DNA of 28,658 nt from Solirubrobacteraceae bacterium (lineage in GTDB: Bacteria > Actinomycetota > Thermoleophilia > Solirubrobacterales > Solirubrobacteraceae): NCBI GenBank assembly GCA_030447005.1, contig JAUJME010000002.1, positions 1 to 28,658 on the forward strand, given 5' to 3'. The notes under the pieces were generated by a model. That model made no database searches, had not been told where the DNA came from, and saw only the letters and a list, made by a program, of their open reading frames with translations. Below are positions 1 through 28,658 of this stretch, piece after piece (positions within the stretch are counted from its first letter, which is position 1; the number at the start of each line of letters is the position of its first letter). The translations under genes and the position numbers were made by a program.

Positions 1-25
1 CTCTTCTCCAACCGCTAGTCGCGGG

Positions 26-976
26 GTGCACGAGCTCGACCTGCTGCCGGTCGGCAGCGGGAAGCGGTCGGGTGACGCGCTCGCGCTGCGCTTCACCCGG
101 CCCGACACGGGCGAGCTCGCCCACGTCACGATCGACGCGGGCTACCACGCCGAGGGGGCGGTCCTGGTCGAGCACGTCCGCCGCCGGCACGGGACGAACC
201 GGCTCGACCTCGCGATCGTCACCCATCCCGACCAGGACCACATCGAGGGGATGCAGACCGTCCTGCGCGAGCTCGAGGTCGAGACGCTGTGGATCCACCG
301 GCTCCACGACCACGCGCCCCGCCACCCCGGCGGGCGGCTGCCGATGGCGCGCGCCGTCCGGGACGTCGTGACGCTCGCCGAGCGGCGGGGGACGACCGTG
401 GTCGAGCCGTGGGCGGGAATGGAGGCCTTCGGCGGCGCGCTCCGCGTGCTGGGGCCCGACCCGGCCTTCTACCGGGTGCTCGTCGAGGAGGAGGTCCACG
501 TCGGGGACCCGCGCCGGCCCGTCCCGCCGCTCCGGCTGCTGCGCGAGCTCTGGGAGCAGGTCACGTGGCGGCTGCCGTGGGAGGTCCCGTTCGACGACTA
601 CGAGGGCACCACGCCGCGCAACGACTCGTCCGTGGTCCTGGCGCTCGACCTCCCCGGCTTCCGGGCGCTGCTGCCGGCCGACGCCGGCGTTCCGGCGCTC
701 CACCGGGCGCTCGACGTGCTCGACGGCTCCGGGTTGCCGCCGCGCGACCTCGATCTCGTGCTGGTCGCCCACCACGGCTCCAAGCACAACGCCTCGAGCG
801 AGCTGCTCGACCGGATGCTCGGGCCGATCGGGACCGCCGCGCCCGGGCCGGCGTTCGTCAGCGCCGCCGAGGGATCGCCGTTCCACCCCTCCAAGCGGGT
901 CGTCCGCGCCTACGAGCGCCGCGGGCGGACCGTGTCGGTGACCGCCGGCCGCCTGCTGCGCCACGCGGCGCCCTGA
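26..976 (+). CDS. ComEC-like metallo-beta-lactamase-fold hydrolase
   Basis: This 316-residue protein reads as a stand-alone MBL-fold domain of the type found at the C-terminus of the competence protein ComEC. The metal-binding signature is a THPDQDH segment (H67, D69, D71, H72). A second signature, AHHGSKHNASS, holds H249 and H250, and a late HPSK segment follows. No signal peptide or membrane helix is seen, so it is probably cytoplasmic. The GTG start at 26 is the first one available after the window edge; only 25 bases lie upstream, so a longer N-terminus cannot be excluded, although the protein begins sensibly with the first strand. It converges with xseB, with 4 bases between the stops. 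The substrate is unknown; phosphodiester or nucleotide hydrolysis is the family expectation. Family assignment is confident, function is not. Confidence 0.85.
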   Translation: MHELDLLPVGSGKRSGDALALRFTRPDTGELAHVTIDAGYHAEGAVLVEHVRRRHGTNRLDLAIVTHPDQDHIEGMQTVLRELEVETLWIHRLHDHAPRHPGGRLPMARAVRDVVTLAERRGTTVVEPWAGMEAFGGALRVLGPDPAFYRVLVEEEVHVGDPRRPVPPLRLLRELWEQVTWRLPWEVPFDDYEGTTPRNDSSVVLALDLPGFRALLPADAGVPALHRALDVLDGSGLPPRDLDLVLVAHHGSKHNASSELLDRMLGPIGTAAPGPAFVSAAEGSPFHPSKRVVRAYERRGRTVSVTAGRLLRHAAP

Positions 977-980
977 CGGG

Positions 981-1220
981 TCAGGCGGCGGGGGTCCGCC
1001 CGGCCTCGAGCCGAGCGACGAGCTCGTCGAGGCGGAGCTCCTCGAGGCCGTGGCCGACCGCCTCGAGCTCGCCGGCGCAGAACTCGATCAGCGTCCGGCC
1101 CTCCTGGCAGAGCTCGAGGGTCTCGCGCAGGCCGGACTCGCCGGAGTCCAGCCGGCGGATGATCGCCTCGATCCGGGCGCAGGCCGTCTCGTAGGTCAGC
1201 TCGGGGGTCGGCTCGCTCAT
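981..1220 (-). CDS. xseB: Exodeoxyribonuclease VII small subunit
   Basis: This 79-residue protein matches the XseB family in length and pattern: an N-terminal YETACARIEAIIRRLDSGE helix, an RETLELCQEG segment, then a helix ending LDELVARLEAG. Several small subunits bind each XseA to form the single-strand-specific nuclease that degrades DNA into short oligonucleotides. The start is the ATG at 1220, 6 bases after the xseA stop on the same strand, so the two are almost certainly co-transcribed and translated together. It is cytoplasmic. Its 3' end converges with the metallo-hydrolase gene. Identification rests on both the sequence pattern and the position beside xseA. Confidence 0.93.
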   Translation of the reverse strand: MSEPTPELTYETACARIEAIIRRLDSGESGLRETLELCQEGRTLIEFCAGELEAVGHGLEELRLDELVARLEAGRTPAA

Positions 1221-1226
1221 CTGGCT

Positions 1227-2549
1227 CTAGAACAAGGGTAGGTCGGCGCCCGGCGGAGCGCGGCGGACCTCGACGCGGCCGTCGTGGAGCCGCACCACGA
1301 GCTCGTCGTGCTCCCCTGCGGCGGCCGCCGAGGTGACCGGCTCGCCCGCCGGCGACTCGACCAGGGCGTAGCCGCGCTCGAGCGTGCGCTGCGGGTCGTG
1401 GGCGGCGAGGAGGCGGGCGAGGCGGTCGAGATCCTGCCCGCGCCGCGCCGTCAGGGCGCTCGCCTCGGCGCGGCGGGCGACGGTCTGGAGGCGGGCCTGC
1501 GCGCGGGCGCGCTCGTCGCCGACGATCCTCCGGGTGCTCGCCCGCAGCTCGCGCGTCTGCTGGTGCAGCCGCGCGCGGTGGCGGCCGACGTGGTGGGCGG
1601 GCGCGCGCGAGAGCTGCGCCAGCGTCCGCGCTCGAGAGACGATCGCCCGCTTGCCCTGCGCCTCCAGGCGGGCGCCGAACCCGAGCAGCTGCTCGCGCCC
1701 TGCGGCGCAATCGACCGGCACCGCGGCCTCGGCGGCGTGCGTCGGCGTCGAGCAGGCGACCGCGGCGACGTCGTCGATGAGCGTGCGGTCCGTGTGGTGG
1801 CCGACCGAGGCGATGACGGGGACGCGGAGCATCGCCACCGTCCGGCACAGCGTCTCGTCGCAGAAGGCGAACAGGTCGGCCAGCGATCCGCCGCCGCGCG
1901 CGACGACGATGACCTCGACCGCCTCGCAGGCGGCGAGATCCTGGAGCGCGCGGGTGATCGCGGGTGCGGCGTGGCGGTCCTGCACGGGGGCGAACGCCCA
2001 GACGACGCGGCCCGCCCACCCGCGCCGGCGCAGCCCGGCGAGGACGTCGTCGCGGGCCTTGCCGCCCTCGCCGGTCACCACGCCGATCGTGCGCGGGAGC
2101 GCCGGGATGGCCAGCCGCTTCTGTGGCTCGAGCAGCCCCTCGGCGGCCAGCGTGCGCCGCAGCCGCTCGAGCTGGGCCAGCAGGTCGCCCTCCCCGGCCA
2201 CGCGCAGGGCCGTGACCGCGAAGGAGAACGACGGCGAAGAGGTGCGCGAGCCGGGATAGAAGTCACAGCCGCCGGCCGCCACCACCTGCACGCCGTCGCC
2301 GATCCCCTCGCCGAGGCCGAGCGCGTCGAAGTCCTTGCGCCACATGGAGCACGGCAGCGCGCCGTCGGCGTCGCGCAGCTCGAACCAGACCTTCGCCCGA
2401 CCCGCCTTCAGCCCCCAGATCTCGCCGAAGACCTGGACGCGCGTGAAGGTGCGCAGGCGGTCGCGCAGGCGCGCCGCGTAGTCGCCGACGGGCCACGGGC
2501 CGGTCAGCGAGGAGCCCGGGATGCCGTCGGGTCGCGCCGCGCCGCTCAT
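1227..2549 (-). CDS. xseA: Exodeoxyribonuclease VII large subunit
   Basis: This 440-residue protein is the catalytic and DNA-binding subunit of exonuclease VII. Residues about 18-120 form the OB-fold (VFGEIWGLKAGRAKVWFELRD region). The catalytic domain follows, with LPRTIGVVTGEGGKARDDV (about 151-169), VVARGGGSLADLFAF (206-220) and ASVGHHTDRTLIDDVA (237-252). The middle of the last motif is usually GHETD; here it is GHHTD, with the conserved His and Asp kept. A long Arg/Ala-rich coiled coil and a C-terminal region with ERGYALV follow. The ATG at 2549 has no Shine-Dalgarno, but a TACGCT hexamer lies 9 bases upstream, suggesting a leaderless message. It heads the xseA-xseB pair. Confidence 0.95.
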   Translation of the reverse strand: MSGAARPDGIPGSSLTGPWPVGDYAARLRDRLRTFTRVQVFGEIWGLKAGRAKVWFELRDADGALPCSMWRKDFDALGLGEGIGDGVQVVAAGGCDFYPGSRTSSPSFSFAVTALRVAGEGDLLAQLERLRRTLAAEGLLEPQKRLAIPALPRTIGVVTGEGGKARDDVLAGLRRRGWAGRVVWAFAPVQDRHAAPAITRALQDLAACEAVEVIVVARGGGSLADLFAFCDETLCRTVAMLRVPVIASVGHHTDRTLIDDVAAVACSTPTHAAEAAVPVDCAAGREQLLGFGARLEAQGKRAIVSRARTLAQLSRAPAHHVGRHRARLHQQTRELRASTRRIVGDERARAQARLQTVARRAEASALTARRGQDLDRLARLLAAHDPQRTLERGYALVESPAGEPVTSAAAAGEHDELVVRLHDGRVEVRRAPPGADLPLF

Positions 2550-2558
2550 GGGTCAGCC

Positions 2559-2564
2559 AGCGTA
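2559..2564 (-). promoter_or_regulatory. Putative -10 element for xseA
   Basis: TACGCT on the minus strand ends 9 bases before the xseA ATG. No clear -35 is visible. The same TAnnnT-to-start spacing recurs at several other genes in this window. Confidence 0.45.
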
Positions 2565-2611
2565 CCGGCGCCCCCGGGCGGCTCGGCGGCTGCGGCACAC
2601 TTCCGGCACAG

Positions 2612-2836
2612 ATGCAGAGAGACCTCGAGGCCCTGCTGCTGACCCTCGCGCGCTCCCGCCACTTCGCGGACCGGATGGGCCCGCTCCTCCAGGCGCTGCT
2701 CCTCGCCCAGCTCCTCGCCGGCGGCGGCCACGCCGGCCCTCCGCACCCTGCTGTCCGGGCTCCGCGCCACGTCCGCGCCAAGCGCCACCGTTTGCCGCAC
2801 CGCGACTCGCTGTCGGGCCGGCGGCCGCGCGGCTGA
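2612..2836 (+). CDS. Possible small ORF of 74 residues, unknown
   Basis: The interval 2550-2837 between xseA and the sigma-amidotransferase gene is 288 bases without a recognised gene. It holds one plus-strand ORF. Its first half is Leu/Ala-rich and helical-looking (DLEALLLTLARSRHFADRM, then LLQALLLAQLLAG), and its third codon positions are almost all G or C, as in real genes here. The second half turns Pro/Arg/His-rich and loses that bias, as expected of a shadow. No Shine-Dalgarno or -10-like element precedes the ATG. It could be a small membrane-associated protein or chance; I recognise no family. Confidence 0.22.
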   Translation: MQRDLEALLLTLARSRHFADRMGPLLQALLLAQLLAGGGHAGPPHPAVRAPRHVRAKRHRLPHRDSLSGRRPRG

Positions 2837-2837
2837 G

Positions 2838-3956
2838 CTACGCGGTCGCCGCGGTCCGCACGAGCGCCTGCGCGAGCAGGGGGCCGGCGACCGGCGACGC
2901 CGGCGACTCGGGGTGCCACTGGACGCCGAGGGCGAACCGGCGCGACGGCACGTCGATCGACTCGACGACGCCGTCGGGGCTGACCGCCGTCGGCCGCACG
3001 CCGCGGCCGAGCCGGCGGACCGCCTGGTGATGGGCGCCGCCGACCGCCGCGCCCCGGCCGATGATGGCGCGCAGCGGGCTGCCATTGCCCGTGCGGATGG
3101 GGTGGGACTCCTCGGTCGGATGGGCGATCGAGCTCGAGTCGATGTCCTGCCACAGCGATCCGCCGAGCGCGACGTTGAGCAGCTGGCTGCCGCGGCAGAC
3201 GCCGACGATCGGGAGGTCGTCGGCGAGCGCCTGGCGGATGAGTCCCAGGTCGCGCCGGTCGCGCTCGAGGTCGGCGCGGTGGACGAGCGGCGAGAGCGCC
3301 TCGCCGTAGAGCTGCGGGTGCAGGTCGTGCGTGCTGCCGCTGAGCACGAAGGCGTCGGCCCCCGCCAGCGAGAGGCCGGCCTGCGCCGGATCGAGCACCG
3401 TGACGTCGCCGCCGGCCGCCTCGAGCCAGCGCTCGCAGGTGTCGGGGGCGCCATCGGCGACCAGCAGCGCGACGCGCGGGCGGCTCCCGCCGGCCGTGTC
3501 GCGCATCGCCGCGGCGAAGGCGCGGCGCGCCCGCGAGAGGCGCTTGCGGGCGGTCGCCTCCCCGACGGCCAGCAGGTCGGCGATCTCGCGGTGGGTCAGG
3601 CCCGCCTGGAAGCGGAGGAGCAGCAGCAGCCGCTCGTGGGCGCTCAGCCGCGCGAGCGCCTCGCGGGTGTGCAGCGCCGTATCGGGGTCGGCGCCGGCCG
3701 CCGCGTCGAGCGCCTCGTCGAGGGGCGCCGCGCCCCGGATGCGCCGGCGGCGCAGCTCGTCGAGCCCGAGGTTGGTGGCCGTCCGGTTCAGCCAGGCGCG
3801 CAGGTGGTCGTCGGAGGCGTCGCGCGGCGCGCTCGACCAGGTCCGGGCCAGCGCTTCCTGGCAGAGGTCCTCGGCGGCGTGCTCGTCGCCGAGCATCCGG
3901 CCGAGGCGGCGCCTGAGCGGGCCGGCCTGCTCCTCGACGAGCGCCTCGAACGTCAT
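2838..3956 (-). CDS. ECF sigma factor fused to class I glutamine amidotransferase (peptidase C26-like)
   Basis: This single 372-residue ORF joins two complete domains. Residues about 5-75 are sigma-70 region 2 (DEHAAEDLCQEALART, then LRAWLNRTATNLGLDELRRR). Residues about 95-148 are region 4 (LSAHERLLLLLRFQAGLTHREIADLL). Residues 159-372 resemble gamma-glutamyl-GABA hydrolase (PuuD/C26). They contain SGSTHDLHPQLYGE, the nucleophile elbow GVCRGSQLLNVALGG (Cys254), AHHQAVRRLG, and GVQWHPE with His348 and Glu350, so the triad is intact. No stop separates the halves. The internal ATG at 3506 has no Shine-Dalgarno. I chose the ATG at 3956 because AGAGG lies 9 bases upstream; an ATG at 3977 is also in frame. 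The gene follows the EamA transporter by 23 bases. No anti-sigma gene is adjacent, so the amidotransferase may be the sensory or controlling part (inference). Confidence 0.88.
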   Translation of the reverse strand: MTFEALVEEQAGPLRRRLGRMLGDEHAAEDLCQEALARTWSSAPRDASDDHLRAWLNRTATNLGLDELRRRRIRGAAPLDEALDAAAGADPDTALHTREALARLSAHERLLLLLRFQAGLTHREIADLLAVGEATARKRLSRARRAFAAAMRDTAGGSRPRVALLVADGAPDTCERWLEAAGGDVTVLDPAQAGLSLAGADAFVLSGSTHDLHPQLYGEALSPLVHRADLERDRRDLGLIRQALADDLPIVGVCRGSQLLNVALGGSLWQDIDSSSIAHPTEESHPIRTGNGSPLRAIIGRGAAVGGAHHQAVRRLGRGVRPTAVSPDGVVESIDVPSRRFALGVQWHPESPASPVAGPLLAQALVRTAATA

Positions 3957-3979
3957 GCCGGGAATCCTCTCAGCCATGG

Positions 3980-4903
3980 TCAGCCACGCCGGGTGAGCGC
4001 GACGCCGGCGAGACACAGCGCGCCGCCGGCCACCGCGATGAACGGAGGGGTCTCGGCGAGCAGCGCCCACCCGAGCAGCACGGCGAGGGGCGGGACGAGG
4101 TAGGTCAGGGCGCCCATCCGCCCGGCGGTCGTCCGCGAGAGCGCGTACGCCCAGGTCGTGAAGGCGATCGCCGTCGGGAAGACGCCGAGGTAGGCCATCC
4201 AGGCCACCGCGCCGGCGCCGGCCGAGCCGAGCTCCTCGAGCAGGCGCGGGGCGAACGGCAGGCACGCGGCGGTCCCCACCAGGCAGGCGACGAAGGTGAC
4301 GTCGAGCGGCGAGTGACGGGCGAGCGCGGGCTTCTGGGCCACCACGCCCGCCGCGTAGAGGACCGCCGCGATCAGGCAGAGCGCCGCGCCCCAGCTCGCC
4401 TCGGTGCCGCGCGACCGGGTGGCGAGGCCGATCACGATCGCGCCGGCGAACGCGACCGCGAGCCCGAGCACGAGGCTGCGTGGGAAGCCCTCGCGCAGCA
4501 CGACGCCGGCCAGCAGCGCGATGAGGATGGGCCCGACGTTGACGAGCATCGCGGCGGTGCCCGCGTCGACGCGCTGCTCGCCCTCGTTGAGCACCACGTT
4601 GTAGGCGCCGAACCACAGCAGCCCGCAGAGCGCCACCGCCCCGAGGTCGCGCCGCGAGAAGCGGCCGATCGAGAGCGGGCCGCGACGGAGCACGAGGAGG
4701 AGGCCGAGGACGACCGAGGCGATCACGAGCCGCCCGAGCGCGAGCGGCCCGCCGCCGAGATCCTCGCCGGCGGCGCGGATGCCGACGAACGCCGAGGCCC
4801 ACAGCACGACGGTGGTCACGCCGGCCAGCAACGCCGGTACGTGCTCGGGGACCGGCAGGACGCGCCGGCTGGGGCGCTCGGCGGGGAGGACGGTCGCGCT
4901 CAT
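3980..4903 (-). CDS. EamA-family (DMT superfamily) transporter
   Basis: This 307-residue membrane protein has about ten hydrophobic segments arranged as two EamA repeats, each of five helices. Typical elements are VVLWASAFVGIRAAG near the N-terminus, LVIASVVLGLLLVL, GTAAMLVNVGPILIALLAG in the first repeat, and YLVPPLAVLLGWALLAETP in the second. Family members export amino acids, nucleosides or other small metabolites; the substrate here cannot be read from sequence. A short charged N-terminus (about 25 residues) precedes the first helix. It lies upstream of the sigma-amidotransferase gene on the same strand, 23 bases apart, and diverges from the GNAT gene across 64 bases. The ATG at 4903 is the only sensible start. 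Confidence 0.9.
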   Translation of the reverse strand: MSATVLPAERPSRRVLPVPEHVPALLAGVTTVVLWASAFVGIRAAGEDLGGGPLALGRLVIASVVLGLLLVLRRGPLSIGRFSRRDLGAVALCGLLWFGAYNVVLNEGEQRVDAGTAAMLVNVGPILIALLAGVVLREGFPRSLVLGLAVAFAGAIVIGLATRSRGTEASWGAALCLIAAVLYAAGVVAQKPALARHSPLDVTFVACLVGTAACLPFAPRLLEELGSAGAGAVAWMAYLGVFPTAIAFTTWAYALSRTTAGRMGALTYLVPPLAVLLGWALLAETPPFIAVAGGALCLAGVALTRRG

Positions 4904-4967
4904 GCCCGTTCAACGCACGGGCGGCGGCGGATGTGACCGGACGGGCGCCGACAGGCAGACTCCCCGC

Positions 4968-5456
4968 ATGCTGATCCGCGAGGCCGCGCCCGGTGACTGG
5001 CCCGTGATCTGGCCGATCCTCCGGGCGATCGTCGCCGCCGGCGAGACCTTCGCCTACGACACGGGCATGGACGAGGCGAGCGCCCGGGCCACCTGGATGG
5101 TCGGCGCGCCGGGGCGGACCGTCGTCGCGGCGGGCGACGACGGCGCCGTGCTCGGCACGGCGAACATGTACGCCAACCGCGGCGGCCCCGGCGCGCACGT
5201 CGCCAGCGCGAGCTTCATGGTCGCCCCCCGGCACGAGGGCCGCGGAGTCGGCCGGGCGCTCGTCGAGGACGCCCTCGCGTGGGCGCGCGGCAAGGGCTTC
5301 CGCGCCATGCAGTTCAACGCCGTCGCCGCGAGCAACCTACGCGCCGTGGGCCTGTACGAGTCGCTCGGCTTCGAGATCGTCGGCACCGTCCCCGAGGGCT
5401 TCCGCCATCCCGAGGAGGGCTACGTCGGCCTGCACGTCATGTACCGGCGGCTGTGA
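4968..5456 (+). CDS. GNAT-family N-acetyltransferase
   Basis: This 162-residue protein has the GNAT fold throughout. The acetyl-CoA pyrophosphate-binding loop RHEGRGVGRALVEDAL covers residues 88-103, and NAVAASNLRAVGLYESLGFEIVGTVPEGF forms the family's C-terminal signature. It begins MLIREAAPGDWPVIWPILRAI, typical of a domain start, so I use the ATG at 4968, although the frame is open about 190 bases further upstream. The pattern is closest to the amino-acid or phosphinothricin-type acetyltransferases; the acceptor is unknown. It diverges from the EamA gene, and acetylation plus export of a small molecule is a possible link (inference). It converges with the methyltransferase gene, 10 bases apart. 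Confidence 0.88.
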   Translation: MLIREAAPGDWPVIWPILRAIVAAGETFAYDTGMDEASARATWMVGAPGRTVVAAGDDGAVLGTANMYANRGGPGAHVASASFMVAPRHEGRGVGRALVEDALAWARGKGFRAMQFNAVAASNLRAVGLYESLGFEIVGTVPEGFRHPEEGYVGLHVMYRRL

Positions 5457-5466
5457 AGCCGCGGCG

Positions 5467-6243
5467 CTACGCCTTGCGCCCGCCCACGAACTGGGTGAGC
5501 CCGGCGATCCGCCGCCGCACCGGGTCGAAGCCGCGGTCCTCGAGCGCCTCCACCACCTCGTCGCGCTCGAACATGTGCTGGCCCGTCCGCGCGCCGACCC
5601 ACCCGTCCCAGGTCCGGGCCGGCGGTGTGCGGGTGCGGCACGAGGTCAACAGCGCGATGCGCCCGCCGGGCGTGAGGACGCGGGCCATCTCGTCGAGCGC
5701 CGTCCAGGGCTCGGCCACCATGTGCAGCGCCGCGAAGCAGCAGACCGCGTCGAAGGACGCGTCGCGGAAGGGGAGACGGACGGCGTCGCCGCGGACGTAG
5801 GCGACGCCCTCCTCGGGCCGGGTGTCGCGGACCGCCCGAGAGAGCATGGTTGCCGAGGCGTCGATCCCGACCGCCAGCCCGGCAGGCCCGACCAGCCGCG
5901 CGAACTCGCGCGTGAAGTTCCCCGGGCCGCAGCCGACGTCGAGGACGCCGTCGCCCGGCTCCAAGCCGAGCAGCAGCCGGGCGATCCTGCGCTCCTCCGC
6001 CATCCCCGGCCCGAGCGGCCCCTTGGCGATGCGGCCGAGCGCCGGGCGCCACCAGCGCTCATAGACGGCGGGGACCGCGGAGGAGAACATCAGCCGCTGG
6101 GCCCGGCCCGAGTCGCGCGGGCGCACGCCGGAGCCGAGCAGGTCGAGGTAGCCGTCGGTGACCTCCGCCGATCCGGGCCGCCGGGCGGGGTCGAGCAGGC
6201 CGATCACGCGCTCCAGGGCCGCCGGGAGCGCGAGTGAGCTCAC
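5467..6243 (-). CDS. Class I SAM-dependent methyltransferase
   Basis: This 258-residue protein has a Rossmann methyltransferase domain. Motif I is VLDVGCGPGNFTREFA (about 100-115), the acidic residue after strand 2 is in VGIDAS, motif II lies near RGDAVRLPFRDASFDAV, and motif III is LTPGGRIALLT. An N-terminal segment of about 90 residues with YERWWRPALGRIAKG precedes the fold. I place the start at the GTG at 6243 because it overlaps the stop of the upstream gene as GTGA, the usual sign of translational coupling. The substrate is not evident; its look is that of small-molecule, UbiE/COQ5-like methyltransferases. It is the last gene of a three-gene minus-strand operon headed by a lipoprotein. 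Confidence 0.88.
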   Translation of the reverse strand: MSSLALPAALERVIGLLDPARRPGSAEVTDGYLDLLGSGVRPRDSGRAQRLMFSSAVPAVYERWWRPALGRIAKGPLGPGMAEERRIARLLLGLEPGDGVLDVGCGPGNFTREFARLVGPAGLAVGIDASATMLSRAVRDTRPEEGVAYVRGDAVRLPFRDASFDAVCCFAALHMVAEPWTALDEMARVLTPGGRIALLTSCRTRTPPARTWDGWVGARTGQHMFERDEVVEALEDRGFDPVRRRIAGLTQFVGGRKA

Positions 6244-6575
6244 GCCAGGTCGCGCTCTGAGCGGTCGCGGCGCGGCGGGTGCGCGAGCTTGTGCGGCTGC
6301 GCCGTCTCGTCGACGCTGCCCAGCGGGCGCACCCCGTCCTGCCCCGGGTCGCCGCGGACCTCGCCGGTGAACCCGAGGCGCTCGAGGCGCGCGATCTCCT
6401 GCTCGCCCATCACCCGCGCGGGGTCCTCGGCGGGCAGGTCGCGGATGAGCGCGCGGATGCGGTTGCGCAGCTGGAGCGCGAAGTGCGGGGTCGAGCCGCC
6501 CATGAGCTGGCGGACGTCGTCGACGGTGACCTGGTGGCCAGGGCGCAGGCGCTCGGGCTGCTCGGCTTGGGCCAT
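6240..6575 (-). CDS. Conserved hypothetical protein, 111 residues
   Basis: I do not recognise a family. The first 70 residues look folded and mostly helical: TVDDVRQLMGGSTPHFALQ, then LRNRIRALIRDLPAEDPAR and a helix GEQEIARLERLGF. The last 40 residues are polar and probably disordered, rich in Arg, Asp, Pro and His. No signal peptide, membrane segment or cysteine is seen, so it is likely cytoplasmic. Its ATG lies 3 bases after the lipoprotein stop, and its TGA overlaps the methyltransferase GTG, so all three genes should be translated from one message. Coding status is well supported by this packing and by codon bias; function is unknown. Confidence 0.75.
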   Translation of the reverse strand: MAQAEQPERLRPGHQVTVDDVRQLMGGSTPHFALQLRNRIRALIRDLPAEDPARVMGEQEIARLERLGFTGEVRGDPGQDGVRPLGSVDETAQPHKLAHPPRRDRSERDLA

Positions 6576-6578
6576 GGG

Positions 6579-7799
6579 CTAGTTCGCGGGGGAGCGGTCG
6601 ACGGGCTGGATCTCGAGCAGGGCGTCGATGCGCGACTGGACATCCACGGAGATCGCGGACTCGTCGCCTATCAGCCAGCCGTGATTGTAGACCCCGCGGA
6701 CCGGGTCCTTGTCGTAGCCCGGCTGGACGTCGAGCAGGTACTGCTCGACCACCTTGTCGAGCGCGCCCGGCTTGGAGACCAGCAGGAGCGGACCGTAGGT
6801 GCCGGCGGCCGACAGGGGCGCGGCGGCGGCCGCGTCGGCGGGGCGCTCGGGCGACGCGAAGACGAACCCGTGGCCGGGATCGGCGACCCGCCAGCCGAAG
6901 TTCGGGTCGGCCGGCGACTCGGCGCGGGTCGGCCAGGTCGCGAACTCGACGGCGGCGGCGATCGGGTCGCGGCCGGTGATGCGGGTGACCCGGCCCAGCC
7001 GGCCGAGCTGCGTGGCCACCGCCTTGGGGATGGCGGACTCGGCGCCCAACAGGTAGATGCGCGGCTTGCCGTGGTCGCGGATCGCCGCCCGCGTCTCCTC
7101 GGGGATCTTCTCCCCGTCGACCCACAGCACCGGCGTCCCGGACTTCGCCGCGTACCCCGCCGCCGGCATGGCGAGCGCCGGCTCGCCGGCGTCGGCGACG
7201 AGGACGCTCGAGCCCGGCTTGCCGCCCGCCGCCGCGGTGTGGAGGCGGTCGATCGCTCGCGCCTGGGCCGCGTAGCCGGCGCCCGCGAGGTCCCGCGCCT
7301 TCAGGCCGTCGGGCTTCGGCGCGTTGCCGACCCGCAGGACCTGCGCGCCGCCGGCCTTCCCGGCCCCGGTCGGCTCGAGCGCGTCGAGCGCCGCCTGGGT
7401 GACGGGCGGGAACTCGTCGCCGTCGGTGAAGAGGATCGGGGCGCGGAGCGGGCGGCTCATGAGCTGGGCGGCGGAGATGGCGGCCCGCCAGTCGTTGCGG
7501 TCGACCAGGGTGACCGCCGCCGGGCGCGTCTCGCGCGAGCGCGCGGGGAAGACGGCCTGGGCGACCCCGGCGGCGTTCACCACCGCGTCCGCGCCGCCCA
7601 TGCGGGTCGTGTTCTTGGTCGCGAAGGCCGGGAAGCCCAGGCCCTCGACCGCCTCGGGCTCCTCGGCGCTGCCGCCGAGGACGGGCGCGGCGCGCTGCGG
7701 GCGGTCGCCGTCGCCGCCGCCGCCGGACCCGCCGCAGGAGGCCAGCAGGAGGGCGGCTGCGAGGAGGGCGAGAAGGCGGAGCGGGGAGGGGAGGGTCAT
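6579..7799 (-). CDS. Lipoprotein with cell-wall-binding-type (CWB2-like) repeats
   Basis: This 406-residue protein starts with a lipoprotein signal: a short basic N-terminus, the hydrophobic LLALLAAALLLA, and a lipobox ending at Cys22, followed by a Gly/Ser linker. The mature part has at least two repeats of the cell-wall-binding repeat 2 type. Each has a TTRMGGADAVV or GYAAQARAIDRL start, a VTLVDRNDWRAAISAAQLM or SVLVADAGEPALAMPAAGY strand-helix unit, then PILFTDGDEFPP or PVLWVDGEKIPE. The repeats give way to LLGAESAIPKAVATQLGRLG and VTRITGRDPIAAAVEFATW. It should be anchored outside the membrane, possibly gripping the wall. It heads the operon with the 111-residue protein and the methyltransferase. 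A TAGCCT lies 9 bases before the ATG. CWB2 relatedness is a pattern judgement. Confidence 0.8.
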   Translation of the reverse strand: MTLPSPLRLLALLAAALLLASCGGSGGGGDGDRPQRAAPVLGGSAEEPEAVEGLGFPAFATKNTTRMGGADAVVNAAGVAQAVFPARSRETRPAAVTLVDRNDWRAAISAAQLMSRPLRAPILFTDGDEFPPVTQAALDALEPTGAGKAGGAQVLRVGNAPKPDGLKARDLAGAGYAAQARAIDRLHTAAAGGKPGSSVLVADAGEPALAMPAAGYAAKSGTPVLWVDGEKIPEETRAAIRDHGKPRIYLLGAESAIPKAVATQLGRLGRVTRITGRDPIAAAVEFATWPTRAESPADPNFGWRVADPGHGFVFASPERPADAAAAAPLSAAGTYGPLLLVSKPGALDKVVEQYLLDVQPGYDKDPVRGVYNHGWLIGDESAISVDVQSRIDALLEIQPVDRSPAN

Positions 7800-7808
7800 C
7801 TGGGAGCG

Positions 7809-7814
7809 AGGCTA
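7809..7814 (-). promoter_or_regulatory. Putative -10 element for the CWB2-like lipoprotein operon
   Basis: TAGCCT on the minus strand ends 9 bases before the ATG at 7799, with no Shine-Dalgarno between. The spacing matches that at xseA and parA. Confidence 0.45.
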
Positions 7815-7886
7815 CCGGCCGCGCCGGAAACCTCAGGCGTTCGGCGGGGGACATAAGGGCTGACGACGTTCCGCGTCGACTATCGG

Positions 7887-7892
7887 TACATT
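7887..7892 (+). promoter_or_regulatory. Putative -10 element for the riboswitch transcript
   Basis: TACATT lies a few bases before the first conserved part of the c-di-AMP riboswitch, so a start near 7898-7900 would include the whole aptamer. No convincing -35 is seen. Confidence 0.4.
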
Positions 7893-7897
7893 GCACC

Positions 7898-8024
7898 CCA
7901 TCGCCGAGGCACCGGACCGAATCCGGTGCACGGGGGACCCAGGTTGTTTGGGGCGAATCACGCTCAGTGCAGCGTGAGGCGCGAGCTCTTTCAGCGCCAG
8001 CCCGTCAGCTAACCCCGTAGGCAG
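7898..8024 (+). promoter_or_regulatory. ydaO/yuaA c-di-AMP riboswitch
   Basis: The conserved blocks of the ydaO/yuaA aptamer appear in order: a perfect 8-bp hairpin with GCACCGGA at 7909-7916 and TCCGGTGC at 7922-7929, CGGGGGACCCAGG from 7931, GGGGCGAATCA near 7950-7960, a CACGCT/AGCGTG hairpin at 7959-7976, and GTCAGCTAACCCCGTAGGC at 8004-8022. The aptamer ends just before a GAAAGAGG Shine-Dalgarno (8027-8034) and the TTG start of an NlpC/P60-type wall hydrolase, the classic actinobacterial target. In this class ligand binding normally lowers expression, so high c-di-AMP should repress the hydrolase. No separate terminator hairpin lies between aptamer and start, so control may act on translation (inference). 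Confidence 0.93.
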
Positions 8025-8043
8025 ACGAAAGAGGTCGATTGCT

Positions 8044-8703
8044 TTGCGGGCTCGGAGCCTGGTCGTTTCCCTATTGGTGTTCCCCTGCCTTGCCACGGCC
8101 GCGGAGGCCCAAACCGGGCCGTCCAACGGCGGCGCGCAATATGGCGCGCAGGACAAGCCTCAGCCCCAGGCCCCCGCGCAGCCCGGCGGCGCGCAGCCCG
8201 GCCAGCCCGGCACGGCGCCCGTCCCCGGCTCGCTGACGCCGGTCGTCCCCGGCACCAAGGCCAGGCTGCTGCCCGACGGCACCGCCGCCGCTCCCGCGGC
8301 CGCCCCGCTGCCCGTCCAGCAGGCGATCTGGGCCGCCAACCGGATCCAGACCAAGCCGTACCGCTACGGCGGTGGCCATGGGAAGGTCGAGGACTCGGGC
8401 TACGACTGCTCCGGCACCATCTCCTATGCCCTCCACCACGCCGGCCTGCTCAAGACGCCGCTGGACTCCTCGAGTTTCATGTCCTGGGGCCAGGCCGGCC
8501 GCGGCGCCTGGATCACCGTCTACACGAACCCGGGCCACGCCTACGTGGTGATCGCCGGGCTCCGTCTCGACACGAGCGCCGCCTACGTCCGTAGCTCCCG
8601 CCGCACGCGCCGCTCCGCCCGCGCCTCCGAGCGCGGGCCGCGCTGGCGCCCCTCGGCGCGCCCCTCGCGGGGCTTCCGGGCGCGCCACCCCCTCGGTCTC
8701 TAG
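8044..8703 (+). CDS. Secreted NlpC/P60-type peptidoglycan hydrolase
   Basis: This 219-residue protein has a signal peptide (VVSLLVFPCLATAAEA, cleavage expected near residue 22), then a Pro/Gln/Gly-rich linker to about residue 88. The hydrolase domain follows, with YRYGGGHGKVEDSGYDCSG (Cys122), DSSSFMSWGQAGRG, and NPGHAYVVIAGLRLDTS (His165). These give the Cys-His pair of the family. The third polar residue is not obvious. The tail is Arg/Ser-rich and ends RHPLGL. The TTG start at 8044 is chosen because GAAAGAGG lies 9 bases upstream and the signal peptide follows at once. It acts outside the cell on peptide cross-links and is placed under c-di-AMP control by the riboswitch. Confidence 0.88.
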   Translation: MRARSLVVSLLVFPCLATAAEAQTGPSNGGAQYGAQDKPQPQAPAQPGGAQPGQPGTAPVPGSLTPVVPGTKARLLPDGTAAAPAAAPLPVQQAIWAANRIQTKPYRYGGGHGKVEDSGYDCSGTISYALHHAGLLKTPLDSSSFMSWGQAGRGAWITVYTNPGHAYVVIAGLRLDTSAAYVRSSRRTRRSARASERGPRWRPSARPSRGFRARHPLGL

Positions 8704-8713
8704 CTCTCGGGTG

Positions 8714-8753
8714 TCCAGGCCTGCTCGCCGGGTAGGTCGGCGAGTAGGCTGGA
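8714..8753 (+). terminator. Strong hairpin after the NlpC/P60 gene, probable terminator
   Basis: Starting 11 bases after the stop codon, arms at 8714-8730 and 8738-8753 form about 16 base pairs (CTCGCCG against CGGCGAG at the top, CCAG against CTGG at the base) with one bulged G and a 7-base loop. No T-run follows, as is common in very GC-rich actinobacteria. It could instead lie in the pspA leader. Confidence 0.5.
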
Positions 8754-8781
8754 CCCCAGGACCCTGATCGAGGAGGAAGCC

Positions 8782-9561
8782 GTGCCAGGTCTCGGAGGAC
8801 GAATGTCAGTCGTCTTCAAGTCGAAGATCAACAAGCTGCTCGACAAGGCCGAGGACCCCTCGGAGACCCTCGAGTACTCTTACGCGAAGCAGGTCGAGCT
8901 GCTGCAGAACGTCAAGAAGGGCATCGCCGATGTCGTGACGTCCAAGAAGCGGCTCCAGATGCAGGCGCAGAAGCTCCAGCAGCAGGTCGTCAAGCTCGAC
9001 ACCCAGGCGCGCCAGGCGCTCGCGCAGGGCAACGAGGAGCTCGCCCGCACGGCGCTCGAGCGCAAGCAGTTCGCCCAGACCGAGCTGCAGACCCTCGACC
9101 AGCAGGTCGCCGAGCTCGAGAACCAGCAGCAGCAGCTCATCGACAAGGAGCAGAAGCTCCGCGGCAAGATCGACCAGTTCCGCACCAAGAAGGAGGTCAT
9201 CAAGGCGCAGTACTCCGCCGCCGAGGCCTCCGTGAAGATCTCTGAGGCCGCCACGGGGGTCGGCGAAGAGATGGCCGACGTGGGGCTCGCGATGCAGCGC
9301 GCGCAGGACAAGACCGAATCGATGCGGGCCCGCGCGGGCGCGATGGAGGAGCTCGAGGCCGCCGGTGCCTTCGACGACAACCTCGCGCTCGGCTCCGGAG
9401 AGGACGACATCGACCGCCAGCTGCGCGAGCTGACCTCGGGCAGCCAGGTCGACGACGACCTCGCGAAGATGAAGGCCGAGCTCGGCCAGGGATCGGCGCC
9501 GCAGCCGGCCGGCGAGCTGGGTGCGGGCGAGGCCGCCCCGGGCCAGGAGAAGCCGGCGTGA
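8782..9561 (+). CDS. pspA: Phage shock protein A (PspA/IM30) homologue
   Basis: This 259-residue, almost wholly helical protein is a PspA/IM30 member, a peripheral membrane protein that assembles on damaged membrane. The opening FKSKINKLLDKAEDPSETLEY is the family's N-terminal signature, followed by a long coiled coil rich in Gln, Lys and Glu (about 30-180), a Glu/Ala segment, and a flexible acidic tail ending in PGQEKPA. Two starts are credible. The GTG at 8782 has a perfect AGGAGG 5 bases upstream, and the ATG at 8803 has GGAGG 4 bases upstream and gives a form 7 residues shorter. I give the longer form. Its TGA overlaps the GTG of pspAA. Confidence 0.95.
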   Translation: MPGLGGRMSVVFKSKINKLLDKAEDPSETLEYSYAKQVELLQNVKKGIADVVTSKKRLQMQAQKLQQQVVKLDTQARQALAQGNEELARTALERKQFAQTELQTLDQQVAELENQQQQLIDKEQKLRGKIDQFRTKKEVIKAQYSAAEASVKISEAATGVGEEMADVGLAMQRAQDKTESMRARAGAMEELEAAGAFDDNLALGSGEDDIDRQLRELTSGSQVDDDLAKMKAELGQGSAPQPAGELGAGEAAPGQEKPA

Positions 9562-9836
9562 TCGTCCGCATCGCCACCGAGGACCAGTACCGCCTGCCCG
9601 ACGAGGACGCCCAGCGCCTCAACGACCTCGACAACGAGGCCGTCGCCGCCGTGGAGGCGGGCGACGAGGAGCGCTTCCACGAGCTCTTCGACCAGATGCT
9701 CGAGCTCGTGCGCTCCGACGGCGAGCGGCTCGAGGAGGACGACCTCGAGGGCTCCGACGTGATCATCCCGCCGCCCGACGTCTCCTTCGACGAGGCGAAG
9801 AACGAGTTCACGGGCGAGGGCCTGATCCCGGACTGA
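9558..9836 (+). CDS. pspAA: PspA-associated protein PspAA
   Basis: This 92-residue protein begins IVRIATEDQYRLPDEDAQRLNDLDNEAVAAVEAGD, the pattern of the small PspAA partner found after pspA in actinobacteria and archaea. It closes with a DVIIPPPDVSFDEAK stretch and GEGLIPD. It is acidic and soluble-looking, presumably cytoplasmic, and thought to regulate or assist PspA. The GTG start overlaps the pspA TGA as GTGA, so translation is coupled. The next gene starts 2 bases after its stop. Confidence 0.9.
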   Translation: MIVRIATEDQYRLPDEDAQRLNDLDNEAVAAVEAGDEERFHELFDQMLELVRSDGERLEEDDLEGSDVIIPPPDVSFDEAKNEFTGEGLIPD

Positions 9837-9838
9837 GG

Positions 9839-10810
9839 ATGCCCGTCCTGAGTGCGGCGGACGTCGAGGCCGCCGCGCGCCGCCTGGCGGGCGTCGCGCA
9901 CCGCACGCCCGTGCTGCGCTCGCGCGCGCTCGACGAGCGCACGGCCGCGGCGGTCGTCCACCTCAAGGCCGAGCCCTACCAGCGCACGGGGTCCTTCAAG
10001 TTCCGCGGCGCCTACAACGCGGTCAGCTCGCTGGGCGAGGAGGCGCGGCGGGGCGGCGTCGGGGCGGTCTCCTCCGGCAACCACGCGCAGGCGGTCGCGC
10101 TCGCCGCCCGGCTGCACGGCGCGCCGGCGACGATCCTCATGCCCGAGGACGCGCCGGCCTCCAAGCTCGCCGCCACCCGCGGCTACGGCGCCGAGGTGGT
10201 CACGTACGACCGCTACGCGGAGGACCGCGAGGACGGCTTCGCGGCGCTCTGCGCCGAGCGCCGCCTCAGCCCGGTGCACCCCTACGACGATCCCGCGGTG
10301 ATGGCGGGCCAGGGGACGGTCGCGCTCGAGTTGCTCGAGGACGCCGGCGAGCTCGACGTCCTCGTCGTCTGCCTGGGCGGCGGCGGGCTGCTGTCGGGCT
10401 GCGCGACCCTGGCCAAGGCGCGGCTGCCGGGCATCCGCGTGGTCGGCGTCGAGCCGGAGGCGGGCGACGACTTCCGCCGCTCGATGGCCGCGGGCGAGCG
10501 CGTCCGGGTCCCCGTGCCGCGCACGATCGCCGACGGCCAGGCCGTCCCCATGCCGGGGGAGCTGACCTTCCCGGTCGTCCAGGAGCTCGTCGACGAGGTG
10601 GTGACGGTCTCCGACGACGAGATCCGCGCGGCGATGCGCCTGCTGTTCGAGCGGATGAAGATCGTGGTGGAGCCGAGCGGGGCGAGCGGGCTCGCAGCGC
10701 TGCTGGCGGGACGGGTGGAGGGCTCGGCGGGGGCGCGCGTCGGGGTGACGCTGTCGGGCGGCAACGTCGACCCGGAGCGCTTCGGCCGGGTCGTCGCCGG
10801 CGGGACCTAG
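9839..10810 (+). CDS. Threonine/serine dehydratase-family PLP enzyme
   Basis: This 323-residue fold-type II PLP enzyme has the Schiff-base lysine in GSFKFRGAYN (Lys54), the cofactor-ring SSGNHAQAVALAA motif (78-90), the phosphate-binding GGGGLLSG loop (about 180-187) and TLSGGNVD near the end. It lacks the C-terminal regulatory ACT-like domain of biosynthetic threonine deaminase, so it is the short, catabolic type. Threonine dehydratase, threo-3-hydroxyaspartate dehydratase or serine racemase all fit; sequence alone does not choose. The ATG at 9839 lies 2 bases after the pspAA stop, making it the third gene of the pspA operon. Its TAG overlaps the pspAB stop on the opposite strand at CTAG. 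Confidence 0.88.
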   Translation: MPVLSAADVEAAARRLAGVAHRTPVLRSRALDERTAAAVVHLKAEPYQRTGSFKFRGAYNAVSSLGEEARRGGVGAVSSGNHAQAVALAARLHGAPATILMPEDAPASKLAATRGYGAEVVTYDRYAEDREDGFAALCAERRLSPVHPYDDPAVMAGQGTVALELLEDAGELDVLVVCLGGGGLLSGCATLAKARLPGIRVVGVEPEAGDDFRRSMAAGERVRVPVPRTIADGQAVPMPGELTFPVVQELVDEVVTVSDDEIRAAMRLLFERMKIVVEPSGASGLAALLAGRVEGSAGARVGVTLSGGNVDPERFGRVVAGGT

Positions 10811-11382
10811 ATCGGGATCCCCCAGAGCGGGAACCAGCGCTCGAGCTCGGGTTCGACCGGCAGCTCGACGCCGATCTGCGCGCGCAGCCGCAGCTCGCGC
10901 TCGTTGTCGCGCTGCTGCTCGCCGCCGCTCGGGACGAAGGGGTAGAACGCGCCCCGCTTGTAGTTGTAGATCCAGTAGACGGGCTTGCCGGCCTCGTCGC
11001 GGAAGGCGAACACGGCGGCCAGCAGGCGGTCGCCGTAGCCGCCGGCCTCGAGCGCGGTGGAGACGGCGTTGATCCCGACCACCACGTCCTCGAAGTCGCG
11101 GTCGGCGAGGACCATCCAGCGGTAGCCGAAGGAGTCGTCCTCGCGCGTGACGGCCGTGCCCGTCTCCTCGCCCGTCCCGCGCACGACCTCCTCCATGTCG
11201 CGCACGATCTGGTCGAAGTCGGCGGTCGCCAGCGGCTGGAAGACGATCCCCGCCTTGCCCGAGCTCTTCAGGCCGAGCTCGAGCTCGAGGGTCACCGCCG
11301 CGGTGCTCATGGCGAAGACGCGATCGGTCGGCACCGGCTGCTTGAGCTTGCGCCGGCCCGTGATGACGTCGAAGAGGCCCAT
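10807..11382 (-). CDS. pspAB: PspA-associated protein PspAB
   Basis: This 191-residue protein matches the PspAB family. It begins MGLFDVITGRRK, contains FAMSTAAVTLELELGLKSSGKAG, DDSFGYRWMVL and INAVSTALEAGGYGDRLLAAVFAF, and has the family-specific C-terminal pattern YNYKRGAFYPFVPSGGE, RDNERELR, then LPVEPELERWFPLWGIP. No membrane segment is present. It is coded 9 bases after htpX on the same strand, an arrangement known in actinobacteria where htpX and pspAB form one unit, and it converges with the pspA operon. It is presumed to take part in envelope-stress handling together with PspA and HtpX; its molecular activity is not established. Confidence 0.88.
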   Translation of the reverse strand: MGLFDVITGRRKLKQPVPTDRVFAMSTAAVTLELELGLKSSGKAGIVFQPLATADFDQIVRDMEEVVRGTGEETGTAVTREDDSFGYRWMVLADRDFEDVVVGINAVSTALEAGGYGDRLLAAVFAFRDEAGKPVYWIYNYKRGAFYPFVPSGGEQQRDNERELRLRAQIGVELPVEPELERWFPLWGIPI

Positions 11383-11391
11383 GCCTCCAGC

Positions 11392-12297
11392 CTACGCGGT
11401 GATCCCGCCCTGGAGCTGGGTCTCGAGCCGCTGGAGGGCGGCGATCCGCTTCTCCATCGGCGGGTGCGTGGAGAACAGGCTGCCGATCGCCTTGCCCGCA
11501 CCGGGCGGGAAGATGTAGAAGGCGGCCAGCTCGCCCTGCGCCCGCAGGTCCTGCGCCGGGATCTGCTGCATGCCGCCCGAGATCTTCACGAGCGCCGAGG
11601 CCAGCGCGCTCGGGCGGCCGGTGATGACCGAGGCGCCGCGGTCGGCGGCGAACTCGCGGTAGCGCGAGAGCGCCTGCATGAGGAAGAACGAGACGACGTA
11701 GACCACGAAGGAGACGAGGAAGAGCACGAGCACGCTCGGGTTGTCGTCGTCGTCGCCGGAGTGGCCGCCGCCGAAGAACAGGCCGAACTGCATGATGTAG
11801 GCGGCGATCGTGGCGAAGAACGACGCGAGCGTCATCACGAGCACGTCGCGGTTCTGCACGTGGGTGAGCTCATGGGCCATGACGCCCTCGAGCTCGGCGG
11901 GGGAGAGGAGCTCGATGATCCCCGTCGTCGCGCAGACGGTGGCCGACTTGGGAGAGCGGCCGAGGGCGAACGCGTTGGGCATCCGCGTGTTGGCGATGGC
12001 GACCTTCGGCTTGGGCAGGTCGGCCTGCACGCAGAGGCGATCGATCATCGCGTGGAACTCCGGCGCCTCCTGCGGGGAGACCTCGCGGGCGCCCATCGCG
12101 CGCAGTGCGAGCTTGTCGGAGCCGAAGAGCTGGAAGACGGCCAGGCCGCCGGCGATGAGCGCCACGGTGACGCCGTTGACGCCCGCTCCGAGCATCGCCA
12201 CGACGAGGGCGACGTAGAGCAGGCCGAGCAGGAACATCACGAACGTCATCCGGAGCTGGAGGCCGGTGTCGCGTCCGAAGGAGGTGGGTCGAGGCAT
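11392..12297 (-). CDS. htpX: M48-family membrane protease HtpX
   Basis: This 301-residue zinc metalloprotease has two N-terminal membrane helices (about 17-37 and 42-58) and the zinc motif HELTH (His142, Glu143, His146). Two further hydrophobic segments (about 152-172 and 188-208) precede SRYREFAADRGA with the third zinc ligand, probably Glu215. The C-terminal FSTHPPMEKRIAALQ is the usual HtpX ending. It degrades misfolded membrane proteins with its active site facing the cytoplasm. The ATG at 12297 follows a weak upstream context and has no good Shine-Dalgarno. It heads a two-gene unit with pspAB and diverges from the M23 hydrolase gene over a 171-base intergenic region that holds repeats. 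Confidence 0.95.
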   Translation of the reverse strand: MPRPTSFGRDTGLQLRMTFVMFLLGLLYVALVVAMLGAGVNGVTVALIAGGLAVFQLFGSDKLALRAMGAREVSPQEAPEFHAMIDRLCVQADLPKPKVAIANTRMPNAFALGRSPKSATVCATTGIIELLSPAELEGVMAHELTHVQNRDVLVMTLASFFATIAAYIMQFGLFFGGGHSGDDDDNPSVLVLFLVSFVVYVVSFFLMQALSRYREFAADRGASVITGRPSALASALVKISGGMQQIPAQDLRAQGELAAFYIFPPGAGKAIGSLFSTHPPMEKRIAALQRLETQLQGGITA

Positions 12298-12329
12298 GGT
12301 CCCTACATTCTCGCAGGCGGCCGCCGGGC

Positions 12330-12345
12330 TTTAGCGGGATTTAGC
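12330..12345. repeat. Direct repeat TTTAGC x2, 10-base period
   Basis: TTTAGC occurs at 12330-12335 and 12340-12345 in the htpX/M23 divergent region, exactly one helical turn apart, in an otherwise GC-rich stretch. It would suit a dimeric or tandem DNA-binding protein, but this is unproven. Confidence 0.35.
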
Positions 12346-12376
12346 TTGCTCGGCCGTCGCTCCCGGGGGCGGGTTT

Positions 12377-12437
12377 CCTCCTGCAAAGCCGCAAGATCCG
12401 TTGCAGGCGCCATAAGGCGGGCCGGTTGGGCAGGAGG
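12377..12437 (+). promoter_or_regulatory. Structured intergenic element with two competing stems
   Basis: CCTCCTGC (12377-12384) is perfectly complementary to GCAGGAGG (12430-12437). The CTGCAA at 12381-12386 can instead pair with TTGCAG at 12401-12406, so the two stems exclude each other. A small CGCC-ATAA-GGCG hairpin (12408-12419) lies inside. The outer stem would hide an AGGAGG sequence. It precedes the M23 gene by 31 bases; no known RNA class is recognised, and it may be DNA-level or on the other strand. Confidence 0.35.
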
Positions 12438-12452
12438 CGCGAAGTGCGTCGT

Positions 12453-12458
12453 TAGAGT
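12453..12458 (+). promoter_or_regulatory. Putative -10 element for the M23 hydrolase gene
   Basis: TAGAGT ends 10 bases before the ATG at 12469, which has no Shine-Dalgarno. The same hexamer and spacing occur before parA. Confidence 0.45.
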
Positions 12459-12468
12459 GGCGCGCCGC

Positions 12469-13653
12469 ATGCGGTTGAGGCTTCTCCTCGCGACGCTCGT
12501 GGTCCCGCTCGCCCTGTGGGCGCTGCTGCCCCTCGGTTCGAGCGCCGCCCCCAACCGGCAGGCGGAGATCTCCAGGAAGATCGACGCCAAGCGCTCGGCG
12601 ATCGACAAGCGCAAGGGGCGCGAGCGCGTCCTCTCCTCGACGATCGCCGGCTACTCGCGCCGCATCGGCCGGCTCCAGGGCGACATCTCGGTCCTCCAGG
12701 CCCGCCAGGCCAGGATCCAGGGCGACCTCGACGCCAAGCGCGCCGAGCTGGCGCGGATCCAGGCCCGGCTGCGCGCCGAGCGCGCGCGGCTCGTGCGCCT
12801 GCGCGCCCGGCTCGCCGAGGCCCGGGCGGCGCTCTCCGAGCGGCTCGTCGCGCTCTTCAAGGCCGACAAGCCCGACGTGGTGACCGTCGTGCTCGAGGCC
12901 GAGGGCTTCGCCGACCTGCTCTCGCGCACCGAGTTCATGCAGCGGGTCTCCGAGCAGGACGCCCGCATCCTCGACGTCGTGCGCAAGGCCAAGGCCGAGG
13001 CGACCGCGACCGCCGCGCGCCTCGACCGCCTCGAGGAGCGAGGCCAGAAGGTCGCCGCGGTGATCATGGCCCGCCGCGACGAGGTCGCCGCCGTCAAGGG
13101 GGAGCTGGTCGAGCGCCGCGACGCCTACGCCGCCGTGCGCTCCGACAAGCAGTCCTCGCTCGTCGCCGTGCGCGAGCGGCGCCAGGATCTCGAGGGCGAC
13201 CTGGCCTCCCTCGAGAAGGAGCAGGCGAAGATCCAGGCCGCCCTGCAGGCCGCCTCCGGCGGGCCGTCCGCCGGGCCGATCCGCCAGGGCTCGGGCGCCC
13301 TCATCTATCCCGTCAACGGGCCGATCGTCTCGCCGTTCGGCCCGCGCTGGGGCCGCCTGCACGCGGGCATCGACATCGCCGTTCCCGCCGGCACGCCGAT
13401 CCGGGCCGCCGACTCCGGCAAGGTCGTCCTCCTCGGGTGGACGGGCGGCTACGGCAACTACACCTGCATCTCCCACGGCGCGCTCTCGACGTGCTACGCG
13501 CACCAGTCACGCTACGCGACCTCGCAGGGGGCCAACGTGAGCAAGGGGCAGGTCATCGGCTACATCGGCTGCACCGGGAGCTGCTTCGGCGACCACCTGC
13601 ACTTCGAGACGCGCGTGAACGGGTCCCCGGTGGATCCGATGGGCTACCTGTAG
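12469..13653 (+). CDS. M23 peptidase with N-terminal coiled coil (EnvC/murein hydrolase activator type)
   Basis: This 394-residue secreted protein has a signal peptide (LLLATLVVPLALWALLPLGSSA, cleavage near residue 27). A long coiled coil runs from about 30 to 275, with LVALFKADKPDVVTVVLEAEGFADLLSRTEFM, a pattern common in EnvC-like proteins, in the middle. The M23 domain has HAGIDIAVPAGTPI (His298, Asp302) and GDHLHFETRVNG (His376, His378), so all zinc ligands are present and it should be an active endopeptidase. A cysteine pair flanks the CTGSCFGDHLHF region and another the YTCISHGALSTCYAH region. The ATG at 12469 lies after a -10-like TAGAGT; an in-frame GTG at 12457 is possible. It likely acts in cell separation or wall remodelling. 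Confidence 0.9.
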   Translation: MRLRLLLATLVVPLALWALLPLGSSAAPNRQAEISRKIDAKRSAIDKRKGRERVLSSTIAGYSRRIGRLQGDISVLQARQARIQGDLDAKRAELARIQARLRAERARLVRLRARLAEARAALSERLVALFKADKPDVVTVVLEAEGFADLLSRTEFMQRVSEQDARILDVVRKAKAEATATAARLDRLEERGQKVAAVIMARRDEVAAVKGELVERRDAYAAVRSDKQSSLVAVRERRQDLEGDLASLEKEQAKIQAALQAASGGPSAGPIRQGSGALIYPVNGPIVSPFGPRWGRLHAGIDIAVPAGTPIRAADSGKVVLLGWTGGYGNYTCISHGALSTCYAHQSRYATSQGANVSKGQVIGYIGCTGSCFGDHLHFETRVNGSPVDPMGYL

Positions 13654-13687
13654 GGGCGGTTCCTCCGGTTGTCGGGCGCCGAGTGGC

Positions 13688-13716
13688 ACGTTGACCGTGG
13701 CATGCGCCGTCAACGT
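13688..13716. terminator. Intergenic hairpin between convergent genes
   Basis: ACGTTGAC (13688-13695) and GTCAACGT (13709-13716) form a perfect 8-bp stem that can extend inward by three more pairs after a mismatch. It lies in the 149 bases between the M23 gene and the dehalogenase-like gene, whose 3' ends face each other. No T-run is seen on either side, so terminator function is only inferred from position. GGCACGTTG is repeated about 60 bases downstream. Confidence 0.35.
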
Positions 13717-13802
13717 CACCCTCGCGGAGAAAGGGTGCGCGAGAGGCACGTTGCCGGCGCTCGGCGGGCGAGGTGCCCTCCCTCACCAGCCGCAGTTGAC
13801 GT

Positions 13803-14687
13803 TCAGGCCGCCGCCCCCGCCCACCACGCCCGCACCGCCGCGGCGATCTCCCCCGGCGCGTCCTCCTGGATGAAGTGCCCCGCGCCCCGCAGCGGGTGCA
13901 CGAGCGCGCGCGGCAGCTCGCCCGCCAGCCGGTCGCGATCGGCGGCGGAGAACACGGGGTCCCGATCGCCCCAGGGCAGCAGCGCCGGCCGGTCGCGCAG
14001 CGCGCGCAGCGCCGTCGCCGCCTCGCCTTCGAGGAAGTCGCTCGCCCCGGTCACCTCGCGCGCGAGCATCCACGTCGGCCGGCGCGAGCGGGCGGTCGGG
14101 AACGGGCGGGTGTAGTGGTCGAGCACCGCGCCGGCGGGCCGCCGCTGCCGCGCGCCGAGGCGCATCGCCACCTCGGTGAACGCGTTGAGGCGCTCGACGA
14201 CGTAGCGCCCCGGGATCCCGCCGATGACGTGCGCCCACACGAACGCCGGCGGACGGTGGCGCATCGACCAGGCCCACGTGTTGCCCAGCACCAGCCCGGC
14301 GACGCGGCCCGGATCCCGGCCCGCCGCGGCGAGCCCGATCGGCCCGCCCCAGTCCTGGCCCATCAGCACGTAGCGGTCGAGGTCGAGCCGCTCGATCAGC
14401 CCGGCCAGGATCCGGGCGTGCTCGGCGGCGCGGAACCCGAAGCCCTCCGGCGCGCGCGAGAGGCCGAATCCCGGCAGGTCGACCGCCACGCAGCGGAACT
14501 CCCCCCGCAGCTCGCGGATGATGTCGCGGTAGAGGAACGACCACGTCGGGTTGCCGTGGACCATGAGGATCGCGGGGCCGGCGCCCTCGTCGACGTGGTG
14601 CAGGCTCGCGCCGCCGACCTCGGTCCAGCGGTCGGCGAACGGGTAGAGCTCGTCGCTCACCCACTCGGGCCTGTGGCGCTCGTACAC
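13803..14687 (-). CDS. Alpha/beta hydrolase, haloalkane dehalogenase-like
   Basis: This 294-residue alpha/beta hydrolase has the motifs of haloalkane dehalogenases. LMVHGNPTWSFLYR carries Asn46 after the oxyanion HG. GQDWGGPIGL carries the nucleophile Asp112, not Ser, with Trp113 next to it. PWGDRDPVF carries a candidate acid, Asp243, and GAGHFIQED carries His271. The pair Asn46/Trp113 could hold the halide, and Asp-His-Asp with Asn-Trp is the arrangement of the HLD-III subfamily. No signal peptide is seen, so it is cytoplasmic. The start is the GTG at 14687. The gene follows the frameshifted lipoprotein and another hydrolase on the same strand. Dehalogenase activity is inference; epoxide hydrolases share part of this pattern. 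Confidence 0.85.
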   Translation of the reverse strand: MYERHRPEWVSDELYPFADRWTEVGGASLHHVDEGAGPAILMVHGNPTWSFLYRDIIRELRGEFRCVAVDLPGFGLSRAPEGFGFRAAEHARILAGLIERLDLDRYVLMGQDWGGPIGLAAAGRDPGRVAGLVLGNTWAWSMRHRPPAFVWAHVIGGIPGRYVVERLNAFTEVAMRLGARQRRPAGAVLDHYTRPFPTARSRRPTWMLAREVTGASDFLEGEAATALRALRDRPALLPWGDRDPVFSAADRDRLAGELPRALVHPLRGAGHFIQEDAPGEIAAAVRAWWAGAAA

Positions 14688-14724
14688 GCGCCCCGACGTA
14701 CCCCGCGACGATCGGCCGGAAGCC

Positions 14725-15328
14725 TCAGCGGAGCTGTGCCGCGGCGTCGGCGGCCAGCGCGATCGCGAGGTCGCGATGCGCGCGGCCGTGCACCGAGCCG
14801 TAGGCGACGAGCCCTTCCCGGGTGATCGCAGCGATCACGTGGCCGCTGTTCGGTCCACCGCGTCCGCCGGTGAACTCGAAGATGCGCACGGTCGAACCGG
14901 GGATCGTCGCGTCCCGCCGGCGGGTCGCGGGGGCCCGGAACCACGGCGAAGGCTCCGCGCAGGATCTCCCGGTCGAACACATCGGCCGTGCCCACGCCCA
15001 TCACCCAGTGGACGTAGCCGCGATTGTCGCCGTTGTTGAAGGAGAGCTCGTAGAGCTCCGGGGAGTAGACGTTCGGCGCCCGCAGCCACCGGTCCGTCTC
15101 GGTGTCGCCGGTCGTGACGAAGCCGCTGGCGGGATAACGGCGTGGGCAGACGGGCGGCACCCGGAGGCGGCGCACCTGGCGGCAGGCCTCGCGGACCTCG
15201 CCGGGAGTGCCGGACCTGAGCTCGACGCTGCTGACCGGAACGGATGGCAGCGGCGCCGGCGCGGGACGGCGGTCGCCGGAACCGCACCCCGCGAGGACCG
15301 ACAGGAGCAGCACCGGATACCGCGCCAC
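14725..15328 (-). pseudogene. Lipoprotein gene of unknown function, interrupted by a one-base frameshift
   Basis: The GTG at 15328 opens a lipoprotein: VLLLSVLAGCGSGDRR with the lipobox Cys near residue 15. The frame continues through YPASGFVTTGDTETDRWLR and YVHWVMGVGTADVFDREIL, then turns into an Arg-rich string typical of a wrong frame. From about 14930 a second frame carries on sensibly with STVRIFEFTGGRGG, SGHVIAAITREGLVAYG and a normal C-terminus ending at 14725. A run of five G at 14929-14933 sits at the switch, and removing one base joins the frames into a 200-residue protein. This may be a sequencing error, a real mutation or, less likely, programmed slippage. It lies 4 bases after the upstream hydrolase gene. 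I recognise no family. Confidence 0.7.
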
Positions 15329-15332
15329 GCGC

Positions 15333-16025
15333 TCAGCCCTCCTCGAACGCCCGGCGGATGAAGCGCACCGCCTCGCCCTGGAGCTCGGCGTCGTGCTGGA
15401 CGGAGCGGTGGTGCCCGCCCGGAGTGACGATGAGCTTCTTGCGCCGCGCGCGCGAGCGCGCGTCGAGCTCGATCGAGGAGGCGACGGGCACGCGCTCGTC
15501 GCCCTCGGCGTGGAGCAGCATCAGCGGGACCTCCGACTGCTCGACGACGTCGGTGAGCTCGTGCTCGGAGAGCAGCGCGCCGAGCGCCTCCTGATCGGCC
15601 GCGAAGCCGAAGCGCCCCGCCCGCAGCCCCGCGGCGAGCAGCCGCCCCGGCGCCGGGCAGATCGCCACCACCGCCGCCGCGCCCGCGAGCTCGGCCGCCG
15701 CGATCGCGACGTAGCCGCCGAGGCTCGAGCCGCGCAGCGCGAGCGGGCCGGGCGGCAGGACGCCGGCGACGGTCGCCACGTCGGCGAGCAGGCGGCCGTC
15801 GAGCGGCCCCGGGGAGGCGCCGTGGCCGCGGAGGTCGAAGCAGACGGCGGCCAGCCCGGCGTCGCGCAGGAGGCGGGCGAAGTCGTGGTGGGACTCCTTC
15901 TGGGAGTCGGCGCCGTGGACGATGACCACGCCGCCCGCCGGCTCGCCCTCCGGCAGCCACAGCGAGTAGGCCAGGCCGTCGACCGCGTCGATGCGGGCGG
16001 GGGGAGCCGGGGTGCGATAGCGCAT
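15333..16025 (-). CDS. Alpha/beta hydrolase (dienelactone hydrolase/lysophospholipase-like)
   Basis: This 230-residue cytoplasmic alpha/beta hydrolase has VVIVHGADSQKESHH after the first strands, FDLRGHGASPG, a nucleophile elbow LRGSSLGGYVA with the catalytic Ser, MLLHAEGDERVPV with the acid, and TPGGHHRSVQHD with the His. Both glycines around the elbow are present, so it should be an active serine esterase or peptidase-like enzyme; the substrate is unknown. Two starts exist: the ATG at 16025, preceded by GAGAGAG, and one at 16043 that shares bases with the lysA start codon. I prefer 16025. It heads a minus-strand run with the lipoprotein and the dehalogenase-like gene. Confidence 0.85.
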   Translation of the reverse strand: MRYRTPAPPARIDAVDGLAYSLWLPEGEPAGGVVIVHGADSQKESHHDFARLLRDAGLAAVCFDLRGHGASPGPLDGRLLADVATVAGVLPPGPLALRGSSLGGYVAIAAAELAGAAAVVAICPAPGRLLAAGLRAGRFGFAADQEALGALLSEHELTDVVEQSEVPLMLLHAEGDERVPVASSIELDARSRARRKKLIVTPGGHHRSVQHDAELQGEAVRFIRRAFEEG

Positions 16026-16030
16026 ACTCT
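16025..16030 (+). promoter_or_regulatory. Putative -10 element for the lysA-hom-thrC-thrB operon
   Basis: TACTCT ends 11 bases before the lysA ATG. It touches the start codon of the divergent hydrolase gene, so the two genes share a very compact control region. No Shine-Dalgarno precedes lysA. Confidence 0.45.
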
Positions 16031-16041
16031 CTCGCCCGATC

Positions 16042-17292
16042 ATGGCCGCCGCGACGCTCTCCGTCTACCCCGAAGCCGCCTCCGTGGCCGACGGCCGCCT
16101 GACCATCGGCGGCTGCGACGCGGTCGAGCTTTCGCGGGAATACGGAACGCCTTGCTATGTCGTGGCCGAGGACGACCTCCGCGCCCGAGCGCGGGAGTTC
16201 CGGGGCGCCCTCGACCGCCATCATCACGAGGGCCCCGGCGAGGTCTACTTCGCCTCCAAGGCGTTCCCGGCCACCGCCGTGCTCGCCCTCTTCCGCGACG
16301 AGGGGCTCGGGGCGGACGTCGCCTCGATGGGCGAGCTGCACCTCGCGCGGCGCGCCGGCTTCACCGATCGCGAGATCGTCGTGCACGGCAACGCCAAGTC
16401 GGTCGACGAGCTCGAGGCCGCCCGCGGGACGACGATCGTCGCCGACAACCTCTCCGAGCTCGGCCGCCTGGAGCGGATCCTGCGGCCCGGCGACGCCCAG
16501 CGGGTGATGCTGAGGATCACCCCGGGCGTCCAGACCGCCACCCACGCCGCGGTGGCCACCGGGCAGGCCGACTCGAAGTTCGGCTTCAACCTCGACGAGG
16601 CTCCCGAGGCGATCGAGCGCGCGCGCTCCATCCCCGGCCTCCTGCTGATCGGCCTGCACCTCCACATCGGCTCCCAGCTCTTCGATCCGGAGCCCTACCG
16701 GGAGGCGATCGCCAAGCTCGCCGGCCTCGGCGACTTCCCCGCCTACGACCTCGGCGGAGGCTTCGGCGTCGCCTACACGCCCGCGCAGCGGCCGCTGGAC
16801 TTCGACCGGCAGGTGGGCGTCATGGTCGCCGCCGCCCACGAGCACCTGGGGGCGCGCGAGAAGCCGCTCTCGATCGAGCCGGGGCGCGCGCTGGTGGCCG
16901 CCGCGGGCGTGACGCTCTACACCGTCGAGTCCGTCAAGCGCAACGTGTCGACCTGGGTCGGCGTCGACGGCGGGATGTCGGACAACCTGCGCCCGATGCT
17001 CTACGGGTCGCCCTACGTCGCCGACGTGGCCGACCGGATCGGGGGCGAGGAACGCTGCCACCTCGCCGGCAAGCACTGCGAGTCGGGCGACGTGATCGCG
17101 CGCGACGTCCTCCTCGACGACCCGCGGCCCGGCGACGTCATCGCCACGCCGGTCACCGGCGCCTACGGCCACGCGATGGCCAACAACTACAACGGCGTCC
17201 CGCGCCCGCCGGTGATCTTCTGCGCGGGCGGCAGCGCCCGGGTGGTCGTGCGGCGCGAGACGGTCGAGGACCTGCATGCCCGAGACGTTTAG
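16042..17292 (+). CDS. lysA: Diaminopimelate decarboxylase
   Basis: This 416-residue enzyme decarboxylates meso-diaminopimelate to L-lysine, the last step of lysine synthesis. It has the alanine-racemase-like barrel with the PLP lysine in VYFASKAFP (Lys73), HGNAKS, LRITPGVQTATHAAVATGQADSKFG, the HIGSQ loop, the glycine loop DLGGGFG, and the IEPGRALVA segment. The C-terminal domain has HCESGD (Cys346, from the partner subunit in the family's dimer) and GAYGHAMANNYN, which contacts cofactor and substrate. The ATG at 16042 follows a -10-like element with no Shine-Dalgarno. Its 3' end overlaps hom by 17 bases, and it begins a four-gene aspartate-family operon. Confidence 0.96.
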   Translation: MAAATLSVYPEAASVADGRLTIGGCDAVELSREYGTPCYVVAEDDLRARAREFRGALDRHHHEGPGEVYFASKAFPATAVLALFRDEGLGADVASMGELHLARRAGFTDREIVVHGNAKSVDELEAARGTTIVADNLSELGRLERILRPGDAQRVMLRITPGVQTATHAAVATGQADSKFGFNLDEAPEAIERARSIPGLLLIGLHLHIGSQLFDPEPYREAIAKLAGLGDFPAYDLGGGFGVAYTPAQRPLDFDRQVGVMVAAAHEHLGAREKPLSIEPGRALVAAAGVTLYTVESVKRNVSTWVGVDGGMSDNLRPMLYGSPYVADVADRIGGEERCHLAGKHCESGDVIARDVLLDDPRPGDVIATPVTGAYGHAMANNYNGVPRPPVIFCAGGSARVVVRRETVEDLHARDV

Positions 17293-18499
17293 GGTCGGGC
17301 TGCTGGGCCACGGGACGGTCGGGGCGGCGTTCGAGCGCCTCCTCGCCGAGCGCGCCGACGCGGTGGCCGCCACCACCGGGCTGCGCCCCGAGCTCGCCGG
17401 CGTGCTCACCCGCTCAAGTGGCGACTTCGAGGAGATCCTCGAGGGCTCGGACCTCGTCGTCGAGCTCATCGGGGGGATCGACCCCGCGCGCGACTACGTC
17501 CTGCGGGCGATGCGGGCCGGCCGCCACGTCGTCTCGGCCAACAAGAAGCTGATCTCCCGGCACGGCGAGGAGCTGTGGCGCACCGCGCGCGAGCACGGCG
17601 TCCAGCTGCGCTTCGAGGCGGCGGTGGCCGGCGTGGTGCCGGTGATCCGCGTCGTGCAGGAGTCGCTGGCCGCCGCCCACATCGAGCGCATCCACGGGAT
17701 CGTCAACGGCACGACCAACTTCATCCTCACCGAGATGGCCCGCACCGGCGCCTCCTACGCCGACGCGCTCGCCCAGGCGCAGGAGCTCGGCTACGCGGAG
17801 GCCGACCCGACCGACGACGTCTCGGGCGCCGACGCCGCCGCCAAGATGGCGATCCTCGCGCGGCTCGCCTTCTCCACGCCGGTCACCCTCGACCAGGTCC
17901 CCCACGAGGGGATCGAGCGGATCACCGCCGAGGACATGGCCTACGCGCGCGAGCTGGGGCTCGGGCTCAAGCTGATCGGGACGGCGGAGCGCGTCGACGG
18001 CGGGATCTCCGTCCGCGTCCATCCCGCCTTCCTCTACGCGGGCCACCCGCTGGCCTCCATCCACGGGCCGTTCAACGCGGTGACCGTCGAGTCCGACGCG
18101 ATCACCGAGATCACCATGTCCGGCCCCGGCGCGGGGGGCCCGCAGACCGCGAGCGCCGTGCTCGGCGACGTCATCAGCGCGATGATCCCGCCCGCCTCGA
18201 CCCCCGAGACCACCGAGGACCTCCCGGTGGTCAAGGACGTCGAGTCCTCGTTCTACCTGCACCTCGAGGTCGCCGACCGGCCGGGCGTCCTCGCCCAGGT
18301 CGCCGAGGTGCTGGGGATGCAGGGCGCGTCGGTGCGGTCGGTCGTCCAGCGCGGGCTGGGTGAGAACGCGCGGCTCGTGATGGTCGTGCACCCGCTGCCC
18401 GAGTCGCGCTTCTTCGCCGCCGTCCGGCTGATCGGGCAGCTCGACTTCATGCGCTCCCCGCCGCGCGCCATCCGGGTGATCGAGGAGGAGTTCCTGTAA
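17276..18499 (+). CDS. hom: Homoserine dehydrogenase with ACT domain
   Basis: This 407-residue enzyme reduces aspartate semialdehyde to homoserine with NAD(P)H. The N-terminal Rossmann domain opens with VGLLGHGTVGAAF. SANKKLISRHG (Lys90/Lys91) and GIVNGTTNFILTEMA mark the catalytic domain, and AEADPTDDVSGADAAAKMAILAR carries the conserved lysine Lys190. Residues about 325-405 form an ACT domain (HLEVADRPGVLAQVAEVLG), the usual site of threonine feedback inhibition. The ATG at 17276 lies inside lysA, giving a 17-base overlap, and the TAA overlaps the thrC ATG by one base. The order lysA-hom-thrC-thrB links lysine and threonine output. Confidence 0.96.
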   Translation: MPETFRVGLLGHGTVGAAFERLLAERADAVAATTGLRPELAGVLTRSSGDFEEILEGSDLVVELIGGIDPARDYVLRAMRAGRHVVSANKKLISRHGEELWRTAREHGVQLRFEAAVAGVVPVIRVVQESLAAAHIERIHGIVNGTTNFILTEMARTGASYADALAQAQELGYAEADPTDDVSGADAAAKMAILARLAFSTPVTLDQVPHEGIERITAEDMAYARELGLGLKLIGTAERVDGGISVRVHPAFLYAGHPLASIHGPFNAVTVESDAITEITMSGPGAGGPQTASAVLGDVISAMIPPASTPETTEDLPVVKDVESSFYLHLEVADRPGVLAQVAEVLGMQGASVRSVVQRGLGENARLVMVVHPLPESRFFAAVRLIGQLDFMRSPPRAIRVIEEEFL

Positions 18500-19527
18500 T
18501 GGCTCTCGAGCGCGTCGGGCTGATCGAGCGGTTCCGCGACCGGCTGCCGTTCGCGCCGGGTGACCCCGTCGTCTCGCTCGCCGAGGGCTCGACGCCGCTC
18601 GTGCACGCCGCGCGCATCTCCGAGCGCGTCGGGGCCGACGTGTGGCTGAAGATCGAGGGCGCCAACCCGACCGGCTCGTTCAAGGACCGCGGGATGACGT
18701 GCGCGGTCTCGGCGGCCCGGCGGGAGGGCTCGGAGGCGGTCATCTGCGCCTCGACGGGCAACACGGCGGCGAGCGCGGCGGCCTACGCGGCGCGCGGCGG
18801 CCTGCGCGGTGCGGTGATCGTTCCCGAGGGCAAGATCGCGACGGGCAAGCTCGCCCAGGCGCTCATGCACGGAGCGCGGGTGGTCGCGCTGCGCGGGAAC
18901 TTCGACCAGGCGCTCGCCCTTGTCCGCGAGCTCGTGCAGCGCCACCCGATCTCGCTCGTCAACTCGGTCAACGAGTTCCGCCTCCAGGGCCAGAAGACCG
19001 CCGCGTTCGAGCTCGCCGAGGACCTCGGTGACGACGCCCTCGACGCCCTCTGCATCCCCGTCGGCAACGCCGGCAACGTGACCGCCTACTGGCAGGGCTT
19101 CGGCGAGCTCGGGCTCGCGCCGCGGATGCTCGGCTTCCAGGCGGAGGGCTCGGCGCCGCTGGTCCTCGGCGCCCCGGTCGAGAACCCCGACACGGTCGCC
19201 AGCGCGATCCGGATCGGCAACCCCGCGCGCTGGGAGGAGGCGATGGGCGCGATGACCGGCTCCGGCGGCGCGATCCGCGCGGTCAGCGACGAGGAGATCC
19301 TCGACGCCTACCGCTTCCTGGCCGCCGGCGAGGGCGTCTTCTGCGAGCCGGCGTCGGCCTCGAGCGTCGCCGGGCTGCTCAAGTACGGCGCCGACGGTGC
19401 GGAGCGGCTCGTCTGCGTCCTCACCGGCCACGGGCTCAAGGACCCGCAGACCGCGCTCGGCCACGCGGGCTCGGTGATCCCGTGCGAGCCCGACATCGCC
19501 GACGTCGAGCGCGCGGTCCTGGGTTGA
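18499..19527 (+). CDS. thrC: Threonine synthase
   Basis: This 342-residue fold-type II PLP enzyme converts O-phosphohomoserine to threonine. The Schiff-base lysine is in NPTGSFKDRGM (Lys62). STGNTAASAAAYAARGG binds the cofactor, VNSVNEFRLQGQKTAAFEL and IPVGNAGNVTAYWQGF are highly typical of the short, Bacillus-type ThrC, and CVLTGHGLKDP lies near the end. The length fits the short class, without the extra domains of the yeast and E. coli type. The ATG at 18499 overlaps the hom stop (TAATG), and its TGA overlaps the TTG of thrB. Confidence 0.96.
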   Translation: MALERVGLIERFRDRLPFAPGDPVVSLAEGSTPLVHAARISERVGADVWLKIEGANPTGSFKDRGMTCAVSAARREGSEAVICASTGNTAASAAAYAARGGLRGAVIVPEGKIATGKLAQALMHGARVVALRGNFDQALALVRELVQRHPISLVNSVNEFRLQGQKTAAFELAEDLGDDALDALCIPVGNAGNVTAYWQGFGELGLAPRMLGFQAEGSAPLVLGAPVENPDTVASAIRIGNPARWEEAMGAMTGSGGAIRAVSDEEILDAYRFLAAGEGVFCEPASASSVAGLLKYGADGAERLVCVLTGHGLKDPQTALGHAGSVIPCEPDIADVERAVLG

Positions 19528-20375
19528 ACCGCCGCCGCGTCGTCCGGGTCCCCGCCTCCTCGGCCAACCTCGGGCCCGGCTTCGACGCGCTCGCCGCCGC
19601 GCTCTCGCTCCACGTCGAGGTCGAGGTTGAGGAGACGGGCCACTTCGGCGTGGAGACGGACCTGCGGATCGCCCGCGACCGGCGCAACCTCGCGGTGCGC
19701 GGCTTTGCGCGGCTGCACGCGGTCGACCACCTCACCTTCCGCATCCGCTCCGACGTCCCGCTCTCGGGCGGGCTGGGGACGAGCGCGGCGGCCTACGTCG
19801 CCGGCCTGCTCGCCGCCGACTCGATGTTCGAGCTCGACGCCGACCTGCTCGCCCACGCCACCGCGCTCGAGGGCCATCCCGACAACGTCGCGGCCGCGCT
19901 GCTCGGCGGGTTCGTCATCTGCGCCGACGGCCAGGCCACCCGCTTCGACGGGCCGGCCGGGCTCGAGGCGATCCTCGTCGTCCCGCACCGCCCGGTCCGC
20001 ACCGCCCAGGCCCGCGCGGCGCTGCCGCCCGAGGTGCCGATGGGCGAGGCGGTCTTCAACGTCGCCCACGCCTCGCTGCTCACGCTCGGGCTGGCCCGCG
20101 GCGACTTCGACCTCATCGCCCGGGGCCTCCAGGACCGCCTCCACCAGCCGCGGCGCGCCAGCCTCTATCCGCGGTCGGCAGAGCTCGTCGAGCGGGCCCC
20201 CGAGCTCGGCGCGCTCGGGGCCACCGTCTCCGGCGCCGGCCCGACCGTCCTGCTGTGGACGCACTACGAGGCCACGGGCGCCGTCCTCGGCCGCGCCCGC
20301 GAGCGCGCCGCAGGCTGGGCTGACGTCCTGCACGTCCCGTTCGAGCCGATGGGCGCGGACGTGCGGGCGCTGTAG
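19524..20375 (+). CDS. thrB: Homoserine kinase
   Basis: This 283-residue GHMP kinase phosphorylates homoserine to O-phosphohomoserine, the substrate of ThrC. It opens with RVPASSANLGPGFDALAAAL, and the ATP-binding GHMP motif is DVPLSGGLGTSAAAYVAG (about 77-94). Further marks are EGHPDNVAAALLGGF and GATVSGAGPTVLLW. I start it at the TTG at 19524, whose bases overlap the thrC stop as TTGA; no ATG or GTG lies close enough to give a complete first strand. This is the end of the operon. It converges with the L,D-transpeptidase gene, 12 bases apart. Confidence 0.93.
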   Translation: MNRRRVVRVPASSANLGPGFDALAAALSLHVEVEVEETGHFGVETDLRIARDRRNLAVRGFARLHAVDHLTFRIRSDVPLSGGLGTSAAAYVAGLLAADSMFELDADLLAHATALEGHPDNVAAALLGGFVICADGQATRFDGPAGLEAILVVPHRPVRTAQARAALPPEVPMGEAVFNVAHASLLTLGLARGDFDLIARGLQDRLHQPRRASLYPRSAELVERAPELGALGATVSGAGPTVLLWTHYEATGAVLGRARERAAGWADVLHVPFEPMGADVRAL

Positions 20376-20387
20376 GCCCGCGCCGCC

Positions 20388-21128
20388 TCAGGCCCGGATG
20401 AAGACCGGCGTGCCCAGCGGCAGCCGGTCGAGCAGGTACTCGAGGTCGGCGCGCGCCGCGCGCAGGCAACCGAGCGAGGCGGCCGCGCCGATCGTCGCGG
20501 TCTGCGGCGTGCCGTGGATCGCCAGGCGGTCCCCGCCCGGCCAGCCGGGCACGAGCTTGGTCTGGTGGCCGGTCAGCGCGACCGCGCAGCAGCCGTAGGG
20601 GGAGTCGGGGCGCGAGGTCGTCAGGCGGTCGGTGACCGCGAAGCGGCCGAGCGGCGTCGGGTTGGCGGGGCGGCCGATGCCGACCGTCGCCCGCCGCAGC
20701 ACGCGCCGGCCGCGCCGCAGCTCGAGCCGCCGCGCCGAGCGGTCGATCCGGATCTCGTAATCCGTGCCCTTCAGCCGGACCGCGTCGGCGGGGATCCAGC
20801 CCGTGCGGCCGTTCGGGCGGGGCGTGGCGAGCACCTCGAGCCAGCCGTCGCGGCGCGAGACCACGTTGAGCGCCATCCGCGACCCGAACTCGGTCCGGGT
20901 CGCGAGCCGGGCGAGGACCCGGCCGCCCGGCGCGGAGCGGAGTCCGACGGGGCGCTCGAGGTGGGCGACGAGGTGGCGGCCCTCGGGCACCGGCGCTTCG
21001 GCCTGGGCACCGCCGAGGCTCGCGCGCAGCGCCGGCGCGGGCTCCGGGCTCGCCGCCCGCTCGGCGGGCTCGCCGCCGCAACCCGCGACGGCGAGCAGGG
21101 CGAGGAGCAGGACGGGGACGCGCCGCAT
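20388..21128 (-). CDS. L,D-transpeptidase (YkuD) lipoprotein
   Basis: This 246-residue protein carries a lipoprotein signal (VLLLALLAVAGC, lipobox Cys17), an SH3-like region (about 52-118, with GLRSAPGGRVLARL and RTGWIPADAV), and a YkuD catalytic domain from about 122. The catalytic motif has His205 in AIHGTPQT and Cys221 in SLGCLRA, with Arg223, so the HXXX...S-x-G-C-x-R pattern is intact. It should sit outside the membrane and make or attach 3-3 cross-links in peptidoglycan. The ATG at 21128 has AGGGAG just upstream and follows the parA stop by 15 bases, so it is probably co-transcribed with parA. Confidence 0.9.
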   Translation of the reverse strand: MRRVPVLLLALLAVAGCGGEPAERAASPEPAPALRASLGGAQAEAPVPEGRHLVAHLERPVGLRSAPGGRVLARLATRTEFGSRMALNVVSRRDGWLEVLATPRPNGRTGWIPADAVRLKGTDYEIRIDRSARRLELRRGRRVLRRATVGIGRPANPTPLGRFAVTDRLTTSRPDSPYGCCAVALTGHQTKLVPGWPGGDRLAIHGTPQTATIGAAASLGCLRAARADLEYLLDRLPLGTPVFIRA

Positions 21129-21143
21129 GGGCTCCCTATCGGC

Positions 21144-21929
21144 TCAGGACGCGGCGGCCAGGAGGGGGGCGAGCCGCGACCGGGCGTCGTCGAGCTCGAG
21201 CCGGCCGAGGATCTCGTCGGCGAGCGCCAGGTAGTCCGAGCCGAGGTCGGGCCGGTGGTCGAGGATCGAGCGCGCCCGCTCCGCCGACTCCGCGTAGGCG
21301 ATCGAGGAGCGGATCACCGTCTCGAAGACCTTCTCGCCGAAGTGCTCCTGGAGCGACGCGTGGGCCTCGCGCGAGTGGACCGTGCGCATGTCGGCGATGT
21401 TGAGCACCACGCCGAGCCACTCGAGATCGTCGTTGTAGTACTCCTTGGCCTGCTCGACGACCTCGAGCGCGCCCTCGACCCCCTGGAGCGCGAAGTACTG
21501 CGCCTCGGAGGAGATGAGCGCCCAGTCCGCCGCCACCAGGCCGTTGATCGTGAGCAGGCCGAGCGCCGGCGGGCAGTCGATGAGGATCACGTCGTAGCTC
21601 TTGCGCGCGTCCTTGAGCGCCTTGCGCAGGACGAGCTCCCGCCCCATCCTCCCGCTCAGCGAGCGCTCCGCCTCGGCGAGGATCGGCGTCGCGGGGACGA
21701 TGTCGCCGTGGATCGCCTGCTTGAGCCTGGCCTCGCCGGCCAGCACGTCGGCGATCGTGGGGGAGGCGTCCGGCGGGACGTCGAAGTAGTCGGAGAGGTT
21801 GCCCTGCGGGTCCAGGTCGATGCAGAGGACCTCGAGGTCCAGCCTGCGCAGGACGTCCGCCAGCGTGCGGACGGCCGTCGTCTTCCCTGTCCCGCCCTTG
21901 AGGGAGAGCACCGCGATCGTCTCGGCCAT
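21144..21929 (-). CDS. ParA-family ATPase (Soj-like)
   Basis: This 261-residue ATPase has the deviant Walker A box SLKGGTGKTTAV (Lys11, Lys16), CIDLDPQGNLSDYFDV, and VILIDCPPALGLLTINGL as Walker B. SSEAQYFALQGVEGALEVVEQ and LGVVLNIADMRTVHSREA are typical of chromosomal ParA/Soj proteins. No parB is nearby, so it is an orphan and may position some other cargo rather than the origin. The ATG at 21929 has a TAGAGT element 10 bases upstream and no Shine-Dalgarno. It lies 38 bases after an FHA gene and before an L,D-transpeptidase gene on the same strand. Confidence 0.93.
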   Translation of the reverse strand: MAETIAVLSLKGGTGKTTAVRTLADVLRRLDLEVLCIDLDPQGNLSDYFDVPPDASPTIADVLAGEARLKQAIHGDIVPATPILAEAERSLSGRMGRELVLRKALKDARKSYDVILIDCPPALGLLTINGLVAADWALISSEAQYFALQGVEGALEVVEQAKEYYNDDLEWLGVVLNIADMRTVHSREAHASLQEHFGEKVFETVIRSSIAYAESAERARSILDHRPDLGSDYLALADEILGRLELDDARSRLAPLLAAAS

Positions 21930-21939
21930 GCGGCCGATG

Positions 21940-21945
21940 ACTCTA
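21940..21945 (-). promoter_or_regulatory. Putative -10 element for parA
   Basis: TAGAGT on the minus strand ends 10 bases before the parA ATG, inside the short gap after the FHA gene. It is identical in sequence and spacing to the element before the M23 hydrolase gene. Confidence 0.45.
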
Positions 21946-21967
21946 TCGGCGCCCTCCGGGCGCCCGC

Positions 21968-22447
21968 CTACTCGGCGAGCGCCGCGGGAGCCGGCTCGTC
22001 GGCCGAGCCGACGGTGGCGGTGTCGATGTAGAAGATCGCGTGGCGGCCGATGCCGATCTCGTCGCCGTCGCGCAGCGGGCTCCACTCGACGCGGCGCCCG
22101 TTGACCATGACGCCGTTGAGCGAGCGGTCGTCGAGCACGCGTACACCGTCGTCCTGGCAGACCACGAGCGCATGACGGCGGGAGACCGTGGCGTCGTCGA
22201 AGCGCACCTCGGCCGACAGGGAGCGGCCGATCCGCGTCCACTCGCCCGCGAGCGGGACCACGAGCTGGTTGCCGGAGTCCTCGTAGGCGAGGTACCTGCC
22301 GGGAACGGTGAGCTCCGCGCGGCGGGCGTCGACCCACGCGGGGCGTCCCTGGCGGGCGGGCTCCTCACCGACGGCGGGCACGGCGCCCGTCCCGGCGACG
22401 GGCAGGGTGCCCGTGCGGGCCGCTTCCTTCGCGTTGAAACGGTCCAT
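21968..22447 (-). CDS. FHA-domain protein
   Basis: This 159-residue protein has one forkhead-associated domain at about 50-140. The phosphothreonine-binding residues are all seen: GRS (Gly74-Ser76), SRRH (Ser89-His92) and SLNGVMVNG (Asn111, Gly112). The first 45 residues are a flexible tail with several threonines (Thr12, Thr14, Thr20), which could be a kinase site that binds its own FHA domain, as in GarA (inference). The C-terminus is Ala/Pro-rich. I use the ATG at 22447, which has AAAGGAGA just upstream; a start at 22465 would lie upstream of that ribosome site. It precedes parA on the same strand. Confidence 0.88.
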   Translation of the reverse strand: MDRFNAKEAARTGTLPVAGTGAVPAVGEEPARQGRPAWVDARRAELTVPGRYLAYEDSGNQLVVPLAGEWTRIGRSLSAEVRFDDATVSRRHALVVCQDDGVRVLDDRSLNGVMVNGRRVEWSPLRDGDEIGIGRHAIFYIDTATVGSADEPAPAALAE

Positions 22448-22512
22448 GTCTTCTCCTTTCGGCACGCGCCTACGAGGGTGCGTACCGCTCCGGCGACCCC
22501 TCTCCTCGACCG

Positions 22513-22518
22513 ATCATA
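22513..22518 (-). promoter_or_regulatory. Putative -10 element for the FHA gene
   Basis: TATGAT on the minus strand lies about 65 bases before the FHA ATG, giving a leader that contains a good Shine-Dalgarno. A TTGACT lies only 7 bases upstream of it, too close to be its -35. Confidence 0.3.
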
Positions 22519-22573
22519 AGCAGTCAGTCAAACGTGAAGGATCGCGGACGGCGGCGGCGAACGCTCAGGCACC

Positions 22574-22843
22574 ATGCCGACGATCGTCCGCACCCCGCCG
22601 CTGATCGAGTCGCTGCTCCTGCGCAAGAGCGTGGGCGCCCTCGCTTCGCGGCGCCACCGCTGCGCTCACTGCCACCGCACGCCGCTGGTCGGCGAGCGGG
22701 TCTACATCTACGCATCCGCGGCGGCCGAGCGACTGGTCTGCGAGCTGTGCCGGCCCCTGCGTCGCGAGCCGCCCACGCGCTCGGAGCTCGTGCACTCGGG
22801 CGAGCACGCGCGCTGCGTGCGGCTGCGCCCCGGCTCCGCCTGA
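22574..22843 (+). CDS. Small cysteine-rich, zinc-finger-like protein
   Basis: This 89-residue protein has two CxxC pairs, RCAHCH (Cys30, Cys33) and VCELCR (Cys56, Cys59), about 23 residues apart, the spacing of a zinc ribbon or treble-clef. Between them is GERVYIYASAAAERL, which reads like a beta hairpin. Further His and Cys residues (His74, His78, Cys81) follow. No family is recognised with confidence. It is probably cytoplasmic. The ATG at 22574 is preceded by no clear Shine-Dalgarno. It diverges from the FHA gene and precedes a SRPBCC gene. Coding is supported by third-position GC bias and by the coherent metal-binding pattern. Confidence 0.65.
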   Translation: MPTIVRTPPLIESLLLRKSVGALASRRHRCAHCHRTPLVGERVYIYASAAAERLVCELCRPLRREPPTRSELVHSGEHARCVRLRPGSA

Positions 22844-22872
22844 GGAGCGGGCGGGGCGGCGCGGGCCCTCCG

Positions 22873-22878
22873 TATGCT
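22873..22878 (+). promoter_or_regulatory. Putative -10 element for the SRPBCC gene
   Basis: TATGCT ends 10 bases before the GTG at 22889. The ATG that it contains (22874) is in frame, but is better explained as part of this promoter. Confidence 0.45.
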
Positions 22879-22888
22879 TGCGGCGCCC

Positions 22889-23377
22889 GTGGACCCGGTC
22901 ACCGTCGCCATCACGATCGAGCGCCCGCGCGAGGAGGTCTTCGACTACCTCGCCGACATCGCCAACCACCAGGAGTTCTCCGACCACTACCTCAAGCGCT
23001 GGCGGCTGACCCGGCTGGACTCCTGGGGCGAGGGCGCCGGCGCGCGCTACCGGCTGGCGCGCCGCAACCGCTTCCAGTGGGCGGAGACCACCTTCGCCAA
23101 GGTCGATCCGCCGTACCAGATCATCGGCGTCGGGCGGGGCGGGAAGTTCAACCGGGTCAAGAACACGATGACCTGGACGCTGACCCCGGCCGGCGGAGGC
23201 ACCCGCGTCGAGTTCACGGCCGAGACCGAGCCGGCGCTCATCTCCGACCGGCTCGCCGAGCTCTTCGGCTTCCGCGGCTGGTTCCGGCGCGGCGCCAAGA
23301 AGGCGCTCCGGCGCCTGCGCGCCATCCTCGAGGACGGCGAGCAGCGCGGGCGGCGGGCGACGGTCGCCGGGCTCTGA
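22889..23377 (+). CDS. SRPBCC (polyketide cyclase/START-like) family protein
   Basis: This protein of 162 residues opens with VTVAITIERPREEVFDYLADIANHQEFSDHYL, the first strand and helices of the SRPBCC fold. Alternating strands follow (GARYRLARRNRFQWAETTF, YQIIGVGRGG, MTWTLTPAGGGTRVEFTAE), and a C-terminal helix (KKALRRLRAILED) ends it. The fold binds a hydrophobic ligand in a deep cavity; no ligand can be named. It is cytoplasmic. I start it at the GTG at 22889, ten bases after a -10-like TATGCT, not at the in-frame ATG at 22874, which would add five residues and lies inside that hexamer. Confidence 0.85.
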   Translation: MDPVTVAITIERPREEVFDYLADIANHQEFSDHYLKRWRLTRLDSWGEGAGARYRLARRNRFQWAETTFAKVDPPYQIIGVGRGGKFNRVKNTMTWTLTPAGGGTRVEFTAETEPALISDRLAELFGFRGWFRRGAKKALRRLRAILEDGEQRGRRATVAGL

Positions 23378-23385
23378 CCTTCCTC

Positions 23386-23391
23386 TAGACT
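23386..23391 (+). promoter_or_regulatory. Putative -10 element for the lipoprotein gene at 23403
   Basis: TAGACT ends 11 bases before the ATG at 23403. No Shine-Dalgarno intervenes. Confidence 0.45.
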
Positions 23392-23402
23392 GACGCGCCC
23401 TC

Positions 23403-23981
23403 ATGGCCCTTCGCCCTCTCCTCCTCGCCCTGCTCGCCGCCTGCGCGCTCGTGGCCTCGGGCTGCGGCAACAAGCAGGACGTCCGGACCCTGGGCGAGAC
23501 GGAGGGCATCTACGTCGACGTCGCCGACCTCAGCTACCAGGTGCAGATCTCCCGGGTGCTCAACGAGAACGACGTGGAGGATCGCGCGTACCTCCAGGGC
23601 CTGCCGGCCGGCACGACGCGTCCCGGGCCCGACGAGACCTGGTTCGCCATCTTCATCCGGGTGAGCAATCCGAGCAACGAGGTCAAGCAGCCCTCCCGCT
23701 CCTTCCGGATCGTCGACACGCTGGAGAACGAGTACGAGCCGCTGGCGCTCTCCCCGGAGGAGAACCCGTTCGCCTACGACCCGCGCCCGCTGCCGCCCGG
23801 CCGGGTCCTCCCCGACCCGAACTCCGTCTCGGGCGAGGGCGACATCGGCGGCTCGCTCCTGCTCTTCAAGGTCAAGCTCCAGTCGCTCCAGAACCGCCCG
23901 CTCGAGTTCATCATCGACTCGCCGCTGCCCCCGCCGCTGCGCGAAGAGGGCAACTCGGCGACGATCGACCTCGACGTCTGA
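23403..23981 (+). CDS. Lipoprotein of unknown function (DUF4352-like fold possible)
   Basis: This 192-residue protein has a lipoprotein signal (LLLALLAACALVASGC, lipobox Cys21). The mature part reads as a beta sandwich: YVDVADLSYQVQISRVL, ETWFAIFIRVSNPSNEVKQPS, SFRIVDTLENEYEPL, GGSLLLFKVKLQSLQNRPLEF. The phrase 'FAIFIRVSNPSN' resembles the immunoglobulin-like lipoproteins of the DUF4352 group, but that is only a pattern judgement. It is presumably outside the membrane. It follows the SRPBCC gene by 25 bases with its own promoter-like hexamer, and converges with the penicillin-binding protein gene, 3 bases apart. Confidence 0.8.
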   Translation: MALRPLLLALLAACALVASGCGNKQDVRTLGETEGIYVDVADLSYQVQISRVLNENDVEDRAYLQGLPAGTTRPGPDETWFAIFIRVSNPSNEVKQPSRSFRIVDTLENEYEPLALSPEENPFAYDPRPLPPGRVLPDPNSVSGEGDIGGSLLLFKVKLQSLQNRPLEFIIDSPLPPPLREEGNSATIDLDV

Positions 23982-23984
23982 GCG

Positions 23985-25757
23985 TCAGCGCGCGCCGAGC
24001 GCGGCCTGGATGACCTGCTTGGCGGCCGGTGCGGCCGTCTCCCCGCCGGCACCCTGACCCACGAGGAGGACGGCGACCGCCACCCGCGGCCGGCCGGCGG
24101 GCGCGTAGGCGGTGAACCAGGCGTCGGTGTCGGAGGGGTCGGGGCCCGTCGCCTCGCCGGGCGCGACGTCCTCGCCCGTGGCGGGGTCCTTCGTGGTGTC
24201 GCGCAGCTCGGCCGTGCCCGTCTTGCCGGCCACCTTGACGCCCTTGATCGCCGCCGCGGTGCCGGTCCCCTCCGTGACCACGCGGCGCATGAAGCGGCCG
24301 ATGATCCGGGCGACCTCGGGCGTCGTCGCCCGCACCGTCCTCGCATCCCCGCCGCCGCGCAGCAGGCTCGGCAGGACGCGCCGGCCGTCCTGCGCGATCG
24401 TCGCGGCGATGGACGCCATCTGCAGCGGCGTCGCCAGCGTCCGGCCCTGGCCGATGGCGTGCGAGCCGACCGAGAGGTCGTCGCCGATCTCCGCGGGGTC
24501 GGGGATGGTGGAGGGCGCGGCGCCGCGGAGGGAGGGCCGCTCGTTGAAGCCGAAGCGCTTCGCGGCCGCGACGAGGCGCTCGGCCCCGAGCTCGGCTCCC
24601 ATCGGCGCGAAGACGGAGTTGCAGGACTCCGCGAAGGAGAACGACAGGCTGCCGCCGCAGACCTCGCCGTTGGCGTTCTCGAGCTCGACGCCCTCCAGCG
24701 TGGTCGCGGTCTGCTTGGGGAAGCGGGCGTTGCGCTTGACGGTGCCCGCCTCGAGCGCGCCGGCGAGGGTGACGATCTTGAAGGTCGAGCCGGGCGGCTG
24801 GGGCGCCGAGAAGGCGATGCCCGCCAGCCCGAGGACCTCGCCCGTGCCCGGCCGCATCACCGCGACGCCGCCGAAGCGCCCGGCGAGCGCCTCCACCGCC
24901 GCCACCTGGACCGTCGGGTCGATGCTCGTGCGCACGCTCGAGCCGTCGCGCGGCTCGGCCTGCGCGAGCACGCGGTCGCCGGCCCGCAGCGTGCCGCCGG
25001 GCATGCCGATCAGGCGCTCGTCGAACTCGCGCTCGAGGCCGGTGAGCCCGACGGACGTGCCCTCGGGGACGCCGAGGCGGGCGTAGGCGGCGCGGCGCTC
25101 GTCGGGAATGGGGCCGAGGCGCCCGGCGATCTCGGCCGCGAGCGGCCCGAGCTCGGAAACGCGGTCGGGGCCCTCGGCGAGCGGGGTGCCGTCGCGGGCG
25201 AGGATCGAGGCGCGGGGCGCCACCTCGGTCGTGCGCGAGAGCCGCTCGCCCCGGCGCAGGCCGGGGAACGCCATCGCCGAGCTCCAGTCCACGCCGAGGG
25301 AGCCGTCGTCCTCCTCGCCGGAGACGGGCAGGCGGACGCGGCCGCGGACGTCGCCGAAGATCCGCGTCCGCAGCCGCACCGGGATGGTGAAGGCGCCGTC
25401 GCCCGCCGCGACGGGCGTGCCCGTGACGACGCGCTCGATCGTCGCGGTCTCCACGGTGCGGGCGTACGTGCGCGCGAGCCGGCGGGCCGAGGCGCGGCGC
25501 TGCGCGCGGCGGGAGAGGAGCGCGTGCATCCGCGCGTAGTCGCCACGCTCCCACGCCTCCGCGAAGTCGGTCGCCACCCGGAGCCCCGGGTCTCGGCCGC
25601 CGCGGGTGGCCGCGAACACCCCGGCGGCCAGGAGCGCCAGCACCGCGAGGGCGAGGACGGCCAGCCGGCGGAGGGGCGGGCGGCCGCGCGCGCCGCCCCG
25701 CCGGCGGGGGCGCGAGGCCGGCGCGGGCCGGCGGGCGGGGCGGAGTTGGCTCGACAT
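23985..25757 (-). CDS. Class B penicillin-binding protein with MecA_N (NTF2-like) domain
   Basis: This 590-residue transpeptidase has an Arg-rich cytoplasmic tail and one membrane helix (about 31-50). A MecA_N/NTF2-like domain (about 55-165, ATDFAEAWERGDYARMHALLS) follows, then a linker domain opening TEVAPRASILARDGTPLAEG. The transpeptidase domain has SxxK as GSTFK (Ser324, Lys327), SxN as SCN (Ser378, Asn380) and KTGT (Lys512). All catalytic motifs are intact, so it should cross-link peptidoglycan outside the membrane and bind beta-lactams. The ATG at 25757 is the natural start before the Arg tail. It diverges from the MarP-like protease gene across 80 bases. The domain order recalls PBP2a-type proteins; resistance is not implied. 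Confidence 0.93.
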   Translation of the reverse strand: MSSQLRPARRPAPASRPRRRGGARGRPPLRRLAVLALAVLALLAAGVFAATRGGRDPGLRVATDFAEAWERGDYARMHALLSRRAQRRASARRLARTYARTVETATIERVVTGTPVAAGDGAFTIPVRLRTRIFGDVRGRVRLPVSGEEDDGSLGVDWSSAMAFPGLRRGERLSRTTEVAPRASILARDGTPLAEGPDRVSELGPLAAEIAGRLGPIPDERRAAYARLGVPEGTSVGLTGLEREFDERLIGMPGGTLRAGDRVLAQAEPRDGSSVRTSIDPTVQVAAVEALAGRFGGVAVMRPGTGEVLGLAGIAFSAPQPPGSTFKIVTLAGALEAGTVKRNARFPKQTATTLEGVELENANGEVCGGSLSFSFAESCNSVFAPMGAELGAERLVAAAKRFGFNERPSLRGAAPSTIPDPAEIGDDLSVGSHAIGQGRTLATPLQMASIAATIAQDGRRVLPSLLRGGGDARTVRATTPEVARIIGRFMRRVVTEGTGTAAAIKGVKVAGKTGTAELRDTTKDPATGEDVAPGEATGPDPSDTDAWFTAYAPAGRPRVAVAVLLVGQGAGGETAAPAAKQVIQAALGAR

Positions 25758-25820
25758 GGGGGAGTTCGGCTGCTACTGCGGCACCGGGGACCCTTCTCCT
25801 TCCCACAGAGTGCCGACGGG

Positions 25821-25826
25821 TACGCT
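25821..25826 (+). promoter_or_regulatory. Putative -10 element for the MarP-like gene
   Basis: TACGCT ends 11 bases before the GTG at 25838, the same hexamer as before xseA. No Shine-Dalgarno lies between. Confidence 0.45.
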
Positions 25827-25837
25827 CGGCAGCGCCG

Positions 25838-26983
25838 GTGACCGGGCTCGACTTCATCATCGCGGGCGTGGTCGCCCTGCTCGCCCTCTACGGGTGGGCG
25901 CGCGGGTTCGTCGCGGGCGCCCTGTCGCTCGCCGGCTTCGCGCTGGGCGCCTTCCTGGGTACGCGGCTCGCTCCGCTCGTGCTCGAGGAGGGCTCGCGAT
26001 CGCCGTACGCGCCGCTGTTCGGGCTGCTCGGCGCGCTGCTGGCCGGCTCGATCCTGGCCGGCGGCTTCGAGGGGATCGGCCTGCGGCTGCGGCGCAGGCT
26101 GCGGGCGCCCGGCCTCGCGGTGCTCGACGGGCTGCTCGGCGCGGTGCTCACGGCCGCCGTCGGGCTGGGGGTCGTCTGGGTGCTCGGCGCGGTGACGCTC
26201 CAGGCGCCGCAGGCGCGCGAGCTGCGCCGGGAGGTGCAGCGCTCGCTCATCCTGCGCGAGCTCAACGCCGTCCTGCCGCCGTCGGGCGTGCTGCTCAACT
26301 CGCTCGCGCGCCTCGATCCCTTCCCGCGAATCGAGGGCCCGGCGGTCGAGCTGCCGCCGCCGCGAGCGGCCATCACCCGCGACCCGGACGTCGTCGCCGC
26401 CCGCGCGAGCGTCGTGAAGATCGTCGGCACCGCCTGCGGCCTCGGTGTCGCCGGCTCGGGCTGGGCGGCGGGGAACGGCCTGGTCGTCACGAACGCCCAC
26501 GTGGTGGCCGGACAGGACGACACCCGCGTGCTGGCGGGCGGGGAGGGCGCCGGCCTGGCCGCGACCGTCGTGGCCTTCGATGCCCGCAACGACGTCGCCG
26601 TGCTGCGCGTGCCCGGGCTCGCGGTGCCGGCGCTCGAGCTCTCGGCCTCCGACGAGCCCGGCCGGCCGGCGGCGATCCTCGGCTTCCCCCAGAACGGCCC
26701 CTACACCGTCCGGGCGGGGAGGGTCGGCCGCGCGCAGACCGTCTCCTCGCAGGACGCCTACGGCCGCGGCCCGGTGCGCCGGCGGATCGTCGGCCTGCGC
26801 GGGCGGGTCCGCCCGGGCAACTCCGGCGGCCCCATGGTGGACGGCTCCGGCCGCGTCGTGACGACGATCTTCGCGGGGACCACGTCGGGCGCGCGCGGCG
26901 GCTACGGGGTCCCCAACGCGGTGGTCCGCCGGGCCCTCGAGGGGGCCGATCGTGCCGTCTCGACCGGTCCCTGCGCGCGTTGA
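25838..26983 (+). CDS. MarP-like membrane serine protease (CvpA plus trypsin domains)
   Basis: This 381-residue protein has four hydrophobic segments in the first 140 residues, in the CvpA (colicin V production) pattern, then a linker and a trypsin-like domain facing outward. The triad is complete: His221 in VVTNAHVVAG, Asp252 in ARNDVAVLRV, Ser329 in RPGNSGGPMV. Cys200 in GTACGLGVAGSG and Cys379 in the final TGPCAR match the positions of the disulfide known in mycobacterial MarP, which protects against acid and oxidative stress. I start at the GTG at 25838, after a -10-like TACGCT and at the beginning of the first helix. It diverges from the penicillin-binding protein gene, suggesting shared wall-related use. 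Confidence 0.9.
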   Translation: MTGLDFIIAGVVALLALYGWARGFVAGALSLAGFALGAFLGTRLAPLVLEEGSRSPYAPLFGLLGALLAGSILAGGFEGIGLRLRRRLRAPGLAVLDGLLGAVLTAAVGLGVVWVLGAVTLQAPQARELRREVQRSLILRELNAVLPPSGVLLNSLARLDPFPRIEGPAVELPPPRAAITRDPDVVAARASVVKIVGTACGLGVAGSGWAAGNGLVVTNAHVVAGQDDTRVLAGGEGAGLAATVVAFDARNDVAVLRVPGLAVPALELSASDEPGRPAAILGFPQNGPYTVRAGRVGRAQTVSSQDAYGRGPVRRRIVGLRGRVRPGNSGGPMVDGSGRVVTTIFAGTTSGARGGYGVPNAVVRRALEGADRAVSTGPCAR

Positions 26984-27037
26984 GCGCCCGAATTGTGAAG
27001 AGTCTGTGCAGGCTGGCGCGGGGCTCGGCGGTGCCGC

Positions 27038-27043
27038 TACGGT
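27038..27043 (+). promoter_or_regulatory. Putative -10 element for topoisomerase III gene
   Basis: TACGGT ends 10 bases before the ATG at 27054. A GGAGG at 27046-27050 could also serve as a ribosome site, so this case is less clear than the others. Confidence 0.35.
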
Positions 27044-27053
27044 ACGGAGGCTC

Positions 27054-28658
27054 ATGAGCCGCACCCTCGTCATCGCCGAGAAGCCGTCCGTCGGCAAGGA
27101 CCTCGCCTCGGTCCTCCCCGGCCCCTTCACCAAGGGGGAGGGCTACCTCGAATCCGACTCCCACGTCATCACCTGGGCGGTCGGCCATCTCGTGCAGCTC
27201 GCCGAGCCCGACGAGTACGACCCCAAGTACAAGAAGTGGAAGATGGGCGACCTCCCGATCGTCCCGGACCGCTTCAAGCTCGTGGTCCGCGACGAGCGCT
27301 CCAAGAAGCAGATGTCGGTGATCACGCGGCTGCTCAGGCGCGAGGACGTCGACACGGTGGTCAACGCCTGCGACGCCGGCCGCGAGGGCGAGCTCATCTT
27401 CGCGTACGTCTACGAGAAGGCCGGCGCCAAGAAGCCCGTCAAGCGGCTGTGGCTGTCGTCGATGACCAAGACGGCGATCCGCCAGGCGTTCGACGACCTG
27501 CGCCCGGCGTCGAGCACGGCGCGCCTCGAGCAGGCGGCCCGCTCGCGCTCGGAGGCCGACTGGATCGTGGGCATGAACGCCACCCGCGCGGCCACCATCC
27601 GCCTGCGCTCCTCCTTCGACGGCGCGGTCTCGCTCGGCCGCGTCCAGACCCCGACGCTCGCCATCGTCGCCCGGCGCGAAGAGGAGATCCGCGCCTTCAA
27701 GCCCGAGCCGTACTGGATCGTCGACGCGCGCTTCGAGGCGGTGGGCGGGGCGGCCGGCCGCGCCTACGCCGGGCGCTACCACAAGGGCGCGAAGCCCCGG
27801 CTGGCCACCGCGCAGGAGGCCGAGGCGATCGTCTCCGCCGCCCGCGGCCAGACGGGCGAGGTGACGCTGCTCGAGACGAAGGAGCGCCGCGAGCAGGCGC
27901 CGATGCTCTACGACCTCACGACGCTCCAGCGCGAGGCCAACACGCGCTTCGGCTTCTCGGCGCGGCGCACGCTGGCCGCCGCCCAGCGGCTGTATGAGGA
28001 GCACAAGGCGCTCACCTATCCGCGCACGAGCTCGCGCTTCCTGACGTCGGACATGGTCGCGGAGATCAAGCCGATCGCCGAGCTCGTCGGCGGCCGGCGC
28101 GAGTACGCGACGGCGTCCCGCTACGTCACCGGGCTCGACGTCCTGCCACTCCAGCGCGTGGTCAACGACGCCAAGGTCGCCGACCACCACGCGATCATCC
28201 CGACCCGCTCGGAGCACAGGGTCGAGAAGATGAGCGACGACGACGTCCGCATCTACGACCTCGTCACCCGCCGCTTCCTCGCGGTCTTCCACCCCGAGGC
28301 GGTCTTCGAGCAGACGCGGCTGGAGACCACGGTGGCCGGCCACGTCTTCCGCACCCGCGGCAAGGTGCTGCTCGTCCCGGGCTGGCGCGGCGTCTACGGC
28401 GAGGGGATGGAGGACGACCCGTCCGCCTCCGAGGCCGACGAGGGCGCCGAGCAGCAGCTCCCCAAGCTCGAGAAGGGCGAGGCGGCGGCGGTCCGCGAGG
28501 TCGAGTCGGCGGCCAAGGAGACCAAGCCGCCGCGCCGCTACACCGACGCCTCGCTGCTCGGGGCGATGGAGACCGCCGGCCGGCTCGTCGACGACGAGGA
28601 CGCGCGCGAGGCGATGAAGGAGTCGGGCATCGGCACCCCGGCGACCCGCGCGGCGATC
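27054..28658 (+). CDS. topB: DNA topoisomerase III (type IA), truncated by window end
   Basis: The first 535 codons are present; the frame is open at the window edge and no stop is reached. The Toprim domain opens LVIAEKPSVGKDLASVLPG and has VNACDAGREGELIF with the metal-binding acidic residues. The type IA core follows, with LWLSSMTKTAIRQAF, SEADWIVGMNATRAATI, SLGRVQTPTLAIV, and the catalytic tyrosine Tyr322 in LTYPRTSSRFL. VADHHAIIPT and GIGTPATRAAI are the later signatures. The EKPSVGK opening, the ATG at 27054 and the absence so far of zinc fingers favour TopB over TopA. It relaxes or decatenates DNA with single-strand passage. A downstream zinc-finger region cannot be ruled out. Confidence 0.92.
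   Translation, partial: MSRTLVIAEKPSVGKDLASVLPGPFTKGEGYLESDSHVITWAVGHLVQLAEPDEYDPKYKKWKMGDLPIVPDRFKLVVRDERSKKQMSVITRLLRREDVDTVVNACDAGREGELIFAYVYEKAGAKKPVKRLWLSSMTKTAIRQAFDDLRPASSTARLEQAARSRSEADWIVGMNATRAATIRLRSSFDGAVSLGRVQTPTLAIVARREEEIRAFKPEPYWIVDARFEAVGGAAGRAYAGRYHKGAKPRLATAQEAEAIVSAARGQTGEVTLLETKERREQAPMLYDLTTLQREANTRFGFSARRTLAAAQRLYEEHKALTYPRTSSRFLTSDMVAEIKPIAELVGGRREYATASRYVTGLDVLPLQRVVNDAKVADHHAIIPTRSEHRVEKMSDDDVRIYDLVTRRFLAVFHPEAVFEQTRLETTVAGHVFRTRGKVLLVPGWRGVYGEGMEDDPSASEADEGAEQQLPKLEKGEAAAVREVESAAKETKPPRRYTDASLLGAMETAGRLVDDEDAREAMKESGIGTPATRAAI

Follow-up and report, generated by a model that had tools for sequence, protein, structure and literature searches.

How is an ECF sigma factor controlled when it shares a single polypeptide with a glutamine amidotransferase? 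Such a protein is encoded in the window, by which is meant the whole 28,658-nucleotide stretch of Solirubrobacteraceae DNA analysed here. The preliminary description claimed that the sigma factor and the amidotransferase lie in one open reading frame, and this is borne out by the open frame and by Pfam; the strand, which it did not give, is the minus strand. The fusion gene (2838..3956), identified from its frame, its Pfam matches and its homologues, runs from 3956 to 2838 with no internal stop and encodes 372 residues. The sigma half (residues 1-150; 3507..3956, minus strand) contains regions 2 and 4, as judged from Pfam, the NCBIfam sigma70-ECF model and aligned conservation. The amidotransferase half, of the C26 (PuuD-like) type (residues 163-372; 2838..3470, minus strand), is recognised by Pfam, by alignment and by a fold match. 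The ATG at 3956 has GAGAGGA 8 nt upstream and corresponds to the start in most aligned homologues; an alternative in-frame ATG at 3977 adds 7 residues and gives a 379-residue form.

Pfam matches on the 379-residue form are to Sigma70_r2 (residues 13-79, 3.3e-13) and Sigma70_r4_2 (residues 105-153, 1.5e-10), both above the curated cut-offs, and to Peptidase_C26 (residues 196-357, 3.7e-45; 154.8 bits against a cut-off of 20.5). Regions 2 and 4 are thus present and no region 3 family was found by Pfam, which is the composition of an ECF factor, and the score for TIGR02937 (NCBIfam sigma70-ECF) is 65.6 bits against a cut-off of 42.9. The C26 domain carries the Cys-His-Glu triad and the pocket signature of a C26 enzyme, a class I glutamine amidotransferase, and the alignment places Cys254, His348 and Glu350 exactly where they had been predicted. 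A fold search whose matches span residues 157-372, and which therefore bears on the amidotransferase half, gave Lin1909, SpuA and PuuD as the closest solved folds.

Is the fusion a real protein, or the product of an assembly error or of two split genes? When about 5.8 billion proteins were searched and 7993 candidates scored, 1574 relatives were obtained at E<=1e-3. The best 120 of these 1574 all have both domains in one chain (120/120), which excludes chance or an assembly error; no split homologue is found among them. Their identity is 49-99%, and the source names include Solirubrobacteraceae, Thermoleophilaceae, Capillimicrobium, Baekduia and Conexibacter. In our reading, these names would place the window in the class Thermoleophilia. 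These 120 proteins were aligned with 20 genome loci and the window, and none of the 141 aligned members has a frameshift at the join. When the sigma half alone was searched against 146 genomes (E<=1e-18), the 24 matches were 23 fusion genes and one relative, a paralogue in genome G533 whose locus has no amidotransferase match. An artefact or a pair of split genes is ruled out by the two-domain homologues, the alignment and the sigma-half search taken together. The locus of G514, which had the appearance of a split gene, owes its apparent gap to a run of N in the G514 sequence.

With a threshold of E<=1e-45, the fusion was detected in 24 of 146 genomes of one family (19 nearly end to end and 5 partial), in 3 of 31 genomes of a second family, in 12 of 249 genomes sampled from the class and in 2 of 396 sampled from the phylum. 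In the class that was searched first, no match to the sigma half was found at E<=1e-25 (148 genomes). Compared with 104 stand-alone C26 domains, the amidotransferase halves from 36 fusions fall into a single clade (support 0.998), and thus point to one old fusion; the outgroup loci came from a contig scan in which 80 of 556 relatives are listed, with no fusion among the matches listed. The distances of the sigma and amidotransferase halves are correlated (r=0.86). Judged by these comparisons, the fusion is ancient, stable and kept as a unit.

Which half has been preserved most strictly? Mean pairwise identity among the 141 aligned fusions is 62% for region 2, 67% for region 4 and 54% for the amidotransferase. 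Cys254 is present in 141 of 141, His348 and Glu350 in 140 of 141, and the join measures 14-16 residues between its two flanks in every one. Two natural members, G262 (locus L136) and G514 (L220), retain Cys254 and have KPQ and QPQ, respectively, in place of HPE. The loss of His and Glu in proteins that keep the Cys favours sensing over turnover.

These observations bear on the idea that the enzyme comes first, namely that the fusion is a working hydrolase, and that the sigma half ties its production, and that of its partners, to need without any gating by the active site. Such an enzyme would be expected to keep the triad, as 140 of the 141 aligned fusions do, and to have a fold like that of SpuA and PuuD, to which the match is strong. 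However, the link is short in every aligned member (14-16 residues) and the two halves have diverged in step, which suggests mechanical coupling, and the two members without His and Glu remain fused. This explanation is regarded as unlikely. The preliminary description had suggested that the enzyme half could sense or process a gamma-glutamyl compound. Such a compound is what the family, with the folds of Lin1909, SpuA and PuuD, would lead one to expect, but the processing part may be dispensable, given the two members without His348 and Glu350.

How might expression of the fusion be controlled? Of 20 genome loci, 18 have a bipartite, promoter-like motif, GTCCG(G/C)T-N15-CGTC, a short distance before the fusion gene; the other two have variants of it, TGTCACAA-N15-CGTT and AGTCCGGT-N15-CGTT. 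The motif was first spotted by eye upstream of the fusion genes of these 20 genomes and was tested afterwards. Across the 20 loci, 8-28 nt separate the end of the site from the gene start that aligns to the one in the window. The strict motif occurs 22 times in the 540,556 strand-bases of the 20 loci: 18 times at the fusion, three times before a small neighbour gene and once elsewhere (L148). Among six loci that had no part in motif discovery, the strict form is present in G458, G510, G514, G764 and G832, and the CGTT variant in G520; the locus of G516 lacks its 5' part and is outside the count. GAAC-type and TGTCA-type promoters, which had been guessed for an ECF factor, were found in 0, 1 and 0 of 21 upstream regions and showed no enrichment.

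ECF41 factors, which have a fused regulatory domain, use the promoter TGTCACA-n16-CGTC (PMC3426412). The layout of the fusion motif is close to it, so that the motif is a likely promoter of the ECF type and autoregulation would be its natural reading. In the wider genomes the signal is more diffuse. A stricter pattern occurs in 16 of 24 fusion genomes versus 21 of 122 other genomes in one family (Fisher 2.8e-6), a comparison that partly restates the presence of the motif at the fusion, since in 11 of the 16 genomes the site is the self-promoter. With a looser pattern, 113 matches are obtained in 25 fusion genomes versus 40 for a reversed control, and most genome-wide sites are therefore unexplained or due to chance.

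Could the motif belong to another sigma factor, the sigma half of the fusion being inactive and serving some other role? The related stand-alone sigma gene in G533 provides a candidate reader. Against this, conservation within the fusion is highest in regions 2 and 4, ahead of the amidotransferase, and the motif tracks the fusion gene. We consider this explanation extremely improbable.

Which other genes might be under the control of the motif? From 42 sites and the 113 looser matches, 17 regions were chosen (L203-L218 and L222), mostly with self-promoter-like sequences. In 8 of the 17, a called gene begins no more than about 35 nt downstream of the site; the genes are four hydrolases, two small ORFs of 68-70 residues, one cupin (G517) and one ORF of 209 residues. 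In the remaining nine, the site is inside a gene or further away. The four hydrolase genes are related to each other and of the alpha/beta type, the assignment having been made by Pfam in one of the four, and the motif is found 10-11 nt before their called starts (G529, G531, G533 and G535). All four fusion genomes that have the hydrolase gene have the motif in front of it, compared with none of four genomes in which no fusion was detected (G553, G603, G609 and G626, where the G626 upstream region is only 83 nt long and the G553 homologue has 34% identity). The sites before the small ORFs of 68-70 residues are near 2021-2046 (minus strand) in L203 and near 2060-2085 (minus strand) in L204; their spacers are nearly identical and both contain GTCTCAGAC.

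In the window itself the situation is less clear-cut. An EamA-family transporter gene (3980..4903, minus strand; Pfam EamA, 1.8e-42) precedes the fusion with a gap of 23 nt, and downstream there is a 74-residue ORF on the opposite strand with no Pfam match. No good motif is found just before the start of the fusion in the window, the best scores there being -6.1 and -5.7. A weak candidate promoter, CGTCCGGT-N16-CGTG (4916..4943, minus strand), is located 12 nt before the EamA ATG. Among 31 start positions in the window it scores highest, with 7.5 against 2.0 for the next, and it ranks fifth of 114,504 scored placements, with four higher-scoring places elsewhere in the window. The site falls below the relatives' own promoters (9.3-26.2), its spacer is 16 and not 15, and it has CGTG and not CGTC. 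With the 15-spacer pattern and three mismatches, the window contains 9 matches versus 21 expected by chance, and none is at the CGTCCGGT site. An EamA gene also adjoins the fusion in L219 (by Pfam) and in L137 (by eye). Taken together, the gene order and the candidate site suggest, with moderate confidence, that EamA and the fusion form a probable autoregulated transcription unit.

Elsewhere in the window, a c-di-AMP riboswitch (RF00379) is found at 7892-8038 on the plus strand (73.5 bits; gathering threshold 38). It is directly followed by an ORF (8044-8703) whose match to NlpC/P60 is partial and sub-threshold and whose tail looks frame-shifted. The region 8803-11382 contains a PspA/IM30 gene with the PspA-associated PspAA adjoining it and PspAB 1 kb further. 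A compact run at 16042-20375 (plus strand) has matches to a diaminopimelate/ornithine-type decarboxylase, a homoserine dehydrogenase, a PLP enzyme and a GHMP kinase, and can be read as resembling a lysine-threonine pathway cluster.

Does the fusion have a partner protein? An operon partner conserved over all members was rejected, as the neighbours vary over 21 contexts (the window and 20 loci); in the clade L143-L149, the neighbours that are kept look, on inspection by eye, like moaC and a siroheme-type dehydrogenase gene. A recurrent companion belongs to a small family of 96-144 residues, present in 0-5 copies per genome, which looks like half a GNAT domain; none of seven members has a Pfam match. 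Its gene adjoins the fusion in 8 of 20 genomes; with G832 and G516, where it adjoins the fusion or shares a short locus with it, the total is 10 of 26.

It can be argued from this that the small half-GNAT-like protein is the true regulator, an anti- or co-sigma factor for which the amidotransferase half is the docking surface. Besides its presence with the fusion in 10 of 26 genomes, the small gene overlaps the fusion by 4 nt, stop to start, in four genomes, and has its own copy of the motif in three loci (L134, L138 and L140). Adjacency is seen in 8 of the 12 genomes that have the family versus 0.01 expected by chance, a figure obtained with a profile built from seven of the adjacent copies. 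However, in the remaining 16 of the 26 genomes, some of which have short flanks, the gene was not found next to the fusion, the window contains no above-threshold match to the family, and the genomes carry further copies at other places. A regulatory role of this kind is judged highly unlikely. The absence of an adjacent anti-sigma gene, as originally claimed, holds for the window, where neither flanking gene (EamA upstream, the 74-residue ORF downstream) has an anti-sigma match.

We favour, with somewhat better than even confidence, a one-component autoregulated sigma switch in which the amidotransferase domain would sense a glutamyl-type compound, the ligand and the gating being predicted from sequence. 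The sigma half would read the GTCCG(G/C)T-N15-CGTC motif, and the fusion protein would thus raise its own expression. The amidotransferase half would bind a gamma-glutamyl or glutamine-like compound, and the bound ligand would alter how sigma-2 and sigma-4 are placed relative to each other and hence the engagement of RNA polymerase, in a manner likened to the C-terminal extensions that control ECF41 factors. The output of the switch appears to be small and lineage-specific, comprising the fusion itself, the half-GNAT-like protein, the hydrolase and, in the window, probably the EamA exporter. The term 'one-protein sensor-regulator', used in the preliminary description, would fit the single chain, the triad and the absent anti-sigma neighbour.

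The ligand of this switch may be bound only, or also consumed. Tentatively, and with rather low confidence, the sigma factor could be enzyme-gated: a covalent glutamyl-enzyme intermediate on Cys254, or turnover, would be the signal that decides transcription start. The KPQ and QPQ sequences of G262 and G514 would argue against a need for catalysis. If enzyme gating were true, one protein would sense, destroy and answer its own signal.

How does the fusion compare with known systems? ECF41 factors (SigJ, Ecf41Bli) have a SnoaL-like C-terminal domain, no adjacent anti-sigma gene and few targets, often next door (PMC3426412, PMC8999054). The fusion is similar in its fused C-terminal domain, its absent anti-sigma neighbour and a bipartite promoter of similar form to that given in PMC3426412. 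It differs in that the C-terminal domain is Peptidase_C26, with no SnoaL family in the Pfam results, and in that the -35 part is of the TGTCCG(G/C)T type in 19 of 20 loci and TGTCACAA in L141, compared with TGTCACA. Since the SnoaL domain and the TGTCACA -35 element are both absent, the fusion is not an ECF41 factor. Other one-component ECF factors carry TPR (ECF42), Cys-rich (ECF238/CorE), SnoaL (ECF56) or membrane (ECF52) extensions; WD40 and zinc-finger extensions are also described, and for most groups with built-in regulatory domains the signal is not known (PMC8999054). ECF42, ECF238/CorE, ECF56 and ECF52 share built-in control with the fusion, and no amidotransferase extension is named in the parts of PMC8999054 that deal with these groups.

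On the enzyme side, PuuD, SpuA and Lin1909 have the fold and catalytic triad in common with the fusion, and their solved chains are without a sigma half. The fusion scores 73.5 bits with the PuuD equivalog model NF008471, far below the cut-off of 266, and is therefore not a PuuD equivalog. AraC-type regulators with a DJ-1/PfpI (GATase-1-like) domain provide another case of an amidotransferase-like sensor in a transcription regulator; they differ from the fusion in having another DNA-binding part and another GATase-like family.

No account of a sigma-amidotransferase fusion was found in searches of open-licence papers. ECF factors with regulatory extensions are known, and the C26 amidotransferase would be a new kind of extension, although the 2021 ECF classification may already contain such a group. 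For the class of enzymes to which the added domain belongs, structures have been solved and the chemistry is known. Together with a likely promoter, this makes the ligand, the gating and the targets directly testable in a small purified system. If the proposed switch is correct, the fusion would add to these known systems a defined example in which a domain from a metabolic enzyme controls promoter choice via a sigma factor.
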